DNA from: Aneurinibacillus soli
GTDB lineage: Bacteria > Bacillota > Bacilli > Aneurinibacillales > Aneurinibacillaceae
Assembly (NCBI RefSeq): GCF_002355375.1
Contig: NZ_AP017312.1
Location: forward strand, 1,629,001 to 1,693,000
DNA: 64,000 nucleotides
Direction: 5' to 3'
Below the pieces are notes generated by a model, which was not told the DNA's origin, ran no database searches, and was given only the letters and a program-made list of their open reading frames with translations. This document shows, one piece after another, positions 1 through 64,000 of the stretch; the first letter of the stretch is position 1; each line of letters opens with the position of its first letter. A program made the translations under genes and the position numbers.

Positions 1-1248
1 GATATTGGTACATCCAAAGTCAGAGTAATCATTGGAGAAATTAATAGCGGGAGCATTAACATCATTGGAGTCGGAACGGCGGATTCGCACGGAATTAAGA
101 AGGGTGCGATTGTGGATATTGATGAAACGGTTCAGGCCATTCGTGAAGCTGTAGAGAAAGCGGAACGCATGGTCGATTTGCCAATTCATCACGTTGTAGT
201 CGGAATTTCCGGTAACCATATACAACTTCAGGCGAGCCAGGGGGTAGTCGCTGTATCGAGCGAAAATCGCGAGATCGGTGATGACGACATTGAGCGCGTC
301 ATGAAAGCTGCACAGGTGATTGCGATTCCGCCGGAGCGAGAGATTATCGACGTTGTTCCTGTTCAATATATCGTAGATGGACTCGGAGAAATTAGTGATC
401 CGAGGGGCATGCTCGGCGTGCGTCTGGAGATGGAAGGAACAATTATTACCGGGTCAAAGACGGTTATACATAACATTATGCGCTGTGTAGAACGAGCAGG
501 TTTATCAATTGTCGGAATGTATTTAATGCCGCTTGCGTCCAGTGAAATTGCCTTGACGAAGGATGAGAAAAATCTTGGAGTGGTTCTCGTAGATATTGGT
601 GCTGGTTCTACTACGGTATCGGTATTTGAACTTGGTACATTAAGTGCCTTTTCTGTACTTCCAATTGGCGGGGAATACATTACGAATGATATTGCGATTG
701 GACTTAGAACGACAACAGAGGAAGCGAAGCAAATTCAGACTAAGAGTGGCTGTGCGCTTGTAGAGGAAGCAAATGAGGACGAGCGTTTTCATGTAAAGCG
801 AATTGGCAGCGATGTGGACAAGGAGTTTACACAGATCGAACTTGCTAATATTATCGAGCCACGTGCCGCAGAGATTTTTGAGCTTGTAGAAGAAGAACTT
901 GAATCTCTTGGATACGACGCCACGATTCCAAACGGTTTTGTCCTGACGGGAGGTGTGGCCAGCATCCCAGGACTGTTGGAGTTAGCACGCTATGAGCTTC
1001 AGGCGCCCGTGCGGATTGCTATTCCCGATTATATCGGAGTGCGTGACCCAGGGTATACAGCGGGAGTGGGATTGATCAAATACGCTTCCAAATACTATAT
1101 GAATCAGATGCCGCAGCAGTTCGAAGCGAAACAAAGTCAACCGAAAGCGGTACGCAAGCAGCCAGCTGCACCGAAAGCTTCGAAAGAGCCGAAGGAGCAA
1201 GGCGGATTCGTCCGGAAAGTGAAAGACTGGTTCAGCGAGTTTATCTAG
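1..1248 (+). CDS. ftsA: Cell division protein FtsA (5' end outside window)
   Basis: Actin-like ATPase that anchors the FtsZ ring to the membrane and recruits later divisome proteins. The reading frame is open from base 1; the first visible residues (DIGTSKVR) are the actin-fold phosphate-1 motif, so only about ten N-terminal residues are missing and 415 are visible. A second phosphate motif (VDIGAGSTTVSVFE) and the adenosine motif (FVLTGGVASIPG) follow. The tail is a basic linker ending in an amphipathic helix (GGFVRKVKDWFSEFI), the usual membrane-targeting segment. ftsZ follows 36 bases downstream, the standard division pair. Confidence 0.97.
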   Translation, partial: DIGTSKVRVIIGEINSGSINIIGVGTADSHGIKKGAIVDIDETVQAIREAVEKAERMVDLPIHHVVVGISGNHIQLQASQGVVAVSSENREIGDDDIERVMKAAQVIAIPPEREIIDVVPVQYIVDGLGEISDPRGMLGVRLEMEGTIITGSKTVIHNIMRCVERAGLSIVGMYLMPLASSEIALTKDEKNLGVVLVDIGAGSTTVSVFELGTLSAFSVLPIGGEYITNDIAIGLRTTTEEAKQIQTKSGCALVEEANEDERFHVKRIGSDVDKEFTQIELANIIEPRAAEIFELVEEELESLGYDATIPNGFVLTGGVASIPGLLELARYELQAPVRIAIPDYIGVRDPGYTAGVGLIKYASKYYMNQMPQQFEAKQSQPKAVRKQPAAPKASKEPKEQGGFVRKVKDWFSEFI

Positions 1249-1284
1249 AACTGTTTGCATGATAAGTGGGGGGGACTTTATTAC

Positions 1285-2475
1285 ATGTTGGAATTCGACC
1301 TTGAAATGGATACACTAGCACAAATAAAAGTAATTGGGGTTGGGGGCGGTGGAAGTAACGCTGTTAACCGAATGATTGAAGGTGGCATTCAGGGCGTTGA
1401 ATTCATCTCGGTCAATACAGATTATCAGGCGTTGAATCTGTCTAAAGCACAGCATAAGTTGCAGATTGGCGGTAAACTTACACGTGGTCTTGGAGCTGGA
1501 GCGAATCCAGAAGTCGGCAAGAAAGCAGCGGAAGAAAGTCGTGAACAGTTAGAGCAGGCACTGCGTGGCGCAGATCTTGTATTTGTAACAGCCGGTATGG
1601 GTGGCGGTACAGGTACGGGAGCGGCTCCGGTTATTGCAGAGATCGCGAAAGAAATCGGTGCGCTCACAGTAGGGGTTGTAACCCGACCATTTACATTTGA
1701 AGGGCGCAAGCGATCCCAGCAGGCCGACAGCGGAATTTGTTCTTTGAAAGAAAAAGTAGACACACTCATCGTCATTCCAAACGACCGCCTGCTTGAGATT
1801 GTGGACAAGAATACACCAATGCTCGAAGCATTCCGCCAAGCGGATAATGTGTTGAGTCAGGGTGTGCAGGGCATCTCAGACTTGATTGCGGTTCCGGGCT
1901 TGATTAACCTTGATTTCGCAGACGTCAAAACGATTATGACGGAGCGTGGATCTGCCTTGATGGGAATCGGGATTGGAACAGGTGAGAACCGTGCAGCGGA
2001 AGCGGCACGACGTGCAATCTGCAGTCCGCTTCTTGAAACATCCATTGACGGCGCACGTGGTGTGTTGTTGAATATTACAGGCGGCACAAACTTAAGCTTG
2101 TATGAAGTAAATGAAGCAGCGGATATTGTAGCATCTGCTTCTGACCCGGAAGTGAACATGATTTTTGGTTCAGTAATTAATGAGAATCTGAAAGATGAGA
2201 TCATTGTAACTGTAATTGCAACAGGATTTGAAGAAGCGCAACAGGCAAACTTGCGCCGCGCACAGGCGGATGCGAGTCAGAAAGGTACGGCGCAAGCTGG
2301 AAACTTAAAACCGATGCGCCGCCAGCGTGCTGTTGAAGTGGAAGTAGAAGAGGAAGAAGTGCAGCAAGCTCCACCAGCTCGCATGGAGCCGCGCACAGGT
2401 GGCTCCTCGCTGAACAATCTCGACAATCTCGACATTCCAACGTTCCTGCGTAATCGCCGGAGTCGAAAGAAATAA
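1285..2475 (+). CDS. ftsZ: Cell division GTPase FtsZ
   Basis: Tubulin-like GTPase that polymerises into the cytokinetic ring at mid-cell. The 396-residue protein has the glycine-rich N-terminal loop ([15 protein letters not shown]), the tubulin signature GGGTGTG at residues 106-112, an acidic/glutamine linker after about residue 320, and the conserved C-terminal peptide (DIPTFLR) that binds FtsA and SepF. I chose the ATG at 1285 because a G-rich SD lies just upstream and MLEFD is the usual start; an in-frame ATG at 1255 lacks such a site. A hairpin terminator follows the stop. Confidence 0.97.
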
Positions 2476-2493
2476 TCATCAGCAATAAAATAG

Positions 2494-2543
2494 AAGAGGC
2501 TGTCTTACCGTCATACTATGGCGGATAAGGCAGCCTCTTTCTT
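2494..2543 (+). terminator. Intrinsic terminator after ftsZ
   Basis: Arms AAGAGGCTG (2494-2502) and CAGCCTCTT (2531-2539) pair, and the stem continues inward with CTTACCG/CGGATAAG. The T-run is short and interrupted. It closes the ftsA-ftsZ unit. Confidence 0.7.
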
Positions 2544-2549
2544 AGTGTA

Positions 2550-2806
2550 GAGGTGATTTTCTCCAAAGTGTGGTGGAGGAGCAGGATCGGGCAGGGCCTC
2601 GTCACTTTGGTACGCTTACGAAGAAGTGGGAACTGTCCGCTCCAGGTGCCAGGCGAACTCGCCCACAAAAGATGCCCGCGATGTATCCACATGGAAGCAT
2701 TGTGGGCAAAAGCCCGTTCGTCTGACCCCTCCGCTGGGGAGTCGCGTACAAGCGTTCCGTTGCCCCGTCCAATCCTGCTCCTGACACAGTTTGGATGAAA
2801 AACCTC
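2550..2806 (+). repeat. Structured intergenic element, copy 1
   Basis: One of eight related elements in the window; I do not recognise the family. Ends form a long imperfect inverted repeat (CCAAAGTGTGGTGGAGGAG at 2563 onward against CTCCTGACACAGTTTGG ending near 2795), extended outward by GAGGT/ACCTC. Two inner helices are visible: GTACGC 2610-2615 with GCGTAC 2744-2749, and GCCCACAA 2661-2668 with TTGTGGGC 2700-2707. Both helices occur with different but still complementary sequences in other copies. The + orientation is defined by reading TGTCCGCTCCAGG. Open frames inside it are by-products of the palindrome. Confidence 0.85.
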
Positions 2807-2915
2807 AAGCATAATCAAGAGGCTGAGCTTTGCTATGCAAGTAAAAAATGAGGAAGCGGTCTTATGAAAAGTCAGTGGCTATCGAGCAAAACCGTTCTGG
2901 CGTCGAGTGGGTTTT
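2807..2915. other. Spacer between two element copies, nothing recognised
   Basis: About 110 bases between element copies 1 and 2. I see no convincing open frame with a ribosome binding site, no terminator and no promoter. Confidence 0.4.
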
Positions 2916-3169
2916 GGTAAATCGAAACGTTGTTAGGAGTGGGAGAAGAGAGAAGCAAGAGAGCGCCTTTACGCGCCTACTCAGCGGAGGGAGAACGGCG
3001 AACGGGCCTTTGCCCGCAATGCTTCTGTGAAAAAACATCGGGGGGTTCCTTTTGCGGGCGAGTTCGTTGGGCTCCCGAAGCGGACAGTATATACTTCCCA
3101 GCAAAGCGTAATAAAGCGAACGGATTCTCTCTTTTCCCACTCCCTCACTACACGTTGTCGATTTCACCT
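2916..3169 (-). repeat. Structured intergenic element, copy 2
   Basis: Opposite orientation to copy 1. Outer arms pair over more than 30 positions: AGGAGTGGGAGAAGAGAGAA near 2936 against TTCTCTCTTTTCCCACTCCC near 3125, extended by AAATCGA/TCGATTT. Inner helices: TTACGC 2969-2974 with GCGTAA 3106-3111, and GCCCGCAA 3012-3019 with TTGCGGGC 3052-3059. The right end runs into the stop codon (3164-3166) of the leftward membrane protein gene. Confidence 0.85.
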
Positions 3170-3766
3170 GAAAAAACGAAGCTGCCGATCATGAACACGG
3201 GCAAGCAGCAGCTGGGCTACAATGGCTCCGATAAGCGCAAACAGCATATCCCACTGTGAATCCCACACATCGCCTTGTGTACCAAGGAATGCGTCCGCCG
3301 CCGTCCCAGTAGCCAGTGCCATCCCGAATTCAAGCAGTTCATAAAAGGCGCTAAAAGCAAGACAAATGCTTACGACAAGAAAGAAAAGCCAGCCGTGACC
3401 TCTGACAACTTGCTTACGTATCAGAATCTCTCTAACTAGTATCGCTGGAATGAATCCCTGTGCAAAATGGCCGAGTCGGTCATAATAATTCCGGTCCAGG
3501 TCATATGCGTCGCGTAGCCAGTTAAACAGCGGCATCTCCGCATACGTATAATGTCCACCTACCACCAGAATAAGTGCATGTATCCAGAGCAGCCCATACA
3601 AAAGCGGTGTAAGTCGAAACGTGCGGTATGTCCAAACGAGAATCAGTCCCCCAATCACCGCAGGAGCCACTTCCAAATACCATGTAAAGCGATCTTTAGG
3701 TGCAATCCCGGACCAGATAAAGATAAGTAGAAAACTTGCCAGGAGCAGAAGAGGCAATTGCTTCAT
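3164..3766 (-). CDS. DUF2238 (YjdF-type) integral membrane protein
   Basis: A 200-residue multipass membrane protein of unknown function. It has about six hydrophobic segments and a central polar motif (YYDRLGHFAQGF) followed by a helix with YELLEFG and a late GDVWDSQWDM motif; together these are typical of the DUF2238/YjdF family. It stands alone, divergent from spoIIGA, and its stop codon lies inside the arm of a structured repeat. An SD (AAAGGGGA on the minus strand) precedes the ATG. A palindrome and a TATAAT-like box lie 20-45 bases upstream. The role cannot be inferred from context. Confidence 0.85.
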   Translation of the reverse strand: MKQLPLLLLASFLLIFIWSGIAPKDRFTWYLEVAPAVIGGLILVWTYRTFRLTPLLYGLLWIHALILVVGGHYTYAEMPLFNWLRDAYDLDRNYYDRLGHFAQGFIPAILVREILIRKQVVRGHGWLFFLVVSICLAFSAFYELLEFGMALATGTAADAFLGTQGDVWDSQWDMLFALIGAIVAQLLLARVHDRQLRFFR

Positions 3767-3788
3767 AAAAGTCCCCTTTCAACTATTT

Positions 3789-3807
3789 TTTCTATATTAT
3801 ATAGAAA
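3789..3807. promoter_or_regulatory. Perfect 8-bp palindrome upstream of the DUF2238 gene
   Basis: TTTCTATA and TATAGAAA are separated by TTA. The palindrome overlaps a TATAAT-like -10 box read leftward toward the DUF2238 gene, a plausible operator position. No matching second site is visible, so this is suggestive only. Confidence 0.3.
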
Positions 3808-3843
3808 GTTTGCGTGTGTAGTAGTGTCTTTGTTCTATCGTTT

Positions 3844-3932
3844 TTTGTCGGATTTTATCCAAATATCCCTCATAATTTGTCTGAATTTTTCATACGATTT
3901 AGGGACAATGCTATTGTCTTCTATGTGATAAT
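3844..3932 (+). promoter_or_regulatory. Probable Spo0A-controlled promoter of spoIIGA
   Basis: Two sequences resemble the 0A box TTTGTCRAA: TTTGTCGGA at 3844-3852 and TTTGTCTGA at 3876-3884, 32 bases apart (three helical turns). Downstream are GGGACA (3902-3907) and GATAAT (3927-3932) with a 19-base spacer. In B. subtilis the spoIIG operon is a classic target of phosphorylated Spo0A acting with sigma-A at a promoter of unusually long spacing; the layout here fits, but each box has one or two mismatches. Confidence 0.5.
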
Positions 3933-3973
3933 GAAAACGTACAGAGGTTACCCGTGAGAGGGGGCAGGATGTT

Positions 3974-4888
3974 ATGGTGATGTATGCCGACATTGTGTTT
4001 GTCACCAATGCTGTGATTGATTATACGCTACTTGTTGCTACTGGAACGGTATGTCGGCAACCGATGCACCGGGGGCGCTTGCTGCTTGCTTCTTTTATAG
4101 GAGCTGCGTATACGGTTTTTTTATTTTTTCCGCCTTTATCATTTGCTTTTACTTTTATAGCCAAGTGGTTATTTTCTTGCCTGATGCTTTTCATCGCATT
4201 CGGCTGGACGAATGCGTGGACAATGCTGCGCCTGCTTGCAGCGTTGTATGGAGCTTCTTTTTTTATCGGAGGTGGCCTGTTCGCACTTCATTATTACATG
4301 GAGCAGCAAAGTGAGATTGTTAACGGGATTGTTGTCACGCATACAGGAAGGCAACCTGCTCTCTGGTTGCTTGTTCTTGGATTTCCAGCTCTTTGGTGGG
4401 GGGTACGAAGCGGGTATCGGGCGCTGAAGGCCAGCCGCCAGACAGATGTACAGCATGTCAGACTTGAGATCGAGCTGTTTACTCACACGGTGGCCTGCAC
4501 GGGCTTTATTGACACCGGCAATCGATTGCACGATCCGCTCTCCCGTGCACCCGTAACGATTACGGAACTCGCGGTCTGGAATGAAGTCATCCCGGAAGCG
4601 CTTATGGCTCAGATTGAAGCCGGGATGCCCGATACGGGGCAATTATCCGACGAGGAGTACCGGTGGTTTGAGCGCATTCGTTTCATTCCGTATCGGACGG
4701 TTTCGAGCGAAACGAGTCTGCTCGTAGCACTCCGGCCAGATACGGTGCGAGTGTACACCGAAAGTGATATCTATCAACCGGAAGGCATGTTAATTGGTCT
4801 GCGCCCAGGTACGTTGTCATCAGGTGGCACCTATCAGGCGATTGTTCATCCACAGGCGTTCGCAGGAGAACACCATCTTGCGTCGTAA
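3974..4888 (+). CDS. spoIIGA: Sporulation sigma-E factor-processing peptidase SpoIIGA
   Basis: Membrane-embedded aspartic protease that removes the pro-sequence of sigma-E in the mother cell after SpoIIR signalling. The first 150 residues or so contain about five hydrophobic segments; the cytoplasmic half carries the catalytic motif [16 protein letters not shown] with Asp at residue 180, close to D183 of B. subtilis. Length 304 is normal. The ATG at 3974 follows a G-rich SD; an ATG two codons later is also possible. sigE follows 19 bases after the stop, as in other Bacillales, so protease and substrate are co-transcribed. Confidence 0.95.
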
Positions 4889-4907
4889 CAAAAAAGGGGG
4901 AAGCATA

Positions 4908-5627
4908 ATGGTCAAGCTGCGGCTTATGGTTCAGTTATGGTGGTACCGCCTGCTCATTCGGCTCGGCACTCGCACAGAGGAAGTTCATTATATTGGAGGG
5001 AGTGAAGCACTGCCACCACCTTTGAATCGGGAGGAAGAAGAGTATTTGCTCAGCCGTCTGCATACGGGTGATCCGGCTATTCGTTCGATGCTGATTGAGC
5101 GGAACTTACGGCTTGTTGTGTACATTGCCCGCAAATTTGAGAACACTGGCATTAATATTGAAGATTTGGTCAGCATTGGCACCATCGGTCTTATTAAGGC
5201 AGTCAATACGTTTGATCCTGAGAAAAAAATCAAGCTGGCTACGTATGCGTCGCGCTGTATTGAAAATGAGATTTTGATGTTTTTGCGCCGTAACAGCAAG
5301 ATAAAATCAGAAGTATCGTTTGACGAGCCGCTAAATATTGATTGGGATGGTAATGAATTATTGCTCTCCGATGTGCTAGGAACAGAAAATGATATTATTT
5401 ATCGCGATCTCGAAGAGCAGGTAGACAAGAAGCTGCTGTATAAAGCGCTGGATAAGCTGAGTGAGCGTGAGCGCGTGATTATGGAGATGCGGTTTGGGCT
5501 AAATGGAGAAGAGGAGAAAACGCAGAAGGATGTAGCTGATATTCTCGGAATCTCCCAGTCGTATATTTCACGCCTGGAGAAGCGCATCATCAAACGACTG
5601 CAAAAGGAGTTTAATAAGATGCTATAA
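4908..5627 (+). CDS. sigE: RNA polymerase sporulation sigma factor sigma-E precursor
   Basis: Directs early mother-cell transcription after asymmetric division. 239 residues. The first 27-28 are a basic, tryptophan-containing pro-sequence ([20 protein letters not shown]) ending at [13 protein letters not shown], where SpoIIGA cleaves in relatives. Regions 2.1-2.4 ([20 protein letters not shown] onward) and region 4.2 with a helix-turn-helix ([20 protein letters not shown]) are intact. ATG 4908 is preceded by AAAGGGGGAA; the frame runs open further upstream but only this start restores the pro-sequence. Confidence 0.97.
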
Positions 5628-5638
5628 ACGTGTGAATT

Positions 5639-5678
5639 GCAGGGCAATTCGGAAGCGACAGTCTCCCGGTTGTCCTGC
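5639..5678 (+). promoter_or_regulatory. Hairpin between sigE and sigG
   Basis: GCAGGGCAA (5639-5647) pairs with TTGTCCTGC (5670-5678), one position mismatched, and is followed by ATAATTTTT. It could weakly terminate read-through from the spoIIGA-sigE transcript or shape the long sigG leader, so that sigG is not made too early. The end of the hairpin touches the -35-like element of the sigG promoter. Confidence 0.45.
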
Positions 5679-5705
5679 ATAATTTTTCCCTCTGCGGAGA
5701 TACTT
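5677..5705 (+). promoter_or_regulatory. Sigma-F-type promoter of sigG
   Basis: GCATA (5677-5681) matches the sigma-F -35 consensus GywTA, and GGAGATACTT (5696-5705) matches the -10 consensus GGnnAnAnTw. The spacer is 14 bases, one shorter than the usual 15. sigG is a known sigma-F target in the forespore of B. subtilis. Confidence 0.55.
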
Positions 5706-5741
5706 ATCTGTAACGCTGGCTCCATCAGGAGGGAAACATAC

Positions 5742-6518
5742 GTGACACGTAACAAGGTAGAAATCTGCGGCGTAGATACAGCCAAGCTTCCCGTACTGAC
5801 CAATGTGCAGATGAGGGATTTGTTTGAGAGGCTGCAGAGCGGAGAATACACAGCAAGAGAGCAATTAGTAAATGGCAACTTACGCCTGGTGTTAAGCGTT
5901 ATCCAGCGCTTCAACAATCGCGGAGAATACGTTGATGACTTGTTTCAAGTCGGCTGTATCGGGCTGATGAAAGCCATTGATAATTTTGATTTGAGCCAGA
6001 ATGTCAAGTTTTCAACGTATGCGGTTCCGATGATTATTGGGGAGATTCGCCGGTATTTGCGGGACAACAATCCGATCCGCGTCTCCCGCTCGCTGCGAGA
6101 TATTGCGTACAAGGCCTTACAAGTACGCGATACGTTGACTAACAAAAATTCGCGTGAACCGACCATTCATGAAATATCAGAAGTGCTCAATGTGCCGAAG
6201 GAAGATGTGGTGTTTGCACTTGATGCCATTCAAGACCCGGTATCGCTGTTTGAGCCGATTTATCAGGATGGTGGTGATCCGATTTTTGTGATGGATCAGA
6301 TTAGTGATGAGCGAAATAAGGACAGCCAGTGGACGGAAGAGATTGCCCTTCGTGAAGCAATGCGCCGTCTGAGCGAGCGGGAGAAAATGATTTTATCCAT
6401 GCGTTTCTTTGAAGGAAAAACCCAGATGGAGGTCGCGGACGAAATAGGTATCTCGCAGGCGCAGGTGTCGCGTCTGGAGAAAGCGGCGATTTCACAAATG
6501 CATAAGCATGTACAGTAG
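5742..6518 (+). CDS. sigG: RNA polymerase sporulation sigma factor sigma-G
   Basis: Late forespore sigma factor. 258 residues, with the strongly conserved start TRNKVEICGVDTAKLPVL, region 2 (NRGEYVDDLFQVGCIGLMKAIDNFDL), an extended -10 recognition segment (NNPIRVSRSLRDIAYKALQ) and a C-terminal helix-turn-helix (TQMEVADEIGISQAQVSRLEK). GTG 5742 is chosen because TCAGGAGGG lies just upstream and the conserved N-terminus begins there. It sits 114 bases after sigE, the standard order, with its own probable sigma-F promoter and an intervening hairpin. Confidence 0.97.
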   Translation: MTRNKVEICGVDTAKLPVLTNVQMRDLFERLQSGEYTAREQLVNGNLRLVLSVIQRFNNRGEYVDDLFQVGCIGLMKAIDNFDLSQNVKFSTYAVPMIIGEIRRYLRDNNPIRVSRSLRDIAYKALQVRDTLTNKNSREPTIHEISEVLNVPKEDVVFALDAIQDPVSLFEPIYQDGGDPIFVMDQISDERNKDSQWTEEIALREAMRRLSEREKMILSMRFFEGKTQMEVADEIGISQAQVSRLEKAAISQMHKHVQ

Positions 6519-6542
6519 AGAAAATAAGATAATTGAATAAAC

Positions 6543-6583
6543 AAAAAAAGTCCGCTTCCTTTGGAGGAATGCGGACTTTTTTT
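6543..6583. terminator. Bidirectional terminator, sigG / binding-protein gene
   Basis: AGTCCGC-TTCCT pairs with AGGAA-GCGGACT, with an A-run on the left and a T-run on the right. It serves both the rightward sigG transcript and the leftward gene that ends at 6596. Confidence 0.85.
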
Positions 6584-6595
6584 GTTTTCCTATAC

Positions 6596-7366
6596 TTATT
6601 TATTGAAGTATTTTGCGTAAATCTTGTCATATGTGCCGTCTGCTTTTACAGCTTTCAGACCTTTATTAAGTGTATTGAGTAACTCTTTGTTGCCTTTTTT
6701 AACTGCGATGCCGTATTGTTCCTGATTGATTGTTTTATCTTCTACGATTTTTACATCATTGAGCTGAAGCTGTTCTTTAAACTTTTTAATCACTGCGTTA
6801 TCAGCTACGACTGCATCAATGCGTCCATTTTTCATATCATCAATCGCGCTTGCAATATCATCGAAGCCTTTTAACCCTGTATATCCTTTACCGAAGTTCT
6901 TTTCCACAACTGCTTGACCGGTTGTACCGGATTGAACACCGATTTTTTTTCCTTTCAGGTCAGCGATTGTTTTTACGTCTGGTGCAGAATTTTTGAGTAG
7001 AATAGCTTGCTTGGCTGTGAAATACGGATCTGTGAAATCAAATTGCTTTTTGCGGTCATCATTCATCGTAATGCCGGCAATCCCTACTTGGACCGAACCG
7101 TTCTCAAGACCGGCCATCATCGGGTCCCAGCCAACGTGTTTTGCTTCAATGTTCATATTTTGCGACTTGGCGATAGCATTGATGAGATCGATGTCGAAGC
7201 CTTCCGGTTTGCCGTCTGGAGCGAGGGATTCAAACGGAGGGAAGGATGCGTCTGTACCGACGATAATTTTGTTAGCTGCTTGGCCGTCTCCTTTGCTGCC
7301 GCAGCCGACAGCGAATACTGTCAATGCGAGCATAGCGATGAGAAGGGCTGTCCATTTTTTCTTCAT
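6596..7366 (-). CDS. Amino-acid ABC transporter substrate-binding lipoprotein
   Basis: Family 3 periplasmic-type binding protein of 256 residues, lipid-anchored on the outer face of the membrane. The signal peptide (MKKKWTALLIAMLALTVFAVGCG) ends in a lipobox with Cys22. The mature part has the family pattern: VGTDASFPPFE, the GFDIDLINAIAK segment, DFTDPYFTAKQAILLK, a KGKKIGVQSGTTG hinge and the late YGIAVKKGN. The ligand is probably a polar or basic amino acid, by family only. No permease or ATPase gene lies beside it, so it is an orphan here and must pair with components encoded elsewhere. Confidence 0.88.
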   Translation of the reverse strand: MKKKWTALLIAMLALTVFAVGCGSKGDGQAANKIIVGTDASFPPFESLAPDGKPEGFDIDLINAIAKSQNMNIEAKHVGWDPMMAGLENGSVQVGIAGITMNDDRKKQFDFTDPYFTAKQAILLKNSAPDVKTIADLKGKKIGVQSGTTGQAVVEKNFGKGYTGLKGFDDIASAIDDMKNGRIDAVVADNAVIKKFKEQLQLNDVKIVEDKTINQEQYGIAVKKGNKELLNTLNKGLKAVKADGTYDKIYAKYFNK

Positions 7367-7543
7367 CTATGAGTACCTCCTGCTGTAAATTGTTTATTTA
7401 TAAACGTATGTCGATAAGTATACAAATCGAATTTTATTCTGACAAGGGATTTAGGACAAAACGCACTTTTAGGACATTTCGTAAAATTTGAACATATACT
7501 AGCAGTACAAAGCAGGCTGAAGTCGAAGGGTGAGGTGAAGCAA

Positions 7544-7822
7544 ATGATTAAGATTTCTGAATTCCAGGAAAAGGATGTTGTGAACGTGGTAGACGGCAAA
7601 AATCTTGGCCAGGTGACGGATCTTGAGATTAATCTGCAGATTGGGCGGGTAGAAGCAATTGTTGTACCGGGTAAGGGGAATGGAAAGTTTTTCGGATTTT
7701 TTGGTGGTGGTGAGGACATTACTATTCCGTGGCGAAATATTGTAAAAATCGGGCGGGATGTCATCCTGGTTCGAATGGATGATGTGGTTTCTGCAGCTAA
7801 ACCGAGTGAACATTTGTCATAA
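7544..7822 (+). CDS. ymxH: YlmC/YmxH family PRC-barrel sporulation protein
   Basis: Small PRC-barrel protein of 92 residues (ISEFQEKDVVNVVDGKNLGQV, then GGGEDITIPWRNIVKIGRDVILVR). Members are found in spore formers next to the ylm genes; the biochemical role is not established. ATG 7544 follows GAGGTGA at five bases; a GTG three codons upstream is inside the SD and is not used. A TATACT box at about 7495-7500 may be its -10 element; upstream are two copies of TTTAGGACA (7450-7458 and 7468-7476). Confidence 0.82.
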   Translation: MIKISEFQEKDVVNVVDGKNLGQVTDLEINLQIGRVEAIVVPGKGNGKFFGFFGGGEDITIPWRNIVKIGRDVILVRMDDVVSAAKPSEHLS

Positions 7823-7880
7823 CCTTTCCTTTTCTTATACATCACACAATGATAAGATTCAGTATATAAGGAGGGAGACG

Positions 7881-8705
7881 ATGGAACCGTTTGGTTTGCA
7901 AGATAAGGAAACCGCTCTTCGCTTGGTCGGTTGGGAAGCAAAGTGGCCCAAGCTGGTCGCCGGGTTTTCCACACGAAAAGGTGGAACAAGTAGCGGATAT
8001 TATACAAGTTTGAACTGCGGTTTGCATGTTGGTGATGATGGAGATGCTGTAAGAGAGAACCGCCGTCTGCTTGCAGAAGCAAACGGGTTTGACTTTGCGG
8101 CATGGACGTGTGCCGAGCAGGTGCATGGCGGTGCGGTGCATATCGTTGGATCAGAGACGCGTGGCGTGGGCCGTCTTGCGCATGCGGAGGCGATCAAAGA
8201 CACAGACGGATTGCTAACGGATCAGGCAGACGTATTCCTTGCATCGTTTTATGCGGATTGTGTACCGTTGTTTTTTTATGCGCCGGACCGCTGTGTGATT
8301 GGGATTGCGCATGCGGGCTGGAAGGGCACGGTCGCACGCATTGGTGCTGAGATGGTACGACAGATGGGTGAGCGGTGGCAAATCGCGCCTAAAGATATTT
8401 ATGCTGCGATTGGTCCGTCAATCGGGTCATGTTGCTATGAAGTGAATGATGTAGTGGCGAATCGTGTGCGAGATGTACTCCCGTCGCGTGCCGAGCAGGT
8501 GCTAGAGGCGAAAGATGACGGGAAATACATGTTGAATTTGCAGGAAACAAATCGAATTTTGCTTCTTGAGGCAGGAATTTTGCCAGGGCATATCGAAGTC
8601 AGTCATTTATGTACGAGTTGTCGTACGGACCTGTTTTTTTCTCACCGGAAGGAAGCGGGGAAAACGGGGCGAATGACTGCGTTCATTGCATTGAAAGAGG
8701 GGTAA
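7881..8705 (+). CDS. pgeF: Purine nucleoside phosphorylase, YfiH/LACC1 family (YlmD)
   Basis: 274-residue cytosolic enzyme of the family formerly called polyphenol oxidase or laccase domain; characterised members phosphorolyse or deaminate purine nucleosides, and some edit peptidoglycan precursors. Family motifs: GFSTRKGGTSSGYYTSLNCG, the metal-binding AEQVHGG and YADCVPLFF segments, GIAHAGWKGTVARIG, AIGPSIGSCCYEV, and a C-terminal CTSCRTDLFFSHRKE. ATG 7881 follows AAGGAGGGAGACG. First gene of a tight run leading to sepF. Confidence 0.9.
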   Translation: MEPFGLQDKETALRLVGWEAKWPKLVAGFSTRKGGTSSGYYTSLNCGLHVGDDGDAVRENRRLLAEANGFDFAAWTCAEQVHGGAVHIVGSETRGVGRLAHAEAIKDTDGLLTDQADVFLASFYADCVPLFFYAPDRCVIGIAHAGWKGTVARIGAEMVRQMGERWQIAPKDIYAAIGPSIGSCCYEVNDVVANRVRDVLPSRAEQVLEAKDDGKYMLNLQETNRILLLEAGILPGHIEVSHLCTSCRTDLFFSHRKEAGKTGRMTAFIALKEG

Positions 8706-8714
8706 GGAAGTACG

Positions 8715-9416
8715 TTGGCATATATGGATATCGAACACAATCTTTTGAATGTCCGTGAACGCATTGCACAGGCGTGTGCACGCGTGAAGCGTTCACCGGA
8801 AGATGTAGAAATTGTAGCGGTTACGAAATATGTGTCGCTTGCGACAACACAGGCGGCGATAGAAGCGGGAATTCGCCATCTTGGGGAAAGCCGGACGCAG
8901 GACGCTATTCCGAAGTGGAACGCGCTTGGTGCAGATGCAGCTGTATGGCATTTTATCGGCCATTTGCAGACGAACAAGGTGCGCGAGATGATTGGACGTT
9001 TTCCGTATGTTCATTCCCTGGATCGTCTGTCGCTTGCAACGGAGCTTAACAGACGTGGAGTGGCGGCAGGCGTAACGACCAAATGCTTCTTGCAGGTAAA
9101 TATTTCGGGAGAAGAGTCCAAACATGGCCTTGCGCCCGAGGAAGCGGCTGATTTTCTGAATGCGGTACACAATCTCACGCATCTTGAAGTGATTGGCCTG
9201 ATGACGATGGCACCTTACACTGAGAATCCAGAAGAGACCCGTCCGGTATTCCAGGGCTTACGCGAATTGCGTGACCGCCTGCAGGAGAAGAACATTCCGA
9301 ACGCACCGCTTGCGCATCTAAGTATGGGGATGTCTAATGATTATGAGATCGCCGTAGAAGAGGGTGCTACATTCATTCGGCTCGGTTCGACGCTTGTTGG
9401 TGATGAACGTGAATAA
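8715..9416 (+). CDS. ylmE: YggS-family pyridoxal-phosphate homeostasis protein (YlmE)
   Basis: Single-domain PLP-binding barrel protein, 233 residues, thought to buffer PLP and affect amino-acid and keto-acid balance. The PLP lysine sits in EIVAVTKYVS; other family motifs are GESRTQDAIPKW, WHFIGHLQTNKV, FLQVNISGEESKHG, IGLMTMAPYT and LSMGMSNDYEIAVEEGATFIRLG. TTG 8715 is preferred over the ATG at 8724 because AAGGAAG is correctly spaced for the TTG. Ten bases after pgeF. Confidence 0.93.
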   Translation: MAYMDIEHNLLNVRERIAQACARVKRSPEDVEIVAVTKYVSLATTQAAIEAGIRHLGESRTQDAIPKWNALGADAAVWHFIGHLQTNKVREMIGRFPYVHSLDRLSLATELNRRGVAAGVTTKCFLQVNISGEESKHGLAPEEAADFLNAVHNLTHLEVIGLMTMAPYTENPEETRPVFQGLRELRDRLQEKNIPNAPLAHLSMGMSNDYEIAVEEGATFIRLGSTLVGDERE

Positions 9417-9443
9417 ATGCTGAGCAAAGGAGCGCGATGAACG

Positions 9444-9887
9444 ATGGGCGTTGTAAACAAGCTTAAAGAATTTTTCGGACTGAACGGCGAACCGGAAGTG
9501 TATGAGGAGATTATCGAGGAGCCGGACTATGAAGACGAAGAAGAATACGCTAAGCCTGCACGTAAATCCCGTGCAGCAAGTGGAAACAATGTTGTTAGCC
9601 TGCACGCCGTCAAAGAACAATCGCCTCGCCTGATGCTGGTGGAGCCGAAGTCATACGAAGAAGTGCAGGACATTTCCGATCATTTATGTTCGCGCCGCGG
9701 TGTCGTGATTAACTTGCAGCGGGTGCCAAATGAACAGGCGAAGCGTATCATTGATTTTCTCGGTGGAACGATTTATGCCATTAATGGTACGATTCAGCGT
9801 GTTGGACATAAGACATTTCTGTGCCTCCCGGAAAGTATGGACGTGCAGGGGAATATTACTGAAATGATGTTTGATGAACGTACGTAG
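9444..9887 (+). CDS. sepF: Cell division protein SepF
   Basis: Forms arcs that bind the FtsZ C-terminal peptide and tether the ring to the membrane. 147 residues: an amphipathic N-terminal helix (GVVNKLKEFFGL), an acidic linker (EVYEEIIEEPDYEDEEE), and the folded C-terminal domain (SYEEVQDISDHLCSRRGVVINLQRV onward, with GTIYAINGTIQRVG). Its presence near ftsZ is the usual arrangement. Confidence 0.95.
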   Translation: MGVVNKLKEFFGLNGEPEVYEEIIEEPDYEDEEEYAKPARKSRAASGNNVVSLHAVKEQSPRLMLVEPKSYEEVQDISDHLCSRRGVVINLQRVPNEQAKRIIDFLGGTIYAINGTIQRVGHKTFLCLPESMDVQGNITEMMFDERT

Positions 9888-9900
9888 TTGAGGTGAAGAG

Positions 9901-10170
9901 ATGGAGCAACTTTTACGCATTATATCACTGGTATTTGAGATTTATTATTACATGATTATCGTATACATTTTAATGTCCTGGGTTCCGCAGGTGCGACAGA
10001 CATCATTCGGAGAGATACTTGGCAAGCTTGTCGAGCCGTATCTGGACATTTTCCGGCGCTTTATCCCGCCACTCGGCATGATTGATATCTCGCCGATTGT
10101 AGCGTTGTTTGCGCTTCATTTTGCCCAGCTTGGGTTGATGAGTATTATTGTGAAGCTTGTAACATTATGA
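9901..10170 (+). CDS. ylmG: YggT-family membrane protein YlmG
   Basis: 89 residues with two transmembrane helices flanking the motif VPQVRQTSFGEILGKLVEPYLDIFRRFIPPLGMIDISPIVAL. Family members sit next to sepF and are linked to division or membrane organisation, without a defined biochemical activity. Start is preceded by GAGGTGAAGAG. Its stop overlaps the next start. Confidence 0.92.
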   Translation: MEQLLRIISLVFEIYYYMIIVYILMSWVPQVRQTSFGEILGKLVEPYLDIFRRFIPPLGMIDISPIVALFALHFAQLGLMSIIVKLVTL

Positions 10171-10940
10171 GTTTATACGATCACTTTCGACCGGAAGAGC
10201 GCCCGTTCGCAGAGCGGGTGGAAGAGTGGACAATGCGTGTGCGAGAACGGTATGAGCAGATTCAGACCGATTTTTTGGACCCGCGTCAGGCGTTTATTGT
10301 CCGCTCTCTTGCCGGACGGGAGTCAGGGGTATACATAGCGGCAGATGGCGGGTATGAGGAGGCAGAGCGAATACGTATCATTCTGCACCCGGAATACATG
10401 GAGCCGGAACCGAATGAATTCGGAATTGCGGTTCTACAAATTCAGGGGACGAACCAGTTCCTTACACTTGCGCATCGGGATTATCTTGGAGCGCTGATCG
10501 GGCTTGGCATTAAGCGGGACAAGTTTGGCGACATTCTTGTACACGAAGAGGGTGCCCAGCTTATCGTAGCCCGCGAGATTGTTGATTATGTACGAATACA
10601 TATGACGCAGGTGCACCGTATTCATGTGCGGGTCGAAGAAGTGCCGATAGCGGCTGTGCGTATTCCGCCACAGTCGTTCCGCCGTATCACCTTCACCGTG
10701 CAGTCACCACGCCTTGACGCGATTATTGGAGATGTATATCGGCTCTCTCGCGCGAAAGTACTAGCTCCGATTCAGAATGGGCGCGCTCGTGTCAACTGGC
10801 GTGAAGTGAATGACCCTTCGTTTCGACTTGCAGAAGGAGATGTCGTTTCCTTTAAAGGATTTGGCCGCTTCCGCGTAGCAGAAGTGGGTAGCGAGACGAA
10901 AAAAGGTCGGATCAGAATTGAAATTGATATTGTTGAGTAA
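10167..10940 (+). CDS. ylmH: S4-domain RNA-binding protein YlmH
   Basis: 257 residues; overlaps ylmG by four bases (ATGA), so probably translationally coupled. The N-terminal two thirds are the YlmH-specific region (DPRQAFIVRSL, GTNQFLTLAHRDYLGALIGLGIKRDKFGDI). The C-terminus is an S4 RNA-binding domain (RLDAIIGDVYRLSRAKVLAPIQNGRARVNW, then EGDVVSFKGFGRFRV). Recent work links YlmH to ribosome rescue and tRNA release on stalled large subunits; rqcH, which acts in the same pathway, is also in this window. Confidence 0.93.
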   Translation: MSLYDHFRPEERPFAERVEEWTMRVRERYEQIQTDFLDPRQAFIVRSLAGRESGVYIAADGGYEEAERIRIILHPEYMEPEPNEFGIAVLQIQGTNQFLTLAHRDYLGALIGLGIKRDKFGDILVHEEGAQLIVAREIVDYVRIHMTQVHRIHVRVEEVPIAAVRIPPQSFRRITFTVQSPRLDAIIGDVYRLSRAKVLAPIQNGRARVNWREVNDPSFRLAEGDVVSFKGFGRFRVAEVGSETKKGRIRIEIDIVE

Positions 10941-10959
10941 TGAGAGGGAGGTGCCTGTT

Positions 10960-11454
10960 GTGTCACTGACACCACTAGATATCCATAATAAAGAGTTTAG
11001 CCGGGTATTTCGCGGGTATGACGAAGATCAGGTTAATGAGTTTCTAGACCAGATTATTAAAGAGTTCGATATGCTGCTCAAAGAAAAACGGCAGCTAGAA
11101 GAGCGTGTTGGGACGCTGAATGAGAAGCTTGCCCAATTCGCTAATATTGAGGAAACACTGAAGAAATCACTTGTTATGGCGCAGGAAGCGGCTGATGAAT
11201 TGAAAGTGAATGCGCGTAAGGAAGCGCAGTTGATCGTGAAGGAAGCGGAAAAGAATGCGGATCGCCTTATTAATGATGCGCTGGCCAAATCCCGCAAGCT
11301 CGTATCCGAGATTGATGAATTGAAGCGCCGTGCGTCTGTTTATCGGATGCGTTTTCGCTCGATGTTAGAAGCGCAACTTGAGATGCTTGATGCGGGCGAC
11401 TGGGAGAATTTCGAGAAGATTGAAGACGAACTGGCAAGCCCAGTAGAGGAGTAA
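10960..11454 (+). CDS. divIVA: Septum site-determining / polar organiser protein DivIVA
   Basis: Coiled-coil protein that recognises negative membrane curvature at poles and septa. 164 residues from GTG 10960 (SLTPLDIHNKEFSRVFRGYDEDQVNEFL is the conserved N-terminal membrane-binding region); the remainder is almost continuous heptad coiled coil. GTG 10960 follows GGGAGGTG and gives the family's exact N-terminus; the open frame extends 14 codons further into ylmH without support. Last gene of the ylm run. Confidence 0.94.
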   Translation: MSLTPLDIHNKEFSRVFRGYDEDQVNEFLDQIIKEFDMLLKEKRQLEERVGTLNEKLAQFANIEETLKKSLVMAQEAADELKVNARKEAQLIVKEAEKNADRLINDALAKSRKLVSEIDELKRRASVYRMRFRSMLEAQLEMLDAGDWENFEKIEDELASPVEE

Positions 11455-11473
11455 ACCGCTGTACAGACGCAGG

Positions 11474-11502
11474 TTGACGCGAGGGTGTGACTGTTCTATA
11501 CT
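11474..11502 (+). promoter_or_regulatory. Sigma-A promoter between divIVA and ileS
   Basis: TTGACG (11474-11479), a 17-base spacer and TATACT (11497-11502). It lies upstream of an intrinsic terminator, so transcripts starting here must pass the terminator to reach ileS. Confidence 0.7.
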
Positions 11503-11542
11503 TTGGAGCATACACCGCGCTTTTTCAGGGATCGTATTAAAA

Positions 11543-11586
11543 GGCCTTCTCGTCCCGTCTTGCCGGACTTGAGAAGGCTCTTTTTG
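11543..11586 (+). terminator. Terminator in the ileS leader (possible attenuator)
   Basis: GCCTTCTC pairs with GAGAAGGC, with GTCC/GGAC inside, and a TTTTT run follows. It ends the ylm-divIVA transcript and, being about 40 bases downstream of a good promoter start, may also attenuate ileS. The leader (about 115 bases) is too short for a standard T-box and the usual T-box sequence is not visible. Confidence 0.75.
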
Positions 11587-11626
11587 ATAGAGAAAAGATA
11601 CTATTAGCCTAGGAGTTGAACGAAAG

Positions 11627-14395
11627 ATGGATTATAGCAAGACGCTGAATCTGCCAAAAACGGATTTCCCGATGCGCGGCAATCTGCCGACACGTGAGCC
11701 GCAGATGCAGGCATGGTGGGACGAACAGGATATGTATGTGAAAGTGCAGGAGCGTACAAAAGGCCGCCCGAAATTTATTCTGCATGATGGACCTCCGTAT
11801 GCGAATGGTGACATCCACATCGGCCACGCATTGAATAAAGTGATTAAAGACATTATTGTTCGCTATAAATCAATGGCGGGGTTTGATGCGCCGTACGTGC
11901 CGGGCTGGGATACACATGGCTTGCCGATTGAACATGCGATCATTAAAAATGAAAAAATTGACCGCCATAAAGTCGGCGTCGTGGAATTCCGTGAGCGTTG
12001 TACCGAGTATGCATACAGCTATGTAGAAAAGCAGAAAGGTCAGTTCCAGCGTCTTGGCGTCCGTGGCGACTGGGCAAATCCATACGTAACGCTTAAGCCA
12101 GAATATGAAGCACGCCAGATTAAAGTATTCGGCGAAATGGCGAAAAAAGGCTATATCTATAAAGGTTTGAAAGCTGTCTACTGGTCACCGTCTTCCGAGA
12201 CAGCACTGGCAGAAGCAGAAATTGAATACAAAGACAAACAGTCAACGTCCATCTATGTGGCATTCCCAGTTGTAGAAGGAAACGGGAAGCTTGCAGAAGG
12301 CGATAGTGTAGTGATTTGGACTACAACTCCATGGACCATTCCGGCTAACCTGGCGATCGCGATTCATCCGGATTTAGAATATTCACTCGTTCAAACAGAG
12401 GCTGGTCGCTTCCTGGTGGCATCTGGCCTGCTGGCTAGTGTAGCGAAAACAATCGGGTGGGAAAACGCTGAAACTGTTCAAACGTTCACGGGTGCAGAAC
12501 TGCAAGGTGTTGTGTGCCGTCATCCGTTGTATGACCGAAAATCCCCGCTTCTGCCGGGTGAACACGTAACACTTGATGCCGGTACGGGCTGTGTTCACAC
12601 TGCACCGGGACACGGAGAAGATGACTTTAACCTCGGTCAGAAATACGGTCTTGATGTGCTGTGTCCGGTTGATGAGCGCGGTATGATGACGAAAGAAGCA
12701 CCGGGCTTTGAAGGCATGTTCTATGAGAAAGCCAATCCGGCTGTACTGGAGAAGCTGATAGAAGCAGGTGCGTTGCTGCATAAAAACACAATTACACACT
12801 CGTACCCGCATGACTGGCGTTCGAAGCAGCCGATCATTTTCCGCGCGACGGAGCAATGGTTCGCGTCAATCGATGGCTTCCGCGAGCAGATGCTTGAAGC
12901 AATCAAACAGGTGAAATGGGTGCCACACTGGGGCGAACAGCGTCTGCACAACATGATCGCAGACCGGGGAGACTGGTGTATTTCTCGCCAGCGTGTCTGG
13001 GGTGTGCCGATTCCAATCTTCTACTGCCGTGACTGTAATGAACCAGTCATTAATGATGCAACGATTGACCATGTCTCTGACTTATTCCGCCGCGAAGGCT
13101 CATCCGCTTGGTTCGCACGTGAGGTCGAAGAACTGATGCCGGAAGGAACGGTCTGCCCGAAATGCGGCGGCACACATTTCCGCAAAGAAACAGACATTAT
13201 GGACGTATGGTTTGACTCTGGTTCGAGCCATGAAGCGGTGCTGCGTGAGCGTGAAGAACTGGCATGGCCGGCTGATCTGTACCTCGAAGGATCTGACCAA
13301 TACCGTGGCTGGTTCAACTCATCGCTGTCTACATCCGTAGCCGTATACGGACAGGCTCCGTACAAAGGCGTATTAAGCCATGGCTTTACCCTTGATGGCG
13401 AAGGTCGCAAAATGTCGAAGTCAGTCGGCAACGTAATTGCGCCACAAAAAATCGCCGATCAGCTTGGCGCGGATATTCTGCGTCTCTGGGTATCATCAGC
13501 GGATTATCAGGCCGACGTTCGGATTTCCGATGGGATTCTGAAACAAATCGCGGAAACATACCGCAAAATCCGTAACACATTCCGCTTCCTGCTGAGCAAT
13601 CTGGAAGGCTTCAATCCAGAAACAGATCTTGTGCCAGTTGCTGACATGGATGAGCTGGATCGTTATATGATGATCAAAAATCAGCATGTCATTGAAAAAG
13701 TGCGCAAAGCGTATGACGAATACCAGTTCCATACGGTATATCATACGATTCATAACTTCTGCACCGTGCAACTCAGTGCGCTCTATCTTGACATTTCTAA
13801 AGACCGTCTGTATGCGGATGCGAGCAAAGATGTACGCCGCCGCTCAGCTCAGACAGTTATGTATACAATTCTGCTTGATCTCGTACGCTTGCTTACGCCG
13901 ATTATTCCGCATACAGCAGATGAGGTATGGAAATACATTCCGGGCACAGACGTGATCAGCGTACAGCTGACTGACATGCCGGATGTACAGGCGGATGTGT
14001 TCGATGATGCGCTCGAAGCGAAATGGGACGGCATCGTTGAAATTCGGGATGAAATACTTAAGGCACTCGAAGAAGCACGCCGTGATAAAGTGATTGGACA
14101 GTCGCTCGCAGCATCCGTTGCGATTTATCCAGAAGCATTGGTAGCAGAAGCACTTGCACCGGTAGCGGAAGCATTGCCGGAGTTGCTGATTGCATCTCAT
14201 GTGGAGTTGCATGCAGCAGGTGAGGCGGCACCGGATAATGCGGTAGCACTTGAAGGGCTCAAAGTAGTTGTGCAACCAGCAGACGGTGAGAAATGTGAAC
14301 GCTGCTGGATCATTACACCGGAAGTTGGCCAGATCGAGGAGCACTCGACATTGTGCCCGCGCTGTGCGACAGTTGTAGCAGCTGAACATGCATAA
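11627..14395 (+). CDS. ileS: Isoleucyl-tRNA synthetase
   Basis: Class I aminoacyl-tRNA synthetase of 922 residues, normal for the bacterial type. HIGH motif at residues 64-67 ([12 protein letters not shown]), editing domain in the middle (including [20 protein letters not shown] and [15 protein letters not shown]), KMSKS at about 595-599 ([10 protein letters not shown]), an anticodon-binding helical domain, and a C-terminal zinc-binding pair (CERCW and CPRC). ATG 11627 lies behind AGGAGTTGAACGAAAG. Flanked by terminators on both sides, so probably its own unit. Confidence 0.97.
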
Positions 14396-14414
14396 TAAAT
14401 AAAAGAGAGAAACG

Positions 14415-14446
14415 AGGAGGAAAAGACGTTTTTTCCTCCTTTTTTC
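14415..14446 (+). terminator. Terminator after ileS
   Basis: AGGAGGAAAA pairs perfectly with TTTTCCTCCT around a six-base loop, followed by TTTTT. Confidence 0.85.
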
Positions 14447-14474
14447 TGCACATAAAATGAAGGAGTGTGCGGGA

Positions 14475-14939
14475 ATGTTGTATTATATGATCGCGCTGCT
14501 GGTCGTTCTCATTGACCAAGGAACAAAGTGGCTAATTGTTAAAACCATGACCATCGGTGAGTCCATTCCGCTCTGGGAAGGTGTGTTTAATCTGACTTCA
14601 CACCGCAACCGGGGAGCAGCCTTTGGGATTTTGCAGAATCGGCGAGTGTTTTTTATCATCATTACGATTGTGATTATTGTGGGGATTATCTGGTACATGC
14701 GCAAAGTAATGCGTGATAACAAACTGCTTGCCTTGGCGCTTGCGTTGATCTTGGGTGGGGCGATTGGTAATTTTTATGATCGCTTGCTGACAGGTGAAGT
14801 GGTTGATTTCTTTGATTTTACTTTGATTCACTACCCGATCTTTAATGTGGCGGATTCAGCCATTGTAATTGGGGTTGGATTGTTTATTCTTGATGTGATA
14901 CGCGATATGGTAGTACAACGACAGGAGAAAAATGGATGA
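14475..14939 (+). CDS. lspA: Lipoprotein signal peptidase II
   Basis: Integral membrane aspartic protease that cuts prolipoprotein signal peptides at the lipidated cysteine. 154 residues with four transmembrane segments and the family motifs NRGAAFGIL, GNFYDRLLTGEVVDFFDF (catalytic Asp) and FNVADSAIV (second catalytic Asp). ATG 14475 follows GAAGGAGTGTGCGGGA; an upstream in-frame ATG at 14457 lies before this SD. Overlaps the next gene by four bases. Confidence 0.95.
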   Translation: MLYYMIALLVVLIDQGTKWLIVKTMTIGESIPLWEGVFNLTSHRNRGAAFGILQNRRVFFIIITIVIIVGIIWYMRKVMRDNKLLALALALILGGAIGNFYDRLLTGEVVDFFDFTLIHYPIFNVADSAIVIGVGLFILDVIRDMVVQRQEKNG

Positions 14940-15868
14940 ATAATGAACTACGTTATGAATTGTATGATTGGACGATCGAACCGGTGGATGCCGGGGAGCG
15001 AGTAGATAAATTTCTGACAGGTGTTCAGGAGGAAGGCTGGTCGCGCAGCCAGCTGCAGGGCTGGCTCAAAGACGGTCTGATTTCGGTGAACGGAAAGGCT
15101 GTCAAAGGAAGCTATCGCTTAAAAGAAGATGACGAAATCGTGTTGCGTGTTCCGCCCGCTCGCGAGATGGATATTGCTGGTGAGCCGATGGATCTCGAAA
15201 TTGTATATGAAGACAGTGATGTAGTCGTCGTGAATAAACAGCGCGGCCTTGTGGTTCATCCGGCACCGGGTCATTACAGCGGCACGCTTGTGAACGGCCT
15301 GCTTGCCCACTGCAAAGACCTATCCGGCATTAATGGCGTGATGCGCCCAGGGATTGTCCATCGGATTGATAAAGATACATCCGGTTTGTTAATGGTGGCT
15401 AAAAATGATAAAGCACATGAATCACTTGCCCAACAGCTTAAAGACCATACGGTAACTCGTCGCTATGTGGCACTCGTACACGGTGTCATCGGCCACGAAA
15501 AAGGAACCATTGATGCACCAATTGGCCGCGATCTGAAAAATCGTCAGCAGATGGCGGTCGTATTCGAGAACAGCAAACCTGCCGTATCTCACTTTGTTGT
15601 GTTAGAGCGCATGAAAGAACATACGCTAGTCGAATTGAAACTGGAGACAGGCCGCACACACCAAATTCGCGTGCATATGAAATACATCGGCTATCCACTC
15701 GTCGGCGACCCAAAATACGGCCCGAAAAGCGAATTGCCAATCGACGGCCAGGCACTGCACGCCCGCGCCCTTGGCTTCACCCACCCAACAACCGGCGAGC
15801 GCTTCGAATTCGAAGCACCACTCCCGGATGATATGGAACAACTTCTGGCACACGTACGTCAGCTATAA
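14936..15868 (+). CDS. RluA/RluD-family 23S rRNA pseudouridine synthase (YlyB)
   Basis: 310 residues. N-terminal S4 RNA-binding domain (RVDKFLTGVQEEGWSRSQLQGWLKDGLISVNG) and a C-terminal pseudouridine synthase domain with the catalytic aspartate in HRIDKDTSGLLMVAKND, followed by the GRTHQIRVHMKYIGYPLVGDPKYG motif. Closest in arrangement to B. subtilis ylyB, between lspA and pyrR; the target uridines cannot be read from sequence. ATG overlaps the lspA stop, implying coupling. Confidence 0.93.
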   Translation: MNNELRYELYDWTIEPVDAGERVDKFLTGVQEEGWSRSQLQGWLKDGLISVNGKAVKGSYRLKEDDEIVLRVPPAREMDIAGEPMDLEIVYEDSDVVVVNKQRGLVVHPAPGHYSGTLVNGLLAHCKDLSGINGVMRPGIVHRIDKDTSGLLMVAKNDKAHESLAQQLKDHTVTRRYVALVHGVIGHEKGTIDAPIGRDLKNRQQMAVVFENSKPAVSHFVVLERMKEHTLVELKLETGRTHQIRVHMKYIGYPLVGDPKYGPKSELPIDGQALHARALGFTHPTTGERFEFEAPLPDDMEQLLAHVRQL

Positions 15869-15880
15869 GAACGTAGGGAG

Positions 15881-16128
15881 GGATAAACAAAGAGTATGAA
15901 GAGTGAAGAAGAGAGAAAGTAAGAAGCCTTTTATGCGTTTTACCTAGCATAAGGAGGCTGAGCGACGGGCCTTTGCCCGCAACTTCTTCTTTGAGAATTT
16001 GCTTCGGAAGCGCTTTGCGAGCGAGTCGATCAGACTCCTGGAGCGGACAGTTTATGCTTCCCTGCCAGCGCATAAACAGCGCCGAACTTTTCTCTTCTTC
16101 ACTCCACCACTACACTTTGTCTACATCC
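15881..16128 (-). repeat. Structured intergenic element, copy 3
   Basis: Begins 13 bases after the pseudouridine synthase stop. Outer stem: GAGTGAAGAAGAGAGAAA near 15901 with TTTTCTCTTCTTCACTC near 16087, extended by ACAAAG/CTTTGT. Inner helices: TTATGCG 15931-15937 with CGCATAA 16069-16075, and GCCCGCAA 15975-15982 with TTGCGAGC 16015-16022 (one mismatch). A GAGTC/GACTC mini-hairpin is near 16024-16036. It ends about 24 bases before the pyr promoter. Confidence 0.85.
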
Positions 16129-16151
16129 ATTCTCACCCGGTGATTTTGTTG

Positions 16152-16180
16152 TTGACAGTTCGCCCACCCCATGCCATAAT
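16152..16180 (+). promoter_or_regulatory. Sigma-A promoter of the pyr operon
   Basis: TTGACA (16152-16157), 17-base spacer, CATAAT (16175-16180). The only strong promoter ahead of the pyrimidine genes; it starts a leader of about 210 bases containing a PyrR site and an attenuator. Confidence 0.85.
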
Positions 16181-16201
16181 TGTTTTAACTACAAAGCAAC
16201 C

Positions 16202-16946
<745 letters not shown>

Positions 16947-16965
16947 TGAATACTATCACACAACA

Positions 16966-17003
16966 CCTTTAAGTGGATTCTGTGAGATCCATAAGGGAAG
17001 GAG
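16966..17003 (+). promoter_or_regulatory. PyrR site 2 overlapping the pyrP ribosome binding region
   Basis: CCTTT (16966-16970) and AAGGG (16993-16997) close a stem enclosing GGATT-CTGTGAG-ATCC, the same fold and loop as the other PyrR sites but with different stem bases. No terminator fits in the remaining bases before pyrP: the SD AAGGAG (16998-17003) directly abuts the stem. PyrR binding here would most simply block pyrP translation. Confidence 0.65.
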
Positions 17004-17015
17004 CAAACGAACATT

Positions 17016-18383
17016 ATGAAGAAAGATTTTGTAGATGTACATGAAACTCCGGCGCTGCACAAGCTATTGCCGTTGAGCCTGCAACACTTGTTCGCCATGT
17101 TTGGCGCAACGGTGCTTGTCCCGTTGATTACAGGCCTTGATGTATCCGTGGCCCTTTTGACAAGCGGGATTGGAACACTCTTGTTCCTATTGATTACGAA
17201 AGGAAAGCTGCCGAACTATCTCGGTTCTTCCTTCGCCTTTATCGGTCCGATCATGACCGTGATGAAAAGTCAGGGAATTGGAGCCGCCATGCTTGGCTGT
17301 ATGATGGCCGGTGTCCTATATTTGATCGTGGCACTAATTGTAAAAATATCTGGTGTTAATTGGCTGAACCGCCTGCTTCCACCGGTCGTGATCGCTTCGA
17401 TTATTGTGGTGATTGGATTAAGTCTTTCCGGTGTTGCGATTGGCTGGGCCGTTAATGATCCGGTTCTATCAACACCTCTCAAACCAGTTTACTCGCTTAA
17501 AGCGATTGAAATTGCAGCCGTTACGATGTTTACAACTGTTATTGCGATGATTTTCTTCCGGGGATTTTTATCCGTAATCCCGATTCTTACAGGTATGATT
17601 GTCGGGTATGTATACACAGCACTGCGCAGTCCGCAGTGGATTGACATGACGAAAGTTCATGAAGCACCATGGTTTGTGACACCGAGCATGTGGATGAACA
17701 AGCACTTTGTGACCGGGCAGGTACTCGATGCCTTCACATCATCCTCTGCATGGCTTGCTGCACTGATTGTTGCACCAGTCGCATTCGTAACGTTAGCTGA
17801 GCACCTTGGCCACCTGCTTGTTACATCGAACATTATGCAACGTGACCTAATGCGTGATCCAGGCTTGCATCGCTCCTTGCTTGGAGATGGGGTTGCGATC
17901 ATGCTGGCTTCCTTCCTTGGTGGACCACCAAGTACCACATACGGTGAGAATATGGGCGTACTTGCGATTACAAAAGTGTACAGCCGTGTCGTAATCGGAG
18001 GGGCAGCCGTACTGGCGATCATCTTCGCCTTCGTTGGTAAGATTGGCGCATTCCTTATGACGATTCCCCATCCGGTACTCGGGGGTGTAACAGTCGTCCT
18101 GTTCGGGATCATTGCTGCACAGGGGATGCGGATGTACGTCGAACATAAGATTGATTTTTCCCACAAGCGCAACATGGTGATCTCAGCAATCGTGCTGGTA
18201 ACTGGAATTGGTGGGTTTAAAATGGACTTCCATGAAATTAAATTCAGTAACTTCCTGGCCCACCTGACAATTGATAACATCGCGATGGCCACGATTCTTG
18301 GGGTATTCCTGCATGCGATTCTGCCGAATAAGGAAGTCGCATTCGGTGAGTCCGCCGCTGAACTTCATAAGCAAGTGTCATAA
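17016..18383 (+). CDS. pyrP: Uracil permease (NCS2 family)
   Basis: Membrane uracil:proton symporter of 455 residues with about 12-14 membrane segments, between pyrR and the biosynthetic genes as in B. subtilis. Family features include QHLFAMFGATVLVPLITGLD, the substrate-site segment VTLAEHLGHLLVTS, GGPPSTTYGENMGVLAITKVYSR and a late NFLAHLTIDNIAMATILG helix. Lets the cell use external uracil when PyrR control is relieved. ATG 17016 follows GGGAAGGAG. Confidence 0.95.
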   Translation: MKKDFVDVHETPALHKLLPLSLQHLFAMFGATVLVPLITGLDVSVALLTSGIGTLLFLLITKGKLPNYLGSSFAFIGPIMTVMKSQGIGAAMLGCMMAGVLYLIVALIVKISGVNWLNRLLPPVVIASIIVVIGLSLSGVAIGWAVNDPVLSTPLKPVYSLKAIEIAAVTMFTTVIAMIFFRGFLSVIPILTGMIVGYVYTALRSPQWIDMTKVHEAPWFVTPSMWMNKHFVTGQVLDAFTSSSAWLAALIVAPVAFVTLAEHLGHLLVTSNIMQRDLMRDPGLHRSLLGDGVAIMLASFLGGPPSTTYGENMGVLAITKVYSRVVIGGAAVLAIIFAFVGKIGAFLMTIPHPVLGGVTVVLFGIIAAQGMRMYVEHKIDFSHKRNMVISAIVLVTGIGGFKMDFHEIKFSNFLAHLTIDNIAMATILGVFLHAILPNKEVAFGESAAELHKQVS

Positions 18384-18390
18384 ACGCAAT

Positions 18391-18561
18391 CCTTTAAAAC
18401 AGTCCTGTGAGTCTGGTAAGGATGCCGTGAACGATGAAACGTAAAACTGCAAGCAAGCGTATAGCCATCCTGTCCGGTGAGACAGAAGCTCTGTGCAATG
18501 CTCGCCTCTCATCACACAGGGCTTCTTACCTTCACACAGGTTGAGAAGCCCTGTGTGTTTT
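18391..18561 (+). promoter_or_regulatory. PyrR attenuator 3 (between pyrP and pyrC)
   Basis: A PyrR site at 18391-18422 (CCTTTAAAACAGTCCTGTGAG onward, then TCTGGTAAGG) is followed by an antiterminator arm AGAAGCTCTGTG (about 18484-18495) and a terminator CACACAGGGCTTCT (18513-18526) with AGAAGCCCTGTGTG (18544-18557) and TTTT. The antiterminator arm pairs with the terminator's left arm (one G-U), giving the classic switch. In B. subtilis the third attenuator precedes pyrB; here it precedes pyrC. Confidence 0.88.
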
Positions 18562-18593
18562 GCTACATACTAACATTTAGGAGAGTGATATAT

Positions 18594-19892
18594 ATGGGAA
18601 CCATTCTAAAAAACGGAAAGTTGTTAGTTAATGGAGAAATCGTGGCGCTGGACATTCTGGTAGCCGGAAATAAAATTGTAAAAATTGCTCCGCAGATTGA
18701 AGGGGCAGACTACAAGATCGTAGACGTATCCGGCAAACTCGTCACACCAGGATTTATCGACATGCACGTTCATTTGCGTGAACCGGGTTTTGAAGCGAAA
18801 GAAACGATTGCGACTGGAACTGCATCGGCAGCACGCGGCGGCTTCACAACGGTAGCCTGCATGCCAAACACCCGTCCGGTTATTGATACACCGGCCACAG
18901 TCGAACTTATCCTCCAAAAAGCAAAAGAAGAAGGCAGCGTCCGTGTTCTGCCGATGGGTGCGATCTCAGTACGTGAGCTTGGCAAAGAGCTGACTGATAT
19001 GGCAGCATTGAAAGAAGCAGGAGTGGTGGCGCTCTCGGATGATGGAGTAGGCGTACAGTCGAGCAAAATGATGAAAGACGCGATGCACATCGCAGTCGAA
19101 CTCGGTCTGCCAATCGTCGCGCATTGCGAAGATGACAGCCTGATCGAAGGTGGCTGTGTTCACGAAGGCGTGTTTAGTGAGAAGCAAGGGCTTAAAGGTA
19201 TCCCATCGGAAGCAGAAACGATCCACATTGGCCGCGACATTATCCTGGCAGAAGCAACTGGTGCACACTACCACATCTGTCACATCAGTACAGCAGATGG
19301 TGTCCGTCTCGTGCGTGATGCGAAACAGCGTGGGGTAAAGGTAACAGCAGAAGTATGCCCACACCACCTCATCCTGTGCGATGAAGACATCCCGGGTGAT
19401 GATGCGAACTACAAAATGAACCCGCCGCTTCGCTCACAGCGTGACCGTGATGCGCTCGTAGCAGGATTGAAAGATGGCACCATTGATATGGTCGTAACGG
19501 ATCATGCACCGCATACAGCCGAAGAGAAACAACGCGGTATGGCACTTGCTCCATTTGGTATCGTCGGACTGGAAACAGCCTTCCCGCTCATGTATACGAA
19601 GTTTGTTAAAACCGGAGCGTTCACGCTTCAGGAAGTGGTGGATCGGATGACGAAAGTTCCGGCAGACGTATTCAACTTGCCATACGGCACAATAGAAGAA
19701 GGTGCGATCGCCGACATTACAGTCATTGACCTGGAGACAGAAAAAGAAGTAGATCCACAAACATTTGCAAGTAAAGGACATAACACACCATTCACAGGCT
19801 GGAAGCTTGCAGGCTGGCCGGTGCTTACGATGGTAGACGGTGTGATTGCATGGCAGGCAGATGATCTGAACGGAAAAGGAGAGGTTCACTAA
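18594..19892 (+). CDS. pyrC: Dihydroorotase
   Basis: Zinc amidohydrolase that cyclises carbamoyl-aspartate to dihydroorotate. 432 residues. Metal and substrate motifs: DMHVHLREPGFEAKETI near residue 60, MPNTRPVIDTPATVE, AHCEDDSLIEGG, HYHICHISTADGV, and TDHAPHTAEEKQ with the catalytic Asp. ATG 18594 follows TAGGAGAGTG; the frame stays open 39 codons upstream into the attenuator but without a start signal. Stop and carA start overlap (TAATG). The expected pyrB gene is absent upstream. Confidence 0.96.
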   Translation: MGTILKNGKLLVNGEIVALDILVAGNKIVKIAPQIEGADYKIVDVSGKLVTPGFIDMHVHLREPGFEAKETIATGTASAARGGFTTVACMPNTRPVIDTPATVELILQKAKEEGSVRVLPMGAISVRELGKELTDMAALKEAGVVALSDDGVGVQSSKMMKDAMHIAVELGLPIVAHCEDDSLIEGGCVHEGVFSEKQGLKGIPSEAETIHIGRDIILAEATGAHYHICHISTADGVRLVRDAKQRGVKVTAEVCPHHLILCDEDIPGDDANYKMNPPLRSQRDRDALVAGLKDGTIDMVVTDHAPHTAEEKQRGMALAPFGIVGLETAFPLMYTKFVKTGAFTLQEVVDRMTKVPADVFNLPYGTIEEGAIADITVIDLETEKEVDPQTFASKGHNTPFTGWKLAGWPVLTMVDGVIAWQADDLNGKGEVH

Positions 19893-20992
19893 TGGCAGTA
19901 AAAGCGAGACTCATACTCGAAGATGGAACCGTATTTGAAGGAAAATCATTCGGCGCCACCGGCGAATCGTTCGGTGAAGTCGTATTCAATACAGGAATCA
20001 CAGGCTATCAGGAAGTATTATCTGACCCGTCATACTGCGGGCAAATCGTAACAATGACCTACCCGATGATTGGCAACTATGGCATCAGCCGTGATGATTT
20101 TGAATCGCTTCGCCCGTTTGTTCATGGCTTCGTCGTTCGTGAACATTGCGAAGTGCCGAACAACTGGCGCAGCGAGCAGACGATTGATGATCTGCTCAAA
20201 GAATACAACATCCCGGGGATTTCCGAAGTGGATACTCGCAAGCTGACCCGCATTATCCGTCAGCACGGTACACTCAAGGGAATCATCACAACTTCTGAGG
20301 AGCCGGTAGAAGCGATCCTTGCAAAAATGAATCAGCCGCTGATGGAAGATCAAGTGGCTCGCGTATCGACGAAAAACATGTTCCCGGTGCCAGGACGCGG
20401 CCCGCGCATCGCACTCGTTGACTTCGGTGCAAAGTACGGGATTCTGCGTGAGCTGACGAACCGTGGCTGCGATGTGATTGTCGTACCGTATAACGTCACA
20501 GCAGACGAAATCCGTCGTATCCGCCCGGACGGCATTCTGCTTTCGAACGGACCTGGGGACCCGAAAAGCGTGCCACAGGCGATTGAGATGATTCAAAATA
20601 TACTGGGTGAATATCCACTGTTTGGCATCTGCTTAGGCCACCAATTGTTCGCACTCGCTTGCGGTGCAGACACAGAAAAGCTGAAATTTGGCCATCGCGG
20701 CGGCAACCATCCAGTAAAGGAACTCGCAACGGGCCGCACGCACATTACATCGCAAAACCATGGCTACACCGTAAATATTGAGTCAGTAGCTAGCACGGAC
20801 CTTGAGATCAGTCATGTCGCCCTCAATGACGGAACCGTCGAAGGGCTTTCCCATAAAACACACAGTGCCTTCTCGGTACAGTACCACCCGGAAGCAGCAC
20901 CGGGCCCGTATGATTCGAACTATCTGTTTGATCGTTTCTTAGAGAACGTAGCAACATTCGTGAAGGAGGACAAAAAATCATGCCGCGCTTAA
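19892..20992 (+). CDS. carA: Carbamoyl-phosphate synthase small (glutaminase) subunit
   Basis: Supplies ammonia from glutamine to CarB. 366 residues: an N-terminal CPSase small-chain domain ([20 protein letters not shown]) and a class I glutamine amidotransferase domain with the nucleophile in [15 protein letters not shown] and the His/Glu pair in [11 protein letters not shown]. Overlaps pyrC by one base and carB by 13 bases. Location in the pyr operon under PyrR control suggests the pyrimidine-specific enzyme. Confidence 0.96.
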
Positions 20993-23900
20993 CAGACGTT
21001 AAAAAAATCCTCGTAATTGGTTCTGGTCCAATTGTAATTGGTCAGGCTGCTGAATTTGACTATGCAGGCACACAGGCGTGCCAGGCACTGAAAGAAGAAG
21101 GTTTTGAAGTTATTCTCGTGAACAGCAACCCGGCAACGATTATGACCGACACGAATATGGCAGACAAAGTATACATCGAGCCATTAACAAAAGATTTTCT
21201 CGCTCGCATCATCCGTCAGGAGAAGCCGGATGGTCTACTTGCTACACTCGGCGGTCAGACAGGTCTGAACCTTGCAATTGAGCTTGATGAAGCTGGCATT
21301 TTGCAAGAAGAAAACGTGCGTCTGCTCGGCACAGATCTGACTGCGATCAAAAAAGCGGAAGACCGTGAACTGTTCCGCTCGCTGATGCAAGAAATTAATG
21401 AACCTGTTCCACCGAGCGACATCATCCATACAATCGAAGATGCGGTTGCTTTCGCTAACACGATCGGCTACCCGATCATCGTGCGTCCGGCTTACACACT
21501 TGGCGGCACAGGCGGCGGGATTGCGGCAAGTGAAGAGGAGTTGCGTGAAATCGTCGCAAGCGGCCTGAAATACAGCCCAATCACGCAATGTCTGGTTGAG
21601 AAAAGCATCGCAGGCTTTAAAGAGATTGAATATGAAGTAATGCGTGACGCCAATGACAATGCCATCGTTGTATGTAACATGGAAAACATCGACCCGGTCG
21701 GCATTCATACAGGCGACAGTATTGTAGTCGCACCAAGTCAGACAATCTCGGACCGCGAGTATCAAATGCTTCGCTCCGCATCGCTCAAAATCATTCGTGC
21801 CCTGAACATTCAAGGTGGATGTAACGTCCAGCTTGCTCTTGACCCGGATAGCTTTCAGTACTACATCATTGAAGTAAATCCGCGCGTTAGCCGTTCTTCA
21901 GCACTTGCGTCCAAAGCGACAGGCTACCCGATTGCCAAAATGGCGGCAAAAATCGCGGTTGGCTATAATTTAGATGAATTACAAAATCCGGTTACAAAGC
22001 AGACATACGCTTGCTTTGAACCGACACTTGACTATATCGTATCGAAAATTCCGCGCTGGCCGTTTGACAAGTTTATCTCGGCTAATCGCAAGCTCGGTAC
22101 ACAGATGAAAGCAACAGGCGAAGTCATGGCAATCGGTCGCACGCTTGAAGAATCGCTCCACAAGGCGGTTCGTTCACTCGAGATCGGTCTGCATAGTCTT
22201 GACCTGCCAGAAGCAAAAGAGCTGGCGCAGGAAGAACTCGAACGTCGCCTTGTGAAAGCGGACGACGAGCGCCTGTTCCTCGTCGTGGAAGGCATGCGTC
22301 GTGGCATGACAGATGAACAAATTCATGAATTAACGAAAATCGATTACTTCTTCCTCGCCAAATTCCGCAACATCGTGAATTTTGAAGCGAGCTTGAAGCA
22401 AGAAGCGGGCACACCGGATTATGAAACACTTCGCCAGGCGAAGCGCATAGGTTTGACCGACCGTCGCATCGCTGATTTAACGGGTACGATCGAAGCCGAC
22501 ATTACAGCGGCCCGCAAACAAGCAGGGCTTGTCCCAGTATACAAAATGGTAGACACATGCGCCGCTGAATTTGAAGCAGCAACGCCGTACTACTACTCAA
22601 CATACGAAGAAGAAGATGAGCGCGAAGAAACGAACAAAAAACGCGTCATCGTACTTGGCTCCGGCCCAATCCGTATCGGTCAGGGGATTGAGTTCGACTA
22701 CTCGACTGTACATGCCGTATGGGCACTCAAAGAAATGGGCTACGAAGCGGTTATCGTAAACAATAACCCGGAGACCGTTTCAACTGACTTCAGTACATCG
22801 GACCGCCTGTATTTTGAGCCGCTGTATCTTGAAGATGTGCTGCACATTATCGAAAAAGAAAAACCAGAAGGCGTCATCGTGCAATTCGGTGGTCAGACAG
22901 CGATCAACCTGGCAGCTGGACTCGAAGCAGCTGGTGTCAAAATTCTCGGAACAGATCTTGAAAATATCGACGCCGCAGAAGACCGCGAGAAGTTCGAGAA
23001 ACTGCTTCGCTCTCTCGACATCGCACAACCGCCAGGCAAAACAGTTACATCTGTAGAAGCCGCTGTGGAAGCTGCAAACGGACTCGGCTACCCGGTACTC
23101 GTTCGTCCGTCGTACGTACTTGGCGGACGCGCGATGGAAATCGTGTATAATGAAAGTGAATTGCTAACATACATGAAAGAAGCGGTTAAAATCAACCCGG
23201 ATCATCCAGTACTTGTTGATACGTACCTGATGGGTGCGGAAGTAGAAGTAGATGGCATTAGCGATGGCGAAAATGTCCTCATCCCGGGCATCATGGAGCA
23301 CATTGAACGCGCAGGCGTACACTCCGGTGACTCGATTGCGGTCTATCCGACACAGACGATTGCCCAGGAGCTGAAGGACGAACTGATCGATATGACAACC
23401 CGCATTGCCCGCGGTTTGAACATCAAAGGATTGCTTAACATTCAGTTCGTTATTCATAAGAACAAAGCATATGTACTTGAAGTTAACCCGCGTTCATCAC
23501 GTACTGTACCGTTCTTAAGCAAAATTACAAATCTGCCGATGGCAAACATCGCAACGAGAATTATTCTGGGAGCAACGATTCCGGAACTTGGCTACACACC
23601 TGGCTACCATCCAGAAGCTGATCACGTATCGGTTAAAGTGCCGGTGTTCTCGTTTGCCAAACTGCGCCGTGTCGATACAACGCTCGGACCAGAAATGAAA
23701 TCAACCGGGGAAGTAATGGGTCGCGATAAAAATCTGGCCAAAGCATTGTACAAAGGCTTGATTGCATCCGGCATGAAAATCCCGACACACGGCTCTCTGC
23801 TTGTAACGGTAGCGGATAAAGATAAAGAAGAAGCGTGTGACATCATCAAAGGCTTCAGTGTGCTCGGCTTCAAAATTATGGCGACAGAAGGCACAGCAAA

Positions 23901-24183
23901 ATACCTGGAGCAAGAAGGAATGCAAGTCACTCGTGTTCGCAAAGTGACCGAAGATGCTCCGAACATGCTCGATATCATTCGCGAAGGGGAAGCAAGCTTC
24001 GTACTGAACACGCTGACGAAAGGCAAATTACCTGCACGTGATGGCTTCCGCATCCGTCGTGAAGCGGCAGAGAACGGTGTAGTATGCTTCACATCACTGG
24101 ACACTGCACACGCACTCCTTAAAGTGCTTGAAGCGATCACATTTACAGCAGAATCAATGCCGCATTTTGAAGACGCAAAGTAA
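20980..24183 (+). CDS. carB: Carbamoyl-phosphate synthase large subunit
   Basis: 1067 residues, full length. Two homologous ATP-grasp halves, each starting with an [21 protein letters not shown]-like segment (residue 10 and again near 555, [20 protein letters not shown]), and a C-terminal allosteric methylglyoxal-synthase-like domain ([21 protein letters not shown] onward). The two halves phosphorylate bicarbonate and carbamate. The start lies inside the end of carA with AAGGAGGACAAA as SD. Confidence 0.97.
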
Positions 24184-24201
24184 AAAAGGGGGCGTACGCG
24201 C

Positions 24202-25924
<1,723 letters not shown>

Positions 25925-25925
<1 letters not shown>

Positions 25926-26647
25926 TGAACATGAATGAACGGATTATGGTCGCGCTCGACTATCCGAGTGCACAGGAGGCGGATCATTGTGTCCGTCTGC
26001 TCGAAGGAACAGGCGTCTATGTAAAAATCGGCATGCAGCTGTATTACGCAGCTGGCCCGGACTATATTCGGCAGATGAAAGACAAAGGCTATTCGGTGTT
26101 CCTCGATCTCAAGGTGCATGACATTCCGAATACAGCGCGTGGTGCCATGCAAAGTCTCGCCTCGCTTGGCGTGGATATGGTGAACGTTCACGCAGCCGGG
26201 GGCCTGAAAATGATGGAGGCTGCGCGAGAAGGACTGGAAAAAGGCACGCCGTCTGGACAGAAGCGCCCGCTGCTCATTGCGGTTACGCAGCTGACGAGTA
26301 CAACAGAGGCGATGATGAATGATGAACTTGGCATTGCTGGCTCAGTAGAAGACTGTGTGGTGCAGTATGCAAAGCTAGCGAAACAAGCCGGTCTTGATGG
26401 CGTCGTTGCTTCTCCGAAAGAAGTGCCGCTTATTAAAGAAGCGTGCGGCTCGGCGTTTTTAACGGTAACACCAGGCATTCGCCCGAAAGGAACCGATGCT
26501 GGCGATCAGCATCGCATTACAACGCCGTCGGATGCATTTAAATTAGGCTCGGATTACATTGTAATCGGACGTGCGATTACACAGGCAGCTGATCCAAAGC
26601 AGGCGCTGCATACGATTCTGGAAGAAGTGAAGGGGAGTGCGAACTAA
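25925..26647 (+). CDS. pyrF: Orotidine 5'-phosphate decarboxylase
   Basis: Converts OMP to UMP. 240 residues from ATG 25925, which overlaps the pyrD stop (TGATG); ATG 25931 two codons later is an alternative. The catalytic Lys/Asp array is in VFLDLKVHDIPNTA, the N-terminal strand is MVALDYPSAQEA, and the phosphate-binding end is TPGIRPKGTDAGDQHRITTP with IVIGRAITQA. Confidence 0.96.
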
Positions 26648-27285
26648 TGGGACAAACTGAACTGGCAAAACAAATCGCAGGCAAACTGCTTGACATTGAT
26701 GCGGTATCTCTCCGCCCGGACGAGCCATTCACATGGACATCTGGCATCAAAAGCCCGATCTACTGCGACAACCGGATGACGATGTCATTCCCGGACGTGC
26801 GCCGTCTGATCTACAAAAGCTTCGCGCAAAAAATTCGTGAGCAGTATCCAGATGCGCAGGTGATCGCGGGAACGGCGACAGCGGGCATCCCGCATGCGGC
26901 ATGGGTGTCGGAAGAACTTGGACTTCCGATGACGTATGTGCGCTCGAAGCCAAAAGGACACGGCAAAGGCAACCAGATCGAAGGCAAGCTCGATGCAGGC
27001 GCAAAAGTGATCGTGATTGAAGATTTGATTTCGACAGGCGGCAGCTCGATTGAAGCGGCGCAAGCGATTAAAGAAGCGGGTGGAGAAGTGCTAGCTGTGC
27101 TTGCCATCTTCTCGTATCAGTTCCCGAAAGCGGAAGCGGCGTTTGCGGAAGCGGGATTCGCTTTTGATACACTGAGCAACTATACAGCTCTGCTGGAAGT
27201 GGCGCAGGAAAAAGGAACGATTCGGGCGGACCAGCTCGATGCACTTGCTTCCTGGAGACAGAACCCGGCTGAATGGCAAGGGTAA
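26647..27285 (+). CDS. pyrE: Orotate phosphoribosyltransferase
   Basis: Makes OMP from orotate and PRPP. 212 residues with the PRPP-binding motif VIVIEDLISTGGSSIEAAQAI and the segments TWTSGIKSPIYCDNR and YVRSKPKGHGKGNQIEG, which contain the conserved flexible-loop lysines. Overlaps the pyrF stop by one base. Last gene of the operon; a structured repeat begins 8 bases after its stop and a terminator lies 320 bases on. Confidence 0.96.
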   Translation: MGQTELAKQIAGKLLDIDAVSLRPDEPFTWTSGIKSPIYCDNRMTMSFPDVRRLIYKSFAQKIREQYPDAQVIAGTATAGIPHAAWVSEELGLPMTYVRSKPKGHGKGNQIEGKLDAGAKVIVIEDLISTGGSSIEAAQAIKEAGGEVLAVLAIFSYQFPKAEAAFAEAGFAFDTLSNYTALLEVAQEKGTIRADQLDALASWRQNPAEWQG

Positions 27286-27292
27286 TGCATCA

Positions 27293-27583
27293 TCGGAAGT
27301 TTGTTTGATGGGATAGAGGTCAGCAAAGTATGGAGGCGGAGAGCGAAGAAGAGAGAAGTTCGTCGCGGTTTTATGCGTGGCAGGGAAGCGGGGGTTGTCC
27401 GCTCCAGGAGTCAGGCAGACTCGCCCGCAAAGCGCTTCCGAAGAATTGCTGAAGGAGCAGGTTGCGGGCAAAGGCCCCTCTGCCAGCCTCCTTCCGCTGG
27501 GGAAGCGCATAAAAAAGCTCCTTACTTTCTCTCTTCTTCGCTTCCGGCGTACTTTGCTGCTTACACATCAAATAAACTTCGAT
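27293..27583 (+). repeat. Structured intergenic element, copy 4
   Basis: Best-preserved copy. Outer stem: AGCGAAGAAGAGAGAAG near 27340 pairs with CTTTCTCTCTTCTTCGCTTC near 27530, flanked by CAGCAAAGTA/TACTTTGCTG and further out by GAAGTTTGTTTGATG against CATCAAATAAACTTC. Inner helices: TTATGCG 27371-27377 with CGCATAA 27506-27512; GCCCGCAA 27423-27430 with TTGCGGGC 27462-27469; a GAGTC/GACTC mini-hairpin about 27408-27422. Confidence 0.88.
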
Positions 27584-27606
27584 CATTGTCGTTATATATG
27601 TAAATA

Positions 27607-27650
27607 CAAAAAGCCAATGATGTCCTGTGCAGGATGTCATTGGCTTTTTG
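27607..27650. terminator. Bidirectional terminator downstream of pyrE
   Basis: AAAAGCCAATGA pairs with TCATTGGCTTTT, and the inner part of the loop is also partly complementary. A-run and T-run on both sides allow termination in either direction. Lies between element copies 4 and 5. Confidence 0.85.
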
Positions 27651-27668
27651 TAATTTTTCTTCCTTATT

Positions 27669-27832
27669 ATCGAAAGTTTGTTTGATGGAATAGAGGTCAG
27701 CAAAGTATGGAGGCGGAGAGCGAAGAAGAGAGAAGTGCGTCGCGGTTTTATGCGTGACAGGGAAGCGGGGGCTGTCCGCTTCAGGAGACTGGCAGACTTA
27801 CTTTGCTGCTTATCTGTCAAACAAACTTTGAT
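27669..27832 (+). repeat. Structured intergenic element, copy 5 (internally deleted)
   Basis: The left 130 bases repeat copy 4 with only a few differences, including the flank GTTTGTTTGATGG and the core GGCGGAGAGCGAAGAAGAGAG. Then the sequence jumps to the extreme right end (TTACTTTGCTGCTTA, CAAACAAACTTTGATTATTG), so the middle and the right stem arm are missing. The far flank (ATATGTAAA) also matches copy 4, pointing to a segmental duplication followed by deletion. A lone right-arm-like stretch (TCCTCTTCTCCCGTTCCTTC) follows at about 27870-27900. Confidence 0.8.
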
Positions 27833-27963
27833 TATTGCGATTACATATGTAAAAGCAGAAACTCATAGTTCCTCTTCTCCCGTTCCTTCACCACGCTTGT
27901 CGTTAGCAGATCCCGCCCGTTTTTGTGCTACAATAAGAAAAATATCCAGTAGAGGTGAATGGC

Positions 27964-28542
27964 ATGAGTGTACCGGAACGTGACTTGAAGCGGACATACA
28001 CATATCAGGATTATCTCGGATGGTCGGATGATGAACGTTTTGAGCTGATTGACGGGGTGCCATACGCGATGAGTCCTGCACCTTCGCGAAAGCATCAACA
28101 AGTTTCAGGTGGATTGTTTGGAGAGTTTTGGAGTTACTTGCGGGACAAATCGTGCCAGGTATATGCGGCACCTTTTGATGTTCGTTTGGGTGTTGAAAAT
28201 GAAACGGATGACAAGGAAATCAATGTCGTGCAGCCTGATATTACAGTTGTATGCGATAAAAACAAATTAGACGATAAAGGATGCAAGGGAGCGCCAAACC
28301 TGATTGTTGAGATTCTTTCTCCTTCTACAGGCAAACGGGATAGATGGTTGAAATACAAGCTGTATGAACGGGCGGGCGTACAAGAATACTGGATTGTAGA
28401 GCCACAAAATGAAACGATTGAAGTGTATCGCTTGCTCAATGAACAGTATGTGTTATCTGGGGTGTATGGGAAAGAGGATAAGGTAGAAGTCGGCATTTTT
28501 GAAGATATGACGATTGATCTGGACTTGGTGTTTCGGGAGTAA
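27964..28542 (+). CDS. Uma2 family (DUF820) restriction-endonuclease-like protein
   Basis: 192 residues with the PD-(D/E)XK fold typical of the Uma2 family: QPDITVVCD supplies the acidic residue, LIVEILSPST the E-X-hydrophobic core, and KLYERAGVQEYWIVEP the later helix and strand. Members are widespread, often many per genome, with unknown function; some resemble transposon or defence nucleases. ATG 27964 follows AGAGGTGAATGGC. Stand-alone, between repeats, so probably accessory. Confidence 0.88.
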   Translation: MSVPERDLKRTYTYQDYLGWSDDERFELIDGVPYAMSPAPSRKHQQVSGGLFGEFWSYLRDKSCQVYAAPFDVRLGVENETDDKEINVVQPDITVVCDKNKLDDKGCKGAPNLIVEILSPSTGKRDRWLKYKLYERAGVQEYWIVEPQNETIEVYRLLNEQYVLSGVYGKEDKVEVGIFEDMTIDLDLVFRE

Positions 28543-28660
28543 AGAAAAAAGTATTGGATATGTATATGAAATCATTCGCCATGAAAAGCTACTGCTTTCA
28601 AGACAAGAGGGCGCGGAGTATTTAAAAATTGAACCGCAAGCTTTATATGAATTAAATTAA
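28541..28660 (+). pseudogene. Possible decayed coding fragment
   Basis: A frame of about 40 codons ending at TAA 28660 reads IGYVYEIIRHEKLLLSRQ, EGAEYLKIEPQALYELN, with protein-like composition but no start codon or ribosome binding site. It is in a different frame from the Uma2 gene just upstream. It could be the tail of a lost gene; I do not recognise it. Confidence 0.25.
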
Positions 28661-28717
28661 GTGATAGCAACATTCGATTAACAGGCAATTTAATAGCACG
28701 TAATTATGAGTAAAAAC

Positions 28718-28755
28718 AAGAAAAAAGCGCATGGATACCCACGCGCTTTTTTCTT
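28718..28755. terminator. Bidirectional terminator
   Basis: AAGAAAAAAGCGC and GCGCTTTTTTCTT pair around a 12-base loop. It follows the Uma2 gene region at a distance of about 175 bases. Confidence 0.75.
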
Positions 28756-28782
28756 GTTTTTTAGTTAGTAATTTCATCGATA

Positions 28783-29065
28783 GCATATGCTTGATGGTTT
28801 GAGCATTACCCAACATAGTCAGGAGTGGAGAAGGAAGGGGCCATGAACGCCTGTACGCGACTACCCAGCGGAAGGGTTCGCGCACACGAGCCTTTTGTCC
28901 CCAACCCTTCTGCGAAAAAACGTCCTGTCCTTTTGGGGACAGAGTGTGCGAGGTTCCTGAAGCGGCCTTGCGTTGCTTCGTTGCAAGCGTACCGAAGTGA
29001 CAGGTACATTCCTTCTCCGCTCCTCCACCATACATTGGGCAGATCTAATCCGTCAAACACGATGC
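28783..29065 (-). repeat. Structured intergenic element, copy 6
   Basis: Outer stem: AGGAGTGGAGAAGGAAGG near 28819 against CCTTCTCCGCTCCTCCACC near 29012, extended by CCCAACAT/ACATTGGG and TTTGA/TCAAA. Inner helices: GTACGC 28853-28858 with GCGTAC 28987-28992, and TGTCCCCAA 28896-28904 with TTGGGGACA 28933-28941 (nine perfect pairs, a sequence different from all other copies). It ends exactly at the stop codon of the leftward flippase gene. Confidence 0.85.
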
Positions 29066-31044
29066 TAATTCATATGACTCTTCTGCTCCTCCACATACGC
29101 GGGTACAATCCGATAGCGGGACAGCATGCGATACGCTTTCTGTGCCACATTCGGGAAATAGCGAATATCCTGTACATCAATGCCGCCAAGCCAGAATAAG
29201 GCTAGCGCATAGGCGGTCAGCGCACATGCGCCGATCATCGCCGCTTCGAGTCCGAAGAACAGGCGCTCTGGAATCAGCAGATGTGGTTGAACCGTAAACC
29301 CAAGCCAGATGATGCCAAGTCCAATAGCGGACAAAAGAAGCGAGGATAGCAGAAAACCGCGCCAGCGTTCACCGAGAATGGCTAGCTTTGTATACTGATT
29401 AATCGCCCGAATATTGAGCGACATAACCGCAATAAAGCAGAGTGATGTTGCCAGGATAATGCCGTAAATACCGAACAGCGGAGCAAATACATAGTTGCCC
29501 GCCAGTTTGACAAGCACGCCGATAATAACATGGCGCATCGGTAAATCCGTACGGCCAAGCCCTTGCAGAATGCCGGATGATGTCATCATCATAACTTGGA
29601 AAATCGTACCGATACATAACGCTCCGATAATAAACGCCGCTTTCAAGTACGTAGCATCCGTATTTTTAAACAGCAGCCCATTAATCGGATACGCCGCCAC
29701 TGTCAAATACAGTGCTGCCGGAACACCCGTAATGAGCGCAATCCGCAGCGCCATCGAGCTCATGCGCTGCACTTCCGCATGGTCGCGCCGCGAATACGCG
29801 GCCGATACGACCGGAATGATGGACGAACTGAGCGCAATCGCGAGAATGATCGGCAGACCAGCGAGTGACTGGGCGCTTCCGCCGAGAATCCCCACTGTAT
29901 CTACCGCTTCATTGTACGCATGCAGCTGTTCCGTAAAGAAACGGAGCGGTACGCACGGCACATCCGTACCGGCAGCGATTTGGAGTGGACCGCCGAACGT
30001 TTTTCCATTTAGCACAACAGGCTGGTTCATGACAAGAGTTGCTTTGACCGGACCACGTTCATAAAAGGCCCGCTGGTGGTTTTTATCCCAGACAAGATCG
30101 GCTCCCATCGCGACGCTCGCTTCTTCGAGCGGAATCATCGTCGTATTGTTCTTGTACAAATACGGCGCGACGGGTAGCGTAATCTCTTTGCCACCGATTG
30201 TCGCTTCCGTATGTTTTAACGTCACCGATATGCGTTCGTTCTGCGGAGTCAGAAGCCGCAGAGATGTCGATGAATCGATAAAGTACAAAAGCGGTACGGC
30301 CATCGCAGAAATCGTGATAGGCAGGGACAGACGCAGCATCTTGCCATAAATTTGGCGATATGTGAGTTTTGTATAGTTTTTTTGTTCAGACACTCGCTTC
30401 CTCTGAGCCGGTCGGTGTTTTTTATAGAAATACATCATGACCGCCACTGCCGCGACACTTCCCATCACGGCACCGAATGAAGCGCCTGCTACGGCTACAT
30501 CTTTGTTGTATCCATAATGCAGCAGAATAAGCGGCAGTGCGACCGCCGTTGCCACGCGGAGGATTTGCTCCATGACCTGGGAAAGCCCGGTCGGCTGCAT
30601 GAATTGCTGACCCTGGAAGTATCCGCGCATAATCGCAATGAGCGGGAAGAGAAGCATGGCTGGAGCAATTGCTTTGATTGCCAGCTCTGCTTGTGGCGCT
30701 AAGGCATATTCCGCATAGTACGGTGCGATTATGATCATAAATAGAAACATCACGACACCTGTAACGAGCGCAAAATTCCGCGCCGCCTTGTATGTCTGGT
30801 GTGCTTCATGATACTGGCCGACCGCCGTATATTCCGAAATCTGCTTGCTTAGTGCGCTTGGTACGCCAAGTGTTGCGATGATCAGGAGCATGCTGTAGAC
30901 GTTATAGGAGATCGTGTACAGCGTCATCCCGTCGTTGCCCATAATGTGCTGCAATGGTACGCGCTGCCCGACACCGAGCACACGCGATACAATAGCCGCT
31001 ACAGTCAGAATGAGCGTTCCTTTCAAAAATGAGTTTTTTGACAT
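29065..31044 (-). CDS. MurJ/SpoVB-type polysaccharide flippase with inserted copper-amine-oxidase-like domain
   Basis: 659 residues, against about 520-550 for YtgP/SpoVB-type members of the MOP/MVF exporter superfamily, which flip lipid-linked wall precursors. The N-terminal half (GTLILTVAAIVSRVLGV, YTISYNVYSMLLIIATLGVPSALSK, RGYFQGQQFMQPTGLSQVMEQ) and the second half are typical. About 100-110 extra residues lie after the seventh membrane segment (roughly 270-372, bases 29928-30237). These contain PYLYKNNTTMIPLEEASVAM, GADLVWD and DVPCVPLRFFTEQL, the paired pattern of copper-amine-oxidase N-terminal-like domains. By the usual topology this loop faces outward. Confidence 0.88.
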   Translation of the reverse strand: MSKNSFLKGTLILTVAAIVSRVLGVGQRVPLQHIMGNDGMTLYTISYNVYSMLLIIATLGVPSALSKQISEYTAVGQYHEAHQTYKAARNFALVTGVVMFLFMIIIAPYYAEYALAPQAELAIKAIAPAMLLFPLIAIMRGYFQGQQFMQPTGLSQVMEQILRVATAVALPLILLHYGYNKDVAVAGASFGAVMGSVAAVAVMMYFYKKHRPAQRKRVSEQKNYTKLTYRQIYGKMLRLSLPITISAMAVPLLYFIDSSTSLRLLTPQNERISVTLKHTEATIGGKEITLPVAPYLYKNNTTMIPLEEASVAMGADLVWDKNHQRAFYERGPVKATLVMNQPVVLNGKTFGGPLQIAAGTDVPCVPLRFFTEQLHAYNEAVDTVGILGGSAQSLAGLPIILAIALSSSIIPVVSAAYSRRDHAEVQRMSSMALRIALITGVPAALYLTVAAYPINGLLFKNTDATYLKAAFIIGALCIGTIFQVMMMTSSGILQGLGRTDLPMRHVIIGVLVKLAGNYVFAPLFGIYGIILATSLCFIAVMSLNIRAINQYTKLAILGERWRGFLLSSLLLSAIGLGIIWLGFTVQPHLLIPERLFFGLEAAMIGACALTAYALALFWLGGIDVQDIRYFPNVAQKAYRMLSRYRIVPAYVEEQKSHMN

Positions 31045-31054
31045 CGTTTATTCC

Positions 31055-32779
31055 TCAAGACGTTGTAGTTTTCGTTCGGGCCAGATCGCGCAACACAGCA
31101 TCATCCGGTGTAATGAACAGCGTTTTTTGTTGTTCGTAAATGACAAAGCCAGGCTTTGCCCCTTTTGGTTTTTTGACGTGGCGTACAAGTGTATAGTCAA
31201 CGGGCACCTGGCTTGATTGCCGCGCCTTGCTGTGATACGCCGCAAGCATTGCCGCTTCCGCAAGCGTGGCATCTCCGAACTCCGTGCTGCGAATGACGAC
31301 ATGAGAACCTGGAATATCTTTCGTATGCAGCCATGTATCTGTCGGTGCTGCGAGTCGGTTCGTCAAATACTCGTTCTGTTTGTTGTTTTTGCCAAGATAC
31401 ATCTCAATGCCTTCACTTGACGTATACCGTTCGAGTACCGGATTTTTCGTTTTTGGCTTCCGATTTCGTCCGGTGCGGGCACGGAGATAGCCTTCTTCGG
31501 TCAACTCTTCACGAATTTCTTCAATGTCAGACAGACCGGCACTTTCGACCTGCTGGATGATCATATCAAGATATCGGACTTCCTCTTCCGCACCTGCGAT
31601 CTGTTCATCTAGCACAGCGAGACTGTTTTTGGCCTTCGTATATTTTTTGAAATACGCCTGGGCGTTCTCGGAAGGTGTCAGCCTTGGGTCAAGTGGAATC
31701 GTTAGTTCCGGTGAATCATCCTCATAGTAATTCAGCACCGTCACGTCTATCTGCCCGCGCTCCATCTGATAAATGTTGGCGGTAATCAGCTCGCCGTACC
31801 GTTGATACACATGGGCATCTTCGGCCTGACGCTTCGTTTCTTTCAGCTTTTCGATCTTTTTGGCATTTTTATCGCGCTCATTGCTTACGAGTCGTAGCAA
31901 ATCGTGCATGCGCTGCTTGACCGTATCGCGCTCCGCTTTGCCTTGATAGAAAGCTTCGAGGCAGGCGCTCATGGAATCAAAGGCTTCTGCCACACCTTGC
32001 AGGTGGGTGAGCGGGATGGCCGAGAAATATTCTTTTGTTGCTGTCCGTACAATGGTTGGCGTGTACAGATGAGCGTCTACATCATCCATGACAGAGCGGA
32101 ACGCATTCCAGAGCGCATCTTCTGTCGGTAGACCCGCGCGATGCAGGATTTCCGTTGCGACAAGCGGGCTCATGCCAGCAAAGGAACCGACAAGCTGTTT
32201 GTCCAGCTTTCCTTCATTAAACTTCATACGGGCGAGAAATTCCTGCCGAGACGTATCAAGTGGGTTGCGCTTATCCTGCGGCGGTGGCGGCAGATATGGT
32301 CGGCCCGGAAGGACGACCCGATAGCGGCTGACGGAAGGCGTGACATGATGCAGCCCGTCATGGATGAGCCCGGTTTCTGGGTCCATGAGAATCAAGTTGC
32401 TATGCCGCCCCATAATTTCAAGCACAAGACGTTTGGCGCGATCGTCACCTAATTCGTCGCGTCCGCGCACATCAATATGTACAATCCGTTCCATGTCCAC
32501 CTGTCGGATGGACTCGATGACGGCTCCTTCACAATATTTGCGGAGCAGCATGCAGAACATCGGCGCTTCAAGCGGATTCTGATACGCTGCGGTTGTCAGT
32601 TGAAGGCGGGGAAAACTCAGGCTCGCCGACAGCAGAAGGCGGACGCTGCCGCTGCGCGTGCGAATTTGCATCACGATGTCTGTATCGGTCGGCTGGTGGA
32701 TTTTTGCGATCCGGGAGCCAGCCAGCTTCTCGTTCAGCTCGTGTGTCACCGCACGCGTGACAATGCCGTCAAAAGCCAT
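31055..32779 (-). CDS. rqcH: Rqc2 homologue RqcH (NFACT family)
   Basis: Ribosome-associated quality-control factor that adds C-terminal alanine tails to nascent chains on obstructed 50S subunits; older annotations call it fibronectin-binding protein. 574 residues: NFACT-N (MAFDGIVTRAVTHELNEKLAGSRIAKIHQP, with the D-R motif DVRGRDELGDDRAKRLVLEIMG), central coiled coil with two arms, and a C-terminal NFACT-R domain (EGIEMYLGKNNKQNEYLTNRL, TWLHTKDIPGSHVVIRS). Equivalent to B. subtilis yloA, next to the calcium ATPase as there. Ten bases from the flippase gene, probably co-transcribed with it. Confidence 0.93.
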   Translation of the reverse strand: MAFDGIVTRAVTHELNEKLAGSRIAKIHQPTDTDIVMQIRTRSGSVRLLLSASLSFPRLQLTTAAYQNPLEAPMFCMLLRKYCEGAVIESIRQVDMERIVHIDVRGRDELGDDRAKRLVLEIMGRHSNLILMDPETGLIHDGLHHVTPSVSRYRVVLPGRPYLPPPPQDKRNPLDTSRQEFLARMKFNEGKLDKQLVGSFAGMSPLVATEILHRAGLPTEDALWNAFRSVMDDVDAHLYTPTIVRTATKEYFSAIPLTHLQGVAEAFDSMSACLEAFYQGKAERDTVKQRMHDLLRLVSNERDKNAKKIEKLKETKRQAEDAHVYQRYGELITANIYQMERGQIDVTVLNYYEDDSPELTIPLDPRLTPSENAQAYFKKYTKAKNSLAVLDEQIAGAEEEVRYLDMIIQQVESAGLSDIEEIREELTEEGYLRARTGRNRKPKTKNPVLERYTSSEGIEMYLGKNNKQNEYLTNRLAAPTDTWLHTKDIPGSHVVIRSTEFGDATLAEAAMLAAYHSKARQSSQVPVDYTLVRHVKKPKGAKPGFVIYEQQKTLFITPDDAVLRDLARTKTTTS

Positions 32780-32920
32780 ATGATCACCTCATTATTGAAA
32801 TATAAACTAGCCATCTCTTTATTGTGCCAAGAGCGACGCGAACATGCAAGGCGCGATTTGGAAAAAGTGCCGGATAGGAAGTGGAATGTTAGCTCATGCT
32901 TGTAGCAAGGAGGGATTCTG

Positions 32921-33166
32921 ATGAGCAGGCAGCTTAAAAAGCGTATTTTACAGCATTTTGTGCAGGGGCGCATCCCTGATAGTGCAACAGTCGGGGTGGA
33001 TGATGTCGAATTCGGGCAGGCGATTGAAGATCTGGCGGAAGAGAGATTGCTGTCTGGCGTTGTGCTGCAACGGGGCGGAAGCGGAAACCGTGTACTTCAG
33101 ACGTTTCTGGATGAGACATCGATAACAGAGGCGGGAGAAAAATACGCGCAGAATGAAGCGGAATAA
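32921..33166 (+). CDS. Small YjcQ-like winged-helix protein
   Basis: 81 residues. The pattern KRILQHFVQGRIPDS, DVEFGQAIEDLAEERLLSGVVL and a final SITEAGEKYAQ resembles the YjcQ family, a small winged-helix fold often found in phage-related or accessory contexts; function unknown. A strong SD (GCAAGGAGGGATTCTG) and a strong terminator make it a real gene. Divergent from rqcH. Confidence 0.7.
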   Translation: MSRQLKKRILQHFVQGRIPDSATVGVDDVEFGQAIEDLAEERLLSGVVLQRGGSGNRVLQTFLDETSITEAGEKYAQNEAE

Positions 33167-33176
33167 CGAAGTAGTT

Positions 33177-33219
33177 AAGGGGCTATCTCTCCAGCTATAG
33201 AGACTAGCCCCTTTTTTGT
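33177..33219 (+). terminator. Terminator after the YjcQ-like gene
   Basis: AAGGGGCTA-TCTCT pairs with AGAGA-TAGCCCCTT, followed by TTTTTT. Confidence 0.85.
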
Positions 33220-33236
33220 TTGCAATGGTATGGATT

Positions 33237-33353
33237 TCCTCAAACTGTAGTGAAGGAGCGGAGGCGGGAGACGCTTTGTCACTTCCCTGTAAGCGTACCG
33301 AAGCGAACGGCTTCTCTCTTCTCCTACTCCCACCACTAAACGTTGGGGACCTC
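33237..33353 (-). repeat. Structured intergenic element, copy 7 (short)
   Basis: About 117 bases. The left end CAAACTGTAGTGAAGGAGCG pairs imperfectly with the right end CTCCTACTCCCACCACTAAA. Inside it keeps only the right-flank motif AGCGTACCGAAGCGAACGG shared with copies 2 and 6; the middle helices (GCCCGCAA/TTGCGGGC) are missing. The remaining 130 bases before the ATPase gene show no gene. Confidence 0.7.
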
Positions 33354-33486
33354 TTATAAAAAGCTGACACGGAGCTATTCCCTTCGAATCTCAAGAGGAA
33401 AGAATAGATAGCCTGTCATTTTTTAGAGCTTGTCAGAATATAGTAGGTTTGAATACTACACCGGACGGGGCAAAGGAGGTACTTGA

Positions 33487-36231
33487 ATGAGTGGACAGCA
33501 TTATTGGTTCAGCTATACAGATGACGAATTGGCCGGAATTCTCAAAACAGATACCCGGCAGGGACTGACAGGTACAGAAGCACAGGAGAGGCTTGAAACC
33601 ATTGGGGCAAATGAGCTGGCAGATAAGGAAAAGCCATCACTTTTGCTATTGTTTCTCGGGCAGTTTAAAGACTTTATGGTTCTTGTGCTGCTAGCAGCAA
33701 CATTAATTTCGGGCTTCCTGGGAGAATACGTAGACGCCATCGCCATTATTTCCATTGTATTGATTAACGGGATTCTTGGATTTGTCCAGGAGTTCCGTGC
33801 CGAACGTTCGCTTTCTGCGCTCAAAGAATTGACAGCCCCGATGGCGTACTGCATTCGGGATGGGGAGCTTGCACACGTCCCCGCGCGGGAGCTGGTGCCG
33901 GGGGATATTATTTATCTGGAAAGCGGAGACCGTATTCCGGCCGACGTCCGTTTCTTGTCTGCGAATGGACTGCATGTAGAAGAGTCAACCTTGACTGGAG
34001 AATCTGTGCCGGTCATGAAGCAGGCGGCTGTCCTGCGACATGAAGCTCTTCCGCTTGGTGATCAGGAGAATATTGGCTTCATGGGTACGATGGTGACGGC
34101 TGGAACCGGGTATGCCGTTGTGCTCACAACGGGCATGATGACTGAAATGGGAAAAATCGCTCATCTCATCCAGACGACTGAATCGCTGCAGACGCCGCTT
34201 CAGCTGAAGCTTGAGCAGCTGGGTAAAGTGCTCATCATTGTCGCGCTACTTCTGACAGCGGTTGTAGTTGGGACGGGCATTCTGCACGGGCAGAATGCGT
34301 ATGATATGTTTCTTGCGGGTGTGAGCCTGGCAGTAGCAGCGATTCCGGAAGGATTGCCTGCAATTGTGACCGTGGCACTTGCACTCGGGGTACAGCGTAT
34401 GATCAAGCGTCGCGCGATTGTGCGCAAGCTGCCGTCGGTTGAGACACTTGGCAGTGCGAGTGTGATCTGCTCGGATAAAACGGGAACCTTGACCCAGAAC
34501 AAAATGACCGTTACACACATCTGGATGGAAGACAGTGTAGTAGAAATAAGCGGTACCGGGTATGAGCCACAGGGTGAATTTTTCACAGGACAGCGGGCGA
34601 TGCGGGCACAGGCGAATCCGACGTTGTATAAGCTCCTCCAGTTCGGGGTTTTGTGCAATAACGCTCGGCTTGCACAGGAGAAAGCCGAGAAGAAAGGCAT
34701 TCTCCGTCGTGCGACAGAAGAGTGGGTAGTGAACGGAGATCCGACAGAAGGAGCACTGCTCGTTGTCGGTGGCAAAGCCGGGCTTACGCGGGATTCGCTT
34801 GCGCAAACATGGACACGCATTAAGGAGTTCCCGTTTGATTCCACACGGAAAATGATGTCGGTTGTGATCGAGGATGCGTACCGCAAGCGGGTCGTTATTA
34901 CGAAAGGCGCTCCGGATGTCCTGTTGTCACGCTGCACGCATATTTTGTGGAAAGGGCAGGCGGTGGCGCTTACGCCAGCGTTACGTCGTCAAATCTCATA
35001 TGCGAATGAAGCACTGGCTAAACAGGCGCTCCGTGTGTTGGCGCTGGCGTATCGGGATGTGCATGGCAAGGAGATACCGGCCACTGATACGTCAGCAGAA
35101 CGCCAACTTGTGTTTGTCGGATTGACAGGTATGATTGATCCGCCACGGGAAGAGGTGCGGGACGCTATCCAGAAATGCCGTCAGGCCGGAATCAAAACAG
35201 TCATGATTACGGGCGACCATCAGACGACAGCGGAAGCCATTGCTGGACAGCTTGGCATCCTTCCGTCGGGCGGGTTGACAGTAAATGGACAGGATTTATA
35301 TAATATGTCCGATAGTGAGTTCGATTCAATTGTAGACAATGTGTACGTGTATGCACGCGTATCGCCGGAGCATAAGCTAAGAATCGTCAAGGCGCTTCAG
35401 AAGAAGGGGCATGTGGTGGCGATGACAGGTGACGGAGTGAATGACGCTCCGGCAATTAAGGCGGCAGACATCGGCATTGCAATGGGGATAACCGGAACGG
35501 ATGTAACGAAAGAAGCGGCTGCGCTCGTGCTTGCCGACGATAACTTTGCAACCATTGAAGCGGCCATTGAAGAAGGGCGGACAATTTACGATAACATTCG
35601 CAAATTTATTCGCTACTTGCTGGCATCAAACGTTGGCGAGATCATGGTCATGTTTTTTGCGATGCTCGCCGGACTTCCGCTGCCCCTTGTGCCGGTGCAG
35701 ATTTTGTGGGTCAACCTGGTAACCGATGGGCTTCCTGCGTTAGCGCTCGGTGTGGACCAGCCGGAAGATGCGACAATGAAGCGTCCGCCGCGTTCGCGTA
35801 CCGAGAATGTGTTCGCTCGTGGATTAGCGTGGAAAATCGTCTCACGCGGCGTATTGATCGGTGTGTCCACACTGGCTGCGTTCTGGATCACGCTGCTTGC
35901 GCATCCAGATGAACTGATCCGCGCCCAGACAGTAGGATTTGCTACACTTGTCATGGCGCAGCTCATTCATGTGTTTGACTGCCGAAGCGAGATCTCGATA
36001 TTTAGTCGCAATCCGCTGCAAAACAAATACCTGGTGCTGGCGGTTTTGTCATCCGTGCTGCTTGTACTTCCGGTGATCTATCTTCCGGTACTGCAACCGA
36101 TCTTTAGTACGGTGGCACTCAATGGTACGGAATGGGGACTTGTTCTTCTGCTTGGCGGGCTTCCGACGTTTGCAACCGGCGTGTTTTCGCTGATGTTTGC
36201 CCGTTCCGGTAAACAGAGAAGGGTGAGATAA
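33487..36231 (+). CDS. P-type calcium-transporting ATPase (YloB type)
   Basis: P2A-type cation pump of 914 residues. N-terminal cation-ATPase domain, actuator motif TLTGESVPV, the helix-4 ion site with AAIPEGLPAIV, phosphorylation site DKTGT with Asp330, nucleotide-binding segment (KGAPDVLLSRC), hinge TGDGVNDAPAIK, and the C-terminal transport helices (VQILWVNLVTDGLPALALG). The PEGL motif and the C-terminal cation ATPase domain fit the Ca2+ subfamily; B. subtilis yloB occupies the same position between rqcH and yicC. ATG 33487 follows AAAGGAGGTACTTGA. Confidence 0.92.
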   Translation: MSGQHYWFSYTDDELAGILKTDTRQGLTGTEAQERLETIGANELADKEKPSLLLLFLGQFKDFMVLVLLAATLISGFLGEYVDAIAIISIVLINGILGFVQEFRAERSLSALKELTAPMAYCIRDGELAHVPARELVPGDIIYLESGDRIPADVRFLSANGLHVEESTLTGESVPVMKQAAVLRHEALPLGDQENIGFMGTMVTAGTGYAVVLTTGMMTEMGKIAHLIQTTESLQTPLQLKLEQLGKVLIIVALLLTAVVVGTGILHGQNAYDMFLAGVSLAVAAIPEGLPAIVTVALALGVQRMIKRRAIVRKLPSVETLGSASVICSDKTGTLTQNKMTVTHIWMEDSVVEISGTGYEPQGEFFTGQRAMRAQANPTLYKLLQFGVLCNNARLAQEKAEKKGILRRATEEWVVNGDPTEGALLVVGGKAGLTRDSLAQTWTRIKEFPFDSTRKMMSVVIEDAYRKRVVITKGAPDVLLSRCTHILWKGQAVALTPALRRQISYANEALAKQALRVLALAYRDVHGKEIPATDTSAERQLVFVGLTGMIDPPREEVRDAIQKCRQAGIKTVMITGDHQTTAEAIAGQLGILPSGGLTVNGQDLYNMSDSEFDSIVDNVYVYARVSPEHKLRIVKALQKKGHVVAMTGDGVNDAPAIKAADIGIAMGITGTDVTKEAAALVLADDNFATIEAAIEEGRTIYDNIRKFIRYLLASNVGEIMVMFFAMLAGLPLPLVPVQILWVNLVTDGLPALALGVDQPEDATMKRPPRSRTENVFARGLAWKIVSRGVLIGVSTLAAFWITLLAHPDELIRAQTVGFATLVMAQLIHVFDCRSEISIFSRNPLQNKYLVLAVLSSVLLVLPVIYLPVLQPIFSTVALNGTEWGLVLLLGGLPTFATGVFSLMFARSGKQRRVR

Positions 36232-36233
36232 AC

Positions 36234-37070
36234 GTGAATTTCACGAAGATGAATGGACTGGGCAATGACTTTATCGTCGTTGCCCATTTTGAAACGCTGC
36301 CGACCGATGCAGCTGAGATGGCGAAGCGCATGTGCGATCGCCATTTTGGTGTTGGAGCGGATGGGCTTGTTTTTATTCTGCCGTCTGAACATGCAGATGT
36401 GCGGATGCGTATTATGAATGCAGATGGCTCAGAAGCAGAGCAGTGCGGCAATGCGGTGCGCTGTGTTGCGAAATATGCGTTTGATCACGGTCTTGTGTCT
36501 CGTACGGAACTGACAGTCGAGACGGGGGCTGGCCTGCAACGTGTCTGGATTGAAACAAAAGAAGGTCGGGCGCATCGGGTGAAAGTAGACATGGGCGCAC
36601 CGATTCTTGGTGGGCAGGCGATTCCGCTCGCGGTAGATGGGGAGCCGATTGTTGAGCACCCCATTCAGGCGAATGGGCGCGATTTTTGTTTTACGGGCGT
36701 GTCGATGGGCAATCCACATGCGGTCATTTTTGTGGATGATGCGGCTACTTTTGAAGTAGACGTATGGGGTCCGCCGCTTGAAGTGCATGAGATGTTTCCG
36801 AACAAAGCCAATATTGAATTTACCTCTGTCATTTCGCCCAAAGAAATGACAATGCGTGTGTGGGAGCGCGGCTGCGGTCAGACGTATGCATGCGGCACAG
36901 GGGCATGCGCGACCGTTGTAGCGGGTGCGTTGACTGGTCGGACTGATCGGACTGTACTTGTTCACTTAAAAGGCGGAGACCTTCATATTGAATGGAGCGA
37001 AGTAGATGGTCACGTCTATATGACGGGCCCTGCGGAAGAAGTATTTACGGGACATTGGGGCATTCGATAA
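36234..37070 (+). CDS. dapF: Diaminopimelate epimerase
   Basis: Two-base epimerase converting LL- to meso-diaminopimelate for lysine and wall cross-links. 278 residues, with the two catalytic cysteines in EAEQCGNAVRC and YACGTGACATVV, and the start FTKMNGLGNDFIVV. GTG 36234 lies three bases after the ATPase stop, so the two are co-transcribed. In B. subtilis dapF is elsewhere; here it is inserted between the yloB and yloC equivalents. Confidence 0.96.
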   Translation: MNFTKMNGLGNDFIVVAHFETLPTDAAEMAKRMCDRHFGVGADGLVFILPSEHADVRMRIMNADGSEAEQCGNAVRCVAKYAFDHGLVSRTELTVETGAGLQRVWIETKEGRAHRVKVDMGAPILGGQAIPLAVDGEPIVEHPIQANGRDFCFTGVSMGNPHAVIFVDDAATFEVDVWGPPLEVHEMFPNKANIEFTSVISPKEMTMRVWERGCGQTYACGTGACATVVAGALTGRTDRTVLVHLKGGDLHIEWSEVDGHVYMTGPAEEVFTGHWGIR

Positions 37071-37107
37071 ATTCTGGTTCGGCTACGAATGGCGAGAGGA
37101 GAAACGT

Positions 37108-37986
37108 ATGGTATACAGCATGACTGGGTATGGGCGAGGAGAAGCCCGTACAGAGGCAAATAGCGTTACGGTGGAGATGCGCTCGGTAAATCATCGTTTT
37201 AGTGAAGTGGCGATTCGTATGCCGCGCGAGGTTACAGCTCTTGAAGACGCAGTTCGTCGAGCGGTGCTTACCCGGGTTAAGCGCGGGCGAATCGATGTAT
37301 TCATCACGCTGGTGGCAGATGAAACGCCGTCTTCCCTGCAGATCAATTGGGAGCTTGCCCGTCAATATAAGGAAGCGGCCGAGCAGATGGCAGCACAGCT
37401 CGGGGCGGCTGGTGAATTGACGGTGAAAGACCTTCTGCTTCTCCCGGATGTCGTCCATGTTGGGGAAGAGCGGTCGGATGTGGAAACGTATCGGGAGCCG
37501 TTGCTTGCTGCAGTGCAAGAAGCAGTGGATGCACTTATGGATATGCGGGGGCGTGAGGGAGCCGCGCTGCGTGAAGATGTACTGGCACGTATTGCTGCTA
37601 TGGAGCACATTACAGCAGAGTTGGCCGCGTTGGCTCCGGCTGTGGCAGGAACATACCGGGAACGGATCTTTGCTCGGATCGAAGAATACATACAGGGGCG
37701 GGGCGAGATTGATGAGAGCCGCCTGCTTCACGAAGTGGCGCTGTTTGCAGAACGGGCTGACATTGCCGAAGAAATCACACGGCTCGCCAGCCATTTTGCC
37801 CAGTTCCGCTCGATTATGGATGAACCGGATGCGATTGGCCGCAAGCTTGATTTTCTCGTGCAGGAATGCCACCGGGAAATTAATACAATGGGTGCGAAGG
37901 CGAATCACCTCGAAATCAGCCAAAAAGTGGTGATTTTGAAAGCTGAGCTAGAAAAAGTGAAAGAACAGGTGCAAAATATAGAGTAA
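37108..37986 (+). CDS. YicC-family endoribonuclease (YloC)
   Basis: 292 residues. N-terminal YicC domain (YSMTGYGRGEARTEANSVTVEMRSVNHRF, RVKRGRIDVFITL) and the C-terminal DUF1732 (GRKLDFLVQECHREINTMGAKA). E. coli YicC is an endoribonuclease affecting small-RNA turnover. In Firmicutes it precedes remA and gmk, as here. SD GAGAGGAGAAACGT. Confidence 0.93.
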   Translation: MVYSMTGYGRGEARTEANSVTVEMRSVNHRFSEVAIRMPREVTALEDAVRRAVLTRVKRGRIDVFITLVADETPSSLQINWELARQYKEAAEQMAAQLGAAGELTVKDLLLLPDVVHVGEERSDVETYREPLLAAVQEAVDALMDMRGREGAALREDVLARIAAMEHITAELAALAPAVAGTYRERIFARIEEYIQGRGEIDESRLLHEVALFAERADIAEEITRLASHFAQFRSIMDEPDAIGRKLDFLVQECHREINTMGAKANHLEISQKVVILKAELEKVKEQVQNIE

Positions 37987-38039
37987 AGCAGTAAAATAGA
38001 AGATAACTCTATATCCCGCTAAAATAGGGAGGCATATGC

Positions 38040-38300
38040 ATGGCCATTAAGCTGATTAATATCGGATTCGGCAATATCGTATCCGCTAATCGCATCATTT
38101 CCATTGTGAGTCCCGAATCCGCTCCGATTAAGCGGATCATTCAGGAAGCGCGGGATCGTAGCATGCTTATCGATGCGACGTACGGCCGCCGCACGCGTGC
38201 CGTTATTGTCACAGACAGTGACCATGTCATTTTATCAGCGGTACAGCCTGAGACAGTGGCACATCGGTTGACAAGTAAAGATGATGATTCAGACGAATAA
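38040..38300 (+). CDS. remA: Extracellular matrix regulatory protein RemA
   Basis: 86-residue DNA-binding ring-forming regulator; in B. subtilis it activates matrix and osmoprotection genes. Sequence is highly conserved: [72 protein letters not shown]. Standard place between yicC and gmk. Confidence 0.95.
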
Positions 38301-38317
38301 GCTAAACGGGGGATTGT

Positions 38318-38935
38318 ATGAAGCACGACAGAGGGTTATTGATTGTGTTGTCAGGGCCGTCCGGTGTAGGTAAGGGTACTGTATGTGCCGCCCTGCGCCC
38401 GCACATGAAAGACCTGGTATACTCGGTGTCTGCGACGACGCGTACACCACGTACAGGTGAAGTGGACGGTGTGAATTATTTCTTCAAAACGAAGGAACAA
38501 TTCAAACACATGATCGAGAATGACCAGCTGCTTGAATGGGCAGAATATGTTGGTAATTTCTATGGTACACCACGCGGGTTTGTAGAAGATACACTCGCAA
38601 GTGGGCGCGATGTGATTCTAGAGATTGAGGTGCAGGGAGCGCTTCAGGTGAAGGAGAAGTTTCCGGAAGGGATTTTTGTTTTCCTCGCACCGCCAGATCT
38701 GAAGGAACTTCGCTCGCGAATTACAGGTCGCGGAACCGAGACTGAAGAAAGCATCCACAATCGCATGACGATGGCCAAAGCTGAGATTGAGTTGATGGAC
38801 CGTTATAATTACGTTGTTGTCAACGACGAGGTGGACAAGGCATGCGAACGCATCGAGGCGATTGTGGTAGCGGAACATTGTAAGAAGGAACGCCAGATTG
38901 CGAAGTATCGCAACTGGATAGAGGAGGTTTTTTAA
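38318..38935 (+). CDS. gmk: Guanylate kinase
   Basis: Phosphorylates GMP to GDP. 205 residues: P-loop [16 protein letters not shown]-binding [19 protein letters not shown], and the lid region [25 protein letters not shown] before ATG 38318. Followed one base after its stop by rpoZ. Confidence 0.97.
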
Positions 38936-38936
38936 C

Positions 38937-39134
38937 ATGATTTATCCGTCAATTGATAAGCTGCTCGAGAACGTGGACAGCAAATATACACTTGTAACGA
39001 TTGCGTCAAAGCGTGCCCGTCAGATGCGCGAAGTAAGCGGATTTTTGATTGATAAGCCGGTTGCTTATAAGCATGTAGGTACGGCACTTGAAGAAATGTA
39101 TGCGGGTAAGATTGGGTTTGAACGGCTGAAATAA
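38937..39134 (+). CDS. rpoZ: RNA polymerase omega subunit
   Basis: 65-residue assembly subunit that clamps the beta-prime C-terminus. Family pattern: YPSIDKLLENVDSKYTLVTIASKRARQM, then KPVAYKHVGTALEEMYAGKI. SD GAGGAGG within the gmk end. Normally coaBC follows closely; here a 390-base gap with a structured repeat intervenes. Confidence 0.96.
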   Translation: MIYPSIDKLLENVDSKYTLVTIASKRARQMREVSGFLIDKPVAYKHVGTALEEMYAGKIGFERLK

Positions 39135-39136
39135 TC

Positions 39137-39200
39137 ACGCAAGAAGGCGCATATCCGAACCGGAAGGGGACGATGGCGCTTTTTTCATGACTTGCGCGAG
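39137..39200 (+). terminator. Probable terminator after rpoZ
   Basis: GGCGCAT and ATGGCGC flank a GC-rich loop and are followed by TTTTTT; an outer CGCAAG/CTTGCG pair encloses the whole. Imperfect stem, so moderate support. Confidence 0.5.
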
Positions 39201-39208
39201 AAAGTCTG

Positions 39209-39473
39209 TTTGAAAGGTGGAAGCACCAACTGTTGTGGGGGAGATGGGAAGAGAAAAACCATGTCACTTCGTTGCGCACGGCAGGAAGTATGACTGGCCG
39301 CTCCAGAAGTCTGGCGGACTCGCCCGCAAAGCGCTTCCGTAGCAGAACCTAAAGGAGTAGGTTGCGGGCAAAGGCACGTCCGCCAGCCTTCTTCTGCTGG
39401 GTAGGTGCGCAAAGGCGTTCCGTTGTTTTTTCTCTTCCCATTTCCCACGGCAGTTTGGTGGTCCACTTTCAAA
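39209..39473 (+). repeat. Structured intergenic element, copy 8
   Basis: Outer stem: GAGATGGGAAGAGAAAAA near 39240 with TTTTTCTCTTCCCATTTC near 39426, extended by ACCAACTG/CAGTTTGGT and TTTGAAAG/CTTTCAAA. Inner helices: TTGCGCAC 39272-39279 with GTGCGCAA 39405-39412; GCCCGCAA 39322-39329 with TTGCGGGC 39362-39369; small hairpins AGTC/GACT and CCAGC/GCTGG. Confidence 0.88.
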
Positions 39474-39527
39474 TATGCTTTTGGCTAATATGAAAAACGT
39501 TATAAATATAGAGAAGGAGGCGCGGCA

Positions 39528-40733
39528 GTGGAGGGAAAGACGATTGTAATTGGTGTGACAGGTGGTATTGCGATTTATAAGATTGCGGATTTGTGCAGCA
39601 AGCTGACGCAGAAGGGAGCGAATGTGTGGGTGCTGATGACGGAGTCTGCGACACGATTTGTGCAACCGATTACGTTTCAGTCGCTTGTGCATAATCCGGT
39701 ACTGACTGATACGTTTCAGGAGCCGAATCCGCATGTGATTTCACATATTCATGTAGCGGATATGGCGGACTTGTTCCTGGTTGCGCCAGCAACGGCTAAT
39801 ACGATCGGAAAAATGGCGAACGGAATTGCCGATGATATTGTGACGACCGCGTATTTGGCAACAAAAGCGCCGGTGTGGATTGCACCGGCGATGAATGTGA
39901 ATATGTACAACCATCCAGCGGTGCAGAGCAACCTTACGCGCCTTGGGGAATACGGCCATCGATTTGTGGAGCCAGAGGAAGGCTATCTTGCCTGTGGATG
40001 GACTGGCAAAGGGCGTCTGGCTGAGCCCTTCGATATTCTCAGTGAGATTGAAGCGTACTTCGCGGCAGAGACGCGTTGCGATCTTGCGGGTCAAAAACTG
40101 CTCGTAACGGCAGGTGCGACACGCGAATCCGTTGATCCTGTCCGCTTTTTTACGAATCATTCATCCGGCAAGATGGGCTACGCAATTGCGGAAGCGGCGG
40201 TGAAGCGAGGGGCGGACGTTGTGCTTGTCAGTGGTCGAACGAATCTGAATCCGCCAGCGGGTGTGGAATTCGTACAGATTGACTCGGCAGAAGAGATGTA
40301 TCAGGCGGTGATCGCCCGCTATGATGAGATGGACATTGTTGTCAAATCAGCAGCCGTAGCCGATTATCGTCCGAAAGTCGTACATACAAATAAAATGAAG
40401 AAAAAATCGGGCGATCTGGTTATGGAGCTTGAGCGGACGCGTGATATTCTAGCCGAGCTTGGCGCACGTAAGATGCATCAGTTCCTCGTTGGATTCGCTG
40501 CCGAAACAGAAAATGTCGAAGAAAATGCGCGCGGCAAAATGGAGCGCAAGCGGGCGGATATGATTGTCGCCAATAATGTGGCAGAGGCGGGTGCCGGATT
40601 CGGCGTAGATACGAATATTGTGACGATCTATACGCGTGACGGAGAGGCACAGCAGCTCCCACAGATGAGCAAAGCCGACATTGCAGACCGTATTCTTGAT
40701 GCGGTAGTAGCGGCCCGGAAGCAGGAGGCGTAA
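39528..40733 (+). CDS. coaBC: Bifunctional phosphopantothenoylcysteine decarboxylase / synthetase
   Basis: Two steps of coenzyme A synthesis. 401 residues. CoaC half: FMN-binding ATANT motif (LVAPATANT), APAMNVNMYNHPA, and the catalytic cysteine in GYLACGWTGKGRL. CoaB half: LVTAGATRESVDPVRFFTNHSSGKMGYAIA and AAVADYRPKVVH. GTG 39528 behind GAAGGAGGCGCGGCA. Confidence 0.96.
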   Translation: MEGKTIVIGVTGGIAIYKIADLCSKLTQKGANVWVLMTESATRFVQPITFQSLVHNPVLTDTFQEPNPHVISHIHVADMADLFLVAPATANTIGKMANGIADDIVTTAYLATKAPVWIAPAMNVNMYNHPAVQSNLTRLGEYGHRFVEPEEGYLACGWTGKGRLAEPFDILSEIEAYFAAETRCDLAGQKLLVTAGATRESVDPVRFFTNHSSGKMGYAIAEAAVKRGADVVLVSGRTNLNPPAGVEFVQIDSAEEMYQAVIARYDEMDIVVKSAAVADYRPKVVHTNKMKKKSGDLVMELERTRDILAELGARKMHQFLVGFAAETENVEENARGKMERKRADMIVANNVAEAGAGFGVDTNIVTIYTRDGEAQQLPQMSKADIADRILDAVVAARKQEA

Positions 40734-40734
40734 T

Positions 40735-43164
40735 ATGTATGCCCGCGTGATTGTCGATGTGCCGGTCGTCGATACGGACCGCCCATTCGACTATGCGGTT
40801 CCCGCAGCTCTTCTGCCATTTGTTCGGGTAGGAAGTCGCGTTTCTGTTCCATTCGGTCCGCGCAAGCTGCAAGGATTCGTCATTGAACTTGCAGAGCAGA
40901 CAGACGTAGACCGGGTAAAAGCAGTGCTTGACGTGATGGATATCGAGCCACCATTGACAGAAGAGATGGTCGAGCTTGCCCGCAAAATGAGCGCACGTTA
41001 TATGTGTACGCAGTACGCAGCCCTTCAGTCTATGATTCCAGCTGTGCTTCGCTCTAGCTACGAGAAGCAAGTGTCGCTTACATCGGCCGGGATGGCGTTT
41101 GAATCGGGGCTGATGGATGAGCAGGCATTTTACCAGCATATAAAAAACCGCCAGCCCATCGCGTGGGATGCGTTGATTAAGCAGTTCCCGATGGCTGCTT
41201 CTTGGCTTACAGACGGGATGAAAGCGGGTCGCATTATCGTGGAGCAGATCGTAGGCGACCGCGTGACTAAAAAGACGGTGACCGTAATTGAGCCAGCCGT
41301 ATCGCTTGAGCAGCTTGAAATGGCTAAGGTGGAGTTGCCGAAGTCAGCAGCCCGGCAGAAAGAGGTGCTGTCGCATTTTGTTCACCATTATGCAGCTATT
41401 GATCAGCCGCAGCTTCTAGCACTACTGCGCGTATCCAATCAGACGGTGAAGGCACTCATCGACAAAGGATTTTTGCGTCGTGAAGAAGTGGAGAACTACC
41501 GGGATCCATTCGCCGGACGCACATTTGCACCTGTTGAAAAGCACCCGTTCACCACGCAGCAGCAGACCGTCATTAATGGAATTAGTGAAGGCATGAATCC
41601 GCCTCAATATTACCCATGCTTGATTCACGGGGTTACGGGTAGCGGCAAGACGGAAGTATATCTCGAAATTATGGAGCGGACCATTGAACAAGGGCGCGAA
41701 GCGATTCTGCTTGTCCCGGAGATTTCGTTGACACCGCAGATGGTAAACCGCTTTAAGGGGCGATTCGGGGATCAAGTAGCTGTGATGCACAGCCGTCTGT
41801 CGCAAGGTGAGCGATATGATGAATGGCGCAAAATTCGGCGCGGCCAGGTGAAAGTAGCGATTGGAGCACGCTCCGCGATTTTTGCCCCGTTCCGCAATCT
41901 TGGATTGATCATTCTTGATGAAGAGCATGAAGGGTCGTATAAGCAGGAAGAAACCCCGCGTTATCATGCACGGACAATCGCGCAGTATCGCGGGTTGTAT
42001 CACCAGGCAGTCGTATTATTCGGCAGCGCTACTCCGTCGATGGAGTCATATCATGAAGCACAGCGGGGACGCATTCATCTGTTTACGATGGACGAGCGAG
42101 TGAATAACCGACCGATGCCTGTGGTCAATATTGTCGATATGCGGGAGGAGCTACGGGAAGGCAATCGAACGATGTTTAGTAAATCGCTTGTAGAGGCGAT
42201 TGAGGACAGACTGGCAAAACAAGAGCAGATGGTGATGTTTCTGAATCGACGCGGTTTTTCCACGTTCGTGATGTGTCGTTCGTGCGGGTATGTGGCAGGT
42301 TGCCCGCATTGTGACATCTCGCTTACGTACCACCGGAGCAACCGGACGCTGCGTTGCCATTACTGCGGCTATACGGAGAGTGAGCCTACGCTTTGTCCGG
42401 AATGCGGCAGCGAGCATATTCGTTTTTTTGGCACGGGGACGCAAAAGGTAGAAGAAGAATTATCTCGCCATTTTCCGGGTATTCGGGTTATTCGAATGGA
42501 TGTGGATACGACCGGGCGCAAAGGTGCGCATGAGAAGTTGCTGCAAGATTTTCGCGAAGGAAAAGGCGATGTGCTGCTCGGTACACAGATGATCGCCAAA
42601 GGGCTTGATTTCCCGAATGTAACGCTTGTCGGTGTGCTAGCGGCGGATAGTACGCTTAATCTGCCTGATTTTCGGGCGGCAGAGCGAACGTTTCAGCTGA
42701 TTACACAGGTGGGCGGGCGAGCCGGACGGCATGAGAAGCAAGGGGAAGTGATTTTGCAGACGTACAATACGGAGCACTATAGCATTCAGTTGGCGAGCCG
42801 CCATGATTACAGCACGTTTTTCGTGGAAGAGATCAAGCAACGCTATGAGAAAAACTATCCGCCATACTGTCGCTTGATTTTATTTACGTTTACGCACGAG
42901 AATGTACCGCTGATTGTCAAGAAAGCGGAGCAGTTCGCAGGTAAGCTTCGGCAGATTATCCCATCCGGTGCCTTTCTTTTAGGTCCGGTCGCTTCTCCGA
43001 TCGCCCGCATAAAAGATAGATATCGATTTCAATGCATGGTAAAATATAAAAACGATCCGCGCGTGTTGCCTGACATTTATCGTTTGGTGCGGGCATTCGA
43101 TGACGAGCGGAAAAAAACAGGCATTATGCTGACGGTCGATGTTGATCCGCAGATGATGATGTGA
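40735..43164 (+). CDS. priA: Primosomal replication-restart helicase PriA
   Basis: Superfamily 2 DNA helicase that reloads the replisome at forks. 809 residues: N-terminal 3' DNA-binding domain, Walker A (GVTGSGKTEVYLE), Walker B DEEH, zinc-binding cysteines in two groups (CRSCGYVAGCPHC and CHYCGYTESEPTLCPEC), and helicase motifs IV-VI (GTQMIAKGLDFPNVTLVGV, TQVGGRAGRHEKQGEV). Starts one base after coaBC. Confidence 0.96.
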   Translation: MYARVIVDVPVVDTDRPFDYAVPAALLPFVRVGSRVSVPFGPRKLQGFVIELAEQTDVDRVKAVLDVMDIEPPLTEEMVELARKMSARYMCTQYAALQSMIPAVLRSSYEKQVSLTSAGMAFESGLMDEQAFYQHIKNRQPIAWDALIKQFPMAASWLTDGMKAGRIIVEQIVGDRVTKKTVTVIEPAVSLEQLEMAKVELPKSAARQKEVLSHFVHHYAAIDQPQLLALLRVSNQTVKALIDKGFLRREEVENYRDPFAGRTFAPVEKHPFTTQQQTVINGISEGMNPPQYYPCLIHGVTGSGKTEVYLEIMERTIEQGREAILLVPEISLTPQMVNRFKGRFGDQVAVMHSRLSQGERYDEWRKIRRGQVKVAIGARSAIFAPFRNLGLIILDEEHEGSYKQEETPRYHARTIAQYRGLYHQAVVLFGSATPSMESYHEAQRGRIHLFTMDERVNNRPMPVVNIVDMREELREGNRTMFSKSLVEAIEDRLAKQEQMVMFLNRRGFSTFVMCRSCGYVAGCPHCDISLTYHRSNRTLRCHYCGYTESEPTLCPECGSEHIRFFGTGTQKVEEELSRHFPGIRVIRMDVDTTGRKGAHEKLLQDFREGKGDVLLGTQMIAKGLDFPNVTLVGVLAADSTLNLPDFRAAERTFQLITQVGGRAGRHEKQGEVILQTYNTEHYSIQLASRHDYSTFFVEEIKQRYEKNYPPYCRLILFTFTHENVPLIVKKAEQFAGKLRQIIPSGAFLLGPVASPIARIKDRYRFQCMVKYKNDPRVLPDIYRLVRAFDDERKKTGIMLTVDVDPQMMM

Positions 43165-43179
43165 CGGAGGAAAGAAATA

Positions 43180-43638
43180 ATGAGCATTCGCATGATTGTA
43201 AAGCATCCAAACCCGGTTCTTCGGGAAAAATGCAAAGAAGTCAAAAAAATTAATTCCAATCTTCATAAATTGCTTGATGATATGGCAGATACAATGTACG
43301 AGGCAGAAGGCGTAGGTTTAGCCGCTCCACAGGTGGGCATTACGAAGCGTGTCGTCGTCATTGATGTCGGAGACGGTATCATTGAGATGATCAACCCGGA
43401 AATTTTGGAGATGAAGGGTGAACAGTTCGGTCCAGAAGGTTGCCTGAGTATTCCTGGGCTGCTTGGCGATGTGCGCCGTGGCCAGTGGGTAAAGGCCAAA
43501 GCGCTTGACCGTGATGGCAATGAGTTTATTATTGAAGGGGAAGAATTATTGGCACGCGCGATTCAGCATGAGATTGACCATCTGAATGGCGTCTTGTTCA
43601 TCGACCTGGCAGAGAAAACATACTCCGGGCGCGAATAA
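43180..43638 (+). CDS. def: Peptide deformylase
   Basis: Removes the formyl group from nascent proteins. 152 residues with all three metal motifs: [18 protein letters not shown] and QHEIDHLNG. Type 1 enzyme by length. SD GGAGGAAAG. Confidence 0.97.
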
Positions 43639-43727
43639 ATAGAGTGAGAGAACAGGAGAGGAAGAGAGGAACGAAACATTTCCCTCTCCCTCTTTTATTT
43701 TGGATACAAAAAGGAGCGACATTAGCT

Positions 43728-44678
43728 GTGCGAATTGTATTTATGGGAACACCGGATTTTGCTGTACCATGCTTGCAGAAGCTTGTGCAGAATGGATATG
43801 AAGTGGTAGCGGTTGTGACACAACCAGACCGTCCGAAAGGCCGTAAAAAGCAACTTGCCGCCCCTCCCGTTAAGGAAGCGGCCATCGAACTTGGATTACC
43901 TGTATTGCAACCGGAAAAACTGAAAGTATCCGGTGTCACAGACATTCTGGCATATGAGCCGGACTTAATCGTAACCGCTGCGTTTGGACAAATTCTGCCG
44001 AAAGAGGTACTCGATTACCCGAAACATGGCTGTATTAATGTACATGCTTCCCTGCTTCCGAATTATCGGGGTGGAGCACCCATTCATAAGTCCATCATCG
44101 ACGGTCAGCCAGAAACAGGCGTAACGATTATGTACATGGTCGAGAAGCTGGATGCAGGTGATATGTTATCACAAGTACGAGTGCCGATTACAGACGAAGA
44201 CAACGTCGGTACGATGCATGACAAGCTAAGCGCAGCTGGTTCGGACTTATTGCTCGACACCATCCCAAAACTACTCGGTGGGGAGATTACACCAGAGCCA
44301 CAAGATGAGTCGAATGTAACATTTGCGTGGAATATCACGCGTGAAGACGAGAAGCTGGACTGGGCAAAGTCTGCACGTGCGCTGTTCAACCAGGTACGCG
44401 GACTGAATCCGTGGCCGGTCGCTTATACGACACTGAACGATCAAGTAATGAAAGTGTGGAACAGCCAGGTGCTAACCGAAAAAAGTGCTGTGCAGACGCC
44501 AGGCGCCGTACTGTCCGTATCAGCAGACGGCATTGACGTGCAGACAGGCGACGGTGTGCTTCGCCTGATAGAAATACAGCCCGCCGGAAAAAAAGCAATG
44601 AAAGTGTCTGACTATGTGCGCGGCAGCGCGGTGGTCGAAGCTGGGATGACATTCGGAACGGAGAACACTCATGAGTAA
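43728..44678 (+). CDS. fmt: Methionyl-tRNA formyltransferase
   Basis: Formylates initiator Met-tRNA. 316 residues: [17 protein letters not shown], the folate-binding [17 protein letters not shown] with the catalytic HxSLLP segment, the later [17 protein letters not shown], and the C-terminal OB-like domain. GTG 43728 follows AAAGGAGCGAC; the frame is open 28 codons upstream without a start signal. Pairs functionally with def. Confidence 0.96.
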
Positions 44679-46071
44679 GCGTAAACTTCCTGCTCCACGC
44701 AGTGCCCGCGAACTGGCCGTGCGTGTGCTGACAGATGTAGAACAAAAACAGGCGTATAGCAATCTCGAACTAAAATATGCGCTTGCGGAAGCGGCACTTG
44801 CTCCGCGTGATGTGGCGCTTGCGACTGAACTGGTATACGGGACGCTTGGCCGCCTCCATACACTTGATTGGATGCTTGGTAAATTCGTATCCAAGCCGCT
44901 CGGTAAGTTAGATGGATGGGCACGAAATCTGCTGCGGGTGAGCTTTTATCAGATTTCGTATCTGGACCGCATTCCTGACCGCGCGGTGGTGCATGAAGCG
45001 GTCGAGATCGCGAAGCGCTTTGGACATGCTGGCATTGCGGGCATGGTGAACGGTGTGCTGCGCAGTCGCCTGCGTGAACCACAAAAAGTTGAGATTCCCA
45101 CGAATCTGCCGCCGGTGGAGCGGATTGCCCTTGCGTATTCCCACCCGGAGTGGATGGTGCGTGCGTGGATCGAACAATATGGAGAAGCGGAGACGGAAGC
45201 GATGTGTGCGGCCAACAATGAAGCGCCTGCCCTTAGTTTGCGAGCTAACGCAATTCGCGTGACACGGGATGAGTTGATCGAGCAGATCGCAAGGCAGACT
45301 CCGGATGCTGCGCTCACGCCGTCTGCAGTAGCACCGGAAGGCGTAGTGGCACATGATCTCGGCAACATTACGGAACTTCCGGCGTATGCGAGTGGGTCCT
45401 GCACGGTGCAGGATGAAAGCTCGATGCTTGTCGCCCGTGCAGTGGCACCTGCATCTAGTATGCAGGTACTTGATATGTGTGCCGCTCCGGGTGGCAAGAC
45501 TACACATATAGCTGAACTGATGAAGAACAGGGGCGAGATTACCGCCCTGGATATACATGACCATAAAATCAAGCTGATCGAAGCGAATGCATTCCGTCTT
45601 GGCATCTCAATTATTAAAGGGCGAGCAGGCGATGCGCGTGATGCGGCAAAGCTGTTAGCCGGGCAGACATTTGATCGTATTCTCGTGGATGCGCCGTGTA
45701 CTGGCCTTGGCGTTATTCGCCGCAAGCCAGATATCAAATGGCAGAAGAAGCCGGGGGATGCAGAGGCGATCAGTAGGATTCAGTATGAGATTTTGCAGAC
45801 AGCGGCCGAACTCGCAGGCCCTGACACCAAAATCGTGTACAGCACATGTACGGTCGAACCAGAAGAGAACGAACACGTACTCCGTCGCTTTCTGGCTGAC
45901 CACCCGGAGTGGGAGTTGGATGGAACGCTGGCTGATGATATGCCGGAGGTGGTGCGTCATAAATATCCAACGCTTACCGAAGGATATATGCAGATGCTCC
46001 CGCACCATTTCCACACCGATGGTTTTTTCATCTCCCGCTTGCAGCGAACAAATACAGCGAAGGAAGCGTAG
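44671..46071 (+). CDS. rsmB: 16S rRNA m5C967 methyltransferase RsmB
   Basis: 466 residues. N-terminal NusB-like RNA-binding domain ([20 protein letters not shown] onward), then an S-adenosylmethionine methyltransferase with [18 protein letters not shown], the two cysteines of the m5C mechanism in [19 protein letters not shown] and [13 protein letters not shown]. Overlaps fmt by 8 bases. Confidence 0.95.
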
Positions 46072-46113
46072 TTTTGTGATACAATGTGATGTGAACTTTT
46101 GAAGGAAGAACTG

Positions 46114-47172
46114 GTGATACCGAATATGAAACCTTTATTGTATAGTTTTACCCTCCCGATGCTCAAAGAGTGGATGGAGAAGAACGGAGAGAAGGCATTC
46201 CGTGCCGGACAAGTATTTGATTGGTTGTATGGGAAGCGTGTGAACTCCTTGGATGAGATGAGTAATCTGTCGAAAGGATTACGCGAGAAGCTTGCTGCAT
46301 CCTTCTCCCTGGACGTATTAAAAGAAATTACGCGTCAGGAATCAGCAGACGGTACGATTAAGTTTCTTTTCTCGTTGCATGACGGGCACGCAATTGAAAC
46401 GGTTATTATGCGGCACGATTATGGCAACAGCGTCTGCGTTACAACACAGGTGGGCTGTCGGATCGGATGTACATTTTGTGCGTCTACGCTTGGTGGCTTG
46501 AAGCGTGATCTGGAAGCGGGCGAGATTGTCATACAAGTGCTTGCCGCACAGAAGGCACTGGATGCAGAGCAGCAGCGCGCCAGCCACGTTGTCGTCATGG
46601 GCATTGGCGAGCCGTTTGAGAACTATGACTCCCTGCTTGCGTTCCTGCGCATTATTAATGAAGAAAAAGGGTTGAACATCGGTCAGCGCCATATTACGGT
46701 GTCGACAAGCGGCATTGTGCCAAGCATTTACCGCTTCGCTGATGAGAAGTTTCAGATTAACCTGGCGATCTCGTTGCATGCGCCGAACACGGAGATTCGT
46801 ACCCGGCTGATGCCAGTTAACCGCCGCTATCCAATGGATGAACTGATGGATGCGTGTCGCTATTACATTAATACGACCGGCCGCCGCCTGACATTTGAGT
46901 ATGGGCTTTTCGGCAGTGTGAATGACCGACCGGAGCATGCGGAAGAGTTGGCGGCTCTCCTTAAGGGCATGATGTGCCATGTGAATTTGATTCCGGTCAA
47001 TTATGTACCGGAGCGTAATTACGTGCGCACCTCACGCAATGATATTTTTAATTTCAAGCGGATTCTTGACGCAAAAGGCATCAATGTGACAATCCGCCGC
47101 GAACACGGCAGTGATATTGCTGCGGCGTGCGGCCAGCTGCGGGCGCAGCACGCAAAGCAGACACAGGGGTGA
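46114..47172 (+). CDS. rlmN: Dual-specificity RNA methyltransferase RlmN
   Basis: Radical SAM enzyme methylating A2503 of 23S rRNA and A37 of some tRNAs. 352 residues. The radical SAM cysteines are in [11 protein letters not shown]; other motifs are [36 protein letters not shown]-like [11 protein letters not shown], and the C-terminal methyl-carrying cysteine near [15 protein letters not shown] 46114 is chosen because AAGGAAG lies 7 bases upstream; TTG 46099 and ATG 46126 are alternatives. Confidence 0.94.
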
Positions 47173-47178
47173 TGAACA

Positions 47179-47922
47179 ATGGAGTCAGCCATACAGACGC
47201 ATATTGGCTGTGTACGGCAGACAAATGAAGATTCTGGCCGTATTCAGAACTATGACGGCGGCTGGACGCTTGCGATTGTAGCAGATGGAATGGGCGGTCA
47301 TCAGGCGGGAGATGTAGCAAGTCAGATGGCCGTAGAGAGCATCTGCGAGCATATGCAGGTCATGCATAGTTCGATGACACCGGATGAACGACAGCGCACG
47401 TTGAATGAGGCGATTCAGGCGGCTAACCAGAGAATTCTGGCGTATGCTAATGCCCATCCCGAATGCAAGGGAATGGGCACGACGATTGTAGCGGCGCTGA
47501 TGAGCCCACAGCTTGGTGTGCTTGCCCATATCGGGGACAGTCGGATTTATCGATATAGTGGCGGTGTGTTGCAGCAGATTACGAGCGATCATACACTGGT
47601 GAATGAATTGCTCCGCAATCATCAGATTACACAGGATGAGGCGGCAAACCATCCGCGCCGCAATATTTTGACGCGCGCATTGGGAACAGACCAGACAGTC
47701 AAGGCAGACTTTAGCATCTTACATTGGGATGAGGAAGACATGCTTTTGCTTTGTTCGGACGGGCTCTCGGGTAAGGTGAGTGGAGAGATAATTGCCGATA
47801 TATTAGAAGAAGGCTCCCTCCAGCAAATGGCGGATACACTCATTGCCCGCGCGCTCGAAGCAGGAGGGGAAGACAACATTACGGTCATCCTTTTACGTAA
47901 TGAGACAGAGGGTGTGGAATGA
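47179..47922 (+). CDS. prpC: PPM-family serine/threonine protein phosphatase PrpC (Stp1)
   Basis: Mn-dependent phosphatase that reverses PrkC. 247 residues with the metal-binding motifs GCVRQTNEDS, VADGMGGHQAGDVAS, AHIGDSRIYRY, LCSDGLSGKV and GGEDNITVI. The prkC SD lies within the last codons, so the pair is tightly coupled. Confidence 0.96.
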   Translation: MESAIQTHIGCVRQTNEDSGRIQNYDGGWTLAIVADGMGGHQAGDVASQMAVESICEHMQVMHSSMTPDERQRTLNEAIQAANQRILAYANAHPECKGMGTTIVAALMSPQLGVLAHIGDSRIYRYSGGVLQQITSDHTLVNELLRNHQITQDEAANHPRRNILTRALGTDQTVKADFSILHWDEEDMLLLCSDGLSGKVSGEIIADILEEGSLQQMADTLIARALEAGGEDNITVILLRNETEGVE

Positions 47923-47939
47923 AAGGAGGGGGCGTACAG

Positions 47940-49943
47940 ATGGAAGGACAAAAAATCGGCGGTCGCTATGACATAGAGAAAAAAATCGGCGAAGGCGGGA
48001 TGGCGGTTGTGTACCGTGCCCGTGATACATTGTTGAACCGAACCGTAGCGCTTAAAGTGCTGCGCTCCCAGTTTGGCAATGACGATGATTTTATTGCCCG
48101 TTTCCACCGGGAGGCACAGGCGGCAGCCAGCCTTTCTCATCCGCATGTTGTCAACATTTACGACATCGGTCAGGAAGGCGAGATGTACTATATCGTCATG
48201 GAGTACGTAGAAGGCATGACATTAAAACAGTACATTAACGAACACGCGCCGCTTGATGTCAAGCAAGCAGTAAATATTGCGATTCAAATATGTGACGCAC
48301 TTGATCACGCGCATCAAAACGAGCTTATTCACCGTGATATTAAGCCGCATAATATTTTAATTAACCGATATGGACGAATTAAAGTAACGGATTTTGGGAT
48401 TGCGCGTGCTGTATCGTCCGTGACGATCACACATACAGGTTCAGTACTTGGCTCTGTGCATTACTTCTCGCCAGAACAGGCGAAAGGCATTATGGCCGGA
48501 GCGAAGTCCGATCTGTATTCGCTCGGTGTTGTGCTGTACGAGATGCTGACCGGCACACTGCCGTTCTCAGGCGATTCCCCAATCAGCGTAGCACTGAAGC
48601 ATCTACAGGAGCCGTATATTCCACCGCGTAAACTGCGCCCGGACTTGCCGCAGAGCGTGGAAAATATCATCATTCGCTCGCTAGCGAAAGACCCGATGTA
48701 CCGGTTTGAATCGGCGAATGAGATGCTAGAAGAGCTACGGACATGTCTTCTGCCGGAACGGCGTGACGAGCCGGTGTACTTGCTGCCGGAGAAGTATGCG
48801 ATAGAAGAAGACCCTGAGATTACCCGGATTATTCCGGCCATCAAGCCGGAGATGATGCGTAAGAAGTCATGGGATGAGCCAGAAGAAGCACGTCCCGTCA
48901 AAGAATGGCGCAAGGCTTCTACTTCTACAGAATCGGCTGCGGTGAAACAAAACTCAGCACAGGAACCGGAAGAAGATGAGGACGAATCAGTAGGACGCTC
49001 ATGGAAACGTGTGCTTGCCTGGGGATTCGGGATTGTGCTGTTCCTCACGCTTGCATTTGTTGGAAGCTTCTACGGGTTTACGTTGCTGAACGTTCCGGAT
49101 GTGACAACACCGGCGGTTGAGAAACTATCGCTTCAAGATGCACGCCAGAAGCTTGAGGCAGTTGGCTTAAAGCCAGTCATTCAGCAGCAATTTGATCCAA
49201 CTGTGGAAGCAGACCATGTCATTAAACAGACGCCTCCTGCTAATATGTCCGTGAAAAAAGACTCGGAAGTTCAATTGATCGTAAGTCAGGGCAAACAGAA
49301 GGCGGGGCTGCCGAATTTTGTTGGCAAGAATATTGATGATCTAGCTGATCAGTTGCGCGGCTACAAGAATGTGCGGACAGAAGAAGAAGCAAATGATAGT
49401 CAGCCAGCCGGTACCGTACTGAGCCAGACACCAGAAGCAGGTGCCCAGGTGGTTGCAGATGAAACAGAGATTGTCCTCACGGTTAGCAAAGGGGGAGGCA
49501 AAATCGTCATGCCAAACCTGGTTGGGTTGACAGAAGAAGAGATGAAGACAAAGATGAGCCGACTGGGCCTGAAAATACAGTCGGAGACGAAAAGTAGCTA
49601 TCAGCCACAGGGTACAGTTATTGATCAATCATACCGGGCTGATACAGAACTGAAAAAAGGAACCTGGGTACGCGTAACGGTAAGCTCGGGTCTGCCGGAC
49701 GAAGCACGTCGAGTTCGTACGCCGGTACAAGTGTATTTGAATGCGGGTGAGACGGCCACGATAGAGATTCGCGTAACCGACGCATCAGGCAAAAACCGGA
49801 TGGTAGAGAAGACGCCGATCAGCCAAAGTATGGAATTCAAGGTTCCGATTGTCGTCACACCGTCACAGGAAGCGGTCATTCAAGTTTTCCGCGATGGCCA
49901 ACAGATCGATGAAAAACATATTGGATATAACGATGCACAGTAG
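47940..49943 (+). CDS. prkC: PASTA-domain serine/threonine protein kinase PrkC
   Basis: Membrane kinase that senses muropeptides or wall precursors. 667 residues. Kinase domain (IGEGGMAVVYRARD, Lys39 in VALKVL, catalytic HRDIKPHNIL, TDFGIARA, activation-loop threonines), an acidic juxtamembrane linker, one transmembrane helix (about residues 360-380), three PASTA repeats, and a C-terminal Ig-like domain. ATG 47940 follows AAAGGAGGGGGCG; an ATG seven codons upstream lies before this SD. Confidence 0.96.
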   Translation: MEGQKIGGRYDIEKKIGEGGMAVVYRARDTLLNRTVALKVLRSQFGNDDDFIARFHREAQAAASLSHPHVVNIYDIGQEGEMYYIVMEYVEGMTLKQYINEHAPLDVKQAVNIAIQICDALDHAHQNELIHRDIKPHNILINRYGRIKVTDFGIARAVSSVTITHTGSVLGSVHYFSPEQAKGIMAGAKSDLYSLGVVLYEMLTGTLPFSGDSPISVALKHLQEPYIPPRKLRPDLPQSVENIIIRSLAKDPMYRFESANEMLEELRTCLLPERRDEPVYLLPEKYAIEEDPEITRIIPAIKPEMMRKKSWDEPEEARPVKEWRKASTSTESAAVKQNSAQEPEEDEDESVGRSWKRVLAWGFGIVLFLTLAFVGSFYGFTLLNVPDVTTPAVEKLSLQDARQKLEAVGLKPVIQQQFDPTVEADHVIKQTPPANMSVKKDSEVQLIVSQGKQKAGLPNFVGKNIDDLADQLRGYKNVRTEEEANDSQPAGTVLSQTPEAGAQVVADETEIVLTVSKGGGKIVMPNLVGLTEEEMKTKMSRLGLKIQSETKSSYQPQGTVIDQSYRADTELKKGTWVRVTVSSGLPDEARRVRTPVQVYLNAGETATIEIRVTDASGKNRMVEKTPISQSMEFKVPIVVTPSQEAVIQVFRDGQQIDEKHIGYNDAQ

Positions 49944-49958
49944 CACAGGAGGGATTTC

Positions 49959-50837
49959 ATGCCGAAAGGCCGTATCGTAAAAGCACTTGCCGGCTATTAT
50001 TACGTGCAGGATGGCGATGCCTACTGGCAGTGCCGGGCACGGGGCGTATTCCGCAAGCGGGGGATAACTCCTCTTGTCGGAGATGAAGTGATGTATGAAG
50101 TAAGCGGGTCAGAGGGCACGGTTACGGAGGTGCTACCGCGCACAAGTGAGCTAGTTCGTCCACCGATTGCTAATATCGACCGGGCGATTCTTGTTTTCTC
50201 ACTGGCGGAGCCTGCTTTCAATCCGCAGCTTCTTGATAAGTTTCTCGTTCATACAGAAGCAGCCGGGGTAGAGGCGGTCATATGTCTAACTAAGGCGGAC
50301 TTATTAGACGATGGTGATAAGCTTGCGGAGATTCGTCGTAGCTGTGAGCAGATGGGCTATCCGGTCGTGGTGACAAGTTCCAAAGGACAGAGTGGGCTTG
50401 CGGAGATTCGCGCCCATTTAGCTGGCAATCTGTCCGTATTTGCCGGACAGTCCGGTGTTGGCAAGTCGTCGCTTCTCAATGCATTGTTCAGTGAACTTCA
50501 ACTCGAAACCGCCCCGATCAGTCACAAGCTGGGCCGGGGTAAGCATACTACGCGTCATGTGGAGCTCATCTATCTGCCAGAAGGCGGCTGGGTCGCGGAT
50601 ACGCCGGGCTTTAGCTCGCTTGATTTCCATTCGGTTAGAGACATAACTGAGCTTGGACTGTATTTCAGAGAAATGCGGGAGCGGCTCGGGGAATGCAAAT
50701 TCCGTGGCTGCTTGCATGTGAACGAGCCGGGCTGCGCGGTGCGGCAGGCGGTGGATGGAGGAGACATCCAGTCGTCCCGCTATGAGCATTACCTGCAATT
50801 TTTGCAGGAAATTAAAGAGAGAAAGCCGAGGTATTAG
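49959..50837 (+). CDS. rsgA: Ribosome small-subunit-dependent GTPase RsgA
   Basis: Circularly permuted GTPase for late 30S maturation. 292 residues: N-terminal OB-fold, G4 (CLTKADL), then G1 (GQSGVGKSSLLNAL), G3 (DTPGF), and a C-terminal zinc-binding finger (CKFRGCLHVNEPGC). Order prkC-rsgA-rpe is the same as in B. subtilis. Confidence 0.96.
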   Translation: MPKGRIVKALAGYYYVQDGDAYWQCRARGVFRKRGITPLVGDEVMYEVSGSEGTVTEVLPRTSELVRPPIANIDRAILVFSLAEPAFNPQLLDKFLVHTEAAGVEAVICLTKADLLDDGDKLAEIRRSCEQMGYPVVVTSSKGQSGLAEIRAHLAGNLSVFAGQSGVGKSSLLNALFSELQLETAPISHKLGRGKHTTRHVELIYLPEGGWVADTPGFSSLDFHSVRDITELGLYFREMRERLGECKFRGCLHVNEPGCAVRQAVDGGDIQSSRYEHYLQFLQEIKERKPRY

Positions 50838-50841
50838 CATC

Positions 50842-51510
50842 ATGGTAAAAATCGCGCCTTCGATTTTGTCGGCAGACTTTTCCCGCCTGGGAGCGGAGAT
50901 TCAAGAAGTTGAACAGGGTGGAGCAGAGTGGCTGCATGTCGATGTGATGGATGGTCATTTCGTGCCAAATATTACGATTGGACCGCTTGTTGTGCAGGCA
51001 ATTCGTCCGCATACGAAACTGTTTATGGATGTACATTTGATGATTGAAAATGCTGATCTGTACATTCCGCAGTTTGCCAAAAGTGGAGCCGAGATGATTA
51101 CGGTGCATCAGGAAGCGTGCACGCACCTGCATCGCACGATCCATCTTATTAAAGAGCAGGGAGTAAAAGCGGGTGTGTCGCTTAATCCGGCTACGCCAGT
51201 ATCAACGCTTGAACATGTGCTTGGGGATATTGGTATGGTATTGCTCATGTCTGTGAATCCGGGCTTTGGCGGACAGAAGTTCATTCCGGAAGTCATAAAG
51301 AAAGTCGGTCAGCTCAAAGCAATGCTTATCGAGCGCGGCCTTGAGAATCAAGTAGAAATCCAGATTGATGGCGGCATTAATACCGAGACAGCACCGCTTG
51401 TCGTTGCGGCGGGCGCAACATGTCTCGTAGCGGGTAATGCGGTATTTGGTAAGCCGGACCGTGGGCAGGCGATTGCAGCAATTCGCGATGCGGCGAATAA
51501 GGCGCTGTAG
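50842..51510 (+). CDS. rpe: Ribulose-phosphate 3-epimerase
   Basis: Pentose phosphate pathway TIM-barrel enzyme, 222 residues: IAPSILSADFSRLG, HVDVMDGHFVPNITIGP, VNPGFGGQKFIP and QIDGGINTETAPLV are the family's metal and phosphate motifs. ATG 50842 has only a weak SD (GAGG), four bases after rsgA, so it probably depends on coupling. thiN, which follows rpe in B. subtilis, is absent here. Confidence 0.95.
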   Translation: MVKIAPSILSADFSRLGAEIQEVEQGGAEWLHVDVMDGHFVPNITIGPLVVQAIRPHTKLFMDVHLMIENADLYIPQFAKSGAEMITVHQEACTHLHRTIHLIKEQGVKAGVSLNPATPVSTLEHVLGDIGMVLLMSVNPGFGGQKFIPEVIKKVGQLKAMLIERGLENQVEIQIDGGINTETAPLVVAAGATCLVAGNAVFGKPDRGQAIAAIRDAANKAL

Positions 51511-51523
51511 GCGCGCATAGGAT

Positions 51524-51559
51524 AAGAGGAGAAGTGATCAGATGCTTCTCCTCTTTTTT
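51524..51559 (+). terminator. Terminator after rpe
   Basis: AAGAGGAGAAG pairs with CTTCTCCTCTT around a 10-base loop, followed by TTTT. Ends the long run from the calcium ATPase or from coaBC. Confidence 0.9.
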
Positions 51560-51604
51560 ATACGCTGGCTGTCCGTTTCACAAAAAATAGGCACTTGTTT
51601 TTGT

Positions 51605-51633
51605 TCATATTTTATCTTCAACTCTCATATGGT
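51605..51633 (+). promoter_or_regulatory. Sigma-E promoter of spoVM
   Basis: TCATATT (51605-51611) matches the sigma-E -35 consensus kmATATT exactly; after 14 bases CATATGGT (51626-51633) matches CATAnnnT of the -10 region. spoVM is a known sigma-E gene in B. subtilis, and the site is 64 bases before its start. Confidence 0.65.
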
Positions 51634-51696
51634 AAATCGAGTGAGGCGCACAGGTAGAAATGCCTGCGGATGGAAATAAAAAAGGGAGGGTTCATC

Positions 51697-51771
51697 ATGC
51701 GGTTTTATACCATTAAGCTGCCGAAATTTCTGGGGGGACTCATTCGTATACTTCTCGGCGGAAAAAAGTGA
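51697..51771 (+). CDS. spoVM: Stage V sporulation protein SpoVM
   Basis: Tiny amphipathic peptide that marks the convex forespore membrane and anchors SpoIVA for coat assembly. The 24 residues (MRFYTIKLPKFLGGLIRILL, then GGKK) match the B. subtilis SpoVM core TIKLPKFLGG, including the key proline at position 9; the tail is two residues shorter. SD AAAGGGAGGG precedes the ATG. Position between rpe and rpmB is conserved. Easily missed because of its length. Confidence 0.95.
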   Translation: MRFYTIKLPKFLGGLIRILLGGKK

Positions 51772-51781
51772 GGCACGGCAT

Positions 51782-51812
51782 AAAAAAAAGCACCACAGCG
51801 GGTGCTTTTTTT
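51782..51812. terminator. Bidirectional terminator, spoVM / rpmB
   Basis: AAAAAAAGCACC pairs with GGTGCTTTTTTT around a six-base loop. Serves the convergent spoVM and rpmB transcripts. Confidence 0.9.
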
Positions 51813-51820
51813 ACGTGTGA

Positions 51821-52009
51821 CTATACGCGAGTAACTAAGCCGGATTTCAGAGCTTTTGTGCTCACGTACACACGCTTCGGTTTTCCGTCAACCAGGATGC
51901 GTACTTTTTGTACGTTAACGCCCCAAGAGCGTTTATTTGCACGGTTCGAGTGACTGCGTTTGTTACCAGTCTTAGCTCGTTTACCTGTTACATAACATAC
52001 ACGTGCCAT
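51821..52009 (-). CDS. rpmB: 50S ribosomal protein L28
   Basis: 62 residues: [20 protein letters not shown], then [31 protein letters not shown]. The single N-terminal cysteine and lack of the second CxxC pair suggest the zinc-independent form. ATG at 52009 follows GGGAGGTGG on the minus strand. Opposite to its neighbours, as in other Bacillales. Confidence 0.97.
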
Positions 52010-52082
52010 TATAATTCCACCTCCCTGAGATGCAGTCAAGCAAAGTGACTCTCATTACATACTCAAGTATGATAGCATACGC

Positions 52083-52109
52083 ATTTTACAAAAGCAAGAT
52101 GTCTGTCAA
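52083..52109 (-). promoter_or_regulatory. Possible rpmB promoter
   Basis: On the minus strand TTGACA (52104-52109) and TAAAAT (52083-52088) are 15 bases apart, a short spacer. The rest of the 70-base leader shows no clear structure. Confidence 0.4.
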
Positions 52110-52132
52110 GAATTTACCCTTTACAACGATTC

Positions 52133-52161
52133 TTTCAAAAAAAGTATCGTTGTAGTAAAAT
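52133..52161 (+). promoter_or_regulatory. Possible promoter of yloU-fakA
   Basis: TTTCAA (52133-52138), 17-base spacer, TAAAAT (52156-52161). Overlaps an inverted repeat whose arms are ACAACGAT (near 52123) and ATCGTTGT (near 52146), which could be an operator or a hairpin in the leftward direction. Confidence 0.4.
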
Positions 52162-52220
52162 GGGTAAGATACAGGCATCTACGAGAGAACGTAGTGAATG
52201 AAAACGGGGAGGCTTAAAGC

Positions 52221-52586
52221 ATGGGTGTTCAGATCAGCACAGAGCTCGGAAGAATTGAAATCGACAGTCAGGTTGTCGCGACAATGGCGGGCGCCGTGGC
52301 GATGGAGTGTTACGGTCTTGTTGGCATGTCTTCACGCCGGACGATGAAAGACGGAATTGCTGATATTCTCGGTCGCGAGAATTTGTCACGCGGTGTCGAA
52401 GTGCGGCAGGAAGAGGGCCGTACTGTAATTGATATGTATATTATCGTCAGCTACGGCACGAAAATCTCCGAGGTAGCGCACAGTGTGCAAGGTCGTGTGA
52501 CATATGCGCTTGGGCAAAACCTTGGGTTGCAAGTAGATGATGTGAATATTTATGTGCAAGGTGTCCGTGGAGAAAAGAGCTCCTAA
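52221..52586 (+). CDS. Asp23/Gls24 family envelope stress protein YloU
   Basis: 121 residues of the Asp23 family (GRIEIDSQVVATMAGAVAMECYGLVGM, VIDMYIIVSYGTKISEVAHSVQGRVTYAL). Family members sit at the membrane and affect envelope homeostasis; mechanism unknown. Directly upstream of fakA, a conserved pairing. SD GGGGAGGC. Confidence 0.92.
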   Translation: MGVQISTELGRIEIDSQVVATMAGAVAMECYGLVGMSSRRTMKDGIADILGRENLSRGVEVRQEEGRTVIDMYIIVSYGTKISEVAHSVQGRVTYALGQNLGLQVDDVNIYVQGVRGEKSS

Positions 52587-52608
52587 GGGTATGAGGGAGG
52601 AACAATAC

Positions 52609-54324
52609 GTGAAAAGCAGTACGCTGACGGGACAGGTTCTTCGTCATATGTATAAAGCAGGTGCAGCACGTTTGGCGCAGCACGCTCAACAAGTTGATGC
52701 ATTAAATGTATTTCCGGTGCCGGATGGCGATACAGGAACGAATATGAACCTGACTTTTACGTCGGGGGTAGCAGAACTCGAGAAATCAGCCGAACAGACA
52801 GCCGAGAAAGTGGCGTCTGTATTTTCGCGCGGTCTTCTTATGGGGGCACGTGGCAACTCTGGTGTCATCTTGTCTCAGTTGTTCCGGGGGATTGCGAAGG
52901 GATTGACAGGTCTTGTGGAGGCGGATGCCCGTCAGGTGGCGGATGCGTTCCAGCAAGGTGTCGACATGGCGTACAAAGCCGTCATGAAGCCAGTGGAAGG
53001 AACGATTCTGACAGTTGCTCGCGAAGCAGCAGCAGCGGCACGTAAGGCAGCACGCGGCACGGTAGAAGAAGTAGTTGAAGCGCTTGTAGCTGCGGGACAG
53101 CGTGCGCTTGATAATACGCCGAATCAGCTTCCGGTACTCAAAGAAGTGGGCGTTGTCGATTCTGGCGGTCAGGGGCTTGTTTACATATATGAAGGCTTTT
53201 TGCAGGCGCTTAACGAAGGAATAACATTTGAGAAGCGAGACGTGGATAACAAGCCACAAGCTCCATCCGGGGCCGCTATATTTGGTGAGACACACGAAGA
53301 GATGCATCATGTCATCAATCCAGCAGATATTGTGTACGGATACTGCACCGAATTTATGGTACACCTGCGTGAGATGGATGGATTCCGTATGGAAGCATTC
53401 CGTGATCGTATCAGTCAGTACGGTGATTCTCTGCTTGTTGTAGCGGATGACGACTTGATCAAAGTTCACATTCATGCGGAAGAGCCGGGAGATGTACTTT
53501 CCTTCGCACACAAGTATGGCCCGCTTGATCGCATTAAAATCGAAAATATGCGTCTCCAGCACGAGGCTGTATTGCGCCGTCAGGAAGTAAAGCAGGTGAC
53601 GGCATCGTCTGTTTTTCCGGATGTGGTACCGCCGCTTGATTTTGTGGTAGAGCCGGAGGTAGCGCGTGAACGATACGGCATTATCGCGGTTGCGAGCGGA
53701 GCGGGTATTGCTGAGATTTTCCGCAGTCTGGGCGTTGGTACGATTATTGAGGGTGGTCAGACAATGAACCCGAGTACCGAGCAGTTCGTGCAGGCGATTG
53801 AGGCGAGTGGCGCATCGAATGTGATTATTCTGCCGAATAATAAAAATATTGTGATGGCAGCGAAACAGGCCGCTGAGCTAGTCGATATTCCGGTTGCGGT
53901 CATTCCGGCGGTCAGTGTTCCGCAGGGCATGTCAGCGATGCTAGCGTTTGCGCCAGAGGCTGAGCTTGCTCATAATGAAGCCGGTATGATCGAAGCAGTG
54001 AGTCTTGTTAAGACGGGTCTTGTCACATATGCGGTGCGTGATACGAAGCTTGATGAGATTGACATCAAAGAAGGTGACTTCATCGGCATTCAGGACGGGG
54101 AGATCGTGGTAGCTGGAGTAGATATGTATGAAGTTGCAACGAATCTGGTGACTCATATGGTCGAGGGTGACGATGAGTTGATTACGGTTCTATACGGATC
54201 CGATCCGACGGAAGCGAAGCTCGATGCATGGGAGAAGCACATCCGTGAGACATACAGCTCGTATGAAGTAGAAATGCATGAAGGTGGACAGCCGCTGTAT
54301 GCCTTTATTATTGCTGTTGAATAA
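52609..54324 (+). CDS. fakA: Fatty acid kinase catalytic subunit FakA (YloV)
   Basis: Phosphorylates fatty acids held by a FakB protein, feeding exogenous acids to phospholipid synthesis. 571 residues. N-terminal DhaL-like nucleotide domain with the Mg-binding VFPVPDGDTGTNMNLT and MGARGNSGVILSQLFRG; central domain; C-terminal DegV-like domain (IAVASGAGIAEIFRSLGV, ILPNNKNIVMAAKQAAEL). GTG 52609 follows GGGAGG; ATG 52591 is an alternative. A DegV-family gene follows 24 bases downstream. Confidence 0.93.
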   Translation: MKSSTLTGQVLRHMYKAGAARLAQHAQQVDALNVFPVPDGDTGTNMNLTFTSGVAELEKSAEQTAEKVASVFSRGLLMGARGNSGVILSQLFRGIAKGLTGLVEADARQVADAFQQGVDMAYKAVMKPVEGTILTVAREAAAAARKAARGTVEEVVEALVAAGQRALDNTPNQLPVLKEVGVVDSGGQGLVYIYEGFLQALNEGITFEKRDVDNKPQAPSGAAIFGETHEEMHHVINPADIVYGYCTEFMVHLREMDGFRMEAFRDRISQYGDSLLVVADDDLIKVHIHAEEPGDVLSFAHKYGPLDRIKIENMRLQHEAVLRRQEVKQVTASSVFPDVVPPLDFVVEPEVARERYGIIAVASGAGIAEIFRSLGVGTIIEGGQTMNPSTEQFVQAIEASGASNVIILPNNKNIVMAAKQAAELVDIPVAVIPAVSVPQGMSAMLAFAPEAELAHNEAGMIEAVSLVKTGLVTYAVRDTKLDEIDIKEGDFIGIQDGEIVVAGVDMYEVATNLVTHMVEGDDELITVLYGSDPTEAKLDAWEKHIRETYSSYEVEMHEGGQPLYAFIIAVE

Positions 54325-54348
54325 AGGTTGGGAAGGGGGTATGTAAGA

Positions 54349-55215
54349 ATGAACCTATATATTGTAACAGACAGCACGGCAGACATCCCCAAGCTGCTTA
54401 TGCAAGAATTAAACATTCCGATTGTGCCGCTTAAGGTGCATGTGGAAGGTCAGACGTACTTAGATGGTGTTACGCTGTCTGCAGGTGAATTTTATGAGAA
54501 ACTAACATCATCAGAGCAATTACCGCGCACGTCACAGCCGGCACCGCTTGACTTTGTGAATATATATGAAGAGATTGCAGCGCGTGATCCGGAAGCGGAA
54601 ATCATCTCCATTCATTTATCCAGTGCGTTGAGTGGTACGTACCAGACCGCAACGCTTGCTGCGGGTATGGTGGAAGATAAGGTCAAGGTGCATGTCATCG
54701 ATAGCCGCTCCGCTTCATATGCGCTTGGTGCGATTGTAGTCGCGGCAGCACGCCTTCTGCGCAACGGTGGTACGCTAGAAGAATGTCTCGATCTTGTTCA
54801 TACACTCATTCCGACACACCGGGTTTATTTTGTCATGGATACGCTCATGTATTTGCAGAAAGGTGGCCGGATTGGCAAGGCGGCATCTGTTGTCGGTTCG
54901 CTGCTGAATATTAAGCCGATTCTTATGTTTGATGAGAGTGGCGAGGTAGCGGTCGTGGAAAAAGTACGCGGCAAGAAAAAAGCGGTCGCCCGTATTCTGG
55001 AACTGGCTAAGGAATATGCGAATGGACGCCTGGTAACAGCGGCTGCTGTCTATACGACAGATCGTGATGAGGCGACGGTTTTTAAGGGACAGATCGAGCA
55101 GGAGCTCCATGTAGCAGACGAGGCGGTACTCGCTCAGCTTGGGCCGGTTATCGGCACATACGGTGGTCCGGGTCTGTTAGCGCTTGCGCTATACCCGGAG
55201 ACTTCGCAATCATAA
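54349..55215 (+). CDS. DegV-family fatty-acid-binding protein, probable FakB
   Basis: 288 residues: IVTDSTADIPKLLMQ, PLKVHVEGQTYLDGVTL, the TSQPAP motif with the lipid-carboxylate threonine/serine, SIHLSSALSGTYQTA and DSRSASYALG are typical DegV features. Direct adjacency to fakA (24 bases) supports the fatty-acid-binding partner role. ATG 54349 follows GAAGGGGG. Confidence 0.88.
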   Translation: MNLYIVTDSTADIPKLLMQELNIPIVPLKVHVEGQTYLDGVTLSAGEFYEKLTSSEQLPRTSQPAPLDFVNIYEEIAARDPEAEIISIHLSSALSGTYQTATLAAGMVEDKVKVHVIDSRSASYALGAIVVAAARLLRNGGTLEECLDLVHTLIPTHRVYFVMDTLMYLQKGGRIGKAASVVGSLLNIKPILMFDESGEVAVVEKVRGKKKAVARILELAKEYANGRLVTAAAVYTTDRDEATVFKGQIEQELHVADEAVLAQLGPVIGTYGGPGLLALALYPETSQS

Positions 55216-55383
55216 ACGTAGTACATGTGTAAGGGACGGGACTACACGCCTTGGTGGCGCGGTATCCTGTCCTTCTTCCGTTTGGTGGCACAATATTTGC
55301 GCGAAACTGTACAGGGAGGATGAGCGGGGAAACCGACAGGACGCGCCCTGAATGAAAGTCGGATATCCCGCTGGATCAAAAAT
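55216..55383 (+). other. degV-recG intergenic region with a hairpin
   Basis: GGACGGGA (55234-55241) pairs with TCCTGTCC (55265-55272), with an inner CGCC/GGCG stem. No T-run follows, so it is not an obvious terminator. Downstream are ACAGGGAGGATGAG and two very short frames. I see no gene or recognised riboswitch. Confidence 0.4.
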
Positions 55384-57447
55384 GTGAGCAATCAAATCAT
55401 GATGCAGCCTGTAACAGCTGTCAAAGGAATCGGAGCGGAACGAGCGCTCGAACTTGCGACGCTACAGATTGAGACGGTACAAGATTTGCTGGAGTATTTT
55501 CCGTACCGCTATGAAGATTACCGAGTACGTGATGTAAGCGAAGTAGAGGATGGGGAGAAAATTACGATTACCGGCACTGTGTATGGGGAGCCTGTCGTTC
55601 GCTTCTATGGGGCTAAGAAATCACGCATCACGGTTAAAGTTGTGGTTGATAACGTTGTCGTTACGGCGATCTGGTTTAATCGTGGATTTTTAAAAAGCCA
55701 GCTGCGTGCCGGGCGCGAAATCATGCTGTCTGGCAAGTTTGAACGTGCCCGCCTGCAGATCATGGTGAGCGAACAGCATTTTCTCGATACGGAGCGGGCG
55801 GGCGTGCAGGAAGGTACGATTCAGCCCGTATACTCGACAACGGGTGGCATTCAGGTCAAGCAGATTCGCCGCTTTATCACATCGGCACTTGCGCAGTTCG
55901 AAGGTGCAATTGACGAGATTCTACCGGATGATCTCATTCGTAAGTATAAACTTGCCTCCCGTAGCGACGCGATTCGTAACATTCATTTTCCAGAAAGTGT
56001 GCAGGCGGGCAAGCAGGGGCGACGCCGACTTGCGTTTGAAGAGCTGTTGCTGTTTCAGCTGCGATTACAGGCGTATCATGCGGTCAACCGACAATCGCGT
56101 GATGGAGTGGCACAGCACATTCCACTTGAAAAGGTACGCGAGTTTATTCACGGCCTGTCGTTTCCGCTAACGAATGCGCAGAAGCGGGTCGTGAAAGAGA
56201 TTCTGGATGACATGCAGGCATCTTATAGTATGAACCGACTACTGCAAGGCGACGTTGGTTCTGGAAAAACCGTAGTCGCTGCGATCGCGCTTCTGGCTAC
56301 GGTGGAGGCAGGGTATCAAGGAGCACTCATGGTGCCGACCGAAATTCTTGCTGAACAGCATTATGAGACATTGTCCGAGCTTTTGACACCGCATGGGATT
56401 GAAGTGGCACTGTTATCTGGAAGTGCTACCGTGCGAAAGCGGCGCGACATTCTGAGTGGGTTGCAGTCGGGCTTGATCCAGATCGTGATTGGTACGCACG
56501 CGCTTATTCAGGAAGACGTGTATTTTGCGCGGCTTGGGCTTGTCATTACTGATGAGCAGCATCGGTTCGGTGTGGAGCAGCGCCGTATCTTGCGGGAGAA
56601 GGGGTTGAATCCGGATGTGCTGTTTATGACAGCGACGCCAATTCCACGTACACTGGCCATTACGGCGTTCGGAGATATGGATGTATCGACCATTGATGAG
56701 CTGCCGGCAGGACGCAAGCCGATTGAGACGTACTGGGTACGCCATGATATGCTTGATCGCATTCTTGCGTTTGTGCGTAAGGAGCTAGATCGGGGGCGGC
56801 AGGCGTATGCGATCTCGCCGCTTATTGAAGAATCTGAGAAGCTTGATTTGCAGAATGCGATTGATGTACATGCGCAGTTAAGCCAGCATTTTGCGGGCAC
56901 GTACCGCGTTGGCCTCATGCATGGGCGGCTTGTGCCACGGGAGAAAGAGGAAGTCATGCAGCAGTTTAGCCGCAATGAGGTGCAGGTGCTTGTCTCGACG
57001 ACAGTTGTGGAGGTTGGTGTTAATGTGCCGAATGCGTCGGTGATGGTTATTTATGACGCCGAGCGGTTCGGGCTGGCTCAGCTTCATCAGCTTCGTGGGC
57101 GTGTAGGCCGGGGGGCTGAGCAGTCGTATTGCATCCTGATTGCAGACCCGAAGTCTGAGACCGGCAAAGAGCGGATGCGGATTATGACCGAGACGAATGA
57201 TGGATTTGAAGTGGCGCAGCGTGATCTGGAACTGCGTGGGCCGGGAGATTTCTTCGGGACGAAGCAGAGTGGGTTGCCGGAGTTCAAAGTAGCGGATGTC
57301 GTACAGGATTATCGAATGCTTGAGGTGGCACGTCAGGAGGCGGCCGATATGGTGCGGGGGGAAGCGTTCTGGAGCAGCCCGCAGTATCGAGCACTGCGGG
57401 CGTACTTGAAGCAGGATGAGTACTTTCTTACGAAAATAAAAGATTAA
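55384..57447 (+). CDS. recG: ATP-dependent DNA helicase RecG
   Basis: Fork-remodelling helicase of 687 residues. N-terminal wedge (OB-fold) domain (GEKITITGTVYGEPVVRFYG), Walker A (GDVGSGKTVVAAIALL), DEQH box (VITDEQHRFGVEQRRIL), motif VI (QLRGRVGRGAEQSYC), and the C-terminal RecG segment (GPGDFFGTKQSGLPEF). GTG 55384 has a weak SD; it gives the usual N-terminal length. The 3' end overlaps the convergent MgtC-type gene by four bases. Confidence 0.95.
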   Translation: MSNQIMMQPVTAVKGIGAERALELATLQIETVQDLLEYFPYRYEDYRVRDVSEVEDGEKITITGTVYGEPVVRFYGAKKSRITVKVVVDNVVVTAIWFNRGFLKSQLRAGREIMLSGKFERARLQIMVSEQHFLDTERAGVQEGTIQPVYSTTGGIQVKQIRRFITSALAQFEGAIDEILPDDLIRKYKLASRSDAIRNIHFPESVQAGKQGRRRLAFEELLLFQLRLQAYHAVNRQSRDGVAQHIPLEKVREFIHGLSFPLTNAQKRVVKEILDDMQASYSMNRLLQGDVGSGKTVVAAIALLATVEAGYQGALMVPTEILAEQHYETLSELLTPHGIEVALLSGSATVRKRRDILSGLQSGLIQIVIGTHALIQEDVYFARLGLVITDEQHRFGVEQRRILREKGLNPDVLFMTATPIPRTLAITAFGDMDVSTIDELPAGRKPIETYWVRHDMLDRILAFVRKELDRGRQAYAISPLIEESEKLDLQNAIDVHAQLSQHFAGTYRVGLMHGRLVPREKEEVMQQFSRNEVQVLVSTTVVEVGVNVPNASVMVIYDAERFGLAQLHQLRGRVGRGAEQSYCILIADPKSETGKERMRIMTETNDGFEVAQRDLELRGPGDFFGTKQSGLPEFKVADVVQDYRMLEVARQEAADMVRGEAFWSSPQYRALRAYLKQDEYFLTKIKD

Positions 57448-57959
57448 TCATCTTCGCTTTCTTTCAGTGGCTTCTTCTGCCCGAAAAGCCCGGTGTGACG
57501 ATCCTCCAGGAAGTGGCCGATGCTGATAATGCCATACATAACAAGCATGGCATACGTGGTCATTAAATAGTAGCCAGCTCCGATGCTAATGCCAATTGCA
57601 CCGGCAAAAAACACCATGGAGGCAGAAGTGAGGCCTTTGACAGAACCACTCTTTTGAATGATCAGTCCTGCGCCGAGAAAGCCTAACCCGCTCACGATTT
57701 GGGCGGCTAAGCGCAGTGGGTCCATCATCGTGCGGCCAGGAATGGAGTAACGATCCACTGTATGGATGGACACTAGGGTAAGAAGGGTCGCAGCGACTGT
57801 TACAAATGTATAGGTTTTAATGCCAGCCGGTTTAGAATGAACGGTGCGCTCAAGACCAATAGCGAACCCGAACAGGGCGCCCATTGACAGGCGGATATAC
57901 ATCTCTAGATCTTCATAATGTGAAATTGAATGCCAGATGGATAGCCAGAAATCTTTCAT
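57444..57959 (-). CDS. MgtC/SapB family membrane protein
   Basis: 171 residues with four or five hydrophobic segments and the family core RLSMGALFGFAIGLERTVHSKPAGIKTYTFVTVAATLL, then AQIVSGLGFLGAGLIIQKSGSVKGLTSAS. The family is linked to growth in low magnesium and, in pathogens, to control of F-type ATP synthase. No C-terminal regulatory domain. A possible attenuated leader lies upstream on the same strand. Confidence 0.92.
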   Translation of the reverse strand: MKDFWLSIWHSISHYEDLEMYIRLSMGALFGFAIGLERTVHSKPAGIKTYTFVTVAATLLTLVSIHTVDRYSIPGRTMMDPLRLAAQIVSGLGFLGAGLIIQKSGSVKGLTSASMVFFAGAIGISIGAGYYLMTTYAMLVMYGIISIGHFLEDRHTGLFGQKKPLKESEDD

Positions 57960-58029
57960 AAGTTAGGTCACCTCTCTATATGCGTGCTATTGATTTTACC
58001 ATATTCGACGCGAATCAAGAGATGCCAGA

Positions 58030-58066
58030 AAAATAAAAAAAACCGCCCGGTTATAGGCCGGGCGGG
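58030..58066 (-). terminator. Leftward terminator upstream of the MgtC-type gene
   Basis: CCGCCCGG (58043-58050) and CCGGGCGG (58058-58065) form an eight-pair stem; read leftward it is followed by eight Ts and TTATTT. It lies about 70 bases before the MgtC-type start, the position expected of an attenuator. Confidence 0.8.
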
Positions 58067-58206
58067 CATGCTAAACGCAACGCGTTCAGCTTGCATAATG
58101 GGAGAGGAGAAACCGGAGGAAGAGCTTATGGGGAAACGTAAGTCTTCTCCGCGGTTGTCGGCAGTACGGGCATACCGTACCGCTACTAGTATTGTGGACG
58201 CAAATG
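58067..58206 (-). ncRNA. Possible structured leader RNA of the MgtC-type gene
   Basis: Downstream of a leftward promoter and before the leftward terminator. Read leftward it contains GTACGG/CCGTAC and, outside that, GCGGT/ACCGC, then GCTGAACGC/GCGTTTAGC (at 58070-58090) just ahead of the terminator. I do not see the magnesium M-box signature. This could be a new magnesium- or translation-responsive leader, or chance structure. Confidence 0.4.
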
Positions 58207-58223
58207 GTGCATCTTATACATGA
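58128..58223 (+). CDS. Possible small basic protein, 31 residues
   Basis: MGKRKSSPRLSAVRAYRTAT, then SIVDANGASYT, preceded by a strong SD (CCGGAGGAAGAGCTT). No homologue comes to mind and no clear rightward promoter is upstream. It overlaps, antisense, the putative leader of the MgtC-type gene, so one of the two interpretations may be wrong. Confidence 0.3.
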   Translation: MGKRKSSPRLSAVRAYRTATSIVDANGASYT

Positions 58224-58242
58224 AAGCGTAGAAAAATATCAA
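58213..58242 (-). promoter_or_regulatory. Leftward promoter toward the MgtC-type gene
   Basis: On the minus strand TTGATA (58237-58242), 18-base spacer, TATAAG (58213-58218). It lies back to back with the rsmD promoter. Confidence 0.5.
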
Positions 58243-58245
58243 GCA

Positions 58246-58274
58246 TTTACCATAATTTTTGTTTGTGTTATACT
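58246..58274 (+). promoter_or_regulatory. Promoter of rsmD-coaD
   Basis: TTTACC (58246-58251), 17-base spacer, TATACT (58269-58274) preceded by TGT, an extended -10. The rsmD start is 32 bases downstream. Confidence 0.7.
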
Positions 58275-58306
58275 AACGGCGTTTACATACAGTACGGAGG
58301 GGAATC

Positions 58307-58861
58307 ATGCGAGTAGTTTCCGGTTCGAAGAAGGGACATCCACTGCAGGCTGTACCGGGCAGAGGAACACGCCCGACAGTTGATAAAGTAAAAGAATCGA
58401 TCTTTAATATGATTGGGCCTTATTTTGATGAGGGGCTTGCGCTTGATTTGTATGCGGGCACGGGCGGCCTTGGAATTGAAGCGCTCAGCCGGGGTGTGGA
58501 GAACTGTATTTTTGTGGACGCGAATCGCAAGGCTGTAAGCGTTGTCTACAAAAACCTCGATGCTACCGGACTACGTGATCAGGCAGAAGTGTATTGTAAT
58601 GATGCGAATCGGGCGTTGAACGCGCTGGCTAAACGAGACCTTGTTTTTGACCTTGTGTTTCTCGATCCGCCTTATGCCGAGCAGAAGATCGAGAGTCAGC
58701 TTGCGATTATGAATGATCATGGCCTTCTAGCACCAGGTGCATTTGTTGTAGCTGAACATGACGCCAAAGATAAACTAGGTGAGCAGATCGGCAGTCTTAT
58801 GAAGATACGGGAGACTGCATACGGACAGACAGTTATTACGATTTACCGCAAGGAAATATAG
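58307..58861 (+). CDS. rsmD: 16S rRNA m2G966 methyltransferase RsmD
   Basis: 184 residues: RVVSGSKKGHPLQAVPGRGTRPTVDKVKESIFN is the RsmD N-terminus, LDLYAGTGGLGIEALSRG binds S-adenosylmethionine, and VFLDPPYAEQ is the catalytic motif IV. Followed by coaD after 23 bases, the conserved ylbH-ylbI pair. SD CGGAGGGGAATC. Confidence 0.95.
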   Translation: MRVVSGSKKGHPLQAVPGRGTRPTVDKVKESIFNMIGPYFDEGLALDLYAGTGGLGIEALSRGVENCIFVDANRKAVSVVYKNLDATGLRDQAEVYCNDANRALNALAKRDLVFDLVFLDPPYAEQKIESQLAIMNDHGLLAPGAFVVAEHDAKDKLGEQIGSLMKIRETAYGQTVITIYRKEI

Positions 58862-58869
58862 ATACATAA

Positions 58870-59378
<509 letters not shown>

Positions 59379-59394
<16 letters not shown>

Positions 59395-60617
59395 CGCATG
59401 CGAAACCAGCTATAGATTTGCCAGAGCAGTGCGGTAAGGGTGAGTGAGGCGGCGCATACTAGGAGGGAAAATGTATAATAAGATGGTTGCTTCCATAGGG
59501 ACAGCTGTTCTGGCGCAAGACTGGTTGCCCAGGTCGGGACGGCAGAAGCTTGTTGTAATCGCCCGTATAAAAACGATCCTGCCGTATACGTGAAGAGAAA
59601 GGCGAGTACAGCGTGAAGGGCGCGAGCAAAGAGGAAGGGTCCATACCGCATATCGGTTTGGGCAAGCATGCTGGCGACTTGTGCATGGACAGACAGCCCA
59701 CCCCAGGCAAGAACCGCACTGGCAACTGCCAGCACGAATCCAGGCGTGTAGGAAGCAAATAGATCACTTGCTTGCTTTGCACCGAGCGTGACTTCAAACA
59801 AGCCGTACACAAAAGCCTGCGCCGCTTCCCCAGGAGCACCAAACAGCCCAAGCAGTCCGCCGAGTGCCGCTGACAGCAGGGCAATGAGATTCAGCTTCAT
59901 AAACAGTGTCAGAAGCACCGAGAAAAACAAAATAAATCCGCCGACCATTAGCTGAGTTTGCAGCGAACTGGCCACAGCATCCCCCATTAATTTGCCGAGT
60001 GCGCGTCCATCTTCAAGCCGGGCGCGGTGCATCGCAAGAAAGGCGCGGGTTAGAAGGGAGCGGTTGCTTGTTTGTGCATACGGGGTACGTGGTGCATGGG
60101 GGGCATGCCGCGACATGACAAGCCCCACCATGATGGCGGTTATGTAGTGGGCGGCCATAAGGACGAGGCCGACTTTGACACTGTGAAAAAAACCGACAGC
60201 CACTGCACCAGTAATAAATACGGGATCTGCTGTCGTAGTATAAGAAACGAGGCGTTCTCCTTCGGCGCGGGAGATGAGATTTCTGGTGCGTAGCTGCGTG
60301 GTGAGCTTGGCGCTGATCGGGTAGCCGGATGCGAATCCCATCGTCCAGACGAACGAGCCGGAGCCTGGAATGTTAAAAACAGGTCGCATGAGCGGCTCAA
60401 GCAGGACACCCATAAAGTGGGCGAGACCTAAGCCGAGCAAAATTTCAGACGTAATAAAGAACGGAAGTAGCGCCGGAAATACAACATCCCACCAGATTTT
60501 TAGGCCGCGCAGTGCTGCGAGAAACGACGCTTCCGGGAACAATAGTAGGCTTGTCGCGATGACAAAGCAGGACACGGCAAGCAGCAGTGTGGTTACATAC
60601 GGTTTGAACGAGTGCAT
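59379..60617 (-). CDS. ylbJ: Sporulation integral membrane protein YlbJ
   Basis: 412 residues with about eight to ten membrane segments of the nucleoside-transporter Gate-domain type (VVFPALLPFFITSEILLGLG, WTMGFASGYPISAKLTTQLR, YTTTADPVFITGAVAVGFF). Needed for spore cortex formation in B. subtilis, under sigma-E. The second ATG (60617) is preferred: AAGGAG is eight bases upstream of it but only two from the first (60623). Divergent from ylbK. Confidence 0.92.
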
Positions 60618-60714
60618 GGACATATCTCCTTACCGAAATTTAAGCTTATCTTATATGTACGGACGTGCCTGGCAAAATAGACCCGTTTGCCGGAGTCCGG
60701 GCGAGGTGGAAACA

Positions 60715-61515
60715 ATGGAGAAGCAGGAAGGGAAGATGCCTGGCATCGGTTTAGCGCTCGGTGCAGGAGGGGTACGCGGATTCGCTCATATCGGTGTGCT
60801 GGAAGTGCTTGCGGCACACGGTATCGAACCGGCTTATCTGGCGGGAAGCAGCATGGGCAGTCTCGTAGCTGCCTTGTATGCGAGCGGATTGACACCGGGG
60901 ATGATGGAAAAGCTGGCCGTCAATCTTAAACGAAAGCATTGGCTGGATTTATGTGTACCAGGAATGGGCTTTGTTATCGGCGAGAAGTTACGTGAGGTTG
61001 TGAAGCTGTTGACACGAGGGCGACAGATCGAAGAGATGGAGCGCCCGCTGGCCATCGTTGCTACTGACCTTAGAACCGGAGAGCGTGTGATTTTTACGGA
61101 GGGCCCAGCGTATGAAGCAGTGCGGGCCAGTGCATCCATTCCAGGTATTTTCGTTCCGTATCAATTGAATGGACGCTTACTTGTGGACGGTGCCGTAGTC
61201 GACCGGGTGCCAATTGAGGTGGTACGCGATATGGGGGCGGATCTGACGATTGGTGTGGATGTAGCACTTGCTCCGTCGGATGCTCCTGTCAAATCGTTGT
61301 TTGATGTAATCTTTCAATCGGTAGATATTATGGAGCGGGAGATTTTTCGTCATCGGACGGTGCATGCGGATATTATGGTCCGACCTGATGTGGGACGCTT
61401 TAGTTCGACGGCGTTTACGAATATTGAGGAGATTGTGGAAGAGGGGCGCAAAGCGGCGCAACAAATGGTCCCGCATATTCAGGATAAAATTACAGAATGG
61501 AGGAAGGGTATATGA
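60715..61515 (+). CDS. ylbK: Patatin-like phospholipase family protein YlbK
   Basis: 266 residues of the RssA/NTE type. Oxyanion motif GAGGVRG (16-22), nucleophile Ser46 in AGSSMGS, and Asp158 in LVDGAVVDRVP complete the Ser-Asp dyad; so an active lipid hydrolase is likely, substrate unknown. ATG 60715 follows GCGAGGTGGAAACA; a much longer open frame upstream overlaps ylbJ antisense and is not used. Overlaps ylbL by four bases. Confidence 0.92.
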   Translation: MEKQEGKMPGIGLALGAGGVRGFAHIGVLEVLAAHGIEPAYLAGSSMGSLVAALYASGLTPGMMEKLAVNLKRKHWLDLCVPGMGFVIGEKLREVVKLLTRGRQIEEMERPLAIVATDLRTGERVIFTEGPAYEAVRASASIPGIFVPYQLNGRLLVDGAVVDRVPIEVVRDMGADLTIGVDVALAPSDAPVKSLFDVIFQSVDIMEREIFRHRTVHADIMVRPDVGRFSSTAFTNIEEIVEEGRKAAQQMVPHIQDKITEWRKGI

Positions 61516-62600
61516 ACCGCCGGAGACGTTTTGGAAATAGCAGATGGGGCGCATTCGGGATCGGAGCGCTGATCGTGGTTATCTTGTTTGGTATCGCACT
61601 TTGTCCGACATCGTATTATATCATACGTCCCGGATCGGCGATTGAACTTCAGCCGATCGTAACGGTAGAGGGCGAAGCGAAGGATGAAAAAGGGACACTG
61701 ATGCTAACGACGGTGCGCATGGGACCGGCTAATGTACTTGGATATGTAGTAGGCAAGCTTGATCCATATACAGAATTAAGAAAGGAAGAAACAGTAAAAA
61801 GTCCGTACGAGACGGACGAGCAGTACAATGAGCGTGAATTGCTTGATATGAAAAACTCGCAGCAAAACGCCATGATGGTAGCGTTTCGCAAAGCTGGTTT
61901 GCCGGTTACGGTAACAGAGAAGGGAGCACTTGTCGTCTTTTTTGTGCCGAATATGCCAGCTAAACAGTACCTGCAGATCGGGGATGTGATTACGAAGGTA
62001 GGGGGCGCATCTGTAAGGAATTCGAAGCAACTGCTCGATGTCCTGCATCAGTATAAGGCGGGCGATACAGCTAAGCTGACGCTTATGCGTGACGGCAAGC
62101 AGATCACCGCTTCTGTGCCGCTCAAGCCGCTTCCGGTAGCGGCCGGGGAGAAGCCGCGTGCCGGAATTGGCATCGCCTATCCGGACCCGGACGGCCCGAT
62201 GACAGCGCGGGATGTACGGGTGCCAAAGAAGGTTGAGATTCAATCGGAAAGCATCGGCGGCCCGTCCGCAGGGCTGATGTTTACGCTGGAGATTTTAAGT
62301 CAGCTTACACCGGGAGATTTGACAAAAGGCTATCGGATTGCCGGTACGGGTACGATACGCCAGGACGGAACCGTAGGACCGATCGGGGGCGCGTATCATA
62401 AAGTGCGGGCGGCCGAGAAGATGAATGCGGATATTTTCTTTGCGCCGAATAACGAAGTAAAGCCGAATTCAAAGATGATTTCCAACTATGTGGAAGCGAA
62501 AGAAGAAGCAGAGAAGCTTGGCATGAAGGTTAAAGTCGTGCCTGTGCGCACGGTCGATGATGCCCTGAACTATCTGAAGAGTCTCCCGCCTAAAGCATGA
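61512..62600 (+). CDS. ylbL: PDZ-domain Lon-like serine protease YlbL
   Basis: 362 residues. N-terminal membrane anchor (WGAFGIGALIVVILFGIALC), a PDZ domain (residues about 145-215, with QIGDVITKVGGASVRNSKQLLDVL), and an S16 (Lon-type) protease domain with the dyad Ser252 (GGPSAGLMF) and Lys297 (GGAYHKVRAAEK). In B. subtilis YlbL, with CtpA, degrades the division inhibitor YneA after DNA damage. The catalytic domain should face outside. Confidence 0.93.
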   Translation: MNRRRRFGNSRWGAFGIGALIVVILFGIALCPTSYYIIRPGSAIELQPIVTVEGEAKDEKGTLMLTTVRMGPANVLGYVVGKLDPYTELRKEETVKSPYETDEQYNERELLDMKNSQQNAMMVAFRKAGLPVTVTEKGALVVFFVPNMPAKQYLQIGDVITKVGGASVRNSKQLLDVLHQYKAGDTAKLTLMRDGKQITASVPLKPLPVAAGEKPRAGIGIAYPDPDGPMTARDVRVPKKVEIQSESIGGPSAGLMFTLEILSQLTPGDLTKGYRIAGTGTIRQDGTVGPIGGAYHKVRAAEKMNADIFFAPNNEVKPNSKMISNYVEAKEEAEKLGMKVKVVPVRTVDDALNYLKSLPPKA

Positions 62601-63807
62601 TGGGTGTCTGCCAGTATTCTCGCTGCATCTCACGCAGACGCAGTTCAGTCGGATACGCTAGCGCATAAACAGAGGCAGCTCGTATATCAAGTGCAAGCAG
62701 CGGATGTTTTTCTTTTGGTACGCGTGTTAGGATCGGCACGCGTGCCGTTTTTTTCATCTGGCGTAATAGTTCACGCCCTGTATCCGAGAAGCCAAGCACC
62801 CGGATGTAGGAAGGACCTTCTGCTGTGGCCTGCTTCATTTGATCACGTGTCACATGGAGCATACTATACAGAAGTAGCCGCTGCAGGCGTGTCCAGGTGT
62901 ATCGTTTGGTTTTGAGTGATTCCATCAATTCATGGAACGTAGCAGCGTGTGGCAGGGCCGCGAGCAGCCGATGTTCAAGCCCCTCTGTCATTTCGTGCAG
63001 GAGAGCTAACTCCTCTGGTGTCTGGGTAAGCAGGGTGTGCTGCACATGCGGGAAAAAGGCGTCCCATGTAACCGGAAACCGTCCTGAACTCTGCTCGTTT
63101 GCAAGTACTGCCAGTGTGGAAGACGGCACATAAGGCTCGATGGTCATAAGGCTCCCTGATTCAAGCAGGTGCTTGCGCAGGGCGGTGGCGCTGGCGATGC
63201 GTGTATCAGTCATTTCCGTATCATGGTAGCCGGCTTTCTGACGTGTGATGGTAGCAGGAATAATCGAGCTACCTAGGCGGCGGAGTGCCAGACAGTAGTT
63301 CAATCCGAGAATGTTGTTTGGCTCACTTGTGTCTTTCTGTGCGTCTGCATCGCCAAGTAGCTGTGCAGCTGCACGGCCATAGGCAGTTGGATAGCTGACA
63401 CCTCTTGCTAGTTCTCGAGCAAAAACTGTGCGAAATACATCTGGTTCGTCTGTCAGAAGGGAAGCGAGCTTTTGGATGCGCTCAATTTGTCCGCTTTCCG
63501 AACCGAAGCATAGTGTGTCGACGATGCCAGTCGCATCAAGCGTGGCTGTGGCCCCAAATGCGAACTGCTCTGCATTCTGGGCTGCATACGCGAACGGGAT
63601 CTCCAGTACCAGATCGGCGCCCATGCGAAGCGCCATCTCGGTACGGGCCCATTTGCCTGCAATTGCCGGTTCGCCACGCTGAAGAAAATATCCGCTCATC
63701 ACGATAATAGCTGCCTCCGCCTTTGTTTGTTTTTTTGCTTCCGTAAAGTGGTATACATGTCCATTGTGGAGGGGATTGTATTCTACAACGAGCCCAACCG
63801 TTCGCAT
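62590..63807 (-). CDS. tmcAL: tRNA(Met) cytidine acetate ligase TmcAL (YlbM)
   Basis: Uses acetate and ATP to make N4-acetylcytidine at the wobble position of elongator tRNA-Met. 405 residues with the nucleotidyltransferase motif GLVVEYNPLHNGHVYH at the N-terminus, MSGYFLQRGEPAIAGKWARTEMAL, and NNILGLNYCLALRRLGS. Convergent with ylbL, overlapping it by 11 bases. Confidence 0.92.
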   Translation of the reverse strand: MRTVGLVVEYNPLHNGHVYHFTEAKKQTKAEAAIIVMSGYFLQRGEPAIAGKWARTEMALRMGADLVLEIPFAYAAQNAEQFAFGATATLDATGIVDTLCFGSESGQIERIQKLASLLTDEPDVFRTVFARELARGVSYPTAYGRAAAQLLGDADAQKDTSEPNNILGLNYCLALRRLGSSIIPATITRQKAGYHDTEMTDTRIASATALRKHLLESGSLMTIEPYVPSSTLAVLANEQSSGRFPVTWDAFFPHVQHTLLTQTPEELALLHEMTEGLEHRLLAALPHAATFHELMESLKTKRYTWTRLQRLLLYSMLHVTRDQMKQATAEGPSYIRVLGFSDTGRELLRQMKKTARVPILTRVPKEKHPLLALDIRAASVYALAYPTELRLREMQREYWQTPIML

Positions 63808-63860
63808 CGCAGATCACTTCCTTTTTCCGATGTATTTATCCTGATTTTAGCATGTTATGA

Positions 63861-63890
63861 TTGACATGACACGTGATAAGCCGATATAAT
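63861..63890 (+). promoter_or_regulatory. Sigma-A promoter of ylbN
   Basis: TTGACA (63861-63866), 18-base spacer, TATAAT (63885-63890), both consensus. Confidence 0.85.
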
Positions 63891-63922
63891 TATTCTTGTT
63901 GCTCGAAATGAGGTCACAAATT

Positions 63923-64000
63923 ATGAAACTTCAAAAAAATGCACTGATACAGTTGCATGGCAGACACTTACCGCTTGATGAGACGGTTGAATTGAATCTA
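63923..64000 (+). CDS. DUF177 / YceD-family protein YlbN (3' end outside window)
   Basis: 26 codons are visible (LQKNALIQLHGRHLPLDETV, ending ELNL), consistent with the start of YlbN/YceD proteins, which are normally encoded before rpmF and are linked to 23S rRNA metabolism. SD AATGAGGT. The assignment leans on position after ylbM. Confidence 0.7.
   Translation, partial: MKLQKNALIQLHGRHLPLDETVELNL

Follow-up and report, generated by a model that had tools for sequence, protein, structure and literature searches.

The window analyzed here is a 64,000-nucleotide stretch of the Aneurinibacillus soli genome (RefSeq assembly GCF_002355375.1, contig NZ_AP017312.1, positions 1,629,001 to 1,693,000). 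It contains a gene for a predicted flippase of the MOP superfamily that carries, between transmembrane helices (TM) 7 and 8, an inserted domain of the Cu_amine_oxidN1 family (PF07833). The gene and its parts are listed in Table 1. The plus strand of the same interval, translated in frame, had stop codons all along its length. The upstream neighbor rqcH (NFACT/RqcH) was found beside the flippase in all 11 examined genomes of the Aneurinibacillus family, and the two genes are probably cotranscribed; at four loci of the sister family of the same order, rqcH was not found within the stretches compared. As an observation in its own right, the conserved pair (29065 to 32779, minus strand) links ribosome quality control with a membrane flippase. 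Genes of the pyr pathway lay near the flippase in nine of the 11 genomes and outside the compared stretches in the other two.

Table 1. Features of the flippase locus (window coordinates)
Feature	Position	Strand	Remark or basis
Whole flippase gene	29065..31044	-	659 codons plus stop; ATG at 31044
Flippase N-terminal half (residues 1-267, TM1-TM7; Polysacc_synt 7-267)	30244..31044	-	Pfam and hydropathy
TM7 helix (residues 229-265 in the model), with Asp257 and Arg263	30250..30360	-	Model, alignment, hydropathy
Entire insert (residues ~268-378)	29911..30243	-	Missing from insertless orthologues
Cu_amine_oxidN1 (PF07833) domain (residues 283-376)	29917..30198	-	Profile match and fold
Ser390-Ala391, TM8 start	29872..29877	-	Arg/Lys at 390 in the nearest clades
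TM9-TM10 outer loop (residues 455-468)	29641..29682	-	Five-residue extension in 11/11 insert-bearing sequences; alignment
Flippase C-terminal half (residues 390-659, TM8-TM14; MurJ/MatE matches)	29068..29877	-	Pfam and hydropathy
rqcH (NFACT/RqcH), adjacent upstream	31055..32779	-	Ends 10 bases before the flippase start

Two further elements lie on the downstream side of the gene. A Uma2-family gene (PF05685; 27955 to 28542, plus strand) sits between pyrE and the flippase; among the flanks compared it was complete in the window genome alone, with a 43-residue remnant match in the nearest relative. An intergenic dispersed repeat (27289 to 27560 and 27666 to 27861) is present in two adjacent copies that are 93% identical over 133 bases. 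It had 47 matches in the genome at 69 to 100% identity (mostly 69 to 81%) and represents an interspersed repeat family.

The assignment to the flippases, which had been proposed from the sequence as a MurJ/SpoVB type, was upheld at the superfamily level. Pfam matches on the whole protein were Polysacc_synt at residues 7 to 267 (96.4 bits), MurJ at 392 to 589 (58.1 bits), and MatE at 390 to 519 (54.1 bits). Hydropathy analysis revealed 14 hydrophobic segments, of which the seventh (residues 239 to 257) and the eighth (residues 395 to 413) flank the insert. A model of the full protein, generated with AlphaFold2 from the window protein and nine relatives (10 sequences), had a pLDDT of 78.5 and a pTM of 0.76, and its closest match in the PDB was MurJ (7wax; TM-score on target, 0.81), with MurJ structures matching at E values of 1.1e-12 to 2.6e-6. 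The 14 TM helices and the MurJ-like fold thus place the protein in the MOP superfamily. The model also put the additional domain between TM7 and TM8, as originally predicted. The 6-7 loop, on the inner side, contains 11 Lys/Arg residues; leaving the insert aside, the six outer loops contain zero to two each, although three inner stretches likewise carry just one; because of this distribution, the insert very likely lies outside the membrane, in the TM7-TM8 outer loop.

Phylogenetic analysis refined this classification. The tree was built from 95 sequences (119 before repeats were removed), including nine of the 11 insert-bearing sequences, with canonical MurJ left out. The window protein fell into one group (SH-aLRT 99.5) with Gorillibacterium, the sister family, and three sequences of f5, another family of the class, and the insert-bearing sequences formed a clade within this group (SH-aLRT 99.9); the branch uniting f5 with Gorillibacterium (40.2) and that of the sister family itself (77.8) were weak. 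Identity as SpoVB was rejected, as the TIGR02900 match (243.4 bits, in two stretches) fell below the cutoff of 372.3 and the SpoVB set of 20 sequences formed a separate clade (SH-aLRT 100). The YtgP-type set of 12 (SH-aLRT 99.8) and the YabM-like proteins that the 11 family genomes encode (SH-aLRT 100) were likewise clades of their own, and the TIGR01695 score for MurJ was 53.9 bits against a cutoff of 235.55. The original MurJ/SpoVB label therefore held for the superfamily and gave way to a paralogue that falls outside the SpoVB, YabM, and YtgP clades and far below the MurJ cutoff. On these sequence comparisons, the best explanation is that the window protein is a MOP-superfamily flippase of lipid-linked glycans in a SpoVB-like group, whose clade comprises the Aneurinibacillus order, Gorillibacterium, and f5.

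The gene neighborhood points in the same direction. Judged by reading the sequences at the loci, SpoVB genes neighbor secD and yajC, YabM genes neighbor mazG and mfd, and YtgP genes neighbor rsuA and ytfP; the window flippase, unlike these, has rqcH and the pyr operon as its neighbors. Of ten YtgP-type loci inspected by eye, most had rsuA and/or ytfP and one (L138) had neither, and a ytfP-like neighbor was also seen at a locus outside the YtgP-type set (L151). The window genome encodes its own SpoVB (500.6 bits), a YabM-like protein (C1:257988), and a MurJ (C1:1060323; 300.5 bits, over the NCBIfam cutoff), and MurJ scored above the cutoff in all 11 family genomes. The window gene is thus an additional paralogue and does not have to supply the flippase for lipid II. 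The alternative flippase Amj was detected in four of the 11 family genomes and was absent from the window genome.

The insert itself was readily identified. In the whole-protein search, Cu_amine_oxidN1 matched residues 283 to 376 with 67.5 bits (cutoff, 24.2). When residues 266 to 390 were searched alone, it was the sole Pfam family found (77.2 bits; E value, 1.1e-21; same cutoff), which bears out the copper-amine-oxidase-like domain of the original prediction; the match covered profile positions 2 to 95 of 108. The insert modeled alone had a pLDDT of 83.6 and superposed at 1.8 Å over 70 residues (Z 7.8) on domain 1 of Escherichia coli copper amine oxidase. The nine best matches listed were all to this enzyme (Z 7.4 to 7.8; 1.8 to 2.0 Å; 69 to 71 residues), and the first unrelated structure followed at Z 3.2. 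A Foldseek search with the same model gave a best E value of 7e-3 (probability 1.00) and no match at E values of ≤0.001. No His or Cys was invariant among eight aligned inserts, in which a single Met was invariant, and copper binding or copper chemistry by the insert is for this reason unlikely; we rejected a copper site on the same grounds. The invariant residues were mostly Pro, Gly, Leu, and aromatics, which resembles a protein core and not a polar binding face.

PF07833 is frequent in the window genome (19 matches, 18 above the cutoff). Among seven other carriers that were scanned, two were Amidase_3 plus AMIN proteins, one was an ankyrin protein, and one had NHL repeats; a signal-peptide-like start was seen by eye in four of eight carriers examined. 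These features agree with the earlier expectation that the domain usually occurs on exported or wall-associated proteins.

The architecture was present in all 11 genomes of the Aneurinibacillus family examined, and each of the 11 proteins retained the PF07833 match. Named records assign the clade to Aneurinibacillus (A. aneurinilyticus, A. thermoaerophilus, A. tyrosinisolvens, A. danicus, A. terranovensis, strain Ricciae_BoGa-3, and one metagenome-assembled genome labeled Paenibacillaceae), and the named loci L039 to L045 did not add to the count of 11; two of the genomes (G000 and G006) were near-identical (97%). In the sister family, all four genomes encoded the flippase without the insert, with a plain loop. 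Those orthologues are 52 to 59% identical to the window protein over the best-matching segment, which is the N-terminal half, and have 531 to 545 residues versus 659, so that the extra length noted at the outset is real. Measured between the TM7 Asp and Gly385, near TM8, the loop spanned 122 to 126 residues in the nine insert-bearing sequences of the 95-sequence alignment versus 20 to 25 in the remaining 86, which rules out an ordinary long loop of the flippase family and confirms that the insert is unusual among the relatives examined. An origin by frameshift or other artifact was ruled out by the single open frame in 11 genomes and the low dN/dS.

Beyond this order, we surveyed 398 genomes of the class (including these 15) and 398 of the phylum, two draws that overlap in part, with up to eight first-look candidates scored per genome. 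Among the matches listed in the class draw, a profile of the whole insert plus its flanking helices was covered by the 11 family sequences alone, and the next best match reached 66.1 bits over positions 31 to 141 of 177. In the phylum draw, where the Aneurinibacillus family appears with a single genome, none of the matches listed at E values of ≤1e-12 was other than the window's own. In the class survey, the nine top-ranking partial matches (L059 to L067) were not flippases (two of the nine had chance-level tblastn matches only; E values, 0.5 to 1). Whole-protein searches of nine other genomes that had partial matches (G083, G206, G277, G422, G470, G486, G515, G771, and G778) did not show the domain within a flippase: domain-only matches such as G470:C38, G771:C36, and G422:C3 had no flippase half reported in the same frame, and the flippases listed in those nine genomes occupied frames of 460 to 608 residues. 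No relatives of the window protein were found in viral contigs. Because the surveys are samples with a limited number of candidates per genome, a rare independent case outside the Aneurinibacillus family could exist. The best explanation of the distribution is that the ancestor of the whole Aneurinibacillus family gained the domain in place of the TM7-TM8 outer loop and that it has been kept since.

Retention of the insert was accompanied by sequence constraint. In the two least diverged pairs, its dN/dS came to 0.048 and 0.028, compared with 0.011 to 0.031 for the core (synonymous sites are near or past saturation for most pairs, and L009/L010 and L011/L012 alone are safe); in a more distant pair (L011/L015), the values were 0.098 for the insert and 0.020 to 0.029 for the core. 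By this measure, the insert is under purifying selection. It nevertheless diverges faster than the core: excluding G006, identity to the window protein was 32 to 67% in the insert versus 57 to 86% over residues 1 to 265 plus 379 to 600, with the PF07833 match persisting at 32% identity, and species differ by indels of one to five residues within it.

Other positions on the outer face changed along with the insert. Ser390, at the start of TM8, was found in all 11 insert-bearing sequences, compared with Arg in four of four sister-family sequences, Arg or Lys in four of four from f5 and Gorillibacterium, and Arg in all 11 YabM-like proteins; a basic residue at this position is also missing in SpoVB and YtgP, the latter having a Lys three residues on (12/12). 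Arg263, at the end of TM7, occurred in 11 of 11 insert-bearing sequences versus zero of four in the sister family and one of four in f5 plus Gorillibacterium. The TM9-TM10 outer loop is five residues longer in sequences with the insert, a length reached or passed in one of the 86 insertless sequences. By our own post hoc reading, seven of ten fixed charge differences between nine insert-bearing and four sister sequences fell in outer loops. All of these insert-linked changes rest on one branch of the tree. Within the genomes compared, the insert is a family-wide trait rather than a single-strain oddity, and it is accompanied by other changes of the outer face.

These patterns bear on whether the domain does anything at all. 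A single insertion that was tolerated, and then kept because misfolding would break the flippase, would account for the one origin, the restriction to one family, the faster evolution relative to the core, and the internal indels. Its retention in all 11 genomes, where PF07833 still matches at identities as low as 32%, and the linked changes at 263, 390, and the TM9-TM10 loop argue against this reading, as does a dN/dS well below 1, although selection on folding alone would also yield that value. We regard such passive decoration as somewhat unlikely.

The flippase core probably remains functional. Residue 257 is Asp or Glu in 94 of 95 aligned flippases, and R21, R28, K67, and D257 are invariant within the insert-bearing family. 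Because the basic residues of TM1 and the acidic residue of TM7 are kept, we infer that the flippase is probably active and still flips an undecaprenyl-linked precursor. A protein that no longer flips, and instead serves as a membrane anchor or sensor displaying the domain in the manner of other exported PF07833 proteins, would fit the loss of the basic residue at the TM8 start and the presence of other flippases in the genome. For the teichoic acid flippase TacF, it has been proposed that the diphosphate is held by basic residues of TM1 and TM8 (PMC13385700). The invariant residues, together with a core that evolves more slowly than the insert, make an anchor or sensor very improbable.

The position of the domain suggests how it could affect an active flippase. 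In the full model, the TM7 helix ends at residue 265, the first domain strand starts at 272, the last aligned domain residue is 373, and the TM8 helix runs from 375, leaving a linker of about six residues toward TM7 and few or none toward TM8. With linkers this short, the domain should sit near the gate according to the model, in which the pLDDT by ten-residue block was 77 to 88 across residues 271 to 390 and 65 at residues 401 to 410, near TM8. In MurJ, the switch between inward and outward states pivots on TM7, and Gly245/Ser248 are joined to Asp39 in the periplasmic gate (PMC6465408). By analogy, these gate residues would correspond to the place of the insert, and a folded module joining TM7 to TM8 would be suitably located to sense or steer the opening of the gate.

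What such a module might recognize may be judged from another PF07833 protein. In an exported Paenibacillus superoxide dismutase (crystal structure 8IMD), PF07833 is a homodimerization domain, and the melting temperature was 50.5 °C for the full protein versus 38.0 °C for the protein without it; the E. coli domain has two helices, the second of which replaces the partner's helix of the dismutase (PaSOD) dimer, and Aneurinibacillus is named among the carriers of PF07833 (PMC10432803). We propose that the PF07833 domain sits on the outer gate and would move with TM7 and TM8, and that its most likely job would be protein-protein pairing, either homodimerization of the flippase or docking of an exported wall-assembly protein. 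The docking partner could perhaps be another PF07833 protein, by which substrate release would be tied to a wall-side partner. This view of the insert, as an outer-gate-coupled module for pairing or docking, is tentative, with odds a little short of even; it ranks first among the readings considered here, with passive decoration and polymer binding not far behind. The PaSOD dimerization domain matched the insert model weakly (Z 2.4), and since the second helix of the E. coli domain takes the place of the partner's, a two-helix insert may be self-paired and lack a free dimer surface.

Alternatively, as originally proposed, the domain could act at the exit by binding wall polymer or the headgroup of the released glycan and so gate or speed release, in keeping with its exit position in the TM7-TM8 loop, with the two cell wall amidases by Pfam among the seven other PF07833 proteins scanned in the genome, and with the outer-loop clustering of charge differences. 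That clustering was spotted post hoc, the invariant residues of the insert are core-like, and the open-license literature surveyed showed no sugar-binding activity for PF07833; ligand binding of this kind is unlikely. Pairing is favored over it because the sole experimental role for PF07833 found in this bacterial group is homodimerization.

A more specific form of the pairing model is doubtful at present and would extend it to the transport cycle. TM7 and TM8 would be joined via the module, with the basic residue at the TM8 start lost and one gained at the TM7 end, and opening of the flip cycle would require the module to pair with itself or with an exported wall-assembly protein, yielding a wall-side-gated MOP flippase. 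If true, precursor supply would be controlled from outside the cell. Little is understood of how MOP flippases are coupled to wall machinery beyond the membrane, and the window flippase clade is not known to have a characterized member. The insert-bearing flippase and its close insertless sister orthologues form a natural pair for testing wall-side control of flipping, and the same pair bears on the role of the very common, little-studied PF07833 domain in these bacteria. In the open-license literature, no description of a flippase with a PF07833 insert was found, nor was anything on point found on Aneurinibacillus flippases. Each part is already known, and the combination is what seems new.

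Among known systems, YabM, YtgP/MurJ, and SpoVB share the fold family of the window flippase, are mostly 500 to 570 residues long as called in this analysis, and carry a basic TM1 residue and an acidic TM7 residue; they differ in forming separate clades with other gene neighbors, and the loop holds at most 25 residues in each of the 86 aligned flippases that lack the insert. MurJ (7wax, 7waw, and 6nc6) is the best structural match, yet identity was 13 to 15% in the MurJ matches listed, and canonical MurJ sequences, when aligned, had nothing comparable in the TM7-TM8 region. Domain 1 of E. coli copper amine oxidase (1spu and 1oac) has the same fold and PF07833 profile as the insert. It is N-terminal in a soluble enzyme, whereas the window domain is internal and runs into TM8, with the last 13 profile positions unmatched. 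The cysteine-less CuZnSOD of Paenibacillus lautus (8IMD) carries the same Pfam family in the same bacterial group on an exported protein, but its PF07833 domain is a one-helix form that dimerizes by helix and strand pairing, a form to which the insert model is only distantly similar.
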